A stretch of 64,000 nucleotides of DNA from Propionicicella superfundia DSM 22317. Its GTDB lineage: Bacteria; Actinomycetota; Actinomycetes; Propionibacteriales; Propionibacteriaceae. The translations under genes and the position numbers were made by a program. Under the pieces are notes generated by a model that worked only from the letters and a program-made list of their open reading frames with translations, made no database searches and was not told the origin of the DNA. Of this stretch, positions 1-64,000 are shown in pieces (within the stretch, counting starts at the first letter, position 1; each line of letters opens with the position of its first letter). The stretch spans positions 1 to 64,000 of the forward strand of contig NZ_AUIA01000020.1 of the NCBI RefSeq assembly GCF_000423465.1, written 5' to 3'.

Positions 1-317
1 GTACGGTGCACACCGACAGAGGGTCGCAATTCCGCAGCAGAAAATTCGTCGGTGCGCTCCACCGCCACTCGATGGTCGGATCGATGGGCAGGGTCGGTGC
101 CTGCGGCGACAACGCCGCCATGGAGAGCTTCTTCTCCCTGCTCCAGAAGAACGTCCTCAACCGGCACGCCTGGACCACCCGCGAGGAACTCCGGATCGCC
201 ATCGTGACCTGGATCGAACGCACCTACCACCGACGCCGGCGCCAAGACGGGCTGGGCCGATTGACCCCCATCGAGTACGAGACCATCATGACCACGACAG
301 CCACTCAGGCTGCGTGA
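1..317 (+). CDS. IS3-family transposase OrfB, 3' part
   Basis: This is the C-terminal ~104 codons of a DDE integrase-type transposase; the frame is already open at base 3 and continues upstream of the window. Visible family marks are HTDRGSQF (second catalytic Asp region), the DNAAMESFF block carrying the catalytic Glu, and the C-terminal RRRRQDGLGRLTPIEYE segment typical of IS3 elements. OrfB would cut and join the insertion sequence ends. The stop at 315-317 lies about 30 bp from the presumed right end of the element. Whether the 5' half is intact cannot be seen. Confidence 0.88.
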   Translation, partial: TVHTDRGSQFRSRKFVGALHRHSMVGSMGRVGACGDNAAMESFFSLLQKNVLNRHAWTTREELRIAIVTWIERTYHRRRRQDGLGRLTPIEYETIMTTTATQAA

Positions 318-689
318 CTAACCACTGTCACCTGATCGTGCAGCAGACCCGGGCTGCTTGCCGCGCTCACGGCTATCGCGGAGGTACTCGTCGCCGAGCA
401 TCCGAATGGTCCGGGCGGCGCGGACGTCGGCGCCGGCGGGCGCCTCCTTCTCGGTGTCCAGAGCGGCTTCGGCCTGAGCGAAGATCTTGCGCGCCTCCTC
501 CTCGGAGTTGGCTCGACGCAGCACCCGCTTCCACGGCTTGCCTTCGCCGGCGGGCGCGCGGAACATCACCTGATACTTCGTGCCGCCGTCCTCCGGGGCA
601 TACAGCCTCACGCGCCACGGGCGTGCGCTCCCGCCGAGCGTGCGGGGCTTGCCCTGGGCCAGCAGGGTGGGCTTCCTGCGAGTGACCAT
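318..689 (-). pseudogene. Truncated tyrosine-type integrase (N-terminal part), cut by IS element
   Basis: The 123-codon frame starts at an ATG preceded by a strong AGGAGGG ribosome binding site. It reads like the basic N-terminal arm-binding region of a phage or ICE site-specific recombinase: RPWRVRLY, a KWKR-like stretch, SEEEARKIFAQAEA, then RMLGDEYL at the start of the core-binding domain. The catalytic domain is absent. The last ~11 codons come from the IS end, so the coding relic really spans about 351-689. It indicates a former integrated element upstream. An alternative is an unrelated small DNA-binding protein, but the IS junction argues for truncation. Confidence 0.6.
326..350. mobile_element. 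Probable right terminal repeat of the IS3 element
   Basis: Downstream of the transposase stop the sequence CTGATCGTGCAGCAGACCC resembles the outer end of actinobacterial IS3-type elements. The integrase reading frame on the other strand loses family-like sequence at about 350, which marks the likely insertion boundary. The left end is outside the window, so neither the inverted repeat nor a target duplication could be confirmed. Confidence 0.45.
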
Positions 690-746
690 CGGCGTCCCTC
701 CTAGGCTGGACGAGTGGGAGTCGTTCTAGACTCTCCGAGATTTGTT

Positions 747-772
747 TCGTGTATCACTCTCGTGTATCACTC
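747..772. repeat. Perfect 13-bp tandem duplication
   Basis: TCGTGTATCACTC occurs twice head to tail (747-759 and 760-772) between the truncated integrase and the YyaL-type gene. It may be part of that gene's promoter, a small slippage duplication, or a relic of an attachment site. Nothing in the sequence decides between these. Confidence 0.5.
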
Positions 773-814
773 GGCCCAAGATGACACACGTGCCACTCGT
801 CAGGAGTCAGAGGA

Positions 815-2842
<2,028 letters not shown>

Positions 2843-2850
2843 TCCGGCGC

Positions 2851-2886
2851 GGGCGGGCCGCGCTCCGGCTGCCGGCGCCCGTTTTT
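2851..2886 (+). terminator. Intrinsic terminator after the YyaL-type gene
   Basis: GGGCG (2851-2855) can pair with CGCCC (2876-2880), with further GGC/GCC pairing inside, and five T residues follow. The T-run overlaps the -35 element of the next promoter, so the two transcription units are packed tightly. Confidence 0.5.
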
Positions 2887-2913
2887 GACCCGGCGCGTCG
2901 GCGCGGCTAACCT
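2885..2913 (+). promoter_or_regulatory. Promoter of the str operon
   Basis: TTGACC (2885-2890) and TAACCT (2908-2913) are separated by exactly 17 bp, a good match to the housekeeping sigma consensus of actinobacteria. Transcription would start near 2920, giving an rpsL leader of about 180 nt. Confidence 0.65.
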
Positions 2914-2918
2914 AGCTA

Positions 2919-2942
2919 CTCGGGTCAGGAGACTGACCCGAG
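2919..2942 (+). promoter_or_regulatory. 5'-end hairpin in the rpsL leader
   Basis: CTCGGGTCAG and CTGACCCGAG form a perfect 10-bp stem closed by a GAGA (GNRA) tetraloop, beginning at the predicted transcription start. It could protect the 5' end of the mRNA or be a regulatory structure. A role in ribosomal-protein feedback is possible but unproven. Confidence 0.55.
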
Positions 2943-3099
2943 TGTTCGCGTGCTCCGTCGGCTGCCCTGATGCGCCGAGGGTCCGCGTTCATGGCACTGT
3001 TCCGCTCCCGGTGGACGACTGAGCTGCCCAGTGCCCCACCTCACTGGATGCATCCGCGTCGGACGCATCCGGAACCACGACGGAAAGAGACAGCAGCCG

Positions 3100-3471
3100 G
3101 TGCCAACCATCCAGCAGCTGGTCCGCAAGGGCCGCACTGACAAGGTCAACAAGAACAAGACGCCTGCGCTCAAGGGCTCGCCCCAGCGCCGTGGCGTGTG
3201 CACTCGCGTCTACACGACGACGCCGAAGAAGCCGAACTCGGCTCTGCGGAAGGTCGCGCGCGTTCGGCTGTCCTCCGGCATCGAGGTGACCGCCTACATC
3301 CCGGGCGTCGGCCACAACCTGCAGGAGCACTCGATGGTGCTCGTCCGCGGCGGGCGTGTGAAGGACCTCCCGGGCGTGCGGTACAAGATCATTCGCGGTT
3401 CGCTCGACACCCAGGGTGTGAAGAACCGCAAGCAGGCTCGCAGCCGCTACGGCGCGAAGAAGGAGAAGTAA
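3100..3471 (+). CDS. rpsL: 30S ribosomal protein S12
   Basis: A 123-aa decoding-centre protein beginning [12 protein letters not shown], the canonical S12 N-terminus; the GTG at 3100 is preceded by GGAAAGAGA. The conserved [17 protein letters not shown] and [16 protein letters not shown] blocks are intact. These contain the residues where streptomycin-resistance mutations fall; the lysine in TPKKPN is the wild-type form. An in-frame start further upstream (3031) would add a non-conserved peptide and was rejected. Its TAA overlaps the rpsG ATG by one base (TAATG), implying translational coupling. First gene of the str operon. Confidence 0.98.
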
Positions 3472-3941
3472 TGCCTCGCAAGGGTCCCGCTCCGAAGCGG
3501 CCGGTGGTCGCAGATCCGGTCTACGGTTCGCCCCTGGTTTCGCAACTGGTGAGCAAGATCCTCCTGGACGGCAAGAAGACGACCGCGCAGCACATCGTCT
3601 ACACCGCCATGGAAGGCACCCGTGAGAAGACGGGCATCGATCCCGTGCAGACCCTGAAGAAGGCGCTCGACAACGTGCGCCCCGCCATCGAGGTGAAGAG
3701 CCGCCGCGTCGGCGGCGCCACCTACCAGGTCCCGGTGGAGGTCAAGCCCGCCCGCGCCAACACTCTCGCGATGCGCTGGCTCGTCACCTTCTCCCGGCAG
3801 CGCCGCGAGAAGACGATGGCGGACCGGCTGATGAACGAGCTGCTGGACGCCAGCAACGGTCTGGGCGCGGCCGTGAAGCGCCGTGAGGACACCCACAAGA
3901 TGGCCGAGGCGAACCGCGCCTTCGCCCACTACCGCTGGTGA
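3471..3941 (+). CDS. rpsG: 30S ribosomal protein S7
   Basis: A 156-aa primary 16S rRNA-binding protein that nucleates the 30S head. It starts [11 protein letters not shown] and contains the family blocks [28 protein letters not shown] and [21 protein letters not shown], ending exactly at the usual C-terminus. The ATG shares a base with the S12 stop, so it is probably translated by coupling. In E. coli S7 represses its own operon; no equivalent site was recognised here. A 77-bp gap with an ATGAGAGG Shine-Dalgarno-like stretch separates it from fusA. Confidence 0.98.
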
Positions 3942-4018
3942 TTCCTCGTCACAGCGTCCGGCGACGCCGGATCTGTTCGAGCTGCCCTGAAACGCGAAGG
4001 ATGAGAGGTTAGATCCGC

Positions 4019-6130
<2,112 letters not shown>

Positions 6131-6285
6131 GCAACGGATCAGCCCGTAGGGAACAGGTTTGACCTGAGCCGTACGGGTGCAAGAAACTTGTACGGTATGG
6201 GTCATTCCGGCCCAGCCGACCAGACCAGAAAGCATGAGAGAGAACCGCCCCGCGAACGCGTGGCGAACATCCAGAAGGAGCCCAA

Positions 6286-7482
<1,197 letters not shown>

Positions 7483-7500
7483 GCTGAGCACAGACAGCGC

Positions 7501-7540
7501 AGGAGGCCCCGTCCCGGGAGGGACGGGGCCTCCTCTTTCT
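7501..7540 (+). terminator. Strong intrinsic terminator of the str operon
   Basis: AGGAGGCCCCGTCCC (7501-7515) and GGGACGGGGCCTCCT (7520-7534) form a perfect 15-bp stem with a GGGA loop, followed by the pyrimidine tract CTTTCTTGT. Confidence 0.9.
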
Positions 7541-7687
7541 TGTCGCCGTCTGCCCATGAAGGACGCCCCGCAACGCCGGGAAGCGCCTCCTGCTGGCCTC
7601 ATGGACGGATCGCATCCGTCTCCTCGCCGCCGAGTCGACTCTGTGGACCCGATGGGCGTTCGCCCGGGTGTGCATGACAATGGGACC

Positions 7688-8038
7688 ATGCTCGTCGCCT
7701 TCTCCGTGAGTGTCTCCGGGGCACCGATCCCCGCCGACCCGTCCGATCCCGAATACCGTCCCGACTCGCTGCACGACGCGGTCGCGGCCGCCGTGCAGGT
7801 GGTGGAGGAGTCAGGACTGCCGCACCGGTCCGACGCCATGTTCACCACCATCGAGGGTGAATGGGACGAGGTGATGGACGTCGTCCGCCGGGCCTGCGAG
7901 GCGATCGGACGGTTCGGGCCGCGCGTCAGCCTGGTGCTGAAGGCCGACATCCGTCCGGGCATGACCGGCGAACTCACCGGCAAGGTGGATCGCCTGCGCG
8001 CCGCCCTCGCTCGCGCGGCGGACGCCACAGACGCGTAG
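7688..8038 (+). CDS. Thiamine-binding / MTH1187-YkoF family protein
   Basis: A 116-aa cytoplasmic protein starting MLVAFSVSVSG. The pattern VxVsG...LHDAVAAAVQVVEESGLPH...TTIEGEWDEVMDVVRRA...ISLVLKADIRPG matches the ferredoxin-like MTH1187/DUF77 fold, some members of which bind thiamine or its pyrimidine part. A frame extension to 7556 exists, but the family begins at the 7688 ATG. No TPP riboswitch was seen upstream and no thiamine gene lies nearby, so the ligand is unassigned. Codons 110-116 form an Ala-rich tail. Confidence 0.75.
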   Translation: MLVAFSVSVSGAPIPADPSDPEYRPDSLHDAVAAAVQVVEESGLPHRSDAMFTTIEGEWDEVMDVVRRACEAIGRFGPRVSLVLKADIRPGMTGELTGKVDRLRAALARAADATDA

Positions 8039-8126
8039 GGACGAACCCGTGAGCGCGCTCGCGGTGGCCGCGCCGTGGCGTCGTCCGGGTCGTCGCCGGG
8101 ACGATCCGCGCACCAGGTGAGTACCC

Positions 8127-8495
8127 ATGGTCATCAGGATTGCGATGATCGCGACGGGACTGGTGGGTCTGGTCGCGTTGCACTGGCTGCGTCGGCGGTT
8201 CACGGGCTGGACCCGGTACGCGTCGGACCACCGGATGGTCGGCTACGTCGCGCCGCTCACCGGGCTCGCGCTCGCGCTGACCGGGGCAGGGATGTTCTGG
8301 AGACCGTCCGCGATCGGCACCGACGTGCTCAACGACGTCCTGCTGGGCGTCTTCCTCGCCGGACTCGCGTGCATCGCGCTCGCCTTCCTTGCGGTGCTGG
8401 GCGTGCCGATGCCGCCGGTGCTGCTGCCGCGCTGGTACCGGCGGGCCGGCCGCCCGGGGCCGCAGCAGGATCCTGACGGAGGGGTGGCCCCGTGA
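8127..8495 (+). CDS. Small membrane protein, unknown function
   Basis: A 122-aa protein with about three hydrophobic segments: residues ~2-20 (MVIRIAMIATGLVGLVAL), ~40-58 and ~70-96, then a proline-rich cytoplasmic tail ending GPQQDPDGGVAP. A basic LRRRFTGWTRY loop follows the first helix, placing the N-terminus outside by the positive-inside rule. The ATG follows CAGGTGAG weakly. It runs convergently towards glnS with an 80-bp gap. No family was recognised. Confidence 0.6.
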   Translation: MVIRIAMIATGLVGLVALHWLRRRFTGWTRYASDHRMVGYVAPLTGLALALTGAGMFWRPSAIGTDVLNDVLLGVFLAGLACIALAFLAVLGVPMPPVLLPRWYRRAGRPGPQQDPDGGVAP

Positions 8496-8575
8496 GCACG
8501 GCGCTCACCGGTCACGGGTCGGGGGCTGCACCGGACAGTGCCGACGGCCCCGCGCTCCGGCGACCCCCGGCGTCC

Positions 8576-10267
8576 TCAGCGCTGCCGGCGCTGGATCGCC
8601 GCCCACTCGTCGCGCAGTCCGACGGTGCGATGGAACAGCATCGGGGTCTGCGGGTCGAGGGCGAAGTACCCGAGCCGTTCGAACTGCACCACGTCACCGG
8701 GCACCGTGTCGGCGAGAGCCGCCTCGACGCGGCAGTCGGTGAGCAGTTCCCGCGATGCCGGGTTGAGGTCGTCCAGCGGGTCGCCGGTGTCCTCGCCGGG
8801 GAACTCGGCGGAGAACAGCCGGTCGTACAGTGCGGCGGACGCGCTGACGGCGTGCCGAGCGGAGACCCAGTGCATGGTCGACTTCACCTTCCGGCCATCG
8901 GGGGAGTCCCCGCCGCGGGTCGCCGGATCGTAGGTCACGTGGACCTCGGTGATGTTCCCGGCGGCGTCCTTCACGACGTCGGTGCAGGTCACGAAGTACG
9001 CGCCTCGCAGCCGCACCTCGCGTCCGGGCGAGAGCCGGTAGAACTTCGGGGGCGGCACCTCGGCGAAGTCGTCGGCCTCGATGTACAACTCGTTGCTGAA
9101 GGGCACCAGGCGCGTCCCGTCGGCCGGGTTCTCGGGGTTGTTCGACACCGGAAACTCCTCGACCACAGGGGCGCCGGACGCATCGGTCGGCCAGTTCGTG
9201 ATGACGACCTTGAGGGGTTTCAGGACGGCCATGCGGCGCTGCGCGGTGAGGTTGAGCTGGCGGCGGACGACCGATTCGAGAGCCTCGATGCGCTGCCGTG
9301 AGTTCGTGCGCGTCGTCCCGATCTCGCGGCAGAAGTCGCGGATCGCCGTGGCGGGGTAGCCGCGTCGGCGCAGGCCGCGCAGGGTGGGCATCCGCGGATC
9401 GTCCCAGCCGTCCACGATGCCGTCGGTGACGAGCTTGGCCAGCTTGCGTTTGGACGTCACCGTGTGTGTGAGCTCCAGTCGTGCGAACTCGATCTGCTTC
9501 GGTTTGTCGCCCGGCAGGGGGAGGTGTTCCAGGTACCAGTCGTACAGCGCGCGGTGGGTGTCGAACTCGAGGGTGCAGATCGAGTGCGTGACGCCCTCGA
9601 TGGCATCGCTTTGCCCGTGCGCCCAGTCATAGGTGGGGTAGAGGCACCACCGGTTCCCGGTGCGGTGATGGGCTGCGTGACGGATCCGGTACATGACGGG
9701 ATCGCGCAGTTGCATGTTCTCGTGCTGCATGTCGATCTTCGCGCGCAGCACGCGGGATCCGTCGGGGAACTCCCCGGTCGCCATTCGCCGGAACAGTTCG
9801 AGGTTCTCCGCGCTCGGGCGGTCGCGGTACGGGCTCTCGACGCCCGGGCGTCCGAAGCCGCCGCGCTGAGCCGAGATCGTCTCGTTGTCCTGGTCGTCGA
9901 CGTAGGCGAGGCCGGCGTCGATGAGGTGCTCGGCCCAGTCGTACAGCCGCTGAAAGTAGTCGGATGCGTGGAGCACCTGGGCGGGGGCGTATCCGAGCCA
10001 GCGGATGTCCTCCAGGATCGAGTCGACGAACTCGGTCTCCTCGGTGTCGGGATTCGTGTCGTCCAGCCGCAGGTTGCAGACCCCGTCGAAGTCGGCGGCG
10101 ATCCCGAAGTCCACGACGATCGCTTTCGCGTGGCCGATGTGCAGGTACCCGTTGGGTTCGGGGGGGAACCTCGTCTGGACGCGCTGCCGGTACGTCCCCT
10201 GCTCGTTGTCGGCGTGGACGATGTCGCGGATGAAGTCCTTCGGTGCGGGCGCGTCGGCGGCGGTCAT
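8576..10267 (-). CDS. glnS: Glutaminyl-tRNA synthetase
   Basis: A 563-aa class Ic synthetase that charges tRNA-Gln directly. It shows RFPPEPNGYLHIGHAK (HIGH box), LRLDDTNPDTEETEFVDSI, the KMSKS equivalent VTSKRKL, and C-terminal beta-barrel anticodon-binding domains ending in RTVGLRDEW. The ATG at 10267 begins MTAADAPAPKDFIRDIV, the normal start; the frame runs further upstream into gltX antisense and was trimmed. There is no YqeY extension. Many actinobacteria lack GlnS and use GltX plus GatCAB, so its presence is notable. It lies 53 bp downstream of gltX, probably one operon. Confidence 0.95.
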   Translation of the reverse strand: MTAADAPAPKDFIRDIVHADNEQGTYRQRVQTRFPPEPNGYLHIGHAKAIVVDFGIAADFDGVCNLRLDDTNPDTEETEFVDSILEDIRWLGYAPAQVLHASDYFQRLYDWAEHLIDAGLAYVDDQDNETISAQRGGFGRPGVESPYRDRPSAENLELFRRMATGEFPDGSRVLRAKIDMQHENMQLRDPVMYRIRHAAHHRTGNRWCLYPTYDWAHGQSDAIEGVTHSICTLEFDTHRALYDWYLEHLPLPGDKPKQIEFARLELTHTVTSKRKLAKLVTDGIVDGWDDPRMPTLRGLRRRGYPATAIRDFCREIGTTRTNSRQRIEALESVVRRQLNLTAQRRMAVLKPLKVVITNWPTDASGAPVVEEFPVSNNPENPADGTRLVPFSNELYIEADDFAEVPPPKFYRLSPGREVRLRGAYFVTCTDVVKDAAGNITEVHVTYDPATRGGDSPDGRKVKSTMHWVSARHAVSASAALYDRLFSAEFPGEDTGDPLDDLNPASRELLTDCRVEAALADTVPGDVVQFERLGYFALDPQTPMLFHRTVGLRDEWAAIQRRQR

Positions 10268-10320
10268 GCGGATGAGGATATCGCCTCGCGTCGGACCGGG
10301 CAGATGCGCCGGATCCGGTG

Positions 10321-11796
10321 TCAGGCGAGGCGTGCTCGCAGCGCCTCGATCCGCGCCAGCGTCGACGCCCTGCCGAGCAGCGCGATGGACTCGAACAGCG
10401 GAGGAGAGACGCGCGTCCCGCTCGTCGCCACCCGTACCGGTCCGAACGCGAACTTGGGCTTGAGCCCCAGCCCCTCGACCAGCGCCGCGCGCAGCGCCGC
10501 CTCGACAGCGCGGTCCTCGAACGGCTCCAGCCCCTGCAGCGCGTCGCGGGCGGCGTCGAGGACGCGCGGCGCGTCCGCGGTGAGTGTCGCGAACGCGTCG
10601 TCCTCGACGACCAGTTCGTCGTCGGGGGTGAACAGGAAGGTGAGCTTTGGCAAGGCCTCCGACAGGGTCACGAGCCGCTCCTGGATGAGCGGGGTCGCCC
10701 GGGTGAGCAGATCGACGCGCGCCGGGTCGGGAGCAGACGGCCACTCGCCGGTCCACGTCAGGTGGGCGACGATCCGTGCGGCCAGCTCGGACGGGGTGAG
10801 CGACCGGATGTAGTGCCCGTTGAACCAGTTCAGCTTGGTGAGGTCGAAGATCGGACCGCCCGTGCTGACCTTCGCCCAGTCGAACGCGGCGACGAACTCG
10901 TCGAACGTCGCGACCTCGGTGTCGGGCACCACCGGCGGATACGCGAGGATCTGCAGGAAGTTCCGCAGCGCCTCGGGAAGGTAGCCCTGTTCGCGGAACC
11001 ACATGAGCCGGGCCGCCGGGTTCTTGCGCTTGGAGATCTTCGAGGTGTCCGCGTTCCGCAGCAGCGGCATGTGGGCGAACGCCGGCGGGGTGAGCCCCAG
11101 GTAGCGGTACAGCAGAAGGTGCTTGGGCGTGGACGAGATCCACTCCTCCCCGCGGACGACGTGCGTGATCCCCATGAGGGCGTCGTCGACGACCACGGCG
11201 AGGTGGTAGGTGGGGAAGCCGTCGGCCTTCAGCAGCACCTGGTCGTCGGGACGCGGGGCGCTCACCGGCCCGCGGATGAGGTCGACGAACCCGAGGTCGA
11301 CGTCGTCGGGCACGAGCAGGCGCACGACCGGCCGGTCGCTGAACCCGGGCAGCTCGGCCCGCTCCTCGCGGGTCTTCCCGTAGCACAACCGGTCGTACCC
11401 GGTGACCGACAGCTTCTGTGCGGCCTGCTCCTTGCGCAGGTCGGCGAGCCGTTCGGGCGAACACCAGCAGTGGTACGCGTGGCCGTCGGCGAGCAGCCTG
11501 TCGACGAACGGCCGATAGGTGTCGAGCCGTTCGGACTGCCGGTACGGCGCATAGGGTCCGCCGACGTCGGGTCCCTCGTCCCATGGCAGGCCGAGCCAGC
11601 GCAGCGTGTCGAAGATCTGCGCCTCGGAGTCGGCGACGTACCGAGCCCGGTCGGTGTCCTCGATGCGGAGGACGAACTGCCCACCGGTGTGGCGCGCGTA
11701 GGCCAGGTTGAACAGGGACATGTACGCGGTGCCGACGTGCGGGTCCCCCGTGGGGGACGGTGCGACGCGTAGCCGGGCGGGAGTCAGTTCGGTCAC
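10321..11796 (-). CDS. gltX: Glutamyl-tRNA synthetase
   Basis: A 491-aa class Ic synthetase: APSPTGDPHVGTAY (HIGH region), LRIEDTDRARYVADSE, KISKRKNPAARL (KMSKS) and a bacterial-type helical anticodon-binding C-terminal half. The GTG at 11796 gives MTELTPARLRVAPSPTG, the family start. Because glnS follows, this enzyme may be discriminating for tRNA-Glu; the residue controlling that could not be judged by eye. A TAGGCT -10 element 9-14 bp ahead of the GTG suggests a leaderless transcript. Confidence 0.96.
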   Translation of the reverse strand: MTELTPARLRVAPSPTGDPHVGTAYMSLFNLAYARHTGGQFVLRIEDTDRARYVADSEAQIFDTLRWLGLPWDEGPDVGGPYAPYRQSERLDTYRPFVDRLLADGHAYHCWCSPERLADLRKEQAAQKLSVTGYDRLCYGKTREERAELPGFSDRPVVRLLVPDDVDLGFVDLIRGPVSAPRPDDQVLLKADGFPTYHLAVVVDDALMGITHVVRGEEWISSTPKHLLLYRYLGLTPPAFAHMPLLRNADTSKISKRKNPAARLMWFREQGYLPEALRNFLQILAYPPVVPDTEVATFDEFVAAFDWAKVSTGGPIFDLTKLNWFNGHYIRSLTPSELAARIVAHLTWTGEWPSAPDPARVDLLTRATPLIQERLVTLSEALPKLTFLFTPDDELVVEDDAFATLTADAPRVLDAARDALQGLEPFEDRAVEAALRAALVEGLGLKPKFAFGPVRVATSGTRVSPPLFESIALLGRASTLARIEALRARLA

Positions 11797-11804
11797 GTCG
11801 GCCT

Positions 11805-11810
11805 AGCCTA
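11805..11810 (-). promoter_or_regulatory. -10 element of a probable leaderless gltX promoter
   Basis: On the minus strand TAGGCT lies 9-14 bp before the gltX GTG, so transcription would start at or within two bases of the start codon. No clear -35 was seen. Leaderless mRNAs are common in actinobacteria. Confidence 0.4.
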
Positions 11811-11880
11811 GCGCCGGAGGTCCGCTCGCGATCCGGCTCGCGGCCGCCCCGGTGACGATGCCGCGGCGTCGCTACGCTCC

Positions 11881-11918
11881 GGTCGGGAAGCTACCCGGGG
11901 ACGGGTAGCTTCCCGACC
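11881..11918. terminator. 16-bp perfect hairpin between the 79-aa ORF and gltX
   Basis: GGTCGGGAAGCTACCC (11881-11896) and GGGTAGCTTCCCGACC (11903-11918) pair perfectly around a GGGGAC loop. There is no T-tract. A second palindrome, CGCGTAGCTACGCG, sits at 11941-11954 and shares the GTAGCT core. Together they fill the gap downstream of the DsbA-type gene pair and probably end that transcript; protein binding is the alternative. Confidence 0.5.
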
Positions 11919-11988
11919 TCGGCGTAGCTCCCTGGCCCGACGCGTAGCTACGCGGGCCCCAGAGGGAGGCCCTCGAAGAACCGGAGGC

Positions 11989-12228
11989 TCAGCGCTGGGT
12001 GGGCGGGCGCGGGTCGGGATCGCAGCCGGCCGGTCCGCATACCGGGGCGTCGGCCGCCGGGCCGAACGGCATCAGGCCGGCGAAGGGCCCGCGGGCGCCG
12101 AGCGGGGCGTCAGCCGGTGCCTCGGGCACGGAGCCGGTCGAGGCGTCGGGCGCACGGTCGTGGTCGGCACAGCCACGGGGGACGCCCGCCGCGTCCTCGG
12201 GCGTCCGCGACGAGCCCGTGCCGGTCAT
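11989..12228 (-). CDS. 79-aa proline/alanine-rich protein coupled to the DsbA-type gene
   Basis: The ATG overlaps the TGA of the upstream oxidoreductase (ATGA), which argues that this short frame is translated by coupling. The product starts MTGTGSSRTPEDAAG, is low in complexity and hydrophilic, and ends with a cysteine-containing CGPAGCDPDPRPP segment plus a further RGCADHD. No signal peptide, membrane helix or known family is apparent. The three cysteines next to a thiol oxidoreductase gene are suggestive of a partner or substrate, but that is inference. It could also be a non-functional read-through frame. Confidence 0.45.
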   Translation of the reverse strand: MTGTGSSRTPEDAAGVPRGCADHDRAPDASTGSVPEAPADAPLGARGPFAGLMPFGPAADAPVCGPAGCDPDPRPPTQR

Positions 12229-12896
12229 GCTCCTGTCTCCTGCCGCTCGGCGACCACCTGTCGCAGCGCGTCGGTGAAGACCGCGGCGTCCTGGGCGCCG
12301 GACACGGCGAACAGCCCCCCGAAGACCGTGAACGGGACACCGGTGACCCCGAGGCGCAGCGCGAGCTCGATATCGGAGGCCACCGCCGCCGCGTATCGCG
12401 GATCGTCCAGTGCCGCGGCCGCCGCCTCCCGCGGCAGGCCGGTCCGCTCGGCGGCGGCCACAAGGACGTCGGTCGCGCCGACATCGAGGCCGTCGCGGAA
12501 GTGCGCGGCGAACAGCTCGTCCCACAGCGGTGCAGCGACGCCGTGGGCCGCCGCGTACTGGAGGAGCGCGTGCGCACGGGCGGTGTTGGCGGCGAGGGCG
12601 TGCTCGACGTCGAACGCGAGACCAGCCGAGCGAGCCGCCGTCGCGACCTGGCCGAGCATGGCGTCCACCTGCTCGAGGTCGGCGCCCGTGCGGGCCGCGA
12701 GGCTCTCGCGTTCGGGTACGGCGTGGTCGGCAGGCAGATCGGGCGCGAGCTGGAACGCCCGATGGCGCACCCGCACGTCAGGCGCACGGGGATCCCGCCG
12801 GAACGCCTGGATCCCCGCCCGGAGCCGGTGTGTTCCGATGTAGCACCACGGGCAGGCGACGTCCGCCCACACCTCCACGTCGATGGGTTCGCTCAT
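12225..12896 (-). CDS. DsbA-family (FrnE-like) thiol oxidoreductase
   Basis: A 223-aa cytoplasmic thioredoxin-fold protein starting MSEPIDVEVWADVACPWCYIG, with the active-site CPWC at residues 15-18. The long helical insertion and GVTGVPFTVFGG (the cis-proline loop) match the FrnE/2-hydroxychromene-2-carboxylate isomerase-like branch of DsbA proteins, which act on cytoplasmic disulfides. No signal peptide is present. The ATG at 12896 was chosen over upstream in-frame extension because family homology begins there. Transcribed divergently from rpsJ. Confidence 0.88.
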   Translation of the reverse strand: MSEPIDVEVWADVACPWCYIGTHRLRAGIQAFRRDPRAPDVRVRHRAFQLAPDLPADHAVPERESLAARTGADLEQVDAMLGQVATAARSAGLAFDVEHALAANTARAHALLQYAAAHGVAAPLWDELFAAHFRDGLDVGATDVLVAAAERTGLPREAAAAALDDPRYAAAVASDIELALRLGVTGVPFTVFGGLFAVSGAQDAAVFTDALRQVVAERQETGA

Positions 12897-13003
12897 CGTC
12901 GGTCTCCCGTCCGCCTCGCTCGTCGGAGGACCCCATTCAAACCGACGACCCAAAACGCCGGCGTGCACTCCGGCGCGGGCGGAGGGGCCGCTGCGGCGAG
13001 GTT

Positions 13004-13032
13004 TTGCGATCGCGGGGCGAATCTGACAAGAT
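13004..13032 (+). promoter_or_regulatory. Candidate S10 operon promoter
   Basis: TTGCGA (13004-13009) and CAAGAT (13027-13032) are spaced by 17 bp. Transcription from here would give an rpsJ leader of about 235 nt. Confidence 0.5.
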
Positions 13033-13208
13033 TGACGGGTTGCTCCGAGCGGGGCCATCGCTGTGCGCAGTGCGTGCGGGTGGCGACGCGCCAGGCAACC
13101 GAAGCCGGGCGGCATTCGCCGCGTAGCACCTCAGAGCCCACAATCTCGTGCGAGATCACGCGGCCTGCAGCGCGCGACACGCCCGACCGCGGGGGTCGGT
13201 GCAACAGG

Positions 13209-13229
13209 GGGAGCTCACCGTGAGCTCCC
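13209..13229 (+). promoter_or_regulatory. Hairpin in the rpsJ leader
   Basis: GGGAGCTCAC and GTGAGCTCCC are perfect inverted arms around a single C, giving an 8-bp stem with a 5-nt loop about 47 nt before the rpsJ start. In E. coli the S10 leader is the target of L4 feedback; a comparable role here is only a possibility. Confidence 0.5.
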
Positions 13230-13275
13230 AACGCCGAACCGGTTCGCCGGGCAAGCAGTACGAGAAGAGGAAACT

Positions 13276-13587
13276 GTGGCGGGACAGAAGATCCGGATCA
13301 GGCTCCGGGCCTATGACCACGAGGTCATCGATTCGTCGGCGAAGAAGATCGTCGACACGGTGACGCGCACCGGTGCCAAGGTTGCCGGCCCCGTGCCGCT
13401 TCCGACCGAGAAGAACGTGTATTGCGTCATCCGTTCGCCCCATAAGTACAAGGACAGCCGCGAGCACTTCGAACTGCGGACGCACAAGCGGCTCATCGAC
13501 ATCCTCGATCCCACGCCGAAGACGGTCGACTCGCTCATGCGGCTCGACCTTCCGGCCGGCGTGGACATCGAGATCAAGCTTCCGTGA
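13276..13587 (+). CDS. rpsJ: 30S ribosomal protein S10
   Basis: A 103-aa 30S head protein (NusE of antitermination complexes). It begins [19 protein letters not shown] with a GTG at 13276 after GAGAAGAGGA, and contains [17 protein letters not shown] and [19 protein letters not shown], ending IEIKLP as usual. Longer in-frame extension to 13063 lies in the leader and was rejected. First gene of the S10-spc cluster; rplC starts 8 bp after its stop. Confidence 0.98.
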
Positions 13588-13595
13588 GGTCACTG

Positions 13596-14255
13596 ATGAG
13601 TAACGAACGCCAAGTCAAGGGGCTGCTGGGCACCAAGCTCGGCATGACCCAGTTGTGGGACGAGAACAACCGCGTCGTGCCGGTGACCGTCATCGCGGCC
13701 GGACCGTGCGTCGTGACGGCCGTCCGGACCCCCGATACCGACGGATACTCCGCCGTGCAGCTCGGCTACGGGGCTGTCAAGGCCAAGAAGGTGACCAAGC
13801 CCGCCGCTGGTCACTTCGAGAAGGCCGGGGTCACGCCGCGCAAGCACCTGCTGGAGATCCGGACGTCCGACGCCTCCGAGTACACACTCGGCCAGGAGCT
13901 GGGCAGCGAGGTGTTCGCGCCCGCCGACGTCATCGACGTGACCGGCATCAGCAAGGGCAAGGGAACCGCAGGCGTCATGAAGCGCCACGGTTTCGGTGGC
14001 CTGCGCGCCTCCCATGGCGTGCACCGCAAGCACCGTTCGCCGGGCTCCGTCGGCGCCTCGGCCACCCCGAGCCGCCTCTTCAAGGGCCTGCGGATGGCTG
14101 GGCGCATGGGCGTCGACCGCGTCACCGTGCAGAACCTCACCGTGCACGCCGTGGACGCCGAGCGGGGCCTCATCCTCGTGAAGGGCGCCGTGCCGGGGCC
14201 GAAGGGGTCGCTGGTCGTGCTGCGCACCGCCGCGAAGAAGGGAGTCCGGGCATGA
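13596..14255 (+). CDS. rplC: 50S ribosomal protein L3
   Basis: A 219-aa 50S assembly-initiator protein. [37 protein letters not shown] and RAGRMG-type segments ([13 protein letters not shown]) are conserved; the central loop reaches the peptidyl-transferase centre. The ATG at 13596 ([12 protein letters not shown]) is preceded by GAGGTCAC; an upstream ATG in frame at 13584 overlaps rpsJ and is less likely. The stop overlaps the rplD ATG (ATGA). Confidence 0.97.
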
Positions 14256-15016
14256 GCTCGCTCACCGTGAAGGTCCTCGGGACCGACAACGCCGCCGTCA
14301 CGCTCCCCGTCGAGGTGTTCGACGCGCAGACCAACGTGGCGCTCATCCATCAGGTCGTCGTCGCGCAGCTTGCGGCCGCCCGGCAGGGCTCGCACGCCAC
14401 CAAGACGCGCGGGGACGTCTCCGGCGGTGGCGCCAAGCCCTGGCGCCAGAAGGGCACCGGCCGTGCCCGGCAGGGCTCCCGCCGGGCCCCGCAGTGGACC
14501 GGCGGTGGCGTGGTTCATGGCCCGCAGCCGCGCGACTACGCGCAGCGCACACCGAAGAAGATGATCGCGGCCGCGCTGGCCGGAGCCCTGTCCGACCGGG
14601 TGCGCGAGGGTCTCGTCCACGTCGTGAAGGACTTCGGCGTGACCGACGTGCCGAGCACGAAGACCGCCCTCCAGGCGCTCAGCGAGGTCGCCGAGGCGCG
14701 GCTGCTCGTCGTGCTGGATCGCACCGAGGACGTCGCGTGGATGAGCCTGCGCAACGTTCCCTCGATTCATGTGCTGGTCGTCGACCAGATCAACGCCTAC
14801 GACGTGCTCCGCGCCGACGAGGTGGTCTTCACCCAGGCCGCACTCGACACCTTCCTGGCCGGCAAGGGCCTGGCTGCCGAGGCGGGCGTGCTCGAGGTCG
14901 TCGAATCCGAGCCGTCGCCGGTGAGCGCCGAGTCCGAGCCGTCGCCCGCCAGCGCAGAGTCGGCCCCGTCCGCGGCGAGCGCCGATGACACCGACTCCGA
15001 GGAGGACGAGAAGTGA
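14252..15016 (+). CDS. rplD: 50S ribosomal protein L4 with acidic C-terminal tail
   Basis: A 254-aa protein. The first ~215 residues are normal L4, with the exit-tunnel loop [19 protein letters not shown]. The last ~39 residues are an extra low-complexity tail made of SEPSPxSAE-type repeats ending in [11 protein letters not shown]. This tail is strongly acidic, unlike a ribosomal protein surface, and longer than usual for L4. In E. coli L4 also represses the S10 operon; whether the tail affects such a role is unknown. The ATG overlaps the rplC stop and the TGA overlaps the rplW GTG. Confidence 0.96.
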
Positions 15017-15324
15017 GCGCCGAAATGAAGATCCGCGTCCACGAGGACATCCTCCTGGCGCCGGTCGTGTCCGAGAAGAGCTACTCGCTGCTCGACGAGA
15101 ACAAGTACACGTTCCTCGTCTCGCCCGACGCCAACAAGACCGAGATCAAGATCGCGGTCGAGACGGTGTTCGGCGTCAAGGTCCTCAACGTGAACACGAT
15201 CAACCGCGCCGGCAAGCGTCGCCGCACGCGCGCCGGCTGGGGCAGGCGTCCCGACACCAAGCGGGCGATCGTGACCGTGGCCGACGGGCAGCGCATCGAC
15301 ATCTTCGGAGGGCCGGTCGCCTGA
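15013..15324 (+). CDS. rplW: 50S ribosomal protein L23
   Basis: A 103-aa protein at the peptide exit site, docking point for trigger factor and SRP. It shows [23 protein letters not shown]-type sequence, [20 protein letters not shown] and the C-terminal [12 protein letters not shown]. The GTG start overlaps the rplD stop by 4 bp (GTGA). A start at the internal ATG (residue 5) is also possible. Confidence 0.97.
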
Positions 15325-15351
15325 CCGGCGTGAGCTGAGAACGAGGAACTG

Positions 15352-16188
15352 ATGGGTATCCGTAAGTACAAGCCGACAACGCCGGGCCGTCGTGGCTCGT
15401 CCGTGGCGGACTTCGTCGAACTGACTCGCTCCACGCCGGAGAAGTCGCTGGTCAAGCCGAGCCCGAAGACCGGTGGCCGCAACAACCAGGGCCGCGTGAC
15501 GACCCGCCACATCGGCGGCGGTCACAAGCAGGCCTACCGCGTCATCGACTTCAAGCGCTACGACAAGGACGGCGTCTCGGCCAAGGTCGCGCACATCGAG
15601 TACGACCCGAACCGCACCGCCCGCATCGCCCTGCTCCACTACGTAGACGGCGCGAAGCGCTACATCATCGCCCCCAACGGGCTGAAGCAGGGCGCGATCG
15701 TCGACTCCGGTGTGGAGGCCGACATCAAGCCGGGCAACAATCTGCCGCTGCGCAACATCCCGGTCGGCACCACGGTGCACGCTGTGGAGCTGCGCCCCGG
15801 CGGCGGCGCCAAGATGGGCCGGGCTGCCGGCGCGGGCATCCAGCTCGTGGCCCGCGAGGGCCGCATGGCCACGCTGCGCATGCCGTCGGGCGAGATGCGG
15901 ATGGTGGACGTCCGCTGCCGCGCGACGGTCGGCGAGGTGGGCAACGCCGAGCAGGCCAACATCAACTGGGGCAAGGCCGGACGCAACCGCTGGCGCGGTG
16001 TCCGCCCGACCGTCCGCGGTGTCGCGATGAACCCGATCGACCATCCGCACGGCGGTGGCGAGGGCAAGACCTCCGGCGGACGTCACCCGGTCACCCCGTG
16101 GGGCAAGCCTGAGGGCCGCACCCGCGACAAGAACAAGGCGAGCACCCGGATGATCGTGCGTCGTCGCAAGTCCGGCAAGAAGCGCTGA
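15352..16188 (+). CDS. rplB: 50S ribosomal protein L2
   Basis: A 278-aa 23S rRNA-binding protein near the peptidyl-transferase centre. It starts [15 protein letters not shown] and carries [28 protein letters not shown] and the C-terminal [24 protein letters not shown], which includes the functionally critical His. Preceded by an AACGAGGAACTG site 27 bp after rplW; length and termini are typical. Confidence 0.98.
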
Positions 16189-16210
16189 GTGGGAGTGTTG
16201 AGAGGAAGCC

Positions 16211-16492
16211 ATGCCGCGTAGCTTGAAGAAGGGTCCTTTCGTCGACGACCACCTCGCGAAGAAGGTCGAGGCCCAGAACGAATCGAACAGCAAGCAGGTC
16301 ATCAAGACCTGGTCGCGTCGTTCGATGATCACCCCCGACATGATCGGGCACACGATCGCCGTGCACGACGGGCGTAAGCACATCCCGGTGTTCATCACCG
16401 AGTCGATGGTCGGGCACAAGCTGGGCGAGTTCGCCCCGACCCGGACCTTCCGCGGTCACATCAAGGATGACAAGAAGTCGCGCCGCCGCTGA
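16211..16492 (+). CDS. rpsS: 30S ribosomal protein S19
   Basis: A 93-aa 30S head protein contacting S13 and the A-site finger. [40 protein letters not shown] and [15 protein letters not shown] are all present. Its ATG follows GAGAGGAAGCC. Lies between rplB and rplV as in other bacteria. Confidence 0.98.
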
Positions 16493-16519
16493 GCGGACGA
16501 GAAGAGGATTGACTGACCA

Positions 16520-16921
16520 ATGAGCGAAACCGCAGAGCTGTCCAAGCGGCGCCTTGCCCTGCTCGGGGACCGTCCTGGCTCGTTCGCCGTCGCACGCCAC
16601 GTCCGGATGTCGCCCCAGAAGGTGCGCCGGGTCGTCGACCTGGTCCGCGGCCTGGACGTGACCGAAGCACTTGCCGTGCTCACGTTCGCCCCGCAGGCGG
16701 CGAGCGCGCCCGTGTACAAGGTGGTCGCCAGCGCGGCCGCCAACGCCGAGAACACCGAGTCGCTGCGTCGCGATGAGCTGTACATCTCGCAGGCCTTCGT
16801 GGACGAGGGGATGACGCTGCGGCGCATCCGTCCTCGAGCCAAGGGGTCGGCGAGCCGAATCATGAAGCGCGCCAGCCATATCACTGTCGTTGTCGAACCC
16901 AAGGAACAGAAGGGAGCCTAG
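16520..16921 (+). CDS. rplV: 50S ribosomal protein L22
   Basis: A 133-aa exit-tunnel protein. After a short variable N-terminus, the conserved [17 protein letters not shown] and SAAANAEN segments appear, followed by the hairpin loop region [22 protein letters not shown] that lines the tunnel and where macrolide-resistance changes occur. ATG at 16520 follows AGAGGATTG. Its stop is 2 bp before the rpsC ATG. Confidence 0.97.
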
Positions 16922-16923
16922 GC

Positions 16924-17739
16924 ATGGGCCAGAAGATCAACCCCCACGGCTTCCGCCTCGGGATCACCACCGACCACAAGACCCGGTGGTACGCGGAGAA
17001 GAACTACTCGTCCTATGTGGGCGAGGACGTCAAGATCCGCCGGTACCTCACGAAGACGCTCGAGCGCGCCGGCATCTCGTCGGTCGAGATCGAGCGCCGC
17101 AGCGAGCGGGTCACGATCTTCCTGTACGCCGCTCGTCCGGGCATCGTCATCGGGCGCAACGGCGCAGAGGCGGAGCGGGTGCGCTCCGACCTGGAGAAGC
17201 TGACCGGCAAGCAGGTGCAGTTGAACATCCTCGAGGTCAAGGACCCCGAGCTCGACGCGCAGCTCGTCGCCCAGGGCATCGCCGAGCAGCTCAGCGCCCG
17301 TGTCGCCTTCCGGCGCGCGATGCGCAAGGCGCAGCAGAGCGCGATGCGGGCCGGCGCGGCCGGTATCCGGATCCAGTGCTCCGGTCGTCTCGGCGGCGCC
17401 GAGATGAGCCGGTCGGAGTTCTACCGCGAGGGACGCGTGCCGCTGCACACCCTGCGTGCCGACATCGACTACGGCTTCTACGAGGCCCGCACCACCTTCG
17501 GCCGGATCGGCGTCAAGGTGTGGATCTACAAGGGCGAGGTCTCCGGCACCCGCGCCGAGCGCGCGGCGCAGAAGGCAGCCCGCCAGAGCGCCGGCGGTCG
17601 CGCCCGCAGCAACCGCGGTCCTCGTCGCGACGGCGGGGCGCGTGGCGGCCGTGCTCCGCGCGGTGGCAGCCGGCGCGCCGAGAACGCCGCCGAGGCGACG
17701 GCGTCCGCCCCGGCCACGACTCAGAACGCAGGAGCGTAG
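16924..17739 (+). CDS. rpsC: 30S ribosomal protein S3 with Arg/Gly-rich tail
   Basis: A 271-aa protein of the mRNA entry channel. It has [15 protein letters not shown], the KH-domain motif [13 protein letters not shown], and the C-terminal domain [17 protein letters not shown]. After about residue 215 comes a ~55-residue extension, first Arg/Gly-rich ([15 protein letters not shown] and [11 protein letters not shown]), then Ala/Thr-rich. Similar but variable basic tails occur on actinobacterial S3. Stop is 3 bp before the rplP ATG. Confidence 0.97.
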
Positions 17740-17742
17740 GAC

Positions 17743-18162
17743 ATGTTGATTCCCCGTCGCGTCAAGCACCGCAAGCAGCACCATCCCTCGCGGACCGGCG
17801 CTGCCAAGGGCGGCACGAAGCTCGCCTTCGGCGACTACGGCATTCAGGCGTTGGAGTCGTCCTACCTGACGAACCGGCAGATCGAGTCCGCCCGTATCGC
17901 CATGACCCGCCACATCAAGCGTGGTGGCAAGGTCTGGATCAACGTGTACCCCGATCGCCCGCTCACCAAGAAGCCGGCCGAGACCCGGATGGGTTCCGGC
18001 AAGGGCTCGCCCGAGTGGTGGGTCGCGAATGTGAAGCCGGGCCGGGTGCTCTTCGAGCTCTCCGGGGTCCACGAGGACATCGCCCGCGAGGCCATGCGCC
18101 TCGCCATCCACAAGCTCCCGTTCCGGGCGCGGTTCATCAAGCGTGAGGCAGGTGAGATCTGA
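17743..18162 (+). CDS. rplP: 50S ribosomal protein L16
   Basis: A 139-aa protein organising the A-site tRNA-binding region of the 50S. It starts [16 protein letters not shown] and contains [31 protein letters not shown]-type sequence, including the arginine-containing loop hydroxylated in some bacteria. TGA shares its last base with the rpmC ATG (TGATG). Confidence 0.98.
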
Positions 18163-18407
18163 TGGCCAAGACTCTGATCGCCGCCGACCTGCGCAACCAG
18201 ACCCGCGACGAGCTGAACACGCTTCTGCGGCAGTTGAAGGAAGAGCACTTCAACCTGCGGTTCCAGGCGGCCACCGGGCAGCTCGAATCCCATGGCCGGT
18301 TGCGGGAGGTCCGCAAGGACATCGCCCGCATCTACACGGTGTTGCAGGAGCGCAACCTCGGCATCGTGCCGGAGATCGACGACGAAGACAAGGATGGTGC
18401 GAAGTGA
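18162..18407 (+). CDS. rpmC: 50S ribosomal protein L29
   Basis: An 81-aa two-helix protein near the exit tunnel. It shows [19 protein letters not shown] and the [20 protein letters not shown] helix, followed by a short acidic end [15 protein letters not shown] overlaps the rplP stop, and its TGA overlaps the rpsQ GTG. Confidence 0.97.
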
Positions 18408-18673
18408 GCGCCGAGCAGATCGAGCGCGGAGGCCGCAAGGTCCGGGAGGGCGTCGTCGTCTCCGACAAGATGAACAAGACCATCGTCGTCTCCGTCGAGT
18501 CGCGGGTGAAGCATCCGCTGTACGGCAAGGTCATGACGCGGTCCGAGAAGCTGCACGCCCACGACGAGGCCAACTCGGCCGGTGTCGGCGACCGCGTGCG
18601 CGTCATGGAGACCCGGCCGATGTCGGCGTCCAAGCGCTGGCGTCTGCTCGAGATCGTCGAGAAGGCCAAGTAA
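18404..18673 (+). CDS. rpsQ: 30S ribosomal protein S17
   Basis: An 89-aa OB-fold primary rRNA binder. It starts [16 protein letters not shown] and has [35 protein letters not shown] and [20 protein letters not shown]. The GTG at 18404 gives a 4-bp overlap with rpmC. The longer frame to 18143 is inside rplP/rpmC and was rejected. Confidence 0.97.
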
Positions 18674-18731
18674 CAACGAGTTCCGCCAGGCCAGCCCCGC
18701 GGCTGGAACCGGCGAGACAGAGGAGATAGCA

Positions 18732-19100
18732 ATGATCCAGCAGGAGACGCGACTGCGAGTCGCCGACAACACGGGGGCGAAGGAACTTCTTTGCATCCGT
18801 GTGCTCGGCGGGTCCAAGCGTCGCTACGCCTACCTCGGCGACACGATCGTCGCCACGGTCAAGGACGCGATTCCCGGCGGAAACGTCAAGAAGGGCGAGG
18901 TCGTCAAGGCCGTCGTCGTGCGCACCCGGAAGGAACACCGGCGGGCGGACGGCTCCTACATCAAGTTCGACGAGAACGCGGCGGTCATCCTGAAGGGCGA
19001 CGGGGAGCCTCGCGGCACCCGCATCTTCGGCCCGGTCGGCCGTGAACTCCGCGAGAAGCGCTTCATGCGCATCATCTCGCTCGCGCCGGAGGTGATCTGA
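18732..19100 (+). CDS. rplN: 50S ribosomal protein L14
   Basis: A 122-aa subunit-interface protein, target of silencing factor RsfS in other bacteria. [27 protein letters not shown] and the C-terminal [22 protein letters not shown] are canonical. Its ATG has a good AGAGGAGATAG site. A 58-bp gap after rpsQ marks the usual S10/spc boundary, but no promoter was evident in it. Confidence 0.98.
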
Positions 19101-19101
19101 C

Positions 19102-19479
19102 ATGGCGAACTCCCTGCACGTCAAGAAGGGTGACCGCGTCAAGGTCATCGCCGGCAAGGACCGGGGCGTGGTCGGCGAGGTCCTCGCCGTCTACCCGGCC
19201 GAGCAGAAGGTGATGGTCCAGGGCGTCAACATCGTGAAGCGCCACCTGAAGGACCGGCAGGCCGGCACCCGCAACCCCGTCAAGGGGGGGATCATCGCCT
19301 CCGAGGCGCCGATCCATGTGTCCAACGTCCAGTTGGTCGTGAAGGTCGGGGGCAAGGAGGTCGTCACGCGCGTCGGCTACGAGCGCGTCGAGGTGACCAA
19401 GCGGCGTCCCGACGGCACCGAGTACACCGGCACTCGGAGCGTTCGCATCGCCCGCAAGACCGGCAAGGAGATCAAGTGA
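19102..19479 (+). CDS. rplX: 50S ribosomal protein L24
   Basis: A 125-aa KOW-domain assembly initiator. [25 protein letters not shown] is the KOW motif, and [13 protein letters not shown] and [11 protein letters not shown] follow. It is some 20 residues longer than E. coli L24, with a basic C-terminal strand ([24 protein letters not shown]). Starts 1 bp after rplN and overlaps rplE by 4 bp. Confidence 0.97.
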
Positions 19480-20099
19480 GCACGGCCGTCCGCGAAATGC
19501 CGCGACTGAAGAAGCGCTACCGCACCGAGGTCGTCGAGGCACTCCAGAAGGAGTTCGCCTACGACAACGTGATGCGGATCCCCGGCCTGGTGAAGATCAC
19601 CGTCAACATGGGCGTCGGCGAGGCCGCTCGCGACTCCAAGGTGATGGACGGGGCCGTGCGTGATCTCACGGCCATCACCGGCCAGAAGCCGACCGTGACG
19701 AAGGCCCGCAAGTCCATCGCGCAGTTCAAGCTGCGCGAGGGCATGCCGATCGGGTGCCACGTGACGCTCCGCGGTGACCGCATGTGGGAGTTCGCCGACC
19801 GGCTGCTGACGCTGGCGCTGCCTCGGATCCGTGACTTCCGTGGCTTGTCGGCCCGCCAGTTCGACGGTCAGGGCAACTACACCTTCGGCCTCACCGAGCA
19901 GGTCATGTTCCATGAGATCGACCAGGACAAGATCGATCGGGTCCGTGGCATGGACATCACGTTCGTGACCACCGCCACGACCGACGAGGAGGGGCGGGCT
20001 CTGCTGAAGGCGCTCGGCTTCCCCTTCAAGGCCCCTGAGAACGACCCCAAGAAGGTCGTCGTCCGCACGAAGCGTCCCATCGTGGGCAAGAAGAAGTGA
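19476..20099 (+). CDS. rplE: 50S ribosomal protein L5
   Basis: A 207-aa 5S rRNA-binding protein of the central protuberance. It contains [45 protein letters not shown] and [20 protein letters not shown]. The GTG at 19476 overlaps the rplX stop (GTGA). The N-terminus ([15 protein letters not shown]) is typical of actinobacteria. Confidence 0.98.
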
Positions 20100-20111
20100 G
20101 CTGAGTAACCG

Positions 20112-20297
20112 ATGGCAAAGACAGCGCTGAAGGTCAAGCAGTCCCGCAAGCCGAAGTTCTCCGTCCGGGCGTACACCCGGTGCCAGAAGTGCGGGCGGCC
20201 GCGCTCCGTGTACCGCAAGTTCGGCCTCTGCCGGATCTGCCTCCGGGAGATGGCCCACCGCGGCGAGCTTCCCGGCGTGATCAAGTCGTCCTGGTGA
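20112..20297 (+). CDS. rpsZ: 30S ribosomal protein S14, type Z
   Basis: A 61-aa zinc-binding S14. Four cysteines (CQKC and CRIC) hold the metal, and the C-terminus [11 protein letters not shown] is standard. The short zinc form is the constitutive housekeeping version; a longer zinc-free paralogue, if the genome has one, is elsewhere. ATG follows TGAGTAACCG; no strong Shine-Dalgarno. Confidence 0.98.
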
Positions 20298-20384
20298 CCA
20301 CCGAGCCGTCCCGTTCCTTAGTTCGATCCGATCCGCGTAGGTCACCGGTGGGTGAAACCCCGCGAGAAAGAGGCTGACACAGCC

Positions 20385-20792
20385 ATGACAATGACAGACC
20401 CGATCGCAGACATGCTGACCAGGCTGCGGAACGCCAATCAGGCGTACCACGACCAGACGAGCATGCCCCACAGCAATATCAAGGTGGGCATCGCCGAGAT
20501 CCTCCGGGCGCAGGGGTACATCTCCTCGTTCGAGGTGGCCGACCCCGCCGAGGGCGAGGTGGGCAAGACTCTGACGATTCAGTTGAAGTACGGCAACAGC
20601 CGCGAGCGTTCGATCAACGGCCTGCGCCGGATCAGCAAGCCGGGTCTTCGCGTGTACGCGAAGGCGACGGCGTTGCCGAAGGTCCTGGGCGGCATGGGGA
20701 TCGCGATCATCTCGACCTCGCAGGGGTTGCTGACCGACAAGGAAGCCAAGGCCAAGAGCGTCGGCGGGGAAGTCCTCGCCTACGTCTGGTGA
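20385..20792 (+). CDS. rpsH: 30S ribosomal protein S8
   Basis: A 135-aa central-domain rRNA binder, autoregulator of the spc operon in E. coli. [41 protein letters not shown] and the C-terminal [13 protein letters not shown] (the RNA-binding end) are intact. The ATG at 20385 was chosen over a frame extension to 20352; the ATG 6 bp later is also possible. An 87-bp gap precedes it. Confidence 0.97.
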
Positions 20793-20810
20793 GGAAGAGG
20801 AGCTGAAGGT

Positions 20811-21353
20811 ATGTCTCGAATCGGAAGGCTCCCGATCGACATCCCCGCGGGTGTCGAGGTGACCCTGGACGGTCAGCAGGTGTCCGTGAAGGGTCCGAAG
20901 GGAACCCTGAACCACACTGTTGCGACACCGATCGGAGTGGGCAGGAACGACGCCGGTCAACTGGAGGTCACGCGCCCCAACGACGAGCGGCAGGTGCGGG
21001 CGTTGCACGGTCTGACCCGGACGCTGGTCAACAACATGGTCATCGGCGTGACGCAGGGCTTCGAGAAGAAGCTCGAGATCGTCGGGGTCGGCTACCGCGT
21101 CGTCTCGAAGGGCCCGCAGCAGTTGGAGTTCGCGCTCGGCTACAGTCACCCGATCGTGGTGAGCGCCCCCGAGGGCGTCAGCTTCACGGTCGAGTCCAAC
21201 ACCCGGCTGACGGTGCTGGGCATCGACAAGCAGGCTGTCGGCGAGGTCGCGGCGAACATTCGCAAGCTGCGCAAGCCTGAACCGTACAAGGGCAAGGGCG
21301 TTCGCTACGCCGGAGAGAGAATCCGGCGCAAGGTTGGAAAGGCTGGTAAGTGA
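20811..21353 (+). CDS. rplF: 50S ribosomal protein L6
   Basis: A 180-aa duplicated-fold protein at the base of the L7/L12 stalk, near the EF-G site. [32 protein letters not shown] and [23 protein letters not shown]-type blocks are present. ATG after GAAGAGGAGCTGAAGGT. Its stop overlaps the rplR start. Confidence 0.98.
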
Positions 21354-21736
21354 TGGGCAGGTCGCTGTCTGTGCGCAAGATGACCGCCGACAAGACGTCT
21401 GCGCGGCTGCGTCGGCAGTCTCGCGGCCGCAAGTCGATCTTCGGCTCGGCCGAGCGCCCGCGCCTCGTCGTCACCCGTTCCAGCCGGCACATCCTGGCGC
21501 AGGTGATCGACGACTCGCGCGGAGTGACGCTGGCGTCGGCCTCCACCATGGAGGCCGACCTGCGGGTGGCCGAGGGCGACAAGTCGGAGCGGGCCAAGAA
21601 GGTCGGCGCCCGCGTCGCGGAGCGTGCCAAGGCCGCCGGGGTCGAGACCGTCGTGTTCGATCGGGCCGGCAACAAGTATCACGGCCGTGTGGCCGCCCTC
21701 GCCGAGGGCGCACGCGAGGCCGGACTCGGATTCTGA
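21353..21736 (+). CDS. rplR: 50S ribosomal protein L18
   Basis: A 127-aa 5S rRNA-binding protein with [20 protein letters not shown] and [32 protein letters not shown]. The ATG at 21353 forms TGATG with the rplF stop; a GTG directly before it (21350) is an equally possible start and would add one residue. Confidence 0.96.
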
Positions 21737-21752
21737 CGGGAAGGTGGAGATA

Positions 21753-22364
21753 GTGGCGAACGGAACCCAGCGTCGCGGGGCCGGCGCAGGTGGTGACCGC
21801 CGCGGCCGCGATGACCGTCGTGGCCAGCAGGGTCAGCACGAGAAGGAACGGAACAACTACCTGGAGCGCGTCGTCGCGATCAACCGCGTCGCGAAGGTCG
21901 TCCAGGGCGGACGCCGGTTCAGCTTCACCGCACTGGTCGTCGTCGGCGACGGCGACGGCACGGTCGGTGTCGGCTACGGCAAGGCCAAGGAGGTCCCGGC
22001 GGCGATCGCCAAGGGCGTCGAAGAGGCCAAGAAGCACTTCTTCCGCGTGCCGCGGATCCAGGGCACGATTCCGCACCCCGTTCAGGGCGAGCGGGCCGCG
22101 GGTGTCGTGATGCTGCGTCCGGCATCGCCCGGTACCGGCGTCATCGCCGGTGGTTCGGCGCGCGCGGTCCTGGAGTGCGCGGGTGTGAAGGACGTCCTGG
22201 CGAAGTCGCTGGGCTCGGCGAACGCGATCAACGTGGTTCACGCCACGGTGGCCGCGCTGCAGGGCCTTGAACAGCCCGAGGACGTCGCGGCTCGTCGCGG
22301 TCTGCCGATCGAGGATGTCGCTCCGGCAGCGCTGTTGAGGGCGCGGAAGGAGGGGACCGCCTGA
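21753..22364 (+). CDS. rpsE: 30S ribosomal protein S5
   Basis: A 203-aa mRNA-helicase-channel protein. The GTG at 21753 ([14 protein letters not shown]) is preceded by GGGAAGGTGGAG. A basic Gly/Arg-rich N-terminus leads into the RNA-binding domain ([23 protein letters not shown]) and the ribosomal S5 C-terminal fold ([21 protein letters not shown]). The longer frame to 21624 lies inside rplR. TGA overlaps the rpmD ATG. Confidence 0.97.
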
Positions 22365-22546
22365 TGGCCAGGTTGCAGGTGACCCAGACCAAGTCGCCGA
22401 TCGGCGGCACGAAGAGCCAGCGCGAGACCCTGCGGTCGCTCGGTCTCAAGCGCATCGGGGACACGAAGGTGTTGGAGGATCGGCCCGAGTTTCGCGGCAT
22501 GATCGGCGCCATCACCCATCTGGTCTCCGTCGAGGAGGTTGAGTGA
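22364..22546 (+). CDS. rpmD: 50S ribosomal protein L30
   Basis: A 60-aa protein: [27 protein letters not shown]-type start, then [22 protein letters not shown] overlap with rpsE; ends 1 bp before the rplO ATG region. Typical length for L30. Confidence 0.97.
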
Positions 22547-22547
22547 T

Positions 22548-22988
22548 ATGGCGCTGAAGCTGCACGACCTGCGTCCGGCACCGGGCGCGAAGACCGCCAA
22601 GACCCGTGTGGGTCGCGGTGAGGGGTCGAAGGGCAAGACGGCCGGTCGCGGCACCAAGGGCACCGGTGCGCGGAAGAACACGCCTGAGAACTTCGAGGGC
22701 GGGCAGATGCCGCTGCACATGAGGATGCCGAAGCTGCGCGGGTTCAAGAACCCGTTCCGCGTCGAGTTCCAGCCGGTGAACCTCGGCAAGATCGCCGAGT
22801 TGTTCCCCGGCGGCGGCAAGGTGACGGTCGCGGACCTGGTGGCCAAGGGCGCGGTCCGCAAGGATTCGCTGGTGAAGGTGCTCGGCGGCGGCGAGGTGTC
22901 GGCGGCCTACGACATCGACGCCCACGCGTACAGTGCGTCGGCGAAGGCCAAGATCGAGGCTGCGGGAGGCACGGCGAACGAGCTGTGA
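22548..22988 (+). CDS. rplO: 50S ribosomal protein L15
   Basis: A 146-aa late-assembly 50S protein: [34 protein letters not shown]-type N-terminus, [18 protein letters not shown] and the AGGTANEL end. ATG at 22548 follows GAGGAGGTTGAG; an upstream TTG at 22539 was not chosen. In most bacteria secY follows directly; here the spc transcript ends at a long hairpin and a foreign minus-strand block intervenes. Confidence 0.97.
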
Positions 22989-23068
22989 CGCGGCGTCGCC
23001 GGATGCGATCCGGCGGCGTCGGAGGCGGGGTGGCTGCGGCCGCCCCGCTTTCTGCGTCCTACGGAGTG

Positions 23069-23130
23069 CGCCGAACGCTCCCAAACCCCCGGATTCCAGC
23101 GGTTTTCCGGGGGTTTGGGAGCGCTCGGCG
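23069..23130. terminator. Bidirectional terminator between rplO and the SorC gene
   Basis: CGCTCCCAAACCCCCGG (23076-23092) pairs perfectly with 23107-23123 around a 14-nt loop; with one mismatch the stem extends to about 24 bp (left arm CGCCGAA, right arm CTCGGCG). It serves two convergent units. Confidence 0.8.
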
Positions 23131-23135
23131 TGGGG

Positions 23136-24095
23136 TCAGCGGTCGGCGAGCAACGCCACCGCGGTGTCGTGATCGGTGCACAGGTGCGTGGCGAGGCCCG
23201 TCGCGAGCGTGGCGCGCAGGGCGACGAGCTTGTGCGGGCCCGACGCGACGACGAGCCGGCGGGGGATCGCCCGCATCTGTGCGAGCGTCAGCCCGATGAC
23301 GCGGCGGTCCATGGTGCTGTCCACGGGTTCGCCCACCGCGTCGAAGAAGCGCGCGGACGTGTCACCGACCGCGTGCCGCGCGGTCACCGCGACCCGCTCG
23401 GCGTCGGTCATGCTCGAACGCAGCGCGTACGTCGCCCAGTTGAGGCCGCCGACGCCGAAGACCGCAGTGTCGGCCGCCGCGGCCGTCGCGAGCGCTTCGC
23501 GGACCTCCGGCATGGCCGCGATCCGCCCGGCCAGCTCGGCATCGGTGGCCAGCAGAGGAGCTGGGAACGCCAGGGCGCGGCCCCCGAAGACGGCGGTGAG
23601 GCGGGCGGGCAGTTCGGCCGGGTTCGGCCACTGGAGCCAGCCGCCCCACCCGCCCGCCATGGGGACGAAGCTGATCGGGCGCTCCGGCGGCGTGACCGGC
23701 GTCCGGGTCAGGTGATGCACGACAGCGGCGAGCACCGAGGACAACCCCACGGCGACGAGAGACGCGTCCGCCAGCACGCGGGTGAGGGCGGCTCCGCCCG
23801 TCACCGCGAGCGACTCGGCCGCGCGGTCCGGCCGGGCGAAGCTGGGTGAGATCCACACGCCGTCCAGACCGAACCGCGCCCCCAGGTCCACCGCCAGCTC
23901 GGCGAACGGCTCGGCGTCGCCGCGGATCGTGATCTCGACGACGCCGAGCTCGCGTGCCTGGGCGAGCGTCCGGGTGACCTTCACGCGCGTCAGGCCGAGC
24001 TGATCGGCGATCTCCTGGTGGGTCATCCGGTGCTCGTAGTGCATCCGGGCGATGACGACCACCGCAGGGTCGACCCTCTCGCCGTCCTCGGGCAT
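23136..24095 (-). CDS. SorC/DeoR-family sugar-responsive transcriptional regulator
   Basis: A 319-aa regulator. Residues ~14-50 hold a helix-turn-helix (MTHQEIADQLGLTRVKVTRTLAQA), followed by GVVEITI and a large sugar-phosphate-binding SorC domain with LVAVGLSSVLAAVV, FGVGGLN and RLVVASGPHK segments. SorC proteins respond to phosphorylated sugars and repress or activate nearby catabolic genes. It lies 14 bp downstream of a 2-hydroxyacid dehydrogenase in the same operon, so that gene is the likely target; a matching palindromic operator lies at 25234-25267. Confidence 0.9.
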   Translation of the reverse strand: MPEDGERVDPAVVVIARMHYEHRMTHQEIADQLGLTRVKVTRTLAQARELGVVEITIRGDAEPFAELAVDLGARFGLDGVWISPSFARPDRAAESLAVTGGAALTRVLADASLVAVGLSSVLAAVVHHLTRTPVTPPERPISFVPMAGGWGGWLQWPNPAELPARLTAVFGGRALAFPAPLLATDAELAGRIAAMPEVREALATAAAADTAVFGVGGLNWATYALRSSMTDAERVAVTARHAVGDTSARFFDAVGEPVDSTMDRRVIGLTLAQMRAIPRRLVVASGPHKLVALRATLATGLATHLCTDHDTAVALLADR

Positions 24096-24109
24096 GTCAG
24101 GCCCTCTCG

Positions 24110-25141
24110 CTAGCCCTTGAGCACCTCGGGGTTCATGAGGTGCACCGGAGCCTCGCCGTGGGCGAAGCGGGCGATGTCGTCGGCCCCGATCCTGGCGGCC
24201 AGCTCGGCCGCCTGCTTCGACGCGCCCCCGAGGTGCGGGGTGAGCGTGAGCCGGGGCGTCCTCGTGAGACGGTGCCCGGGCGGCAGCGGTTCGGACGGCA
24301 GACAGTCGAAGGACGCCGCGAACAGGTGACCGGAGTCGAGAGCGTCACAGGCGGCGTCGTAGTCGAGCAGCGATCCGCGGGCGCAGTTGACCAGGATCGA
24401 CCCACGGGGCATGAGCGCGATCTGCGGAGCGGCGATCATGTGGTGGTTCTCGGGTGTCACGCGCGCATGGATGGTGACGATGGTGGAGCGGGACAGCAGG
24501 GCGTCCAGCGCCGGCACCAGTTCCACGCCCGGTGCGACCCGGGAGGGGTCCACCCACGGGTCGTACACGAGCACGGTCGCGCCGAGAGCCTGCATCGCGG
24601 CCGCCACGCGCGAGCCGACCGCTCCGTACCCGATGACGCCCACCGTCGAACCCCGGACCTCCGGCCCGACCTTCTCGTACTCGTAGTAGTCGCCGTGCCA
24701 TTCGTCGGCGATGAGCTCGATGTGGCGCGGGACGAGCTGGCGGACGGCCGCGAGGATCATCGCGATCGTGTGCTCGGTGGTGGCGGTGGCGTTGCGGCCG
24801 GGCGTGTTCGTGACCATGATCCCGCGGCGCGTGGCGGCGGCGATGTCCGCGTTCACGGGACCGCCGCGGCAGACGGTGACCAGCTTCAGGTCGGGGCTGG
24901 CGGCCATCACCTTGTCCGTGATCGGCCCGGTGTGGGTGAAGCAGACCGAGGCCCCCTGCAAGGCGGCGATGAGCTCGTCCTCGTCGCCGGTGGCCTCCTT
25001 CACCCCGCCGAAGTCGGTCTGGGGCTCGACCGGCCATCCGAACTGCAGCGCGGCGGTCTCCGCCTCCGGCAGGGCGGCGCTGATCGCCGCGCCCAGCACG
25101 TCAGGGGTGACGAATCCGTCGCCCGCGAGCAGGACTTTCAT
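24110..25141 (-). CDS. D-isomer-specific 2-hydroxyacid dehydrogenase
   Basis: A 343-aa NAD-dependent dehydrogenase. The Rossmann motif VGVIGYGAVGSRVA and the catalytic triad (Arg in NCARGSLLDYDA, Glu in DCLPSEPLP, His in TPHLGGAS) are intact. The ATG at 25141 follows GAGAGGGA. The substrate is not evident; the sugar-type regulator next to it suggests a sugar-acid or polyol-derived acid rather than phosphoglycerate, and there is no ACT domain as in long SerA. From memory, M. tuberculosis carries a similar gene (serA2) in the same rplO-secY gap. Confidence 0.88.
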   Translation of the reverse strand: MKVLLAGDGFVTPDVLGAAISAALPEAETAALQFGWPVEPQTDFGGVKEATGDEDELIAALQGASVCFTHTGPITDKVMAASPDLKLVTVCRGGPVNADIAAATRRGIMVTNTPGRNATATTEHTIAMILAAVRQLVPRHIELIADEWHGDYYEYEKVGPEVRGSTVGVIGYGAVGSRVAAAMQALGATVLVYDPWVDPSRVAPGVELVPALDALLSRSTIVTIHARVTPENHHMIAAPQIALMPRGSILVNCARGSLLDYDAACDALDSGHLFAASFDCLPSEPLPPGHRLTRTPRLTLTPHLGGASKQAAELAARIGADDIARFAHGEAPVHLMNPEVLKG

Positions 25142-25233
25142 GCGTATCCCTCTCAGTGATTCTCCAGTGATCCGACGGGGGAGCGCACGTCTCCGGGCGT
25201 CGACCCCTCGGTTGGGTTCGAGCCTAGGCAGCG

Positions 25234-25267
25234 TGAACATCGAGCACTGTCGCCGAACAATTGTTCA
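25234..25267. promoter_or_regulatory. Predicted SorC-family operator
   Basis: The perfect palindrome GAACAATTGTTC (25255-25266, extended by an A) is preceded by another TGAACA half-site at 25234-25239, about 95-130 bp upstream of the dehydrogenase start. B. subtilis DeoR, a member of the SorC family, recognises a similar GAACAA/TTGTTC-type palindrome. The SorC gene lies in the operon that follows. Confidence 0.65.
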
Positions 25268-25307
25268 TCGAGAAGCAGCAGATGAGCGGCGCCGTGGTCG
25301 AGGCCGG

Positions 25308-25967
25308 TCAGCGAAGGTCCACCCAGGCGGTGTCCGCGACGGTGACGTCGCACCGCCCCGAGGTGAGAGCGTCGATGCGGGCGGCGACGGCGTCCGGGGG
25401 CTCGGCGGCGGCCACGGCGAGGACGAGTCGCACGCCGTCGGGAAGGTGCTCGGTCTCCGTGACGGCCATCCCCGCGCCGCGGATCTCGGTCTCGAGGCGT
25501 CCGGCCACGCCGTAGCCGAGGCGGAGCTCATAGCGGCGGCGGAGCTCTCGCGTCAGGATCGGGGTGCGCTCCAGCGTCTCCGCGACGCACTGTGCGTACG
25601 CCCGGGTCAGCCCGCCCGCTCCGAGCAGGATGCCGCCGAACCACCGGGTCACCACCGCGACCGTGTCGGAGAGGTCCGGCGCGCCGTGGAACCGGCTGAG
25701 GGCGTCCAGCATCGGGGCCCCGGCCGTGCCGGCCGGCTCGCCGTCGTCGCTGGACCGCGCGACATCCCGGCGCGGGCCCAGCAGGAACGCCGAGCAGGTG
25801 TGACGCGCATCATGGAAGGCCCGGCGCCGCTCGGCGATGGTGGCCCGCGCCTCCTCCTCGGTCTCCACCCGCCGCACGGCGCACAGGAATCGGGAGCGCT
25901 TGATCTCGATCTCGTGCTCGCCGGACGCGGCCGGGACACGATAGGACGTCGGCCCGCTCAGCCCCAC
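25308..25967 (-). CDS. YigZ/IMPACT family protein (UPF0029)
   Basis: A 219-aa cytoplasmic protein. The core EIEIKRSRFLCAV...ARATIAERRRAFHDARHTCSAF...SDDGEPAGTAGAPML...VVTRWFGGILLGAGGLTRAYA is diagnostic of the family, whose biochemical role is not settled (links to translation control and peptide processing have been proposed). The GTG at 25967 overlaps the end of the upstream arylesterase gene by 10 bp, supporting co-transcription. A longer frame upstream lies antisense/overlapping that gene and was rejected. Confidence 0.85.
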   Translation of the reverse strand: MGLSGPTSYRVPAASGEHEIEIKRSRFLCAVRRVETEEEARATIAERRRAFHDARHTCSAFLLGPRRDVARSSDDGEPAGTAGAPMLDALSRFHGAPDLSDTVAVVTRWFGGILLGAGGLTRAYAQCVAETLERTPILTRELRRRYELRLGYGVAGRLETEIRGAGMAVTETEHLPDGVRLVLAVAAAEPPDAVAARIDALTSGRCDVTVADTAWVDLR

Positions 25968-26611
25968 AGACCCGCGACCGTCCGGGCGACCGCGCGCCCG
26001 AGGGCGGCGTTGTTCTCGCGGGTGAAGTGCACGCCATCGGCGCCGCCGGTCGTCAGGACGGCGCCTGCGTCGAGGAATGCCGTGCGGTTGCGGGCGGCGA
26101 GCGCGGCCAGCAGGGGCGTCAACTCGCCGAGCCGCTCGTTGCCCTGTGCGAGTTGGGCGCGGGTCCACGGATCCGGGTGGGCCCCGAGCGGCGGGGGAGC
26201 GATGACGAGCGCGCGGGGCGCGGGATAGGAGGTGCCGCTCCCGCCCGCTGCCGCGATCTGCTTCAGGAGCAGCGCGATCCCTGCTGCAATATCGGTCGCG
26301 GACCGGTGCAGGTGCGCCTTCAGGTCGTTGGTGCCGAGCATGACGATCACGAGGTCGAGCGGCAGGTGGCTCGCCAGCGCCGCGGGCAGGTATGCGGCGC
26401 CGTTGAGGCGCGGATCGAGAGGGTCGTCCACGCTCGTGGTGCGGCCGTTGAGCCCCTCCTCGATCACCTCGTGGCCGGGGCCGAGCGCTGCGCGCATGAT
26501 GCCCGGCCACCGGTCGGCGGCGGCGTAGCGCGTCGTCGACGCGCCCACCTCCGTCACCGGGGTCCACCCCCAGGTCAGCGAGTCACCGAAGCAGAGGATG
26601 CGCCGTGTCAT
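25958..26611 (-). CDS. SGNH/GDSL arylesterase, MsAcT-like
   Basis: A 217-aa hydrolase with all SGNH blocks: FGDSLTWGW (nucleophile Ser11), EGLNGRTT (Gly/oxyanion), MLGTNDLK (Asn) and DGVHFT (Asp-x-x-His). Order and spacing, including DDPLDPRLNGAAYLP and YPAPRALVIAPPPL, closely recall the Mycobacterium smegmatis arylesterase/acyltransferase MsAcT, known for promiscuous ester hydrolysis and acyl transfer in water. No signal peptide, so intracellular. First gene of the YigZ operon. Confidence 0.92.
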   Translation of the reverse strand: MTRRILCFGDSLTWGWTPVTEVGASTTRYAAADRWPGIMRAALGPGHEVIEEGLNGRTTSVDDPLDPRLNGAAYLPAALASHLPLDLVIVMLGTNDLKAHLHRSATDIAAGIALLLKQIAAAGGSGTSYPAPRALVIAPPPLGAHPDPWTRAQLAQGNERLGELTPLLAALAARNRTAFLDAGAVLTTGGADGVHFTRENNAALGRAVARTVAGLWG

Positions 26612-26810
26612 GGCACCACATCATGCCAGGCGGGAACCGCCGGCCGGGCGGGTTGGCCACGATCGCGGGCGACGGCCGGCGGAGCCGGCCGCGGTCGCGT
26701 CGAGCCGCTCACGTCGCGGTGGGCGACAGGCGCGGTCCCACGGCCGCCTCGCCCGCCGGACGGGAGGCGCGTCGACCACGTCGAAGGGCCAGCCGCCTAC
26801 CGCAGCGGGA

Positions 26811-26840
26811 TTCTTCGGTGTCGGCTCGGGCTGATAGAGT
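26811..26840 (+). promoter_or_regulatory. Candidate secY promoter
   Basis: TTCTTC (26811-26816) and TAGAGT (26835-26840) are 18 bp apart, 62 bp before the secY start. The rest of the 290-bp spacer (26612-26901) shows no gene. Because secY is cut off from rplO here, it needs its own promoter. Confidence 0.45.
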
Positions 26841-26901
26841 TCGACAGGTTGCCTGACCGGGCGATGCTGTCACCTGCCCAGAGAACGGAGAGAGGGCGCG
26901 G

Positions 26902-28202
<1,301 letters not shown>

Positions 28203-28206
<4 letters not shown>

Positions 28207-28775
28207 GGCTCCTCATCATGGGTGCACCCGGCGCTGGCAAGGGAACTCAGGCCAAGGGCATCGCAGCCCACTATGAGATCCCTGCCATCTCCACCGGTGA
28301 CATCTTCCGTGCGAACGTCAAGAACCAGACCGCCCTGGGCAAGGAGGTTCAGCGCATCATGGCGGCCGGCGACTACGTTCCCGACGAGATCACCAACGCC
28401 ATCGTCGAGGATCGCCTGGGCCAGCCCGACGCCGAGATCGGCTTCCTGCTCGACGGGTACCCGCGCACGGTCGTCCAGGTCGGCGCGCTCGACGAGATGC
28501 TGCACAAGCTCGACCAGGAGCTGGACGCCGTCGTCTCGCTCGACGTCGACCCCGAGGTGCTCATCGCGCGGCTCCTGAAGCGCGCGGAGCTCGAGAACCG
28601 GGCAGACGACACCGAAGAGACCATCCGGCGTCGGATGGAGGTGTACACCGCCGAGACCGAGCCGCTGCTCGCGATGTACCGCGAACGCGACCTGCTCGTC
28701 CCCGTGGACGGCATGGGTGACGTCGACGAGGTTCTCGAGCGGATCGTCGCCGCCCTCGACGCGAAGGTCGGCTGA
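28203..28775 (+). CDS. adk: Adenylate kinase
   Basis: A 190-aa enzyme interconverting 2 ADP with ATP + AMP. P-loop [18 protein letters not shown]-binding [11 protein letters not shown] and [10 protein letters not shown] are present. The LID segment is the short form ([23 protein letters not shown]), usual for actinobacteria. Overlaps the secY stop by 4 bp and precedes map, a conserved trio. Confidence 0.98.
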
Positions 28776-28780
28776 CGCGG

Positions 28781-29614
28781 TTGAGGGGTCTGGAGCGGAA
28801 GCGTCCCGGCCAACTGCTCCAGATGCGAAAGGCGGGTCTTCTCGTCGGCCGCGTGCTGGCCGCGTTGGCCGAGCACGCCGCTCCGGGCGTCACGACCGGC
28901 GAGCTCGACCGGCTCGCCCGTGAACTGCTCGCCGAGGCGAAGGCGGCGTCGTCCTTCCTCGGCTATGGCGCTGCGTTCGGCCTGCCGCCGTATCCGGCCG
29001 TGACGTGCATCTCGGTGAACGACGAGATCGTTCACGGGATCCCGGGCGAGCGGGTGCTGGCGGCCGGCGACCTGGTGTCGGTCGACTTCGGTGCGTCCGT
29101 GGACGGCTGGCACGGGGACTCCGCCCGCACGTTCGGCATCGGCGATCTTGCCCCCGAGGCGGCCGCGCTGTGCGAGACCACCCGCGTCGCAATGTGGGAC
29201 GGGATCGCGGCGGGCCGCGTCGGCGGCCGCGTCGGGGACATCTCGCACGCGATCGAGGCGTCCATCGACGCACACGTCCACCAGTACGGGATCGTCGCCG
29301 AGTACACGGGTCACGGCATCGGCACCGCCATGCACCAGCCCCCCGACGTGCCCAACTACGGGCGTGCCGGGCGGGGGGAGCGCATCCTGGACGGTGTGTG
29401 CCTCGCCATCGAGCCGATGGTCACGCTGGGCTCGGCCGACGCCGCGACCCTCGCGGACGAGTGGACGGTCGTCACGCGTGACCGCTCGTGGGCCGCCCAC
29501 TGGGAGCACACGGTCGCCTTCACCGGAGCCGGGCTGTGGGTGCTCACCGCCGAGGACGGCGGCGAGGCCGAACTGACCGCCCGCGGCATCCCGTTCGCCC
29601 CGCTCGGCGACTGA
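28781..29614 (+). CDS. map: Methionine aminopeptidase, type I
   Basis: A 277-aa enzyme removing N-terminal Met from nascent proteins. The five metal ligands are visible: Asp in VDFGASVDG, Asp in GWHGDSART, His in YTGHGIGTAMH, Glu in AIEPMVTLG and Glu in WEHTVAF. The TTG at 28781, 5 bp after adk, is the best start because family homology (RKRPGQLLQMRKAG) begins almost immediately; an internal ATG at residue 15 would clip the first helix. Confidence 0.96.
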   Translation: MRGLERKRPGQLLQMRKAGLLVGRVLAALAEHAAPGVTTGELDRLARELLAEAKAASSFLGYGAAFGLPPYPAVTCISVNDEIVHGIPGERVLAAGDLVSVDFGASVDGWHGDSARTFGIGDLAPEAAALCETTRVAMWDGIAAGRVGGRVGDISHAIEASIDAHVHQYGIVAEYTGHGIGTAMHQPPDVPNYGRAGRGERILDGVCLAIEPMVTLGSADAATLADEWTVVTRDRSWAAHWEHTVAFTGAGLWVLTAEDGGEAELTARGIPFAPLGD

Positions 29615-29896
29615 GGCGGTCCGCGTTCCTGGCCGTCGGCCGGTGCCGACGCCCTTTCCCAACGGGCGCTGGTCGACTCCGCGGCGACGCCCGTGCGGTG
29701 TGGACCGCGGGCGGGAGCCCGCGTCCGGCCGCGTTCGAGATGTGGATGGCCGTGCTCGGCGGACGCCGACGGGCGATGTTGCGCGAGTTGGATCGCGAAG
29801 CAGCGAAATCCGCGGCGGCAAGGGGGAGCGCACAGTTTTTCGAGCGTTCGGGCGCTCAGGCGTCCACGCGGCGACCGCCGGTGCCAAGCTTGGACC

Positions 29897-30919
29897 ATGC
29901 GAGCAACAGTGCTGACCGCGCCCTACGAGGTGCAGCTTCAGGACGTCCCGGAGCCCATCATCTCCGAGCCGACGGACGCCCTCGTCCGAGTGGCCGCGAC
30001 CTGCGTCTGCGGGTCCGACCTGTGGAACTACCGCGGGATCAATCCGTTCGTCCGGCCTCGAAGCATCGGCCACGAGTCCATCGGCGAGGTCATCGAGGTC
30101 GGGCCCGACGTCCGCAAGGTGTCCGTGGGCGACTTCGTGATCATCCCCTTCGACTACAGCGACGGCACCTGCCACAACTGCCGTTCGGGCTTCCACAACG
30201 CCTGCGTGCACGGCGGCGTGTTCAGCGCCAGCCAGGCGGAGGTCGTACGCGTCCCGCTCGCCGACGGCACGCTCGTCCCCACGCCCGAGGCTCCCGACGA
30301 CGATCTGCTGCCCGATCTGCTCACGCTGTCGGACGTGATGGGCACCGGTTGGCACGCGGCGGTCGCGGCGGGAGTGGAGCGGAACCGGTCCGGCACGGTC
30401 GTCGTCGTGGGCGACGGTGCGGTCGGTCTGTGCGGGGTTCTCGCGGCCTCGCAGATGCACGCGGAGCGCATCATCGCCATGTCGCGGCACGCGCCGCGGC
30501 AGGAGGTCGCGAAGGCCTTCGGCGCGACCGACATCGTCGCCGAGCGCGGCGAGGAGGGAGTCGCGGCGGTCCTCGAGTTGACGCAGGGCGTCGGCGCGGA
30601 TGCGACGCTGGAGTGCGTCGGGACGAACGACTCGATGGCGCAGGCGGTGTCGCTGACGCGCGCGGGCAGCACGGTCGGGTTCGTGGGCGTTCCGCACGGT
30701 GTCGAGCTGCCGATGCGCCAGATGTTCGAGCGCAACGTCGGCGTCTTCGGGGGCATGGCGCCGGTGCGCCACTATGTGCCGATCCTGCTGCAGCGCGTCT
30801 GGGCACGGAAGATGAACCCCGCCAGGGTGTTCGATCTGACGCTCAGGCTCGACGATGTCGCCGAGGCGTACAAGGCGATGGACGAGCGGCGCGCGATCAA
30901 GGTGCTGCTGCAGCCGTAG
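29897..30919 (+). CDS. Zinc-dependent alcohol dehydrogenase (MDR family)
   Basis: A 340-aa medium-chain dehydrogenase. The catalytic zinc site is CVCGSDLWNYRG...GHESIG. The structural zinc lobe seems reduced: the Cys-rich loop reads CHNCRSGFHNAC, with three cysteines. The Rossmann motif is VVVVGDGAVGLCGV. It resembles broad zinc-binding dehydrogenases often annotated as alcohol or threonine-type enzymes; the substrate cannot be named. The 282-bp spacer before it (29615-29896) shows no gene. Confidence 0.88.
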   Translation: MRATVLTAPYEVQLQDVPEPIISEPTDALVRVAATCVCGSDLWNYRGINPFVRPRSIGHESIGEVIEVGPDVRKVSVGDFVIIPFDYSDGTCHNCRSGFHNACVHGGVFSASQAEVVRVPLADGTLVPTPEAPDDDLLPDLLTLSDVMGTGWHAAVAAGVERNRSGTVVVVGDGAVGLCGVLAASQMHAERIIAMSRHAPRQEVAKAFGATDIVAERGEEGVAAVLELTQGVGADATLECVGTNDSMAQAVSLTRAGSTVGFVGVPHGVELPMRQMFERNVGVFGGMAPVRHYVPILLQRVWARKMNPARVFDLTLRLDDVAEAYKAMDERRAIKVLLQP

Positions 30920-30985
30920 CCCTGCTGCGAAACGGAGCCGGCTCTTCGGCGGGCCGAAACTCGCTCGTTACACCGAGGACCTACG

Positions 30986-32613
<1,628 letters not shown>

Positions 32614-32620
<7 letters not shown>

Positions 32621-33540
32621 GCCGCATCTCCGAATCGCTGTTCTGGATCGGCCGCTACGTCGAGCGGGCCGAGGACACGTGCCGCATCCTGAACGTCCAC
32701 CAGCAGTTGCTCGTCGACGATCCGCAGATCGACGAGACCGTCGCTGCGCAGGAACTGCTGCGCGTGATGGGGGTCGCCGAGAGCGAGGGGGTGGCCGCGC
32801 CGGCGGCGGTGTCGCAGGCGCTCTTCCACGACGACGACTCGCCGTGCTCGGTGACCGCATCGCTGTTCGGCGCCCGCGAGGCGGCCCGGCGGGCGCGGGA
32901 GACCGTGTCGGCCGAGATGTGGGAAGCCGTCAACGGGACGTGGTTCTCGGTGAGCGGTGGCCGCCTGCAGCGGATGCGGCCGGCGGCGGCGTTCGTGCAC
33001 GTCCAGGAACGCTGCGCGGTGATCGCCGGTCTCGCCGACAGCACGATGAGCCGGGACGAGGGATGGTCGTTCTTCACTCTCGGACGCAGCCTCGAACGGG
33101 CCGACATGACCGCGCGGCTCATCGCCGCGTCCATGTCCGTGGGGTCCAAGAGCGCCTGGAACATCGTGCTCCGGGGGTGTGGCGCCCACCATGCGTTCAT
33201 CCGCACCTACGGCGGTGCGACGTCCGACCGGGACGCCGCCGAGTTCCTCCTGCTGGACCGCCTGTTCCCGCGGTCGATCGTGTTCACGCTGAACCTGGCC
33301 GAGGAGGTCCTCGTGGATCTCGAGCAAGGGCGTCGCCGGGCGGGTTTCGGCGACGAGGCGCTGCGGCTCATCGGGAACGCGCGCGCGACGCTGGAGTACC
33401 GGCCCAAGAACGAGATCCTCAACGACCTGCAGGAACGGATGACCCACCTGCAGCAGGTGTGCAACCGGGTCACGCGGGCGGTCTCGGCGCGGTACTTCGA
33501 GGGCGCGATCGCTCCCGAATGGCATGGAGGTGAGTGGTGA
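32614..33540 (+). CDS. Alpha-E domain protein (DUF403)
   Basis: A 308-aa all-helical protein with the family start MLSRISESLFWIGRYVERAEDTCRIL and the later FFTLGRSLERADMTARLI and FLLLDRLFPRSIVFTLN repeats. Function is unproven; it always travels with circularly permuted ATP-grasp and transglutaminase genes and may be a structural partner. The ATG sits inside the last codons of the ATP-grasp gene; the stop overlaps the transglutaminase GTG. Confidence 0.93.
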
Positions 33541-34379
33541 ACCGCCTGCAGATCGTCCACACGACCGGCTACCGGTACTCCGAGGGCGCGGCGACGTCCT
33601 TCAACGAGGTGCGCATGACTCCGCGGACGACGCGCGAGCAGTTCGCGCGCTTCTGGCGGGTCGAGGTCTCGCCGCAGGCATGGACCCACACCTACACCGA
33701 CTACTGGGGCACCCAGGTGACGGCGTTCGAGGTCGATGAGCGGCATGAGCGCCTGAAGGTCGTCGCGACGTCGACGGTCGAGGTCGACCGGCAGGCGCAC
33801 GAGGGCAAGCGGGTCACCTGGGAGGATCTCCGGGCGCCGCAGTTCACGGAGGACATGGTCGAGTCGCTGGTCTTCGGCGGGCACACCGATCCGGGCCCCG
33901 AGCTGACCTCCATCGCGAAGCGTGTCGCGAAGGAGGCCGAGACACCCGCCGAGGTGGTGGCTCCGGTCATCGCGGCCGTCCGCGAGCACGTCCGGTACGT
34001 GAAGGGCGTGACGCGGGTGCAGACGCGGGCGTTCGAGGCCTGGGAGGCCGGGGCGGGCGTGTGCCAGGACATGGTGCACCTCACGGTCGGGGCGCTCCGC
34101 TCGGTGGGGATTCCGGCGCAGTACGTGTCGGGATATGTGATGCCCAGCCGGGATCCCGTCGTCGGCGAGGCGGTCGTCGGCGAGTCTCATTCGTGGGTGC
34201 AGTGGTGGGACGGCGCCTGGCTGGCCTACGACCCGGCCAACGATGTCGTGCCGGGGAACTATCACGTCGAGGTCGGCGTGGGCAGGGACTACTCCGACGT
34301 TCCCCCGCTGAAGGGCGTGTACGCGGGCGGCGGGGAGTCGGACATGTACGTCCAGGTCGAGATGACCCAGCTCGCCTGA
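33537..34379 (+). CDS. Transglutaminase-like cysteine peptidase
   Basis: A 280-aa protein: an N-terminal beta domain ([26 protein letters not shown]) followed by the transglutaminase core with a complete triad, Cys176 ([10 protein letters not shown]), His218 (GESHSWVQW) and Asp232 (AYDPAND). Likely a peptidase or transferase acting on the product of the partner ATP-grasp enzyme. The GTG at 33537 is 6 bp after GGAGG; a GTG one codon earlier is too close to the Shine-Dalgarno. Cytoplasmic. Confidence 0.93.
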
Positions 34380-34388
34380 GGAGGGGAT

Positions 34389-34418
34389 TTGGCCTGCATC
34401 GGTCTCGTCCCGTAAAGT
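34389..34418 (+). promoter_or_regulatory. Candidate infA operon promoter
   Basis: TTGGCC (34389-34394) and TAAAGT (34413-34418) are 18 bp apart, giving a start about 55 nt before infA. Confidence 0.55.
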
Positions 34419-34480
34419 TGCTCCTCGGTCACCTGTGCCGGGTGACTGACGTGCGCGTCCGGATGGACAGATCGGAAGCA

Positions 34481-34702
34481 ATGGCCAAGAAAGAAGGAGC
34501 CCTCGAGCTCGAGGGGACCGTCGTCGAAGCCCTGCCCAACGCCATGTTCCGTGTGGAACTGGCCAATGGCCACAGGGTGTTGGCGACCATCAGCGGCAAG
34601 ATGCGGCAGCACTACATCCGTATCCTCCCCACTGACCGGGTGGTCGTCGAGCTCTCGCCATACGATCTGACCCGAGGTCGCATCGTCTACCGGCACAAGT
34701 AG
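34481..34702 (+). CDS. infA: Translation initiation factor IF-1
   Basis: A 73-aa OB-fold protein occupying the A site during initiation: [57 protein letters not shown]-type core, ending VYRHK. ATG at 34481 after CGGAAG. Begins the infA-rpmJ-rpsM-rpsK-rpsD-rpoA-rplQ unit. Confidence 0.98.
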
Positions 34703-34778
34703 CCGACCCGCAAGCCACGAAATCAACCCGGCTGGGCAAGGCAGTCGCGCGCCCAGACATGAGTCAGGAAGTTGCTCG

Positions 34779-34892
34779 ATGAAGGTTCAGCCGAGCGTCA
34801 AGAGGATCTGCGACAAGTGCAAGGTGATCCGCCGTCACGGTCGCGTGATGGTGATCTGTGAGAACCCGCGCCACAAGCAGCGTCAAGGCTGA
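34779..34892 (+). CDS. rpmJ: 50S ribosomal protein L36, zinc form
   Basis: A 37-aa protein read as [20 protein letters not shown] and onwards to RHKQRQG. Three cysteines and a His (CDKC, C27, H32) form the zinc ribbon, so this is the C+ type. It is short, but family identity and position between infA and rpsM are unmistakable. ATG follows GTCAGGAAGTTG. Confidence 0.97.
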
Positions 34893-34979
34893 GGCCGGGG
34901 TCGCAGGCCACAGCCGGTCTCTGATCGGCACCAACAGGACAACGTGATCGCACCTGTCCGCCACCCGGCGGGCAGCCAC

Positions 34980-35060
34980 CCTCGGACGAAGGCCGAGGCC
35001 CGGTGCAGGCAACCGGGACGCATCACGCCAGACACCTTCGCGAAGCACCCCGGTGCTTCG
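34980..35060 (+). promoter_or_regulatory. Three consecutive hairpins in the rpsM leader
   Basis: The 191-nt rpmJ-rpsM spacer holds CCTCGG/CCGAGG (34980-34998), CCCGGT/ACCGGG (34999-35017) and CGAAGCACC/GGTGCTTCG (35041-35060). The first two stems abut without a gap, and the third ends 23 nt before the start codon. A ribosomal-protein feedback leader is a reasonable guess; a processing site is another. Confidence 0.45.
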
Positions 35061-35083
35061 ACATCCGGAAAGGTATCGCCCAT

Positions 35084-35458
35084 ATGGCACGCCTCATCGG
35101 TGTGGACCTCCCGCGCGACAAGCGCCTGGAGGTGGCCCTCACCTACATCTTCGGCATCGGGAAGACCCGTGCCGCCGAAACCCTGGCCGCCACCGGCATC
35201 AGTGGCGACGTCCGTGTCCACCAGCTCACCGACGAGCAACTCGTCACGCTGCGCGATCACATCGAGGCCAACTACGAGGTCGAAGGCGACCTGCGACGCA
35301 CGGTCGCCGCAGACATCCGCCGCAAGATCGAGATCGGCAGCTACCAGGGCCGCCGTCACCGCAGCGGTCTTCCCGTCCGTGGTCAGCGGACCCGGACGAA
35401 CGCCCGCACGCGCAAGGGCCGCAAGAAGGCCGTCGCGGGCAAGAAGAAGAAGAAGTAA
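35084..35458 (+). CDS. rpsM: 30S ribosomal protein S13
   Basis: A 124-aa 30S head protein contacting P-site tRNA through its tail. [54 protein letters not shown] and a lysine run (GKKKKK) at the end are typical. The ATG at 35084 follows GGAAAGG; frame extension to 35003 was rejected. Confidence 0.98.
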
Positions 35459-35485
35459 CGGCGGGACAGGGAGACACACAGACAC

Positions 35486-35893
35486 ATGGCAACAGCAGGC
35501 CGCGGCGCCGCTTCCAAGAGCAAGGTCCGCCGCAAGGAGAAGAAGAACATCGTCGCCGGACAGGCGCACATCAAGAGCACGTTCAACAACACGATCATCA
35601 CGATCACGGATCCGACCGGCGCGGTGATCGCGTGGGCGTCCGCCGGCACCGTCGGCTTCAAGGGCTCCCGCAAGTCCACGCCGTACGCGGCCCAGATGGC
35701 CGCCGAGGCGGCCGGCCGCCGCGCTATGGAGCACGGCCTGAAGCGGGTCGACGTGTTCGTGAAGGGTCCGGGATCGGGCCGCGAGACCGCGATCCGCTCC
35801 CTCGGGGCCATCGGCTTGGAGATCGGTCCGATCTCCGACGTGACGCCCGTTCCGCACAATGGCTGCCGCCCGCCGAAGCGGCGTCGCGTCTAG
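35486..35893 (+). CDS. rpsK: 30S ribosomal protein S11
   Basis: A 135-aa platform protein: basic N-terminus ([19 protein letters not shown]), [39 protein letters not shown]-type core, and the end [21 protein letters not shown] at 35486, 27 bp after rpsM. Confidence 0.98.
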
Positions 35894-35916
35894 GTCGAGA
35901 GGAGACGAGGAGAACC

Positions 35917-36522
35917 ATGGCCCGTTACACAGGTCCGATCACCAAGAAGTCCCGTCGGCTCGGCACCGACCTGGTCGGCAACGACAAGGCGTTCGAGCGT
36001 CGTCCCTTCCCCCCCGGCGTGCACGGCCGCGGCCGCACGAAGGACTCGGAGTACCTCCTGCAGTTGCGGGAGAAGCAGAAGGCCCGTTTTGCGTACGGCG
36101 TGCTGGAGAAGCAGTTCCGCCGCTACTACCAGGAGGCCCATCGGCAGGCCGGCAAGACCGGTGACAACCTGCTGATCATCCTCGAGTCGCGCCTCGACAA
36201 CGTCGTGTACCGCGCGGGCTTCGCGTCGACGCGCCGCCAGGCGCGCCAGCTCGTCGTCCACGGGCATCTGCTGGTCAACGGCAAGTCGGTCAACGTGCCG
36301 TCCTACCGCGTCAGCCAGTACGACATCATCGACGTGAAGCCGAAGTCGGTGAACCTCGATCCATTCGTCATCGCTCGCGAGACGTTCGACGATACGACCG
36401 TTCCGGCGTGGCTCACCGTGCGTCCGAACCGGATGCGGATCCTCGTGCACCAGCTCCCGGTGCGCGAGCAGATCACCATCGACGTGTCCGAGCAACTGAT
36501 CGTCGAGCTCTACTCCAAGTAA
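35917..36522 (+). CDS. rpsD: 30S ribosomal protein S4, zinc-free form
   Basis: A 201-aa 16S 5'-domain binder. MARYTGPITKKSRRLGTDL, RPFPPGVHGRG and the S4 RNA-binding motif SRLDNVVYRAGFASTRRQARQLVVHGHLLVNG. It has no cysteines, so it is the C-minus type that does not need zinc. ATG at 35917 follows GAGAGGAGACGAGGAG. Confidence 0.98.
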   Translation: MARYTGPITKKSRRLGTDLVGNDKAFERRPFPPGVHGRGRTKDSEYLLQLREKQKARFAYGVLEKQFRRYYQEAHRQAGKTGDNLLIILESRLDNVVYRAGFASTRRQARQLVVHGHLLVNGKSVNVPSYRVSQYDIIDVKPKSVNLDPFVIARETFDDTTVPAWLTVRPNRMRILVHQLPVREQITIDVSEQLIVELYSK

Positions 36523-36530
36523 CACACCGG

Positions 36531-36553
36531 CCGGCCGGGAACCCCCCGGCCGG
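36531..36553 (+). terminator. GC-rich hairpin between rpsD and rpoA
   Basis: CCGGCCGGG (36531-36539) pairs with CCCGGCCGG (36545-36553) around an AACCC loop directly after the rpsD stop. No T-run follows, so it may attenuate or stabilise the 3' end rather than terminate fully; rpoA is still expected to be co-transcribed. Confidence 0.45.
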
Positions 36554-36600
36554 CTCCCTCCCGTCAGCCGTCATATAGCGGGCGGCCGAAAGGAACAAAC

Positions 36601-37617
36601 ATGCTCATCGCACAGCGTCCCACGCTCACCGAGGAAGTCGTCGGCGACTACCGCTCGCGTTTCGTCCTCGAGCCCCTGGAGCCGGGCTTCGGCTACACCC
36701 TCGGGAACTCCCTGCGCCGCACGCTGCTGTCGTCCATCCCGGGCGCGGCCGTGACCAGCGTCAAGATCGCCGGCAACCAGCACGAGTTCTCGACCATCGA
36801 GGGCGTCGTGGAGGACGTCACCGAGATCATCCTCAACCTGAAGGGTCTGGTGCTGTCCTCCGAGGAGGACGAGCCCGTCGTCATGTACCTGCGGAAGGCC
36901 GGCCCCGGCGAGGTCACCGCGGCCGATATGGCTCCGCCGGCGGGGGTCGAGGTGCACAACCCCGACCTGCACATCGCGACGCTGAACGAGAACGGCAAGC
37001 TCGAGATGGAGCTCGTCGTGGAGCGTGGCCGCGGCTACGTGTCGTCCATCCAGAACAAGCATCCCGACGCCGAGATCGGCCGGATCCCGGTCGACTCGAT
37101 CTACTCGCCGGTGCTGAAGGTGACCTACAAGGTCGAGGCGACGCGCGTCGAGCAGCGAACCGACTTCGATCGGCTCATCATCGATGTCGAGACGAAGCCG
37201 TCCATCCGCCCGCGGGACGCCGTCGCGTCCGCCGGGCGCACCCTCGTCGAGCTCTTCGGGCTGGCCCGTGAGCTCAACGTCGACGCCGAGGGCATCGAGA
37301 TCGGCCCGTCGCCGGTCGATGAGCAGCTCGCGGCGGACCTCGCGCTGCCGGTGGAGGATCTCAACCTCACCGTGCGGTCGTACAACTGCCTCAAGCGCGA
37401 GGGCATTCACACCGTCAGCGAACTCGTGTCCCGCTCCGAGCAGGATCTCCTCGACATCCGCAACTTCGGTTCGAAGTCGATCGAAGAGGTCAAGGAGAAG
37501 CTCGCCGAGATGGGGCTCTCGCTGAAGGACAGCAACCCCGGATTCGATCCGCTCAAGGCCATCGGCCGGTACGACGAATCCGAGGAAGCGGACTACGCCG
37601 ATTCCGAACAGTTCTGA
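36601..37617 (+). CDS. rpoA: DNA-directed RNA polymerase subunit alpha
   Basis: A 338-aa subunit that nucleates polymerase assembly. The N-terminal domain shows [37 protein letters not shown]-type sequence; the C-terminal domain (from ~245) has [48 protein letters not shown]-type sequence for UP-element and activator contacts, then an acidic tail. ATG after GAAAGGAAC. Confidence 0.98.
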
Positions 37618-37639
37618 GTGACACCAGGAGAACCACACC

Positions 37640-38236
37640 ATGCCCAAGCCCACGAAGGGGGCCCGCCTGGGCTCCAGCCCCGCCCATGAGCGGATCATCC
37701 TGGCGAATCTCGCGAGCCAGCTCTTCGAGCACGGCCGGATCACGACGACCCAGGCACGTGCCAAGCGTGTTCAGCCGCTCGCCGAGTCGCTGATCACGAA
37801 GGCGAAGAAGGGTGACCTGCACAACCGGCGGCTGGTGCTGCGCCGGCTCACCGACCCGGGCATCGTGCACGTCCTGTTCACGGAGATCGCGCCGTCCCTG
37901 GCCGATCGTGAGGGCGGTTACACCCGGATCACGAAGGTGGGCATGCGGCAGGGCGACAGCGCGCCGATGGCCGTCATCGAACTCGTCACTGAGTCCGTCG
38001 AGGAGTCGCGGGCCCGCAAGGAGAAGGCCGCGAAGCCGACGGCCAAGAAGGCCCCGGCCGCCGCCGCGGCAGAGACCGATGTCGTCGAGGCCGAGGAGGT
38101 CGTGGAGGCCGACGCGGTCGACACCGAGGACGCCGAGACACCCGACGAATCCGAGACCGTGGCGGAGGCCGACACCGACGCCGACGCCGAGGACGAGGTC
38201 GCCGACGAGGCCGAGGACACGACCGAGGCGAAGTAG
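37640..38236 (+). CDS. rplQ: 50S ribosomal protein L17 with long acidic tail
   Basis: A 198-aa protein. The first ~120 residues are normal L17 ([21 protein letters not shown]...). After an [15 protein letters not shown] linker, about 60 residues are almost exclusively Asp, Glu, Val, Ala and Thr. Acidic C-terminal extensions on L17 are known in actinobacteria, but this one is long. ATG at 37640 after CAGGAG; last gene of the unit before a strong terminator. truA, often next to rplQ, lies 9 kb away. Confidence 0.97.
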
Positions 38237-38271
38237 TCGAATCCGCCTCGGTCGCCATCGACCGGGGCCGG

Positions 38272-38313
38272 AACAGCGAGGTGGGGGAGAGCGATCTCCC
38301 CCACCTCGCTGTT
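38272..38313 (+). terminator. Terminator after rplQ
   Basis: A perfect 19-bp stem (left arm 38272-38290, right arm 38295-38313; core GCGAGGTGGGGGAGA) is closed by a GCGA tetraloop 35 bp after the stop. It is T-poor but the longest perfect stem in the window. Confidence 0.85.
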
Positions 38314-38404
38314 CGGTGTCTCGCGACGTCACGTTGTGCTGTGTTCATTGAAGAGCCCTGATCGGATCGCAGGGCGTGGTGTGGCCCCGACGATGGCGCG
38401 GGCG

Positions 38405-38576
38405 CTGACCGCCAGGTTGTGCGGCATACCGGCCCCGATGCCGGTATGCCGGAGAGGTGACCGCCGCCTTGTGAGGCATATGGCCTCGTGGACCCGCGCT
38501 CGTAACCCGTGCAAGGTGGCGGTCAGTCCGCGGCGGCGGCGCGGCCCAGGCCCGTATGCCGCACAAGGTGGCGGTC
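38405..38576. repeat. Four-copy interspersed palindromic element, locus A
   Basis: Core GACCGCCAGGTTGTGCGGCA or close variants occur four times: two forward copies (38405-38430, 38457-38483) and two inverted copies (38501-38526, 38551-38576). GACCGCC-to-GACCGCC spacing is 52 bp within each pair. The same layout recurs at 49330-49503. The rest of the rplQ-MFS spacer (38237-38680) holds the rplQ terminator and no gene. Confidence 0.85.
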
Positions 38577-38680
38577 TTCGACGACGGCAGGAAAACGGTT
38601 TGCCCGTGCCCCGGAACCGCGAGATGATCGACGGGTCTGGTCCACTCGGACCGTCCCCCGCCATGTCGAAGGGAAGCAGC

Positions 38681-39946
38681 ATGCGTGCGTCCGCCGCCAC
38701 CCGTGGCCTGCTCACGAGCCGGCCTTTCGTCACGCTGCTCGCCGCTCGCACGCTGTCGATGCTCGGGCTGTCGTTCTCGCCCGTCGCGCTCGCGTTCGGA
38801 GTCCTCGCCCTTCCCCACAGCGGGGCCGGCGAGCTCTCGATCGTCCTGGCGTCGCAGATGGTGCCCCTCGTCGCCTTCCTGCTCGTCGGCGGCGTCGTGG
38901 CCGACCGCTACCCGCGCTCGAGGGTGCTGCTCGCCGGTGCGCTGCTCAGCGCCCTCGCGTGGGGCACGATCGGGCTCATGTTCCTATCGGGATGGGCTCC
39001 CCTGTGGGCGCTGTGTACGGCGGCCGCCTTCGCGGGCCTCGCGGGCGCCCCCGTGTACCCGGCGCTCAACGGGATCATCCCCGACCTCGTCCCGGTCGAG
39101 CATCGTCAGCAGGGCAACGCGTGGCTGGCCATGGGAGCGTCGGGCGCCCGCCTCGCGGGGCTCGTCGCGGGCGGGGCGATGGTCGTGTGGCTGGGCGGGG
39201 GCTGGGCGATGATCGCCGCCGGAGGCATGTATCTCGGGGCGGCGATCCTCGTGAGCACGCTTCCGCGCGTGGCCGACACGCTGGCCGACAGCGAGACGAG
39301 CCCGCTGCGGCAGTTGATCGAGGGGTGGAGCGAGTTCTCGTCACGGCGCTGGCTGTGGGCGACCGTGGCGCAGTGGGCCGTGATGATCATGGTGCTCCAA
39401 GCGGCCAACGGGGTTCTCGGCCCGGTCATCGCGGAGACCGAGCTGGGCGGCGCGGGGGTCTGGACGACCGTGCTCGCCGCCGAGGCGCTCGGCGCGGTGG
39501 TGGGCGTCGCCCTGTCGATGGTCTGGCATCCTCGCCGGCCGATCCTGGCCGCGACGCTGCTGACGCTCAGCGCGGGCCTCCCGGCGCTGCTGCTCGGCGT
39601 GTCGGCACCTGTGTGGACGGTTGTGGCTGCGGCATTCGTCGCGGGCATCGGCTTCGACCTGTTCGGTGTCTGGTGGATGACGACGATGCAGGACGAGGTG
39701 CCGGCCGAGTCCCTGTCGCGCGTCGCATCCTATGACGCGCTCGGATCGCTCATGCTGGGGCCGGTCGGTCTCGCCCTCGCCGGGCCGGCCGCTGTGGTGT
39801 TCGGCGCCCACGCCTCGCTCGTCGGCGCCGGCCTCATCGCCCTCGCCGCGACAGTGTTCACCCTGAGCGTGCCCGAAGTCCGCACGCTGCGGGCGCGGCG
39901 GCACACCGTCGCCGATCCGGGCGACGTCCTGGTGCCGACGTCCTGA
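38681..39946 (+). CDS. MFS transporter
   Basis: A 421-aa membrane protein with about 12 hydrophobic helices. The MFS loop 2-3 motif appears as GGVVADRYPRSRVLLAG. A central cytoplasmic loop (SEFSSRRWLW) separates two six-helix bundles. It resembles the enterobactin-exporter/drug-efflux branch (NlpA-less), but no substrate can be assigned. ATG at 38681 is placed 5 bp after GAAGGGA; an ATG 18 bp upstream is an alternative. No neighbours share its direction. Confidence 0.85.
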   Translation: MRASAATRGLLTSRPFVTLLAARTLSMLGLSFSPVALAFGVLALPHSGAGELSIVLASQMVPLVAFLLVGGVVADRYPRSRVLLAGALLSALAWGTIGLMFLSGWAPLWALCTAAAFAGLAGAPVYPALNGIIPDLVPVEHRQQGNAWLAMGASGARLAGLVAGGAMVVWLGGGWAMIAAGGMYLGAAILVSTLPRVADTLADSETSPLRQLIEGWSEFSSRRWLWATVAQWAVMIMVLQAANGVLGPVIAETELGGAGVWTTVLAAEALGAVVGVALSMVWHPRRPILAATLLTLSAGLPALLLGVSAPVWTVVAAAFVAGIGFDLFGVWWMTTMQDEVPAESLSRVASYDALGSLMLGPVGLALAGPAAVVFGAHASLVGAGLIALAATVFTLSVPEVRTLRARRHTVADPGDVLVPTS

Positions 39947-39970
39947 CGAGCCCGGCGCCCGAGAACGGGA

Positions 39971-40006
39971 ACGGGCGGTCTTTCCGTCAGCCGGAAGACC
40001 GCCCGT
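39971..40006. terminator. Bidirectional terminator between the MFS gene and sodA
   Basis: ACGGGCGGTCTT pairs with AAGACCGCCCGT, with an inner TCCG/CGGA extension across a one-base bulge. It sits between two convergent genes. Confidence 0.75.
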
Positions 40007-40018
40007 CGAGCGTGAGGG

Positions 40019-40624
40019 TCAGAGCGTGGCGGCCTTGGCCTTCGTGAAGCGCTCGGTCACGTCGGCCCAGTTGACCACGTTCCACCACGCGTTCACGTAG
40101 TCGGCCTTGACGTTCTTGTACTGCAGGTAGAACGCGTGCTCCCACATGTCGAGCTGCAGCACCGGCAGTTGGCCGACCGGGACGTTGCCCTGCTGATCGT
40201 AGAGCTGGTTGATGTTCAGCCGGCCACCCAGGGTGTCCCACACGAGGAGGGCCCACCCGGAGCCCTGGATGCTGTTCGCCGTGGCCGCGAAGTGCCCCTT
40301 GAAGCCCGCGAAGGAGCCGAAGTACTCGTCGATGGCCGCCGCCAGCTCCCCGGTCGGCTCGCCGCCGCCGTCGGGAGACATGTTCTTCCAGAAGACGGAG
40401 TGGTTGATGTGGCCACCCAGGTTGAAGGCCAGGTCCTTCTCCAGCTTCGGGACGGCTCCGAAGTCGCCGGTCGCGCGGGCCTCCTCCAGCTTCTCCAGCG
40501 CGGTGTTCGCTCCCGCGACATAGGCCGCGTGGTGCTTGTCGTGATGGAGCTGCATGATTTCGGGCGCGATGTGCGGGGCGAGGGCGCCGTAGTCGTAATC
40601 GAGATCGGGAAGGGTGTAGACCAT
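40019..40624 (-). CDS. sodA: Superoxide dismutase (Mn/Fe family)
   Basis: A 201-aa cytosolic enzyme converting superoxide to H2O2 and O2. Metal ligands are visible: His in MQLHHDKHH, His in [10 protein letters not shown], and Asp and His in LDMWEHAFY. The residue after LYD is Gln (YDQQGN), where M. tuberculosis Fe-SOD has His; this favours manganese or cambialistic use, as reported for propionibacterial SOD. The ATG at 40624 starts [13 protein letters not shown]; an upstream extension to 40672 was rejected. A SigR/SigH-type promoter lies 47-72 bp upstream. Confidence 0.95.
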
Positions 40625-40670
40625 CGGTTGCTCCTGTTCGTTCACGGATGATCGGGGTGCTCTTCTGTGC

Positions 40671-40696
40671 AACCTAGCCCACCAGGACGGTATTCC
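40671..40696 (-). promoter_or_regulatory. SigR/SigH-type promoter of sodA
   Basis: Reading the minus strand, GGAAT (40696-40692) is followed by exactly 18 bp and GTT (40673-40671). This equals the GGAAT-N18-GTT consensus of the thiol-stress ECF sigma factors SigR (Streptomyces) and SigH (mycobacteria). An overlapping TAGGTT could also act as a housekeeping -10. Confidence 0.6.
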
Positions 40697-40735
40697 CCAG
40701 TGCCGGAGCGTGAGACGCGAACGGCCCGCGCACCG

Positions 40736-41542
40736 TCAGCCCGTGGCCGGGACGAAGTGGGCCTTGCGCACCGAACGGCGCAGGATCGACAGCAGCGGAC
40801 CGCCCATCACCGCGATCATGAGCACGGTCGTGACGGCCCTGCCGAGGTTCCATCCCATCGACGTTGCGATGTTGTACAGGACGAAGGTGTGGATGTTCTC
40901 CAGCGCCCCGGCGGCCGGGTCGAAGCTGAACTGCGTGTGGGAACCGACCCCGAACGGCCAGAACGCGAAGTCCATGAGCCAGCCGTAGGCGAACGAGGCA
41001 AGGGCGCCGTAGGCACCGAGCAGCACGAGTTCCCACCGGCGTCCGGCGGGGGGCAGGAGCCCGGCGAAGAAGCCGACGAACCCCGAGGCCACCATCTGGT
41101 ACGGGAGCCAGGGCCCGACGCCTCCGGTGAGGATCGCCGACGCGAACAGGGACAGGTTTCCCATCGCGAACCCGAACCCCGGCCCGAACACCCGGCCGGC
41201 GACGATCATCGGGAAGAACACGAGTTCGAGCCCGGCTGTCCCCGCGCCGAGCGGGCGCAGCGCGGCCCCGACCGCCGTCATGACGCCGAGCATGGCCAGC
41301 GACTTCGCGTCCATTCCGCTGCTGCCCAGTTCGGACAGCACGACGGCGAGGACGAACGGCAGGACGACCGCGAACACCAGCGGCGCCTGCGTCGCGGGCA
41401 GATCCCAGGTCGGCGGGATGATCAGCGGCCACGCGAACGCCGCGAGCCCGGCGACGGCCGTGAGGACCAGGGTGACGCGGCTCATCCACGTGAGGCGGAC
41501 GAGTCCGCCGCGGGGCGCCGGGGCCACGAGCATCCGGCTCAT
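40736..41542 (-). CDS. ECF transporter S component, predicted cobalamin
   Basis: A 268-aa integral membrane protein with seven or so hydrophobic stretches, e.g. RVTLVLTAVAGLAAFAWPLII and APLVFAVVLPFVLAVVLSEL. It carries ECF S-type features such as MLGVMTAVGAALRPLGAG and GFGFAMGNLSLFASAILTGGVGPWLPYQMVASG. S components bind the vitamin and associate with EcfT. The B12 riboswitch upstream and the transcobalamin-like proteins point to cobalamin, or a corrinoid precursor. ATG overlaps the ATPase stop (ATGA). Last gene of the operon, 111 bp from sodA. Confidence 0.85.
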   Translation of the reverse strand: MSRMLVAPAPRGGLVRLTWMSRVTLVLTAVAGLAAFAWPLIIPPTWDLPATQAPLVFAVVLPFVLAVVLSELGSSGMDAKSLAMLGVMTAVGAALRPLGAGTAGLELVFFPMIVAGRVFGPGFGFAMGNLSLFASAILTGGVGPWLPYQMVASGFVGFFAGLLPPAGRRWELVLLGAYGALASFAYGWLMDFAFWPFGVGSHTQFSFDPAAGALENIHTFVLYNIATSMGWNLGRAVTTVLMIAVMGGPLLSILRRSVRKAHFVPATG

Positions 41543-43125
41543 GTCACGACCACCTCCCTCACCGACATGATCGGCTGCGGCGCGAACACCTTCGCCAGTT
41601 GCGGTGCGAAGGCGGGCGACGACCCGCACACCTCGCGGGTCGTCCCGTCGGCGACGATCTCGCCCTCGGCCATCAGCAGGGCGCGGTGGGTGGCCGCGGC
41701 GGCGAACTCCACATCGTGCGTGACGACGACGACGCAGGCGCCGTCGGCGGCGAGGCCGTCCACGATCCGCGACAGATTCGCCTTCATACGGTAGTCGAGC
41801 CCGCGGGTCGGCTCGTCGAGGAGCACCACGGGCGGAGCGGCGGTGAGCTGGATGGCCAGCACCAGCGACAGGCGCTGCCCCTCGGACAGATCGCGCGGGT
41901 CGGCGTCGGGGCGGACGCCGCCGTCCAGCCGGGCGAGCACCGTCGCGCAGGTGCCGGCGGGCGCCAGGGATTCCCTGTCGGCCTGCGCGCATTCCGCCGC
42001 CACGGTTCGCAGGTACAGCAGGTCGCCGGCCGATTGCGGCACGAGGGTGACCCGTCGGCGTGCGGCCGCCGCCGACAGCGACCGGGGATCGACGTCCCCC
42101 GCCACGACGAGTTCCCCGGTGCTCTTCACGGCTCCCTGCAGGGCGTTCACCAGCGATGACTTGCCCGAGCCGTTGCGGCCCATGAGCGCCGTGATCGTCC
42201 CGCCGGCGAGGTCGAGGGAGACGCCCTTCACGGCACGGAGGTCGCCGTAGGAGACGGTGAGGTCGCGCGCGGACAGGAGCGGCGGTCCGTCCGGAACGGG
42301 GGCGTCCGCGACCTCCGCCACGGTGATCCGCTCGCGCGCGATGCGCCGGCGCGCCTCCCGCACCGACAGCGGGACCTCGTCCCAGCCGAGCGTGTGTGCC
42401 AGGGCGGCGAGGGGAGGCACGACGTCGGCCCGGCCCAGGATGCTGCGCGGCGGCCCCGATTCGACCGTCCCGTCGCCGGTGACCCACACCGCGACGTCGG
42501 CTGCCTGCATGACGCGCTCGAGCCGGTGCTCGGCGAGCACGATGGTGAGCCCGACCTCGTGGACGAGGGTGGTCAGCGCCGCGAGGACGTCCTGCGCGGC
42601 GGTGGGGTCGAGTGCGGAGGTCGGCTCGTCGAGGACGAGGACGCGCGGCTGCGCGGCGAGGACCGACGCGATGGCGACCCGCTGCTGCTGCCCGCCGGAC
42701 AGGTCGAGCAGAGGTCGCCTGCGCAGTTCGGCGATGCCCATCAGGTCGAGGGTCTCCTCGACGCGCTTGCGCATCGCGACGGGGTCGACGCCCAGTTGCT
42801 CCATGCCGTAGGCGATCTCCTCCTCGACGGTGTCGGTGACGAAACCGTGGAGCGGGTTCTGCCCGACGTACCCGACGACCTCGGCCATGTCCTTCGGCCG
42901 GTGCTGCGACGTGGTGCGCCCGTCGACGGTCACGGCCCCCGACAGGGTCCCGCCCGTGAAGTGCGGGACGAGGCCGTTCATGGCTCCGAGCAGCGTCGAC
43001 TTGCCGGTTCCCGTGCGGCCGACCACGAGGGCGAGGTCGCCCTCGCCGATTCTGAGATCGACGTCGCGGAGCGTGGGCCGCGCAGCGCCGTCGTAGGTGA
43101 AGGAGACCCGGTCGAAGACGATCAC
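41539..43125 (-). CDS. ECF transporter fused A1-A2 ATPase
   Basis: A 528-aa protein with two complete ABC ATPase domains in tandem. Domain 1: GRTGTGKST, VGQNP, LSGGQQQR, VLVLDEPTSALDP. Domain 2: GRNGSGKSS, VPQSAGD, LSEGQRLSL, VVLLDEPTRGLD. Domain 2 has a diverged signature and a DE-x-T Walker B. This replaces the separate EcfA and EcfA' of classical systems. The GTG at 43125 overlaps the EcfT stop; an open frame further upstream is antisense noise. Confidence 0.93.
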   Translation of the reverse strand: MIVFDRVSFTYDGAARPTLRDVDLRIGEGDLALVVGRTGTGKSTLLGAMNGLVPHFTGGTLSGAVTVDGRTTSQHRPKDMAEVVGYVGQNPLHGFVTDTVEEEIAYGMEQLGVDPVAMRKRVEETLDLMGIAELRRRPLLDLSGGQQQRVAIASVLAAQPRVLVLDEPTSALDPTAAQDVLAALTTLVHEVGLTIVLAEHRLERVMQAADVAVWVTGDGTVESGPPRSILGRADVVPPLAALAHTLGWDEVPLSVREARRRIARERITVAEVADAPVPDGPPLLSARDLTVSYGDLRAVKGVSLDLAGGTITALMGRNGSGKSSLVNALQGAVKSTGELVVAGDVDPRSLSAAAARRRVTLVPQSAGDLLYLRTVAAECAQADRESLAPAGTCATVLARLDGGVRPDADPRDLSEGQRLSLVLAIQLTAAPPVVLLDEPTRGLDYRMKANLSRIVDGLAADGACVVVVTHDVEFAAAATHRALLMAEGEIVADGTTREVCGSSPAFAPQLAKVFAPQPIMSVREVVVT

Positions 43126-44369
43126 GACGTCACCAGCTCTTCGTCGGGACGCCGAGCGCCGGGGTCGGCGATGCCGGTGCGGCCGGTCGCGGCGGCATCG
43201 CCCCGCCGGGTCGCCGGGGGTGTCCGGCCGGGGGCGCGGGTGACGAGGATCGGAAGGGCCGTGAGGGCGGCGGCGACCACGAGCGCCGGGTGCAGGGAGG
43301 GCCACGTGGCCGGCATGAACGACGGGTTGAGGACGTCGGGGTCGAGGGTCGCGCCGAAGAGGGCCCAGACGCTCTCGTTGCCCAGTGCCAGCACGATCGC
43401 GAGCACCAGCAGGCCCGACACCGTCACGGTCCACTCCTGGATCCCCCACGGGTCGGGGCGGTACCGGGTGACGGCGATCTTGTCGCGGGACGCGCGCAGG
43501 CCGGCGACGACGCCGAGCGCACCGGCACCGAGGCAGCCGAAGGCGACCGGTCCGGGGTCGCCGGAAGAACTGAGCAGCAGGAAACCGCCGAGGGTCGCGA
43601 CCATGGACGAGACGAGCAGCAGGGCGTTCGTCCACGTGCGTCGCCGGCTGGTCGTGCGGGTGCGGCCGAAGCCCCGCGCCTCCATCGACGCGGCCAGGGA
43701 CACGGAGCGGTCGACGGCGTCGGCGAGGATCGGCACCAGGTAGGCCTTCACGGCATCGAGCCCGCGGGCCCGCCCGCCGCGCAGGCGACGTGCGGTGCGG
43801 ACGCGGAAGGCGCTTTCGACGAGCTGCGGGGCCACGCTCAGGGCGATGACGACGGAGACCGAGATGTCGTGGAGTGCAGCCGGGACGGCGCGCAGAGCCC
43901 GGCGGGGATTGGCGAGTGCGTTGGCCGCGGCCACGGCCACGAGCATGACGACGAGCCGCAGGCTGTCGTACAGCGTGTAGAGGATGCCCTCCAGGGTGAC
44001 GTCGCCTCCGAGCCGGATCCCCTGTGCCCAGTCGGGCAGCGGGATCTCGGGCAGCGTGAACAGGACCGTCTCGCCGAACCCGCCCCCGACGAGGATGCGG
44101 AAGAACATCCGCACGCCGATGACGACGCCGGCCAGCCAGAAATAGGCGCTGATCGAGCGTGCCCAGGGAGCGTCGCTGCGCCGCAACAGGATCACCGCGA
44201 GCAGCGCCAGCCCCACGAGCACGAGGAAGAGCGGGTTGGTCGTGAGATTGACGGCGATCGCGACGCCGAGCGCCCACGCCCACCAGGCCCACGGGTGGAG
44301 GATCTGGTCCGCAGGCCTGGCGAGGGTCGGGCGAGGGGTCAGCGGAACCGTCCGATCCGCAGCCACCAC
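43122..44369 (-). CDS. ECF transporter T component (EcfT)
   Basis: A 415-aa membrane protein coupling the ATPases to the S component. It has an N-terminal helix block (HPWAWWAWALGVAIAVNL), the coupling-helix motifs ending in RLRGGRARGLD and SMEARGFG, and extra C-terminal helices (ALGVVAGL, TVTVSGLLVLAIVLAL, PALVVAAALTALPILV), longer than minimal EcfT. The GTG at 44369 (or 44366) overlaps the preceding surface-protein gene by about 30 bp. Confidence 0.85.
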   Translation of the reverse strand: MVAADRTVPLTPRPTLARPADQILHPWAWWAWALGVAIAVNLTTNPLFLVLVGLALLAVILLRRSDAPWARSISAYFWLAGVVIGVRMFFRILVGGGFGETVLFTLPEIPLPDWAQGIRLGGDVTLEGILYTLYDSLRLVVMLVAVAAANALANPRRALRAVPAALHDISVSVVIALSVAPQLVESAFRVRTARRLRGGRARGLDAVKAYLVPILADAVDRSVSLAASMEARGFGRTRTTSRRRTWTNALLLVSSMVATLGGFLLLSSSGDPGPVAFGCLGAGALGVVAGLRASRDKIAVTRYRPDPWGIQEWTVTVSGLLVLAIVLALGNESVWALFGATLDPDVLNPSFMPATWPSLHPALVVAAALTALPILVTRAPGRTPPATRRGDAAATGRTGIADPGARRPDEELVTS

Positions 44370-45280
44370 ACGCCGAGCCCGCCGGCGACGAGCGCGACGC
44401 CGCCGAGGGTGCCGATGAGGGCCCACGGGGTCGCGCCGCCCGAGGCGGCCTGGTCGGCGGACGAGCCGCTGAGCGCGCCGGCGGTCTGATCGGGATCGGT
44501 GGCGGCCGTCGTGCTGCTCGCCGGGGAGGCGGAGGAGGACTCCGCCGGGGACGGGGGTGCCGACGCCGCGCTCGTGGACGCGCTGCCGGCCGCCGTGGAC
44601 GCCGGAGAGGCCGTGGCGGTCGCGGAGCCGGACCTCTTCGTCGAGCCGGAGCCCGTCTTCGTGGAGCCGGAGCCCGTCTTCGTGGAGCCGGAGCCGCCTG
44701 AGGTGGACCCGCCGGAACCTCCCGAGGCCGACGATGTCTTCGTGGCTGTCGTCGCCGGGGCCTTCGTGGTGGCCGGGGCGGTGACCGTGGGCGGGTACTG
44801 CCCCGGCGCGGGGGGCTTCGTCGTGTTGACGTCGATGAACCGCCAGCCCTCGGCGCTGCCCTTGGCGGGCTTGTACACCCCGGCGCCCTGCTGCGAATAG
44901 CTCCACGTCGACCAGGTGCCGTCCGAGTTCGGGCTGGAATGCCAGTACGACCAGTACGAGGACGCGGTGACCTTCCCGTTCGAGGGGACGCCGTCGATGC
45001 GGTTGAGGAAGCCCGCCGACTTCTCCGTGTAGCTGAACCCGGCGCTGGTCAGCGCCTGCATACCGGTCCCGTACGACGTCGCACAGCCACGGCTGATGCC
45101 ATCGCCCAGTGCCGAGGCGTCCACGATCACCCACACCCCGGAGCAGGTGGCCGGCGCGGCCGGCTGCACCGGCCCGGGTGCGGCCATCGCCGCGGGGGCG
45201 CCCGCCGCCAGCAGCAGCGCGGCCGCTCCCGCGGCGATGGAGGTCGCGATCCGGGCGGGCCGGGGGCGCGCAGTGGTCAC
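44339..45280 (-). CDS. Surface-anchored DUF4430 / transcobalamin beta-domain-like protein
   Basis: A 313-aa secreted protein. Residues 1-33 are a signal peptide ending AAMA. Residues ~45-155 resemble the C-terminal beta domain of transcobalamin (DUF4430): GTGMQALTSAGFSY, FLNRIDGVP, YWSYWHSS and GAGVYKPAKGSAEGWRF, with a Cys46/Cys66 pair. A ~130-residue Ser/Thr/Gly linker with STKTGSG repeats follows, then a C-terminal membrane helix (TPWALIGTLGGVALVAGGLGVWW) and RIGRFR tail. Predicted to present a B12-binding domain outside the membrane. GTG overlaps the upstream gene. Confidence 0.85.
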   Translation of the reverse strand: MTTARPRPARIATSIAAGAAALLLAAGAPAAMAAPGPVQPAAPATCSGVWVIVDASALGDGISRGCATSYGTGMQALTSAGFSYTEKSAGFLNRIDGVPSNGKVTASSYWSYWHSSPNSDGTWSTWSYSQQGAGVYKPAKGSAEGWRFIDVNTTKPPAPGQYPPTVTAPATTKAPATTATKTSSASGGSGGSTSGGSGSTKTGSGSTKTGSGSTKRSGSATATASPASTAAGSASTSAASAPPSPAESSSASPASSTTAATDPDQTAGALSGSSADQAASGGATPWALIGTLGGVALVAGGLGVWWLRIGRFR

Positions 45281-46398
45281 GCCCGCGGCTTCCTGCGGAC
45301 CAGCAGCGCCGTGCCCGCTCCGGCGGTGACCACCGACAGGGCGAGCAGGCCGGCGCCGACGTCGGCGCCGGTGTCGGCCAGCTCCTCGCCGGATGCCGTG
45401 GAGGACGCCGTGGCGGACGCCGTCGTGCCCGTTGCCGTCGAGGTCGCCGTCGTCGTCGGCGAGCCGGTCGTCGTGGCGGTGGGCGACGTGGAGCCGGATT
45501 GCGTGGAGGTCGGCGTCGCCGTGGGGGCCGTCACGGTGTAGGTGATCGTCAGGAACGTCTCTCCGGTGAGCGCGAGGATGCCCTGCTGCGTGGCGAGCAG
45601 GTCGGGGTCGTTCGCGCCCGAGGCGCCGGTCTTGAGCCCGCCGTTCGCCACCTGCTGCGACACGACGTAGTCGGCGGCGTTCGTCGCTGCGGCTCCGGTC
45701 ATGAGCGGCCCGAGCAGACCCGTGGAGTTCACGGGGGAGTAGTTGGACCAGCTCCCGTCGGGCTGCTGCTGGGTGGCGACGAAGGCCAGCGCGTCGGCCA
45801 GCGCGGGATCGGTGGACTGGGCCGCCTGCAGTCCCAGGATGGCGAGCGCCGTCATGTCGGTGTCGTAGGTGGACTCGCCGGTGGCCCAGGTGAAGCCGCC
45901 GTCGGCGGACCGGTAGGTCAGCAGGTAGGTGACCATGCTCGACGGGATGGTCTCACCGTTGCGAGCCAGTGCGACCATGGCGATCCCGGACGAGAACGGG
46001 CCGGGCCAGTCGCCGATCGAGCCGTCGCCGCCGATGCCCGCCTGGACGAGCGCGATCAGGTCCTGACCGCCGAAGTCGGAGGCGTCCTGGCCGGTCGCGG
46101 CGGCGACGATGGCCAGCTTGGCCGCCGTCACCGCGTCGCCGGAGGCGATGTAGGACGCCGCCTGCGCCTTCAGGTAGGTGAGGCGGTTGAAGATCTCGTC
46201 GTTGTAGGCCGTATCTCCCGTCGACGCGAGCGCCAGGACGTCATCGGCGACGGTTCCGGGCGTCCAACCGGACTGGGTGTGGTTCGCGACGATCCAGTCC
46301 GCCGCCTTGGTGGCCTCGGCGCTCGCCGCCCTGGCGGGGCTGACGAACACGACGAAGGAGAGCGCGATCGCTGCAAGGATCGCGAGAGTGCGTTTCAT
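45277..46398 (-). CDS. LAxTG-anchored alpha/alpha-barrel protein, transcobalamin/intrinsic-factor alpha-domain-like
   Basis: A 373-aa secreted protein: signal peptide 1-24, then prenyltransferase/squalene-oxidase-type helical repeats (GGDGSIGDWPGPFSSGIAMVAL, SADGGFTWATG, QQQPDGSWSNY) like the alpha6/alpha6 barrel of intrinsic factor and transcobalamin. A Thr/Ser/Pro linker leads to LADTG, a hydrophobic stretch and an RRKPRA tail, matching the LAxTG sorting signal used by class E sortases. First gene behind the cobalamin riboswitch. The ATG at 46398 follows AAAGGA. Without the riboswitch it would be just a terpene-cyclase-fold protein. Confidence 0.88.
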   Translation of the reverse strand: MKRTLAILAAIALSFVVFVSPARAASAEATKAADWIVANHTQSGWTPGTVADDVLALASTGDTAYNDEIFNRLTYLKAQAASYIASGDAVTAAKLAIVAAATGQDASDFGGQDLIALVQAGIGGDGSIGDWPGPFSSGIAMVALARNGETIPSSMVTYLLTYRSADGGFTWATGESTYDTDMTALAILGLQAAQSTDPALADALAFVATQQQPDGSWSNYSPVNSTGLLGPLMTGAAATNAADYVVSQQVANGGLKTGASGANDPDLLATQQGILALTGETFLTITYTVTAPTATPTSTQSGSTSPTATTTGSPTTTATSTATGTTASATASSTASGEELADTGADVGAGLLALSVVTAGAGTALLVRRKPRA

Positions 46399-46442
46399 CC
46401 GCTTGTCCTTTCTGTGAGTCATCCACACCTTGGGCAAGCGGA

Positions 46443-46537
46443 CCTCGGCGCGTTGACGGTCGGGATCACCAGGCATTCCGGCTATACGGCTGCGCGTCAG
46501 TCCCGGAGTCTCACCGGGTTCCCCTGCAGATCCGAGG
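46443..46537 (-). ncRNA. Cobalamin riboswitch
   Basis: On the minus strand the B12-box consensus is clear: GGGAACCCGGTGAGACTCCG followed by GGGACTGACGCGCAGCCGT. The flanking P1 stem pairs CCTCGG (46532-46537) with CCGAGG (46443-46448). It lies 45 nt ahead of the first surface-protein gene. B12 riboswitches normally shut off uptake and synthesis genes when cobalamin is bound. Confidence 0.92.
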
Positions 46538-46540
46538 GAC

Positions 46541-46546
46541 ACTCTA
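46541..46546 (-). promoter_or_regulatory. -10 element ahead of the cobalamin riboswitch
   Basis: TAGAGT on the minus strand would start transcription just before the P1 stem of the riboswitch. No good -35 was found. Confidence 0.4.
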
Positions 46547-46662
46547 GTTCACTTCGGGCGGCGCCATCGCCGCGGGGCCAGGCGGTCGCGTGCCGGTCGG
46601 CGACGACGGGGCGCCCGTGCCCGCAGGAGGTCACCGGATCGGGCGTCCAGGGCTGCCGCTGC

Positions 46663-47259
46663 TCACCGCGGACGGGTCACCGTGAGGACGCGGAAGCCCT
46701 TCGCGCTCGCCGTGCGGGAGGCGTCCCAGCCCTGCCCCTGGAGCCACGACTGCAGCGAGTCGGCTCCGAGGTTCCGGCCGACGACGAGTTGCGCGACACC
46801 GTCGTCGGCCAGGCGGCCGAGCCACGTGACGAGCAGGTCGTGCAGGGCGGTCTTGCCGATCCGGATGGGCGGGTTGGACCAGATCTCGTCGTAGCGGTCC
46901 GATCGGCTCGCCTCGTCGGGCCGTAGCGCCCGGATCCGGTCGCCGAACCCGTGGCGGGCGGCGTTGTCGCGGGTCAGCTCCAGCGCGCGGTCGTTGACGT
47001 CGACCGCGTCGACGGTCGCCGCGGGGCACGCGGCGGCCAGCGCCAGCGCGATCGGCCCGTACCCGCACCCGAGGTCGAGGAGCCGGCGGGATCCGGAGCG
47101 GGGAAAGACCGAACGGAGCAGGACGGCGGTGCCGAGGTCCAGCCGGTCGCCGGAGAAGACCCCTCCCGACGTCTCGACGGTGAAGGGGGTGTCGAACAGG
47201 GTGACCGTGATCTCGCGGCGGACGTCCGCGCCGGACGGTGTCTCGAAGTAGTGGCTCAC
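46663..47259 (-). CDS. RsmC-like class I SAM methyltransferase
   Basis: A 198-aa methyltransferase. Motif I is LLDLGCGYGPIALAL, and the catalytic NPPIRIGK loop identifies the N2-guanine branch (RsmC, 16S G1207 methylation), here the short single-domain form. N-terminal SHYFETPSG is typical of actinobacterial members. The GTG at 47259 overlaps the truA stop (GTGA). Upstream in-frame sequence is inside truA. Confidence 0.87.
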   Translation of the reverse strand: MSHYFETPSGADVRREITVTLFDTPFTVETSGGVFSGDRLDLGTAVLLRSVFPRSGSRRLLDLGCGYGPIALALAAACPAATVDAVDVNDRALELTRDNAARHGFGDRIRALRPDEASRSDRYDEIWSNPPIRIGKTALHDLLVTWLGRLADDGVAQLVVGRNLGADSLQSWLQGQGWDASRTASAKGFRVLTVTRPR

Positions 47260-48113
47260 GGCTCCCCCAGGGTGCGCACGGCACGGGCTTCGCGTGCCCG
47301 CGCGGCCAGCTCGGCCGGCGAGGGATAGCCGACCTCCTCCAGCACCAGGCCGTTGGCCGCCATGACGCGGATCTGGCTGCTGCGTGTGCGGGCGGCGAGG
47401 GTCCGGTCGAGCCAGGCGCCGTCGCGGCGGCCTTCGCCGACGGCGACGAGCGCGCCGACCAGCGAGCGGACCATCGAGTGGCAGAAGGCGTCGGCGACGA
47501 CCTCGATCTCGATGAGGCCGTCGGCGTCCTGGGTGAGGGTGAGCCGCTGCAGGTCGCGGATCGTCGTCGCCCCCTCGCGAGCCTTGCACAGCGAGGCGAA
47601 GTCCCGCAGGCCGACGAGGTGGGGGACGGCGTCCCGCATCGCGGCGACGTCCAGCGGCTGCGGGTACCGGGCGACGAAACCACGCCGCAACGGGTCGACG
47701 GCCCCGTCGGCGTCGAGCAGCCGGTACACGTATCGCCGCCAGATCGCGGAGAACCGCGCATCGAATCCGGGGGGTGCGGGAGCGACGGCGCGCACCGCGA
47801 GATCCTCCGGCAGTGCCCGCCGGTAGCGCTGTGCGAGCTCACCCGCGAGCGCGCCCGCGTCGTCGGGTGTGCCCGGGAGGTCGACGTGCGCGACCTGGCC
47901 GCGCGCGTGAACGCCGGCGTCGGTCCGGCCCGCACACGTGAGTTCCACCGGGTCGGGGAGCCGCAGGATGCGTTGCGTCCAGTCCTCCAGGTCGCCTTGC
48001 ACGGTGCGCAGGCCCGGTTGGGCGGCCCAGCCGTGGAAGGCGGTGCCGTCGTAGGAGATGTCGAGGCGCAGCCGCACCGTCGTGGTCGCGTGGAGCGTGT
48101 CGTCAGTGGTCAT
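47256..48113 (-). CDS. truA: tRNA pseudouridine synthase A
   Basis: A 285-aa enzyme making pseudouridine at tRNA positions 38-40. RLRLDISYDGTAFHGWA and the catalytic Asp65 in GRTDAGVHARGQVAHVD are present, plus FCHSMVRSLVGALVAVG near the C-terminus. It overlaps trmB by 11 bp and rsmC-like by 4 bp, forming an RNA-modification operon. In many actinobacteria truA follows rplQ; here it is separated by the B12 operon. Confidence 0.96.
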   Translation of the reverse strand: MTTDDTLHATTTVRLRLDISYDGTAFHGWAAQPGLRTVQGDLEDWTQRILRLPDPVELTCAGRTDAGVHARGQVAHVDLPGTPDDAGALAGELAQRYRRALPEDLAVRAVAPAPPGFDARFSAIWRRYVYRLLDADGAVDPLRRGFVARYPQPLDVAAMRDAVPHLVGLRDFASLCKAREGATTIRDLQRLTLTQDADGLIEIEVVADAFCHSMVRSLVGALVAVGEGRRDGAWLDRTLAARTRSSQIRVMAANGLVLEEVGYPSPAELAARAREARAVRTLGEP

Positions 48114-48819
48114 CGGCCCGTCCGTATTCGAGGTCGCGAATCGTCCGCCCGGCGGCCAGGCCTCGGGCCTCGAACCGGGTGAGCGGGCGGACGTCGGGAC
48201 GCGGGGCCCACCCGGCGTGCAGGTTCACCAGGCCGGGGCACGCGTCGAGGACGTCGCGCATCACCAGCGCATAGTCCTCCCAGTCGGTCGCGAGCCGCCA
48301 CGTCCCGCCCGGCGCGAGACGCTCGGCCACGAGTCCGGCGAAGCGCGCGTCCACCAGGCGCCGTTTGTGGTGCCGGGCCTTGTGCCATGGATCGGGGAAG
48401 TAGGTCACGACCTGCGTCAGGGAGCGGGGCCCGAACAACGTGCGCAGCCCTTGCTCGCCGTCGGCCTGCACGAGGCGGACATTGGTCGTGCCCGCAGCGT
48501 GCAGTCTGGCGACGATCCCGGCGATCGCGGGCTCGAACACCTCGAAACCGATGATGTCGAGGTCGGCCCGTTCCAGCGCGAGGGACACGATGCTCTCGCC
48601 GTGGCCGGGCCCGATCTCGACGACGCGCGGCGCGGAGCGGCCGAAGGCGGCATCCCAGTCGACGTGGGCGTCGGCCGCGATCGACGTGGACCGGTCGGCG
48701 GTGTCGACGGGGACGAGGTACCGGGAACCGTACCGGTCGAGGGCGGCGCGGAGGTTGGGCCGCATCCGAGTGCTGCGTCGCACGTAGGAGACAACCTGAC
48801 GGTGGCTCGGGTGCGACAT
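48103..48819 (-). CDS. trmB: tRNA (guanine-N7)-methyltransferase
   Basis: A 238-aa SAM enzyme methylating G46 of tRNA. VVEIGPGHGESIVSLA is motif I; TYFPDPWHKARHHKRRLV is the diagnostic TrmB block; TDWEDYALVM follows. First gene of the truA operon; ATG at 48819. The start MSHPSHRQVVSYVRRSTRM is plausible, with an internal ATG after the first 18 residues as alternative. Confidence 0.95.
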   Translation of the reverse strand: MSHPSHRQVVSYVRRSTRMRPNLRAALDRYGSRYLVPVDTADRSTSIAADAHVDWDAAFGRSAPRVVEIGPGHGESIVSLALERADLDIIGFEVFEPAIAGIVARLHAAGTTNVRLVQADGEQGLRTLFGPRSLTQVVTYFPDPWHKARHHKRRLVDARFAGLVAERLAPGGTWRLATDWEDYALVMRDVLDACPGLVNLHAGWAPRPDVRPLTRFEARGLAAGRTIRDLEYGRADDH

Positions 48820-48889
48820 GGGGACAATCTAGCGAAACCCCTGATATGCCCGGGGGCGGGCATCGGCTTCACTGGTAGCGGAGGTCTAC

Positions 48890-49303
48890 ATGCGCACACT
48901 GCTCAACATCATCTGGCTCGTCACCGGCGGGATCTGGCTCGCGCTGGGTTATGTCCTGTTCGGGATCGTCGCGTGCGTCTTCATCGTGACGATCCCGGCG
49001 GGTGTCGCGTCGTTCCGGATGGCCCGCTACGCCTTCTGGCCGTTCGGTCGGGCGGTCGTCGAGCGCCCGGGAGGCTCAGGGGTGATGTCCGGCGTGTCGA
49101 ACGTCGTCTGGTTCCTCGTCGCCGGGCTGTGGCTGGCCGTCGGCCACGTCTCGACCGCCGCGGCGCAGTTCGTCACCATCGTCGGCATCCCGCTGGCCAT
49201 CGCCAACCTGAAAATGATCCCCGTCACCTGCTTCCCGTTCGGCAAGCAGATCGTCGATTCGGATCAGTTGCCGCCCGGAGTGCGGCCCCTGCACTCGCTG
49301 TGA
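48890..49303 (+). CDS. YccF-family membrane protein
   Basis: A 137-aa protein with two copies of the YccF pattern: LLNIIWLVTGGIWLALGYVLFGIV...IPAGVASFRMARYAFWPFGR and NVVWFLVAGLWLAVGH...VGIPLAIANLKMIPVTCFPFGKQIV. About four membrane helices. Function unknown in the family. ATG at 48890 after GCGGAGG. It is transcribed divergently from trmB. Confidence 0.9.
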   Translation: MRTLLNIIWLVTGGIWLALGYVLFGIVACVFIVTIPAGVASFRMARYAFWPFGRAVVERPGGSGVMSGVSNVVWFLVAGLWLAVGHVSTAAAQFVTIVGIPLAIANLKMIPVTCFPFGKQIVDSDQLPPGVRPLHSL

Positions 49304-49329
49304 CGGTCGACGTCCGTCCGTTCCGTCGT

Positions 49330-49503
49330 CTGACCGCCAGGTTGTGCGGCATATCGGGCCGGTTGCCGGGCTGGAGCGGGCTGACCGCCAGGTTGCATGG
49401 CTTATGCGGCTCGAATTCGACGTCGTATGCCTCGCAAGGTGGCGGTCACCTCTCGCGGGCCGCGGCATCGGGGTCTGTATGCCCCACAACCTGGCGGTCA
49501 GTG
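49330..49503. repeat. Four-copy interspersed palindromic element, locus B
   Basis: Second occurrence of the element at 38405-38576: forward copies at 49330-49357 and 49381-49409, inverted copies at 49424-49448 and 49473-49503. Forward spacing is 51 bp and inverted spacing 52 bp. Inner inverted pair spans 65 bp and outer pair 168 bp, against 66 and 170 bp at locus A. Confidence 0.85.
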
Positions 49504-49531
49504 CCCGGGGCGCGACCGGACGCCACCCGCG

Positions 49532-49738
49532 CCGAGGTGGGCGTGTGGTCTTGTGGTTCGGGCGGATGGTGTCGGGGAGCGTGGTTGGGGCTGGCCCGCG
49601 CCGAGGTGGGCGTGTGGTCTTGTGGTTCGGGCGGATGGTGTCGGGGAGCGTGGTTGGGGCTGGCCCGCGCCGAGGTGGGCGTGTGGTCTTGTGGTTCGGG
49701 CGGATGGTGCCGTGAGCGTGGATGGGGCTGGCCCCCGC
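49532..49738. repeat. 69-bp tandem array, three units
   Basis: Units begin CCGAGGTGGGCGTGTGG at 49532, 49601 and 49670, and a degenerate fourth begins near 49738. Units are almost identical. Each contains GGTCTTGTGGTTCGG, whose complement occurs in the neighbouring 35-bp array. Confidence 0.9.
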
Positions 49739-49777
49739 CGAGCTTGCGAGGCGGGTGGTTGCGAACGGCACCATCCC

Positions 49778-49990
49778 CCGAACCACAAGACCGAGCCGAG
49801 CGCAGCGCATGTCCGAACCACAAGACCGAGCCGAGCGCAGCGCATGTCCGGACCACAAGACCGAGCCGAGCGCAGCGCATGTCCGGACCACGGGGTCGAA
49901 CCGAGCGCAGCGCATGTCCCGAACCACAAGACCGAGCCGAGCGCAGCACACGTCCCGGACCACGGGGTCGAGCCGACCGCAGCACACGTC
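49778..49990. repeat. 35/36-bp tandem array, six units
   Basis: Units start CCG(A/G)ACCACAAGACCGAG or CCGGACCACGGGGTCGA at 49778, 49813, 49848, 49883, 49919 and 49955 and share GAGCGCAGC(G/A)CA(T/C)GTCC. The period is not a multiple of three, so no reading frame is kept. Together with locus B and the 69-bp array this fills the gene-free stretch 49304-50069. Confidence 0.9.
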
Positions 49991-50069
49991 CCGACACGGG
50001 ACCGACCCGATCCCCCGGATCGACACGACAGAGCCGGGCGGTCCGAGGGACGTCACCGGGCCGGACGCA

Positions 50070-52124
50070 TCACTGCTTCAGGTATGCCTCCGCCAGGTTG
50101 GACGGCAGCAGCTCGTAGCCGTGGAACTCGCGGGTGAACTTGCCCGTGCCGCGGGCCAGCCCCCGCAGGTCGATCGCATAGCGGGTGAGCTCGGCCTGCG
50201 GCACCAGCGCGGTGATGATCGCCTGGTGCGAGGTGTTCGAATCGGTTCCCAGAAGCTGACCGCGCCGGTTGGACAGGTCGGTCATCACCGCTCCCATGTA
50301 CTCCTCGCCGACCGTCACGGTCACGAGGTCGAGCGGCTCCAGCAGCGCGGCCGTCTTCCCCGGCACGGCCGCCTCCTTCATCGCCAGCGAGCCGGCGAGC
50401 TGGAACGCCATGTCGGACGAGTCCACCGAGTGGGCCTTCCCGTCGAACAGGGTGACCCGGACGTCCACCATCGGGTATCCGGCGATGACGCCCTTCTCCA
50501 ACTGGGTGCGGACGCCCTTCTCGACGCTCGGGATGAACTGGCGGGGGACCGCACCGCCGACGACCTTGTCCACGAACTCGAAGCCTGCGCCCCGCTCCAG
50601 CGGCTCGACCTCGATGTCGCACACGGCGTACTGGCCGTGCCCGCCGGACTGCTTCACATGGCGTCCCTTGGCGGTCGCCTTGGCGATCATCGTCTCTCGT
50701 AGCGGAATGCGCAGGGGCTCCTGCTCGACGCTGACGCCGTAGCGCTGCGTGAGCCGGTTCAGCAGCAGGTCGGCGTGTGCCTGACCGGCGGTCCACAACA
50801 CGATCTGCTCACCGCTGGAGCGGTCGACCCGGACGGCGGAATCCTCCAGCGACAGCCGCTGCAGGGCGGCGGGGAGCTTGTCCTCGTCGTTGCGGGTCAC
50901 GGCCTTGATCGCGATCGGCAGGAGCGGCTCGGGCAGCGTCCACGGCTCGACGGTGACGTAGTTGTCGATCGCCGACAAGGTGTCGCCGGTCTCGGCCTTC
51001 GACAGTTTCGGCAGCATCACGATCTCACCCGCGATGGCGGACGTGCGCGACTTCAGCTCCGTGCCCACGGCGATGCTGAGCTGCCCGATGCGCTCCTCGG
51101 CGGCGGTGGTCATGTTCGAGAGCCGGACGGTCGAGTCGGCGTGCAGCGTCCCGCTGAACACGCGGACCATCGAGAGCCGCCCGGCGAACGGGTCGGTCGT
51201 CGTCCGGATGACCTGGGCCACCAGCGGGGCGTCGGGAGCGGCCGGTGCAGGGCCGAGGCTCTCGCCCTGCGGGTTGAGCAGGTCGGGATTGGGGTGCAGC
51301 GACGGTGTGGGGAAGCCCTTCTCGATGAGGGAGATCAGTTCGTCGATCCCGACGCCGTTGTGCGCCTGGACGGGGACGACCGGGTAGAGGTTCGCCGAGG
51401 CGACCGCGCGGCACATGTCGGCATACAGCGAGGCGCCGTCGATCTCGTCCCCGGCGAGGTAGCGGTCCATCATCGCGTCGTCCTCGGACTCCTGGATGAT
51501 GCCCTCGATCAGCGGAGGACGCAGCTCGTCGAGGACCTCGGCGTGCTCGGCGCCGGACGGCCCGTCCACACGGGAGCCGCCGGCGTAGTCGTGGAGGTTC
51601 GTCGAGACGAGGCTGAGCACCTGCAGAATCCGCCCATCGTCGTCCACGTACGGGTAGTGGCTGGCCTGCACGCCCGCGCCGAAGACCTGCTGGCAGTTGT
51701 CGAGGGCGGTGATGAAGTCGGTCCGTCCGGCGTCGAGCTTCGTGAGGGCGATCGCGCGCGGCAGGTTCGCCTCGGTGGCCTCCTGCCACAGGCTTGCTGT
51801 CGCGGCGTCCACGCCGTCGGCCGCCGACACGACGAACACCGCGGCGTCGGCGGCGCGCATGCCCGCCCGCAGCTCGCCGACGAAGTCGGGGTGCCCCGGC
51901 GCGTCGAGGACGTTCACCCAGGCGGGACCGGCCGTGAAGGACGTCAGGAACAGGGCCGCGGCGCGCTCGGGGCTTTCCTTCTCACCGCGATAGCCGGGCA
52001 CGCGAGATTTCAGGAGCTGTTCGAGGAGCGTGGTCTTGCCGGATCCGGCCGCCCCCACGAGGACCACGTTCCGCAGCTGGTCTGCCGACGTCACCTGTGT
52101 GCTTTCGTTCACCTTTGAACTCAT
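50070..52124 (-). CDS. fusA2: Elongation factor G-like protein (EF-G2)
   Basis: A 684-aa translational-GTPase paralogue with all EF-G domains: VLVGAAGSGKTTLLEQLL (G1), DAPGHPDFVGEL (G3), LTKLDAGRTDF in place of NKxD (G4), and a domain IV with GGHGQYAVCDIEVEPL. The altered G4 and weak switch region match the actinobacterial FusA2 type (e.g. M. tuberculosis Rv0120c), whose role is unclear. The 150-bp gap to araM is a divergent promoter region. The GTPase may not bind GTP like fusA (4019-6130). Confidence 0.93.
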   Translation of the reverse strand: MSSKVNESTQVTSADQLRNVVLVGAAGSGKTTLLEQLLKSRVPGYRGEKESPERAAALFLTSFTAGPAWVNVLDAPGHPDFVGELRAGMRAADAAVFVVSAADGVDAATASLWQEATEANLPRAIALTKLDAGRTDFITALDNCQQVFGAGVQASHYPYVDDDGRILQVLSLVSTNLHDYAGGSRVDGPSGAEHAEVLDELRPPLIEGIIQESEDDAMMDRYLAGDEIDGASLYADMCRAVASANLYPVVPVQAHNGVGIDELISLIEKGFPTPSLHPNPDLLNPQGESLGPAPAAPDAPLVAQVIRTTTDPFAGRLSMVRVFSGTLHADSTVRLSNMTTAAEERIGQLSIAVGTELKSRTSAIAGEIVMLPKLSKAETGDTLSAIDNYVTVEPWTLPEPLLPIAIKAVTRNDEDKLPAALQRLSLEDSAVRVDRSSGEQIVLWTAGQAHADLLLNRLTQRYGVSVEQEPLRIPLRETMIAKATAKGRHVKQSGGHGQYAVCDIEVEPLERGAGFEFVDKVVGGAVPRQFIPSVEKGVRTQLEKGVIAGYPMVDVRVTLFDGKAHSVDSSDMAFQLAGSLAMKEAAVPGKTAALLEPLDLVTVTVGEEYMGAVMTDLSNRRGQLLGTDSNTSHQAIITALVPQAELTRYAIDLRGLARGTGKFTREFHGYELLPSNLAEAYLKQ

Positions 52125-52276
52125 GTTTGTCCACCTTGATTCAGCTGAGTGTCACAAATGTAGCCTGCTTTGGTTGACCCATGGCTCCTTTGCGAGACCC
52201 CCTGGTTCCACTGGTGGGCACACCGCGTCCCGGCTAGGCTCAAAACTGTTGTCTCAGAGCGACAGAAGGAGCGTTG

Positions 52277-53626
52277 ATGCCCGAGAGCCTGATCGACAAG
52301 GCCCTTGAAACCGCGACCGACACCCATGCGATCGAGATCGGTCGGGGCGTCGTCGCCACCACGGGGCGCCTCTTCGCGGAGCGTTTTCCCGGCAGGGCGG
52401 GCATCATCGTCGCCGACGAGAACCATTGGCGGGTCGCGGGCCGGCAGGTCGTCGAGTCCCTCACCAGCGCGGGCGTGCGCCTGCTCGATCCGTACGTCTT
52501 TCCCGGCACGCCGACGTTGTACGCCGGGTACGACAACGTCGAGACCGTCCGCGAGGAGCTCCGCGGCAAGGACGCCGTCCCGATCGCCGTGGCGTCGGGC
52601 ACCCTCAACGACATCGTGAAGCGGGCCTGCGGCGAGCTGGAGATCGAGTACCTGTGCGTCGCGACCGCGGCCTCGATGGACGGTTACGCGTCGTACGGGG
52701 CGTCCATCACGAAGGACGGCTTCAAGCAGACCCTCACGTGTCCCGCGCCGGCGGTCATCGTCGCGGACCTCGACATCATGGCGGGTGCGCCTGAGCGCCT
52801 CACCGCGACGGGCTTCGGGGACCTCATCGAGAAGGTCCCGGCCGGGGCCGACTGGATCATCTGCGACGAGCTCGGCATCGAGAAGATCGACCCCTATGTC
52901 TGGAGTCTCGTGCAGGGGCCGCTGCGGGAGTCGCTGGCCGATCCGCAGGGGTGCAAGGACGGCGATCCCGAGGCGATCAGCGGCCTCGCGTCGGGTCTGG
53001 TCATGTCGGGTCTGGCCATGCAGGCCTACCAGTCGTCACGCCCCGCGTCGGGAGGCGGCCACCACTTCAGCCACCTGTGGGAGATGGAGCACTACGGGCT
53101 CGACTGGGATCCGCCGTTGTCGCACGGCTTCAAGGTCGGGCTCGGGACGGTCTCTGTCGCCGCGCTGTACGAGGTCGTCCTGGCGGCGGACCTGGCGTCC
53201 GCGATCGACGTCGACGCCGCCGTCGCGGCCTGGCCGACCTGGGACGAGACCGAGGCACAGCTCAAGGCGGCGCTCACGCCCGATCTGCATGAACCGGCGC
53301 TGGCGCAGACCCGGGGCAAGTACCTCGGCTCCGACGAGGTCCGTGCCCGGCTGGAGCTGACCATCGAGCGCTGGCCGGTCATCGAGAAGCGGCTGCGCGA
53401 GCAACTGCTGCCCGCCGCGGTCCTGAAGGAGAAGCTCGACACCGTCGGGGCGGTCACCCACCCGTCCCAGATCGGGATGCCGATGGACCGCTTCCGCGAC
53501 ACCTACCATCGGGCCCGGTGGATCCGCACCAGGTTCGTCCTCACAGATCTGCTCACCCAGGCCAACCTGCTCGATCCGTTCGTCGACGAACTGTTCGCTC
53601 CGGGCGGGTTCTGGGCCGAACAGTAG
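52277..53626 (+). CDS. araM: sn-Glycerol-1-phosphate dehydrogenase-like protein (AraM/EgsA family)
   Basis: A 449-aa iron/zinc-type dehydrogenase of the GldA-like fold: AVASGTLNDIVKRA (NAD-binding), CVATAASMDGYAS, metal-site ADLD and GDLIEK, and the HHFSHLWEMEHYG histidine region. B. subtilis AraM, in the arabinose operon, makes glycerol-1-phosphate from DHAP; other homologues may act on other polyol substrates. The ATG at 52277 follows AGAAGGA. It starts the araM-araB-araD unit; a -10-like TAGGCT (52235-52240) lies upstream. Confidence 0.85.
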   Translation: MPESLIDKALETATDTHAIEIGRGVVATTGRLFAERFPGRAGIIVADENHWRVAGRQVVESLTSAGVRLLDPYVFPGTPTLYAGYDNVETVREELRGKDAVPIAVASGTLNDIVKRACGELEIEYLCVATAASMDGYASYGASITKDGFKQTLTCPAPAVIVADLDIMAGAPERLTATGFGDLIEKVPAGADWIICDELGIEKIDPYVWSLVQGPLRESLADPQGCKDGDPEAISGLASGLVMSGLAMQAYQSSRPASGGGHHFSHLWEMEHYGLDWDPPLSHGFKVGLGTVSVAALYEVVLAADLASAIDVDAAVAAWPTWDETEAQLKAALTPDLHEPALAQTRGKYLGSDEVRARLELTIERWPVIEKRLREQLLPAAVLKEKLDTVGAVTHPSQIGMPMDRFRDTYHRARWIRTRFVLTDLLTQANLLDPFVDELFAPGGFWAEQ

Positions 53627-53701
53627 CGTCACCTCACGCGCTGGCTCCCGCCGGCGAACCCATGGCCGTTCCCCCGGCCCCGAGAAAGGAATCTCACAAC
53701 G

Positions 53702-55372
53702 ATGTCAGATGAAAAGTACGTGTGCGGGATCGACTTCGGCACGCTGTCCGGACGCGCGATCATCGTTCGAGTCAGCGACGGAGAGGAGATGGGCAGCGCC
53801 GTCCACGAGTACAAGAACGCGGTGATGGACCGCGTCCTCACGGCGCATGCCGACGAGCCGCTGCCGCCCGACTTCGCCCTGCAGTACCCGGAGGACTACA
53901 TCGAGGTCCTGAAGATCGCGGTGCCCGAGGCGATCCGCCGCTCCGGCGTGAAGCCCGAGGACATCATCGGCGTCGGCACCGACTTCACGTCGGCCACGAT
54001 GATCGCCACCGACGAGAACGGCTGGCCGCTGTGCCAGCGTCAGGAGTTCGCCGACCACATCCACGCGTACGTGAAGCTGTGGAAGCACCACGGCGGGCAG
54101 GCCGAGGCCGACCAGATCATCGCCCTGGCGAAGAAGCGCGGCGAGAAGTGGCTGAAGCGCTACGGCGACACCCTCTCGTCGGAGTTCATGCTGCCGAAGC
54201 TGCTGGAGACCTTCCACAAGGACCGCGCCGTGTACGACGCCATGAAGTGCTACGTGGACGGCGTGGACTGGATCGTGTGGCAGCTCACCGGCAACTACGT
54301 GCGTTCCGCCGGCGCCACCGGGTACAAGGCCCTCTACCAGGACGGCACCTTCCCGTCGCAGGACTTCTTCGCCGAGCTCGATCCCGAGTTCGCGAACGCC
54401 TTCGACAAGCTGGACGCGCCCGTGGGGCAGCTCGGCGACAAGGCCGGCGAGATCACCGCCGAGGCCGCGGCCTGGACGGGTCTGAAGGCCGGGACGCCGG
54501 TCGCGGTCGGCAACATCGACGCCCACGTCACCGCGCCCGCCTGCCAGGCGGTCGAGGACGGGCAGATGACCGCGATCCTTGGCACCTCGTCGGTGTTCGT
54601 CGTCTCCGGGCCCGAACTGCGCGAGGTCCCCGGGATGTTCGGCGTCGTCGACGGCGGGCTGGTGAAGGGCTCGTGGGGCTTCGAGGGCGGCCAGTCCGCC
54701 GTGGGCGACATCTTCGCGTGGTTCACGCAGAACTGCGTCCCGCCGTCCTATCACGACGAGGCGGCCGGCCGGGGCATCTCTATCCACGAGCTGCTGACGG
54801 AGAAGGCGGCCGATCAGGAGATCGGGCAGCACGGCCTGGTGGCCATCGACTGGCACAACGGCAACCGGTCGGTCCTCGTGGACGCGAACCTGTCCGGCGC
54901 GATCGTCGGCCAGACCCTCACGACGTCCCCCGAGGACCAGTACCGGGCGCTGATGGAGGCGACCGCGTTCGGGTTCCGGGTGATCATCGAGGCGTTCGCC
55001 GAGAACGACGTCGAGATCACCGAGGTCGTCGCGGCCGGTGGTCTGCTGAAGAACAGCTTCCTCATGCAGATGTACTCCGACGTGACCCGCAAGCCGCTCT
55101 CGCTGGCGGTGTCGGCGTATGCCGGCGCTCTCGGCTCGGCCATTCACGGCGCCGTGGCGGCCGGGGCGTACCCCGACGTCCCCGCGGCCGCGAAGGCGAT
55201 GGGCAAGAAGATCCCCAACGCCTACACGCCGAGCGAGGAAGCCGCCGTGGAGTACGACAAGCTGTACGCCGAGTACAAGACCCTCCACGACTACTTCGGC
55301 CGTGGCGGCAACGACGTCATGTACCGGTTGAAGGACATCAAGCGCGAGGCCGCGGCCCGCAAGCACGGCTGA
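53702..55372 (+). CDS. araB: Ribulokinase (FGGY family)
   Basis: A 556-aa sugar kinase phosphorylating L-ribulose (possibly also other pentuloses). GIDFGTLSGRAIIVRVSDGEE is the N-terminal phosphate-binding motif; GTDFTSATM, VDWIVWQLTGN and AVGNIDAHVTAPA follow; the FGGY signature region is EVVAAGGLLKNSFLMQM. ATG at 53702 after GAAAGGAATC. Lies 75 bp after araM and 19 bp before araD. Confidence 0.93.
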   Translation: MSDEKYVCGIDFGTLSGRAIIVRVSDGEEMGSAVHEYKNAVMDRVLTAHADEPLPPDFALQYPEDYIEVLKIAVPEAIRRSGVKPEDIIGVGTDFTSATMIATDENGWPLCQRQEFADHIHAYVKLWKHHGGQAEADQIIALAKKRGEKWLKRYGDTLSSEFMLPKLLETFHKDRAVYDAMKCYVDGVDWIVWQLTGNYVRSAGATGYKALYQDGTFPSQDFFAELDPEFANAFDKLDAPVGQLGDKAGEITAEAAAWTGLKAGTPVAVGNIDAHVTAPACQAVEDGQMTAILGTSSVFVVSGPELREVPGMFGVVDGGLVKGSWGFEGGQSAVGDIFAWFTQNCVPPSYHDEAAGRGISIHELLTEKAADQEIGQHGLVAIDWHNGNRSVLVDANLSGAIVGQTLTTSPEDQYRALMEATAFGFRVIIEAFAENDVEITEVVAAGGLLKNSFLMQMYSDVTRKPLSLAVSAYAGALGSAIHGAVAAGAYPDVPAAAKAMGKKIPNAYTPSEEAAVEYDKLYAEYKTLHDYFGRGGNDVMYRLKDIKREAAARKHG

Positions 55373-55391
55373 CCGAGAGAGGAAGGCGCAC

Positions 55392-56096
55392 ATGGGGATC
55401 CGGCTCGTCGACCTGCCGGCGGAGATCCAGGACGCGGTGCAGCGCACGCGGGAGGACGTCGCCTCCCTGCATGCCGAGCTGACCCGCTACGGCCTGGTGG
55501 TGTGGACCGCGGGCAATGTCTCGGGCCGGGTTCCCGGCGCCGACCTCCTGGTGATCAAGCCGTCCGGGGTGTCCTACGACGAGCTCCGGCCCGACACCAT
55601 GGTGGTGTGCACCCTCGACGGGGTGAAGATCGACGACGGGACGCCGGCCGGGCTGACGCCGTCGTCCGACACGGCGGCGCACGCGTACGTGTACCGGCAC
55701 CTGCCCGGGGTCGGCGGTGTCACCCACACCCACTCGACGTATGCGACGGCGTGGGCCGCGCGCGGGGAGGAGATCCCCTGCGTGCTGACGATGATGGCCG
55801 ACGAGTTCGGCGGCCCGATCCCGGTCGGGCCGTTCGCCGTCATCGGCGACGACTCGATCGGGCGGGGGATCGTGGAGACCTTGGGTGAATCGCGGTCGCC
55901 GGCCGTCCTCATGCGCAACCACGGTCCCTTCACGATCGGCACCGATGCCCGTGCCTCCGTGAAGGCCGCCGTCATGTGCGAGGAGGTCGCCCGCACGGTC
56001 CACGTCTCGCGGCAACTGGGTGACCCCGTGCCCATCCCGCAGGATCTGATCGACCGGCTGTACGACCGGTATCAGAACGTGTACGGCCAGCACTGA
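55392..56096 (+). CDS. araD: L-ribulose-5-phosphate 4-epimerase
   Basis: A 234-aa class II aldolase-fold enzyme turning L-ribulose-5-P into D-xylulose-5-P. Zinc ligands are seen in THTHSTYATAWAA and the later MRNHGPF; GNVSGRV and KPSGVSYDEL bind phosphate. Together with AraB it feeds the pentose phosphate pathway. No araA isomerase is in the window. Related fuculose-phosphate aldolases share the fold, but length and motifs favour AraD. Confidence 0.92.
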   Translation: MGIRLVDLPAEIQDAVQRTREDVASLHAELTRYGLVVWTAGNVSGRVPGADLLVIKPSGVSYDELRPDTMVVCTLDGVKIDDGTPAGLTPSSDTAAHAYVYRHLPGVGGVTHTHSTYATAWAARGEEIPCVLTMMADEFGGPIPVGPFAVIGDDSIGRGIVETLGESRSPAVLMRNHGPFTIGTDARASVKAAVMCEEVARTVHVSRQLGDPVPIPQDLIDRLYDRYQNVYGQH

Positions 56097-56117
56097 CGGG
56101 GTCGCTCGTGAACTGGC

Positions 56118-56575
56118 GGTTGAGCTTGTCGAAGCCACCGTCCTTTCGGCAGGCTCGAGGACCTGGGAGGGACGGGCTCAAGGACCCGGTGGTTGAGCTT
56201 GTCGAAGCCACTGTCCTTTCGGCAGGCTCGAGGACCTGGGAGGGACGGGCTCAAGGACCCGGTGGTTGAGCTTGTCGAAGCCACCGTCCTTTCGACGGGC
56301 TCAAGGACCTGGGAGGGACGGGCTCAAGGACCCGGTGGTTGAGCTTGTCGAAGCCACTGTCCTTTCGGCAGGCTCGAGGACCTGGGAGGGACGGGCTCAA
56401 GGACCCGGTGGTAGCTTGTCGAAGCCACTGTCCTGTCGGCAGGCTCGAGGACCTGGGAGGGACGGGCTCAAGGACCCGGTGGTTGAGCTTGTCGAAGCCA
56501 CCGTCCTTTCGACGGGCTCAAGGACCCGGGAGGGACGGGCTCAAGGACCCGGTGGTTGAGCTTGTCGAAGCCACC
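56118..56575. repeat. 73-bp tandem array, about six and a half units
   Basis: Units begin GGTTGAGCTTGTCGAAGCC at 56118, 56191, 56264, 56337, 56410 (with a 3-bp deletion), 56481 and 56554. Each carries inverted partners (GAGCTTGTCGAA and TTCGACGGGCTCAA, GGGCTCAAGGACC). TTGAGCTTGTCGAA palindromes are frequent in actinobacterial intergenic DNA. The array fills the spacer between convergent araD and gltA (56097-56582) and probably acts as a terminator. Confidence 0.9.
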
Positions 56576-56582
56576 GCGGAGG

Positions 56583-57863
<1,281 letters not shown>

Positions 57864-57925
57864 GGTCGTACCCTAGGTGGCGATGGAAGCTCAGGAGGCC
57901 AGAGCCGAGAAGCCCTCAGCGTGTT

Positions 57926-57954
57926 TTGACCCGCTCGAAACGAGGCGGTAATGT
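57926..57954 (+). promoter_or_regulatory. Promoter of the rplM operon
   Basis: TTGACC (57926-57931) and TAATGT (57949-57954) are 17 bp apart. Transcription would start near 57961, about 70 nt before rplM. It is the same -35 as the str promoter. Confidence 0.7.
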
Positions 57955-58031
57955 TAGGCGCTGTTGCGCATCGGTACGCCTGAACGATCCGATCAACAAA
58001 CCGCCAAGCCTACGAAAGATGGTCACCGACC

Positions 58032-58475
58032 GTGTCTACTTACAGCCCTAAGCCGGGAGAGGTTACCCGGAACTGGCATGTGATCGACGCCAGCGATGTG
58101 GTGCTGGGCCGACTGGCAGTCACCGCCGCGACTCTGCTGCGTGGCAAGCACAAGCCCGTCTTCGCGCCCCATGTCGACACCGGTGACTTCGTGGTGGTCG
58201 TCAACGCGTCCAAGATCGCGCTGACGGGCAACAAGGCCGGCGGGAAGCTGGCCTACCGCCACTCGGGATACCCCGGTGGCCTCAAGGCTGTCCCGTACGG
58301 CGAGCTGCTCGCGAAGGATCCGCGCAAGGCGGTCGAGCGGGCCGTGTCCGGGATGCTCCCGAAGAACAAGCTCAGCCGGCAGCAGCTCAAGAAGCTCAAG
58401 GTGTACTCCGGCCCCGAGCATCCTCATCAGGCTCAGCAGCCGCAGCCGTACGAGATCACTCAGATCGCCCAGTGA
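58032..58475 (+). CDS. rplM: 50S ribosomal protein L13
   Basis: A 147-aa early-assembly 50S protein: [29 protein letters not shown] and [42 protein letters not shown] at 58032. Pairs with rpsI as in nearly all bacteria. Confidence 0.98.
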
Positions 58476-58498
58476 CCACGGGACCTCAAGGAAGCACA

Positions 58499-59014
58499 GT
58501 GTCAGAAGCCACCGCAGAAAGCACCGAGACCGAGGCTGCCCCCTTCGTCGAGGGTGACCGCGAAATCGCCTACCGCTCCGAGGCGGCGCCCACCAGCGCG
58601 CAGCCCGGAGGCCGCCCCGCCGTGGTTCAGAACACCTACGGCACCGGCCGCCGCAAGGAGGCCATCGCCCGTGTTCGTCTCGTTCCCGGCACCGGCCAGT
58701 GGTCGGTCAACGGGCGCTCGCTCGAGGACTACTTCCCGAACAAGATCCACCAGCAGATCGTCAACGAGCCGTTCGAGACGGCGGTCGTCGCCGGGTCGTA
58801 CGACGTGATCGCCACGATCGTGGGCGGTGGCGTCAGCGGCCAGGCGGGTGCGTTGCGGCTGGGCATCGCCCGTGCGCTCAACGCGGCCGACGCCGAGGCG
58901 AGCCGTCCCGCTCTGAAGAAGGCCGGTCTCCTGACCCGTGACGCGCGGATCAAGGAGCGCAAGAAGGCGGGTCTCAAGAAGGCCCGGAAGGCACCTCAGT
59001 ACAGCAAGCGCTGA
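58499..59014 (+). CDS. rpsI: 30S ribosomal protein S9 with acidic N-terminal extension
   Basis: A 171-aa protein reaching the P-site tRNA with its C-terminal tail ([12 protein letters not shown]). [18 protein letters not shown] and [19 protein letters not shown] are standard. About 45 residues of acidic, Ala/Glu-rich sequence precede the family domain. The GTG at 58499 follows AAGGAAG with 6-bp spacing; an alternative GTG at 58472 overlaps rplM. Its TGA overlaps the glmM ATG. Confidence 0.97.
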
Positions 59015-60375
59015 TGCCGCGACTTTTCGGCACCGACGGCGTCAGGGGCAAGGCGAACGAACAGCTCACTGCGGAGCTGGCCTTGTCCCTGGCCGTCGGT
59101 GCCGCGCACGTTCTGGGCGAGGCCGGGGCGTTCGGCGATCGCCGTCCGCAGGCCATCGTCGGTCGCGATCCGCGAGCCTCGGGGGAGTTCCTCGAGGCGG
59201 CGGTCGTCGCGGGGCTGGCCAGCGCCGGGGTGGACGTCACCCGGGTCGGCATCGTGCCGACACCGGGTCTTGCCTATCTTGTCGGGGCACTGGACGCCGA
59301 TCTCGGCGTGATGCTCTCGGCCAGCCACAACCCGATGGCCGACAACGGCATCAAGTTCTTCAGCCGGGGCGGGGTGAAGCTGGACGACTCGCTGGAGGAC
59401 GCCATCGAGGCGCACCTCGATGAGGCGTGGTGCCGCCCGACCGGTGCCGCCGTCGGGCGCGTCCGCGATGACGAGTCGGCGGTCGAGAAGTATGTCTCTC
59501 ATCTCGTGGGCAGCCTTCCCGGGCCGCAGGGCGGGCGCCTGGGCGGGCTGAAGGTCGTCATCGACTGTGCTGCCGGGGCAGCGTTCCGCACCGCTGCCGC
59601 AGCGTTCCGGGGGCAGGGGGCCGAGGTCGTGGCGATCCACGACGATCCCGACGGCATCAACATCAATGCCGACTGCGGCTCGACGCACCCGGCGGATCTG
59701 CAGGCTGCCGTCGTGGCCGCGGGTGCCGACCTGGGCATCGCTCTCGACGGTGACGCCGACCGGTGTATCGCGGCCGACGCGGCGGGCGTGCTCGTCGACG
59801 GCGACCAGATCCTCGCCGTGCTCGCCCTGGGGTTGCGGGACGAGGGCCGGCTCGTCGACGACACCGTCGTGGCCACCGTGATGAGCAACCTCGGGTTCAA
59901 GCTCGCCATGCAGCGCCGCGGGATCACCGTCGTTCAGACGAAGGTCGGCGACCGGTACGTGCTGGAGGCGATGAACGCGAACGGGTTCAGCCTCGGCGGC
60001 GAGCAGTCCGGGCACGTCGTGCTCAGCGAGCACGCGACCACGGGTGACGGGGTGCTCACCGGGTTGCATCTGGCCTCCGAAGTCGTTCGCACCGGCAGGC
60101 CGCTGGCCGATCTCGCCGGGGTCATGACGCGGCTGCCCCAGGTGCTTGTCAACGTTCCGAACGTCGACAAGTCCCTGGCCGACACCGACGAGGTGTTGTT
60201 GGCGGAGGTCGCCGCGGTCGAGGCCGAGTTGGGCGAGACGGGCAGGGTCCTGCTGCGCCCGTCCGGGACCGAGCCTCTCGTGCGGGTCATGGTCGAGGCG
60301 CCCACCTTCGAGCAGGCGCAGGCTGCGGCGTCTCGACTGGTCGACGTCGTCGCGCGCCGGCTCTCGCTCGGCTGA
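59014..60375 (+). CDS. glmM: Phosphoglucosamine mutase
   Basis: A 453-aa enzyme interconverting glucosamine-6-P and glucosamine-1-P for UDP-GlcNAc and peptidoglycan synthesis. Active Ser104 in [12 protein letters not shown], metal loop DGDADRC, sugar loop GGEQSGHVV and phosphate loop [12 protein letters not shown] are all present. Starts [17 protein letters not shown] overlap with rpsI. This link to rplM-rpsI is conserved in actinobacteria. Confidence 0.97.
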
Positions 60376-60412
60376 GGGGCGTCGTCCACCCGGGCGTGCA
60401 GCTTCTGGTCTT

Positions 60413-60442
60413 GGATCCGAGATCTCGGATCCGCCTTTCTCG
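60413..60442 (+). terminator. Terminator after glmM
   Basis: GGATCCGA and TCGGATCC pair around GATC, giving a 20-bp perfect palindrome (60413-60432) followed by GCCTTTCTCG. It also contains BamHI-like ends and a BglII-like centre (AGATCT). Confidence 0.6.
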
Positions 60443-60580
60443 TATGGTGTCCTGCGTTGATGGGACCCGTTCGTAACGGTTTGGTCACGGCGTGTGACGG
60501 TTCTCATATCTGTCTGCCAGGTTTGTCACAGTTTGTGGCACCTGCCCCCAATGACGGGGGCCTGTTCTGGTTGGGTGCCG
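60433..60580 (+). promoter_or_regulatory. Upstream region of the RHS gene
   Basis: No gene. GTCAC-GGCGT-GTGAC (60485-60499 region) is an operator-like inverted repeat, and GCCCCC/GGGGGC (60544-60561) forms a hairpin 20 bp before the start, which could hide the ribosome binding site. No strong Shine-Dalgarno was seen. Confidence 0.35.
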
Positions 60581-63500
60581 ATGTCGGGTTTGTCGCGTCG
60601 GGTTGCTGGTGTGGGGTGTGTGGTTTCGCTGGCGTTGGTGCTGGGGTTGCTGCCGGGCCCGGTCGCGGCAGCGGATCCGTCTCCTGTTCCGTCTCCGTCG
60701 GGTTCTTCGGGGGAGTTGGTGCGTCCGGATTGGGTGTCGGCGTCGGTGACGGCGCGGGCGGCCGGTGAGCGGGTGGAGGTGTTGTCGGAGCGGTCCGAGA
60801 CGACGCGGGTGTGGGTGCGGCCGGACGGGGTCGTGGACGAGGAGGTCGCGGCGGCGCCGGTGAGGTTCGAGGATTCGTCGGCTGTGGACGGGTGGACGGA
60901 GATGGATCCGTCGTTGGTGGTTCGGGACGGGAGGCTGGTGGCGGCGGCGTTGCCGCAGGTGGTGTCGGTGGGGTCGGGTTCGGAGCCGGTGGTGCGGTTC
61001 GGATCGGATGTGGCGTTGAGCCTGCCGGGTGTGACATTGCCGGCGCCGTCGGTGGAGGGGTCGACGGCGACGTTCGCGGATGTGGTGCCGGGTGTGGATG
61101 CGCGGCTGGAGGTGCGCACGGGTGGGTTCGAGTTCTTGTGGGTTGTGAGGTCGGCTGCGGGCGCTGCGGAGTTGGTGGAGCGGTTCGGGTCGTCGGGCCG
61201 GGTGGTGTTGCCGATCCTGGTGCAGGCTGCCGGGGGTGTGCCGGCGGCGGCGGACGGGTCGATGGGGGTGTTGGACGCCCGCGGCACGAGGGTGGGTGTG
61301 TTCGGGTCGCCGACGATGTGGGATTCGAACGCGCCGGTGGCCGGTGAGCGGGGTGTGCAGAAGAAGGTCTCGTTCACGGTCGGCGCGGTGAAGCGGTCCG
61401 GGCGGGTTCAGCAGGCGGCGGTGTCGGTGGGGTCGGATGCGGTGTGGTTGACGTCGGCGGCGCGGGAGTTCCCGGTGTATATCGATCCGACGTATGCGGC
61501 GACGAACACGACGGCGGTGTTCGATACCTATGTCCAGAGCAACGTGAGTTCTGATCAGTCGTTGTCGACGGAGCTTCGTGTGGGGACGTATGGGGATGGT
61601 GTGGTTGCCCGGTCGTTTATCAATTTCAGTGCGGCTGCGTTCAAGGGCAAGTCGATCGTGTCGGGGTCGTTGAGTCTGTGGGAGTCGTGGTCGTGGTCGT
61701 GTTCGGCGCGGCCTTTCCTGGTGTATGACACCCCGGTGTTGGCGTCGGCGTCGACGCGGTGGTCGAATCAGCCGGGTGCGAATGCGTTGCGGGGGACGAC
61801 GTCGGTGGCGAAGGGGTATTCGTCGTCGTGCCCGGGGGGTCGGGTGGACACCGATATCACGTCGGTGGTGAAGAACTGGTCTGGGACGTCGGCTTCTCAG
61901 GTGGGTGTGACGCTGCGGGCGGGTAACGAGTCGGATGTGTATGGGTGGAAGAAGTTCTTGTCGGCAGAGGGCGCGGCGAAGCCGTTGATCAAGTATTCGT
62001 ACAATCGGGCGCCGAACACGCCGAGTGCGCCGTCTGTCGCGTCGGCCACATGGATGAACTCGTGGTGGTATGTGGGGACGCCGACTCCGACGTTGAGTTC
62101 GGTGGGGACCGATCCGGACGGGAACCAGATCGCGATGCGGTTTGCGAAGTTCACATCTGCCTCGTCGACGGCGAATCCGGTGACGGTGTGTTCGACCGGT
62201 TATCAGGCGTCGGGGTCGACGTTCAGGTGCACCACGATGGCGTCGGCGGCTTTTCCGGAGAACGCGTCGGTATGGATCCGGACCGCTACCAAGGATCAGG
62301 CGTCGTCGGTTTACGGGGCGTGGTCTTCACCGACCCGGGTGATGTCGGCGTCGAAGACACCGCCCACGCCGACGATCGCATGCCCGACGGCGAACGGGTC
62401 GTGGCAGGATGCGGTGAAACCGGCCGAGACGTGCACGGTCACGTTGACGGCGAAGAGTGGCGAAGGGGCCTCGGGTCCTGTGAAGGTGAAGATCTCCCGC
62501 AATATGGGTGGGTACGTGTCGACGTCGATCACCCAGGCCCAGCCGGGTGCGCCGGTGACGGTGCAGGTGACCGGGCACGGTGGGACGAACGGGGCGCATT
62601 CGATCCGCGCGATCGCGGTGTCTCCCACCGGGAAGGAATCGGCGGTCGGGTTCTACGGGTTCGGGTATGGCGCTCCGACGCTCAACTCGCCCACCTCGGT
62701 GATGACGTCGACGGGCGCGGTGCGGATCGACGCGGCGGGAGCGCCGAGTAACGCGGCGACGTCGGTGACCGGCACGGTGCAGTGGCGGATCCAGGGTTCG
62801 GGTGACCACCAGTGGGTCGATGCTCCCGCGTCGAACACGCTCAGCACGAGGCAGGAAGCGGGCTCGACGACGGTGAAGGGCCGGCTGGACTTGTCGAGCT
62901 TGGTTGATCAGGCCGACGGGTCGGGCGTGAAGGTCGCGAAGCGGACGTCGACGGTGATCGACGTGCGGGTGTGTATGGAGTACTCGGGTGCGGGCACGTC
63001 GTGCACCGGGTCGCAGGCGGTGGTGCGGGTGCCGCACGCGTTCGGTTCCGGGTTCCCGGTCGCCGATGCCGGCCCGGGGCAGCGGGCCCTGTGGACCGGC
63101 GAGTTCCAGGTGTCCGATACCGACGCCGAGTTGGACGCGCCCGGGGGTGGGATCTCGGTGTCGCGGGTTCATTCGTCGTTCGCGGGGGAGCCGGCGGTGC
63201 AGAACGGCGTGTTCGGGCCGGGTTGGGTTGCTTCGTTCGAGGGCGGACCGGTGGGCGTGTCGGGAGCCGAGGTGATCGATTCGACCCGGGCCGATGGGAC
63301 CGTCGTTGTGATGGATGCCGACGGTGAGGTGTTGGTGTTCGCCGCGCCGGTGCGGCGGACGGGCGCGAGTCTGGCCGCCGGCGGCTATACCCCGGTCACC
63401 ACCGACACGGTCGATTCCGGCATGACGCTGGTCGTGTCCGGGACGGGTGCGTCCACCGAGGTGACGGTGACCGACGAGGACGGGGTCGTGACCCGGTTCA

Positions 63501-64000
63501 CCGCGAAGACCGCCCCGGCGGCAGGCCAGGACGCGGTGTTCGCCGCGGCGGATGTGACCGACACGGTCACCACCGGGAAGGCGACCTACAGCTATGACGC
63601 GCAGGGCCGGGTGGTGGCGATCGTGGGGCCGTTGCCGGACGGGATCGGTTCCTGCACGCCGGGGACGCCTGCGAACGGGTGCCGGGTGCTGCGTATCGCC
63701 TATGCGACGTCCACGACGGCGACCGGGTCGACGCCGGGTGACTACACCGGCCGGGTGAAGCAGATCACCGCCGATGTGAACACCCAGACCGGGATCGTGC
63801 TGGCCGACTACAGCTACGACGTCAAGGGACGGCTCGTCACGGCGACCGACACGAGAACCGGTCTGTCCACCGGTTATGGCTGGACCGGGCCGGATGCCCA
63901 GCCCCGGCTGGCGTCGATCACCCCACCGGGGCAGGCCACCTTCACCTTCGAGTATCAGGACGAGAAGCTGTCCAAGGTCACCCGGCCGGTCCCTGGCAGT
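60581..64000 (+). CDS. Secreted RHS/YD-repeat protein, N-terminal 1140 residues
   Basis: The frame is open from the ATG at 60581 to the window end (1140 complete codons). Residues 1-31 form a signal peptide ending VAAAD. A beta-rich region follows, then a DNRLRE-like domain (~315-465: FDTYVQSNVSSDQSLSTELRVG, FINFSAAAFKGKSIVSG, DVYGWKKF-type end), Ig-like stretches, and from about residue 990 RHS/YD repeats (YSYDAQGRVVAI, YSYDVKGRLVTATD). This is the plan of wall-associated WapA-type polymorphic toxins, whose C-terminal toxin would lie beyond the window. Codon choice (many GTG, TCG, GGT) and strong G-over-C bias differ from the ribosomal genes. Confidence 0.85.
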   Translation, partial: MSGLSRRVAGVGCVVSLALVLGLLPGPVAAADPSPVPSPSGSSGELVRPDWVSASVTARAAGERVEVLSERSETTRVWVRPDGVVDEEVAAAPVRFEDSSAVDGWTEMDPSLVVRDGRLVAAALPQVVSVGSGSEPVVRFGSDVALSLPGVTLPAPSVEGSTATFADVVPGVDARLEVRTGGFEFLWVVRSAAGAAELVERFGSSGRVVLPILVQAAGGVPAAADGSMGVLDARGTRVGVFGSPTMWDSNAPVAGERGVQKKVSFTVGAVKRSGRVQQAAVSVGSDAVWLTSAAREFPVYIDPTYAATNTTAVFDTYVQSNVSSDQSLSTELRVGTYGDGVVARSFINFSAAAFKGKSIVSGSLSLWESWSWSCSARPFLVYDTPVLASASTRWSNQPGANALRGTTSVAKGYSSSCPGGRVDTDITSVVKNWSGTSASQVGVTLRAGNESDVYGWKKFLSAEGAAKPLIKYSYNRAPNTPSAPSVASATWMNSWWYVGTPTPTLSSVGTDPDGNQIAMRFAKFTSASSTANPVTVCSTGYQASGSTFRCTTMASAAFPENASVWIRTATKDQASSVYGAWSSPTRVMSASKTPPTPTIACPTANGSWQDAVKPAETCTVTLTAKSGEGASGPVKVKISRNMGGYVSTSITQAQPGAPVTVQVTGHGGTNGAHSIRAIAVSPTGKESAVGFYGFGYGAPTLNSPTSVMTSTGAVRIDAAGAPSNAATSVTGTVQWRIQGSGDHQWVDAPASNTLSTRQEAGSTTVKGRLDLSSLVDQADGSGVKVAKRTSTVIDVRVCMEYSGAGTSCTGSQAVVRVPHAFGSGFPVADAGPGQRALWTGEFQVSDTDAELDAPGGGISVSRVHSSFAGEPAVQNGVFGPGWVASFEGGPVGVSGAEVIDSTRADGTVVVMDADGEVLVFAAPVRRTGASLAAGGYTPVTTDTVDSGMTLVVSGTGASTEVTVTDEDGVVTRFTAKTAPAAGQDAVFAAADVTDTVTTGKATYSYDAQGRVVAIVGPLPDGIGSCTPGTPANGCRVLRIAYATSTTATGSTPGDYTGRVKQITADVNTQTGIVLADYSYDVKGRLVTATDTRTGLSTGYGWTGPDAQPRLASITPPGQATFTFEYQDEKLSKVTRPVPGS

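Follow-up and report, generated by a model that had tools for sequence, protein, structure and literature searches.

A REP unit forms a conserved hairpin that bears a tetranucleotide foot, and MITEs and repeats of the ERIC and Correia type are short palindromic elements dispersed between genes. In the RAYT/REP systems, as two accounts describe them, a nuclease gene is linked to the repeat, several gene-repeat families occur in one genome, and repeat and enzyme diverge together (PMC2817692, PMC3116915). A different kind of repeated site is bound by the AbiEi antitoxins. One report describes two such proteins. The S. agalactiae AbiEi occupies a pair of 23-bp inverted repeats separated by 3 bp, whereas Rv2827c of M. 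tuberculosis occupies four 23-bp repeats simultaneously, the members of a pair being 13 bp apart; its authors propose that these additional 10 bp give room for a larger C-terminal domain (PMC7319586).

The window, by which is meant the whole 64,000-nucleotide stretch of DNA that was analysed, contains two loci, A and B, at which a preliminary description had recognised two direct and two inverted copies of a core at near-fixed spacing. Mapping of the 23-bp core, TGACCGCCnnnTTGnnnGGCATA, confirmed this forward-forward-reverse-reverse (FFRR) order at both loci: with up to 3 mismatches allowed, and with the pattern used without its first T, there were 8 matches in the window, four per locus, whereas 100 shuffled windows averaged 0.59 and never exceeded 3. 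The features are as follows.

37640 to 38236: ribosomal protein L17 gene, neighbour of locus A
38406 to 38577, minus strand: FFRR element of locus A, a reverse-oriented copy, four-core layout at core-pattern matches
38406 to 38428, plus strand: locus A core 1, outer, core-pattern match
38458 to 38480, plus strand: locus A core 2, inner, core-pattern match
38481 to 38502, no strand: locus A dyad centre, 22 bp between the inner cores
38503 to 38525, minus strand: locus A core 3, inner, ending in GGGTTA, the form common to other genera
38555 to 38577, minus strand: locus A core 4, outer, core-pattern match
38663 to 39946: MFS transporter gene, neighbour of locus A
48890 to 49303: YccF-domain gene, neighbour of locus B
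49331 to 49500, plus strand: FFRR element of locus B, four-core layout at core-pattern matches
49331 to 49353, plus strand: locus B core 1, outer, core-pattern match
49382 to 49404, plus strand: locus B core 2, inner, core-pattern match
49405 to 49425, no strand: locus B dyad centre, 21 bp between the inner cores
49426 to 49448, minus strand: locus B core 3, inner, core-pattern match
49478 to 49500, minus strand: locus B core 4, outer, core-pattern match
50070 to 52112: convergent elongation-factor-G-like gene, neighbour of locus B

The layout stands as first described, but the spans then given, 66 and 170 bp for locus A and 65 and 168 bp for locus B, become 68 and 172 bp and 67 and 170 bp respectively with a 23-bp core. 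The flank of locus B also holds tandem arrays at 49526-49742 (3.2 copies of 69 bp) and 49778-49991 (6.1 copies of 35 bp), the units of which have in common an inverted segment, GGTCTTGTGGTTCGG / CCGAACCACAAGACC.

Loci A and B are copies of a family dispersed throughout the genome. The search for the core, its orientation and its spacing that had been proposed at the outset covered the whole genome (3.62 Mb in 23 contigs) and, with no more than 2 mismatches allowed, yielded 111 cores where the reversed pattern gave none, and 33 complete FFRR elements, each with four 23-bp cores starting at offsets of 0, +51/52, +95/97 and +147/149. It had been envisaged that copies elsewhere might lack the four-part layout or the 51-52 bp spacing, the two loci then agreeing by chance; layout and spacing are instead found together in 33 complete elements. 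A sequence model run on the same genome (E < 0.001) recovered all 33, together with three further places that are partial or weak (C6:158151, C7:3660 and C8:23041) and a match at C4:58086 that overlaps a known element; among the cores listed (100 of the 111), those outside complete elements fall at three degenerate places. The elements are about 171 bp long and oriented, and in most of them the two inner cores end differently, one in GGCATA and its counterpart in GGGTTA or something close to it. Mean pairwise identity amongst the 33 falls from 84% in the cores to 50% across the three spacers and to 33% in the flanks, so that the cores, which had been called identical, are similar only. Movement of the element has not been recent, since no two copies are more than 82% alike in their spacers. 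Despite this drift each spacer varies in length by one base only, and the suggestion that the geometry is under selection is borne out by the retention of cores and spacing in 33 elements while the spacers diverged.

All 33 elements are intergenic with respect to the called genes, overlaps with which reach 22 bp (at L014); the gene calls came from a simple codon-score script, and some starts may be off. Both neighbours were called for 32 elements, and 16 of these lie between convergent genes; of all adjacent gene pairs at these loci, 44 of 262 are convergent. A scan for target-site duplications (33 elements, lengths 2-9, shifts -4 to +4) gave no consistent excess of flank matches over shuffles, the largest z being 2.7 among 72 tests. 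Genes beside the elements had no common function, with the top Pfam family accounting for 4 of 127, and, judged by eye, element orientation with respect to replication had no consistent link to local GC skew. The chromosomal distribution looks uneven, the 1.02-Mb contig C1 carrying only one of the 33 elements and the dnaA contig, C5, none.

Outside this genome the strict core was not found, four other genomes having at most one single-core match each, and the strict two-core pattern occurred in none of the stretches of the genome contig and viral contig collections. The sequence model nevertheless matched other genera of the Propionibacteriaceae, in which the same architecture is built from different cores. 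In a scan for geometry alone the elements of these relatives score 94-118, compared with up to 75 per 100 kb of simulated sequence. Counted from the common GTTnnnnGGGTTAT part, the geometry (51, 19, 51) is exact in 27 of 34 relatives' elements, and the centre is 19 bp in 32 of them, the exceptions being one of 18 bp and one of 29 bp. The latter, at L072:8763-8933, is exactly 10 bp longer, or about one helical turn. A loose motif pair was present in 15 of 198 Propionibacteriaceae genomes, the reversed control giving five single matches, and 23 of the 30 loci so found hold a complete FFRR element (three are copies from the own genome and two elements appear twice); six of the other seven are single matches in otherwise match-less genomes and look like chance, and the seventh, L083, looks like a decayed copy. 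With a looser pattern, 27 stretches were recovered from genome contigs, 13 of them with FFRR elements and all of these from Propionibacteriaceae or actinobacterial MAGs; a stretch from an Elusimicrobia MAG (L148) scores 99 on what appears to be a GGGTTA-rich repetitive run. The same pattern gave a single stretch in viral contigs, without an FFRR element. Several core families coexist in one genome, notably in G311 and G006. Between the genes of a UPRTase-APH pair, G006 has an FFRR element and two congeners have a different palindrome, and because the congeners differ from G006 at this gap it appears that FFRR sites come and go. No clean empty allele was obtained for the gap among the congeners compared, of which three lacked a UPRTase match in the flank retrieved and one lacked an APH match.

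A second palindromic class, of about 70-75 bp, was observed in genus g7 (L170:1383-1452, L171:1382-1451 and other loci, L172-L200). It consists of a core, CCATTSASTGGCAGATA, in forward orientation and again in reverse at +53 (found in 18 of 20), with a conserved centre. At up to 2 mismatches the core was counted 24 times in each of G279 and G313, 22 times in each of G312 and G311 and 7 times in G314, with one match in G006 and none in the own genome or G315.

When the neighbours of the elements were compared across genomes, one protein family was found to adjoin elements directly in 4 genomes from 3 genera, other shared neighbour families lying farther from the element on at least one side. 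The member of this family in the own genome (L020:4131-5114, minus strand) lies between two FFRR elements on contig C3, a different contig from that of the window. These two elements (L020:3963-4133 and 5220-5390) have nearly identical inner halves and differing outer spacers, hinting at homogenisation or duplication. The protein has about 320 residues (327 in the own copy) and its genes are plain open frames. In the own copy, Pfam models for the AbiEi N-terminal domain and for the DUF559/MTES_1575 nucleases match weakly, below their curated cut-offs, and the AbiEi profiles of PADLOC match all 33 strong homologues. An AlphaFold2 model (pLDDT 94.4, pTM 0.90) suggests a fusion of two folds. The first part, residues 3-214, resembles 6y8q, an AbiEi antitoxin (Foldseek E 6.8e-7; VIA-align Z 11.5, rmsd 5.0, 180 aligned), and the fold of the middle part rests mainly on that structure, because most VIA-align rows cover residues 2-51 and 157-319. 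Residues 218-319 match I-Bth0305I (3r3p; VIA-align Z 13.0, rmsd 2.5, 93 aligned) and 3hrl (Z 12.6), and this nuclease part also aligns with Vsr (1cw0; Z 10.7, rmsd 2.0, 97 aligned). Of the two folds the AbiEi match alone is significant in Foldseek, where I-Bth0305I has E 0.17 and 3hrl E 0.69; a sequence profile finds 3hrl at E 1.7e-5. The C-terminal part is thus predicted to be a Vsr/homing-endonuclease-like PD-(D/E)XK domain. Among the residues invariant in 33 of 33 homologues are E218, E222, D253, E264, D266 and K270, and on the strength of the model the acidic and lysine residues are putatively catalytic.

Of 394 Actinomycetes genomes sampled, 179 encode a homologue (E 1e-15 or better). The protein had no match in a phage collection and one in a plasmid collection. 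In Tsukamurella (L265:4753-4950, on NZ_LR134451.1) repeated CGCTGCCG/CGGCAGCG motifs come after a homologue to which NCBI gives the name AbiEi-family antitoxin-domain protein; NZ_LR134451.1 is called plasmid 9, yet it has chromosome-like genes (tatB, an Mrp-type ATPase, dTMP kinase and mtrA).

The pairing of gene and element was assessed by searching nine genomes with the protein family and examining all 33 matches of at least 330 bits. An FFRR element with a score of at least 83 adjoins 31 of these 33 strong homologues, 30 of the 31 scoring at least 87, compared with a highest score of 79 when the same scan was made on 240 kb of simulated sequence; the element at L242:2971, at 83, is close to that maximum. 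For 30 homologues the element scored at least 83 within 300 bp of the gene, and for the 31st a clear one (score 105) was found at the stop codon on rescan. The 32nd (L241) has a borderline element, whose score of 80 is within reach of chance, and at the 33rd a single arm is visible beside an assembly gap (Ns). The best element lies 3' of the gene in 25 of 30 cases, and in 21 of these 25 the edge of the core is no more than 6 bp from the stop codon; elements lie on the 5' side only in three of the thirty and on both sides in two, and at one of the 5'-only homologues (L255) only about 100 bases of contig remain beyond the match. An element lies within 60 bp of the 3' end of 26 of 34 homologues, compared with 16 of 186 other genes in the same loci, and all 16 are neighbours across the same gap that share the homologue's own element. 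Four weaker homologues that were examined had no FFRR element. The fixed FFRR layout is likewise not general at distant homologues in other families, where inverted repeats are strongly enriched relative to random windows and to genes of Propionibacteriaceae loci, but not significantly so (p=0.12, n=31) when the control is the sequence downstream of other genes at the loci of these distant homologues. One such distant homologue (L293, in G377) is flanked on both sides by 75-bp FFRR elements with 20-bp spacing (about 1240-1330 and 2395-2480), in which the order of cores is the same and the geometry another.

Each gene-linked element has its own core, and dispersed elements carry the cores of genes in the same genome. 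In five genomes, 27 of 30 dispersed elements matched best a gene-linked core of the same genome where 5.2 were expected. Copies were sought for a minority of the gene-linked cores, with none of those from G279 and G008, nor the second core of the own genome, among them. That genome has two strong homologues, of which the one at C3:386857 has the amplified element and the one at C3:436084 adjoins a different core. Amongst 30 protein-core pairs, divergence of the core tracks the DNA-binding domain rather than the nuclease, on p values uncorrected over the 12 Mantel tests made. Distances for the DNA-binding domain were correlated with those for the core (r=0.27, p=0.014, uncorrected, 12 tests) and for its 3' half (r=0.33, p=0.0035, likewise uncorrected), and not significantly with those for its 5' half (r=0.09, p=0.17); in the same 30 pairs the core showed no correlation with the nuclease (r=-0.04, p=0.59), and with the protein taken as a whole its correlation fell short of significance (r=0.14, p=0.11).

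The explanation favoured here, to which a probability of roughly three in four is given, is that the FFRR element is the cognate four-site target of the AbiEi-like/Vsr-like fusion nuclease, and that its dispersed copies are kept, and probably spread, through this protein. The gene and the element are paired, the families are core-specific and the geometry is conserved; a partnership between gene and element is very likely, direct binding of the predicted nuclease to the element is likely, and the chances that the nuclease drives its dispersal are about even. The conserved cores, drifted spacers and absence of co-variation are those of protein-binding sites on duplex DNA and not of a folded strand. 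Of the possibilities first raised, paired protein binding about five helical turns apart would fit the sequences best. As the core is 23 bp long, the order is inverted and the fold matches AbiEi, one protomer per core is the simplest reading, and from the predicted structure and the co-divergence each core would be read by one protein molecule through its winged helix. With spacings of 51-52 and 19-21 bp, and with the +10 exception, all four sites would look out from roughly the same side of the helix, so that four molecules may assemble on that face, neighbouring sites being about five turns from each other and the centre measuring two turns. Such an assembly could bring the nuclease domains to where they would nick or cut the element or the DNA next to it, after which repair or copying might put the element into new intergenic places; both steps are suggested by the parallel with RAYT/REPIN and by the gain or loss at the UPRTase-APH gap.

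The alternative that survives best, which is unlikely, is that the elements are fixed chromosomal or regulatory sites, such as chromosome-organising or transcription-roadblock platforms, to which the AbiEi-like protein binds, the nuclease serving repair or surveillance and the elements being immobile. The retention of cores and spacing amid drifting spacers would be expected of such sites, as would their exclusively intergenic positions and the frequency of convergent flanking genes, the lack of recent copies or target-site duplications, and the single element on contig C1. Immobile sites do not account for an FFRR element in G006 where two congeners have a different palindrome between the same two genes, nor for the coexistence of several core families within one genome, nor for the cores common to gene-linked and dispersed copies. 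If the protein does not move the element, the result would be a chromosome-wide network of binding sites for a predicted nuclease.

It is improbable that the elements are MITEs mobilised by an undetected transposase of the ordinary kind, with the AbiEi-nuclease gene as a frequent passenger only. Terminal inverted repeats, dispersal and intergenic placement are in keeping with that origin, and in G342 a likeness among the spacers, extending to a few bases of the flanks, is visible by eye. The 33 elements lack a target-site duplication signal, however, and separated ends (two cores, the gene, two cores) were not seen in 30 loci with about 1.5 kb on each side; a passenger would also not be expected to have its own element with its own core at 31 of 33 strong homologues, nor a DNA-binding domain that the divergence of the core follows. 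A type IV toxin-antitoxin or anti-phage module, in which the protein would act as an AbiEi antitoxin with the elements for operators, is quite improbable too. The AbiEi fold (6y8q), the PADLOC matches and the NCBI name of the distant homologue all point towards it, but no constant toxin partner (DUF1814) is seen, since among the first 25 families listed the top one accounts for 4 of 60 immediate neighbours; the element lies mostly 3' of the gene and not at its promoter, and the protein has a predicted nuclease domain fused to it with acidic and lysine residues invariant in all 33 homologues. That the element, an imperfect palindrome of about 170 bp, is a structured RNA or an extruded DNA cruciform, as was first thought possible, is very improbable indeed, for partner cores do not co-vary (RNAalifold covariation term +0.16; 3 of 22 pairs with any double change) and pair within elements no better than in shuffled ones (outer p 0.87, inner p 0.33), the window has no Rfam match at gathering thresholds, and folding predicts neither the same core repeated within each arm nor a centre variant of +10 bp.

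It may well be the case that these proteins form a new class of repeat-associated nuclease, in which AbiEi-Vsr fusions read four phased 23-bp sites and propagate them independently of RAYT/REPIN; the odds of this are evenly balanced, and if true it would give a role to a family that almost one in two of the sampled Actinomycetes genomes encodes. These proteins, widespread and of unassigned role, are in any event now linked to a specific DNA element, each protein with its own core. No account of the pairing was found in the PMC open-access literature, where no report combines DUF559 and AbiEi. Since the geometry is constant and specificity varies by paralogue, the approximately thirty natural protein-site pairs could be used to read out AbiEi-type DNA recognition.

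Amongst known systems, MITEs and the ERIC and Correia repeats resemble the FFRR element in being short, palindromic, dispersed and intergenic; unlike them, it has no target-site duplication, no transposase with the same ends was seen, and it has four strictly spaced cores. The Vsr-like homing endonuclease I-Bth0305I shares the nuclease fold of residues 218-319, but in the present protein DNA would be recognised by a predicted AbiEi-type domain and the targets persist as dispersed four-site elements. With the operators of AbiEi, as the relevant parts of the report present them, the element shares 23-bp inverted sites and a predicted binding protein of the same fold, and with Rv2827c also the number of four sites; the within-pair spacings of AbiEi and Rv2827c (3 and 13 bp) differ by 10 bp, as do the usual and the longer FFRR centre, whereas the operators described there are few and lie in the protein's own promoter (PMC7319586). 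FFRR sites differ from them further in being dispersed, in their order, in the predicted nuclease domain of the protein and in having no constant toxin partner seen.

The preliminary description had named REP/BIME elements as the closest feature type, and in organisation this holds, the nearest known analogue being the RAYT/REPIN system, but it fails for the enzyme. The REP-type (TnpA-REP/Y1) transposase that was to be looked for is missing, PF01797 being absent from the own genome and also from G006, G311, G142 and G315; of 16 genomes searched it was found in 5, all of genus g9, and three of these bear elements (G342, G346 and G336). Membership of RAYT/REPIN was rejected, the defining Y1 enzyme being absent from the own genome and four element-bearing relatives. 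In both systems dispersed intergenic inverted repeats are linked to an enzyme gene (here of a predicted nuclease), several gene-repeat families, each with its own repeat, occur in one genome, and repeat and enzyme co-diverge; the enzyme gene is adjoined by its own repeats, clearly so here in 31 of 33 cases and mostly on one side (3') only. Three things set the FFRR system apart from RAYT/REPIN: in most cases the element follows the 3' end of the gene, the genome has no Y1/HUH enzyme and the enzyme is instead an AbiEi-Vsr-like fusion, and the repeat would present four sites of duplex type at a fixed 51-bp spacing instead of hairpins; mini-palindromes were seen by eye in some FFRR cores, and the middle positions vary within core families. 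If the protein does move the element, it would represent a second and independent solution to the task performed by RAYT/REPIN, in which a homing-type nuclease is combined with recognition of duplex DNA.

Follow-up and report, generated by a model that had tools for sequence, protein, structure and literature searches.

The window, a stretch of 64,000 nucleotides from Propionicicella superfundia DSM 22317, contains five overlapping minus-strand genes at 40736-46398, in the order A, B, EcfT, EcfA1A2 and S, downstream of a cobalamin riboswitch (46462-46529). This observation, first made in an earlier note from the letters alone, is confirmed by gene calls, by a covariance-model match and by recurrence of the order in Actinobacteria. 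A and B overlap at GTGA, EcfT overlaps B, EcfA1A2 overlaps EcfT by 4 nucleotides and S overlaps EcfA1A2 at ATGA.

The transporter genes and the leader

The last three genes are, as the same note proposed, those of an energy-coupling factor (ECF) transporter. EcfT, the transmembrane subunit (43122-44366, minus strand, with an uncertain start near 44366), carries an EARG coupling motif and matches the CbiQ family (PF02361, E = 9.3e-9). The fused EcfA1A2 ATPase (41539-43125, minus) comprises two ABC_tran domains (E = 1e-48) and matches ECF_ATPase_1 (TIGR04520, E = 4e-83), and the S component (40736-41542, minus) scores just below the cut-off of ECF_trnsprt (PF12822, 27.9 versus 30.7 bits). By these matches, T, two ATPases in one chain and S, all in one operon, can be assigned to the ECF transporters with a dedicated module. 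The S component is recurrent (32 of 38 relatives have it, and GTDB contigs yield at least 549 matches); its profile found no match among the sequences of solved structures, CbrT included, and thus no sequence relationship to CbrT.

The riboswitch aptamer, of the compact AdoCbl-II type, occupies 46462-46533 (minus). RF01689 matches 46463-46533 (minus) with 30.2 bits (E = 3.9e-5), below its gathering score of 36.5, and a scan of the window at the Rfam gathering thresholds returned no matches. A lineage-specific covariance model, R1, trained on 12 relatives with the window excluded, scores the aptamer at 58.2 bits (E = 2.6e-10), and the loci of seven relatives exceed the Rfam cut-offs. On its aptamer score, the leader can be placed in the cobalamin riboswitch class (Rfam clan CL00101). 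A secondary FMN match (11.9 bits) overlaps the better cobalamin match and was rejected. Since shuffled sequences reach a minimum free energy as good as that of the complete leader, only the 3' hairpin is proposed as a possible expression platform of A (46397-46443, minus). Its predicted 9-bp helix, pairing 46443-46435 with 46405-46397, sequesters the A start codon, and the ribosome-binding stretch AGAAAGGA lies enclosed within it; the fold of 46390-46462 (-24.9 kcal/mol, z = -1.98, equalled by 9 of 200 shuffles) is suggestive only.

Two surface proteins and the transcobalamin fold

Gene B (44339-45280, minus) encodes a secreted protein with a signal peptide, a domain at 44801-45175, a Ser/Thr/Gly linker and a C-terminal transmembrane helix (44342-44428) that would serve as the anchor; by eye, a sortase-type motif is absent. 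In the AlphaFold2 model of the domain (pLDDT 89.6), as in that of a fused relative described below, the elements run strand, strand, helix, short strand pair, strands. A Foldseek search of the whole PDB with the B model ranked transcobalamins and haptocorrins in all of the first 15 places (probability 1.00), among them 5np4, the isolated human transcobalamin beta domain with bound cyanocobalamin. The earlier note had called this protein anchored and DUF4430-like: the anchor and the beta-domain fold stand, whereas the match to Pfam DUF4430 (PF14478) reaches only 15.3-18.1 bits against a gathering score of 23.8 (E = 0.03), outside the family as Pfam delimits it. DUF4430 was matched by one of 60 B-family members. 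Because a sequence search of the PDB with the B profile did not find transcobalamin, the link between the two rests on structure. The genome also holds a second B gene with its own riboswitch; the B paralogue bears Ig-like repeats and lacks accompanying ECF genes.

Gene A (45277-46398, minus) encodes a predicted secreted alpha/alpha-toroid protein, the putative counterpart of the transcobalamin alpha domain, with its domain at 45528-46350. Inspection by eye found a signal peptide and a C-terminal anchor, the latter a LADTG sortase-type motif (45367-45381, minus) followed by a hydrophobic stretch and an RRKPRA tail; the NCBIfam LAVTG surface-protein domain is matched below cut-off (E = 5e-4), and the genome has six sortase-domain matches. 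The squalene-cyclase/toroid match of A is weak. Its Pfam search listed no match to PF01122, which leaves A outside that family by sequence; six of 50 A-family members match PF01122, with E = 0.0058 at best, and the A profile matches haptocorrin at E = 0.02. The window A protein belongs to the A family (HMM E = 4e-67) and is 37-38% identical to the A half of a relative's protein in which A and B are naturally fused. Together with the signal peptide, the LADTG motif and the toroid modelled for that A half, these matches bear out the description of the first gene product as an anchored alpha/alpha-barrel protein.

The fusion was modelled with a pLDDT of 91. Its 15 best PDB matches are transcobalamin, intrinsic factor and haptocorrin, over 407-454 alignment columns, with squalene cyclases behind them. 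Whole-chain TM-scores are only 0.40-0.47 and the rmsd is about 16 Å, so the domains are placed differently from those of closed transcobalamin. In this model, then, both domains match the fold family of the animal carriers while differing in placement, and window A is included in the match by virtue of its homology to the modelled half. The assignment of A and B to the transcobalamin alpha and beta domains is thus borne out by prediction for window B and the fused relative, and by homology for window A; the reading of the locus as a split transcobalamin-like system is supported. The refuting outcome named in the earlier note, predicted folds that fail to superimpose on these two domains, clearly did not occur for window B or the fused relative.

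Recurrence among Actinobacteria

The order riboswitch-(A/B)-T-A1A2-S was found again across Actinobacteria, which argues that the arrangement in the window is not due to chance. Survey loci were collected by similarity to the S component and are not phylogenetically independent. In the 82 loci that include EcfT and have sufficient DNA ahead of it, B is present in 79 and both A and B in 57; the 25 with no A nearby have B only (22) or neither (three). In almost every locus B immediately precedes EcfT. Fused A-B reading frames number 14, five in the transcobalamin order and nine reversed. The riboswitches were surveyed by covariance model, a regular-expression scan having proved too strict: one lies within 700 nucleotides before the first A, B or T domain in 84 of 91 loci, where about 0.05 would be expected from the background of five matches in the 3.6 Mb of the window's own genome.

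Variants of the arrangement exist. Detached A/B units without ECF genes, each with its own riboswitch, were found at five loci (L086, L088, L116, L118 and L127). In 12 loci, SCO2322-like genes occupy the place of B ahead of EcfT. The SCO2321 and SCO2322 families (NCBIfam NF053823 and NF040672, of unnamed function) are weak matches to A and B, respectively, and the SCO2322-type B appears to be circularly permuted.

A corrinoid-capture reading and its precedents

We interpret the operon, with a probability of roughly 0.8, as a two-piece extracellular corrinoid capture device that feeds a dedicated ECF importer and is repressible by cobalamin; the binding, the two-chain clamp and the handover are what we infer. 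The toroid A, probably anchored to the wall by sortase, and B, a beta-grasp domain on a membrane tether, would be separate-chain homologues of the transcobalamin alpha and beta domains. Outside the membrane the two would enclose a corrinoid and then hand it over to the S component, which with EcfT and the fused EcfA1A2 would import it using ATP. High intracellular cobalamin, bound by the riboswitch, would turn translation off.

Three observations favour a corrinoid substrate: the riboswitch linkage, the A-B fusions, and S paralogues that neighbour cobT-cobU and cobS; the cargo may be cobalamin, other cobamides or cobinamide. Genes for cobalamin biosynthesis (cobI/cbiL and cobA, both scoring above cut-off) lie behind a B12 riboswitch of their own in the host genome, so corrinoid uptake would not be strictly needed. 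The same architecture could thus serve a B12 producer in the salvage or recapture of cobinamide or non-cobalamin cobamides rather than in the uptake of vitamin B12, a real if minority possibility, to which the S paralogues lacking A/B also point, as the genes they adjoin act in cobinamide salvage and lower-ligand steps. The riboswitch and the fold do not discriminate between cobalamin and other corrinoids and lend such a cargo no preference over cobalamin, and several animal carriers with this fold are cobalamin-selective. It is improbable that A and B are B12-regulated surface proteins with another function (binding of glycans, say, or an extracellular reaction that depends on B12), expressed together with the transporter without physically feeding it: toroids and beta-grasp domains accommodate a wide range of ligands, and both the detached units and the Ig-repeat paralogue occur apart from ECF genes, but B directly precedes EcfT in nearly all loci and B12 carriers head the structural ranking. 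That the ECF part imports cobalt or a different B12 precursor (dimethylbenzimidazole, for example), with A and B binding no corrinoid, is very unlikely, because, although cobalt ECF transporters are likewise found behind B12 riboswitches and EcfT matches CbiQ, S is not CbiM-like, a separate CbiM operon with its own riboswitch is present in the genome, and A and B match transcobalamin, for which free cobalt plays no part.

The corrinoid-capture reading, the best explanation here, also agrees with an earlier contextual prediction. In 2007, Burroughs et al. (PMC1796856) predicted that transcobalamin-like SLBB and toroid proteins, encoded with CbiO and CbiQ in low-GC Gram-positives, scavenge B12; they listed the clade for these bacteria, planctomycetes and euryarchaea, mostly B12 non-producers. 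A Gram-positive counterpart of BtuB/BtuG, as the earlier note put it, is therefore not a new idea. Those proteins, secreted or anchored, have domains fused in either order, and some of the operons encode another SLBB paralogue as well. They share with the window a beta-grasp domain and a toroid beside a CbiO-like ATPase and a CbiQ-like permease; what sets the present system apart is that it is actinobacterial, encodes A and B separately, is linked to a riboswitch, has a named S component, occurs in a host with B12 biosynthesis genes and has relatives with an apparently permuted B; the main text of that paper mentions neither riboswitches nor permutation. Our literature search found no report of the actinobacterial branch, its strict B12-riboswitch link or the rearranged half. 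What appears to be new, judged from sequence, is an actinobacterial clade missed by Pfam DUF4430, with riboswitch linkage, a split two-gene form, a dedicated S, a host predicted from its cob genes to make B12 and an apparently permuted B.

Other systems are more distant. Animal transcobalamin, intrinsic factor and haptocorrin (PF01122 plus DUF4430) have the same fold in both domains, in the A-then-B order of five relatives, whereas the window proteins are two chains with 12-19% structural-alignment identity to them, A falling short of PF01122, and are cell-anchored and importer-coupled where the animal carriers deliver to an endocytic receptor. ECF-CbrT of L. delbrueckii is likewise an ECF importer of B12-type cargo (predicted for the window), but uses a shared ECF module, and the portion of its description available to us (PMC5997447) names no transcobalamin-like partner; the S component of the window is accompanied by a T of its own and by a fused A1A2. 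BtuB/BtuG/BtuH of Bacteroides also capture B12 at the cell surface together with an importer, a parallel offered as analogy only; BtuG and BtuH are surface lipoproteins working with a TonB-dependent outer-membrane transporter (PMC6143338, PMC8941943).

We lean slightly towards a broader view, in which Actinobacteria possess a large family of transcobalamin-like capture modules under B12-riboswitch control. These would occur split into two chains, fused in either order and with a circularly permuted beta domain, and each would supply corrinoids to a dedicated ECF S component of a class that had no earlier assignment, even in B12 makers. The natural split and permuted forms could be used to study two-domain cooperation. 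The locus offers a substrate hypothesis for the SCO2321 and SCO2322 families and the unassigned S component, and a testable mechanism for extracellular corrinoid capture by Gram-positive actinobacteria, many soil and industrial species included. It would also extend the proposed bacterial ancestry of human B12 carriers to a phylum in which Pfam does not recognise such proteins.

A riboswitch-led operon on the minus strand

Five genes, each overlapping the next, occupy the minus strand from 46398 to 40736. Gene A (45277-46398) encodes a protein with a signal peptide at the start and, at the end, an LADTG motif, a hydrophobic stretch and a basic tail. The product of gene B (44339-45280) likewise has an N-terminal signal peptide, and its C-terminal end consists of a Ser/Thr/Gly linker and then a transmembrane helix. 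EcfT (CbiQ; ending at 43122) and the fused ATPase EcfA1A2 (41539-43125) are clear by Pfam/NCBIfam, and the S component (40736-41542) matches ECF_trnsprt slightly below the cut-off. In the same databases, A shows a weak squalene-cyclase likeness and B a weak DUF4430 likeness; NCBIfam connects them to SCO2321 and SCO2322, respectively, both Streptomyces families without an assigned function. No mention of these families in a B12 context was found in the openly accessible literature searched.

The leader matches the AdoCbl-II model RF01689 at 46463-46533, under the gathering score (30.2 bits, E 3.9e-5). An independent covariance model, trained on the leaders of 12 relatives with the window left out, places the riboswitch at 46462-46529 (58.2 bits, E 2.6e-10). 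Together with the gene calls, this match bears out the claim of the earlier note that five overlapping genes follow a B12 riboswitch. Downstream of the aptamer, a suggestive 9-bp helix (fold z -1.98) could bury the start codon of A, in keeping with translational control.

Among the loci examined, a cobalamin riboswitch lies at most 700 nt ahead of the first A, B or EcfT domain in 84 of 91, including the 12 used for training. Because the 3.6-Mb genome of the host contains five matches to the model, about 0.05 would be expected by chance, against these 84. A/B units detached from ECF genes each have their own riboswitch. In the host genome, further cobalamin riboswitches precede genes for cobalamin biosynthesis and a CbiM operon for cobalt uptake, and a second B-type gene (L144, G000:C9:10880-11469) lies behind its own compact cobalamin riboswitch, with Ig-like repeats after B and ECF genes absent nearby; its predicted product is a B12-regulated secreted beta-domain protein. 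Elsewhere in that genome (L148, G000:C5 around 53640), a weak match to the riboswitch model (32 bits) precedes genes for a BtuCD/F420-0-type ABC importer with its binding protein, and for a methyltransferase; the importer may be a second one for corrinoids or may serve siderophores or heme.

Transcobalamin-like folds

The earlier note had proposed that A and B correspond to the alpha and beta domains of transcobalamin. The folds of the window B domain and of a fused A-B relative match, but the placement of the domains in that fused chain differs. The model of the window B domain, built with 60 homologues, is confident (pLDDT 89.6, pTM 0.83), and every one of its best 15 matches in the whole PDB (probability 1.00) is a structure of transcobalamin or haptocorrin; one of these is the isolated beta domain of human transcobalamin with cyanocobalamin bound. 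The next match is bacterial, 3u7z from Ruminococcus gnavus, which we take to be a DUF4430 member.

For a fused A-B relative, L062 (pLDDT 91.3, pTM 0.84), the best 15 matches (E 8e-9 to 3e-6) are transcobalamin, intrinsic factor and haptocorrin, aligned over essentially its full length; squalene-hopene cyclases rank behind these and cover the toroid alone. The whole-chain TM score of 0.40-0.47 and rmsd of about 16 A against the animal carriers indicate that the folds agree and the relative domain placement differs, which may reflect an open, ligand-free state or may be an artefact of the modelling. The fold of window A was read from the A half of the fused protein, to which it is homologous at 37-38% identity. 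By sequence alone, the link to the animal carriers is weak: the A profile matches haptocorrin at E 0.02, and the B profile found no animal carrier in a PDB sequence search.

Distribution, fusions and an apparently permuted B

The S component is present in 32 of the 38 genomes searched, the host included, and matches GTDB genomes at no fewer than 549 places. A similar actinobacterial S component may be among the predicted B12-regulated transporters listed by Rodionov et al. in 2009 in their work on ECF transporters. Our sample comprised 33 loci from relatives and 80 from GTDB, the latter spanning Propionibacteriaceae, Intrasporangiaceae, Streptomyces, Lentzea, Micromonosporaceae, Amycolatopsis, Acidimicrobiia and one Chloroflexi MAG. 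Of the 82 loci that carry EcfT and have sufficient DNA upstream of it, 79 have B and 57 have A, as detected by family HMMs grown from the two window proteins; the loci were collected via S similarity and are mutually related, so that counts over them are not independent events. B directly precedes EcfT. In 14 ORFs, A and B form a single chain, in the order A-B (L035, L056, L062, L098, L109) or B-A (L042, L065, L067, L072, L079, L088, L091, L093, L116). S paralogues without A, B, EcfT or ATPase (L025, L026, L028) adjoin genes for a CobT-CobU fusion and CobS, and their riboswitch matches are weaker.

In 12 loci (L022-L024, L027, L032, L033, L047-L049, L053, L054, L104), the gene ahead of EcfT is SCO2322-like. 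In all 12 proteins, the segment matching the C-terminal part of the B profile (approximately 67-110) precedes the one matching its N-terminal half (approximately 5-65). Taken singly, each protein gives only a low score for the second segment (3-12 bits), but the order is identical throughout. We read this type as an apparent circular permutant of the beta domain of B. Of 297 sampled genomes of the class, 160 match the B profile; they represent 67 of 115 genera, and in many cases only the permuted half matches.

Across Propionibacteriaceae, the operon keeps sodA on one side (superoxide dismutase, window 40019-40672) and methyltransferase-truA-trmB on the other (46663-48819); these conserved neighbours make it probable that the operon has been in the genome for a long time and was passed on vertically. 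Farther along the window lie two adjoining tandem arrays at 49526-49991 (69 bp x 3.2 and 35/70 bp x 6/3) and a 73-bp array of about 6 copies with 94% matches at 56118-56576.

Proposed corrinoid capture and import

In 2007, Burroughs, Balaji, Iyer and Aravind (PMC1796856) defined the SLBB superfamily. For its transcobalamin-like members in low-GC Gram-positives, which are joined to toroids in both possible orders and whose genes accompany CbiO/CbiQ, they proposed a role in B12 scavenging; they also proposed such bacteria as the source from which animals gained the module. As a prediction, the central idea was therefore already known. The main text of that paper names actinobacteria for ComEA only and mentions neither riboswitches nor permutation, whereas the system described here is actinobacterial and riboswitch-linked, with an apparently permuted B in relatives. 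The earlier description as a Gram-positive counterpart of BtuB/BtuG is accordingly not a new idea; BtuG/BtuH would be functional analogues. For the ECF transporter ECF-CbrT, import of B12 is proven (PMC5997447), although CbrT has no recognisable sequence relation to the window S component.

The analysis establishes the genes, the riboswitch, the folds and their linkage, and the mechanism proposed from these is as follows. Most likely, A and B, cooperating as separate chains, would hold a corrinoid between them on the cell surface and hand it to S, and the ECF module would drive the S-bound corrinoid inward. As to the cargo, the host carries genes for cobalamin biosynthesis, which makes salvage of cobinamide, or recapture of cobamides that it has lost, a serious sub-alternative. 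In such surface capture and ECF import, the riboswitch would close the operon when cobalamin is plentiful.
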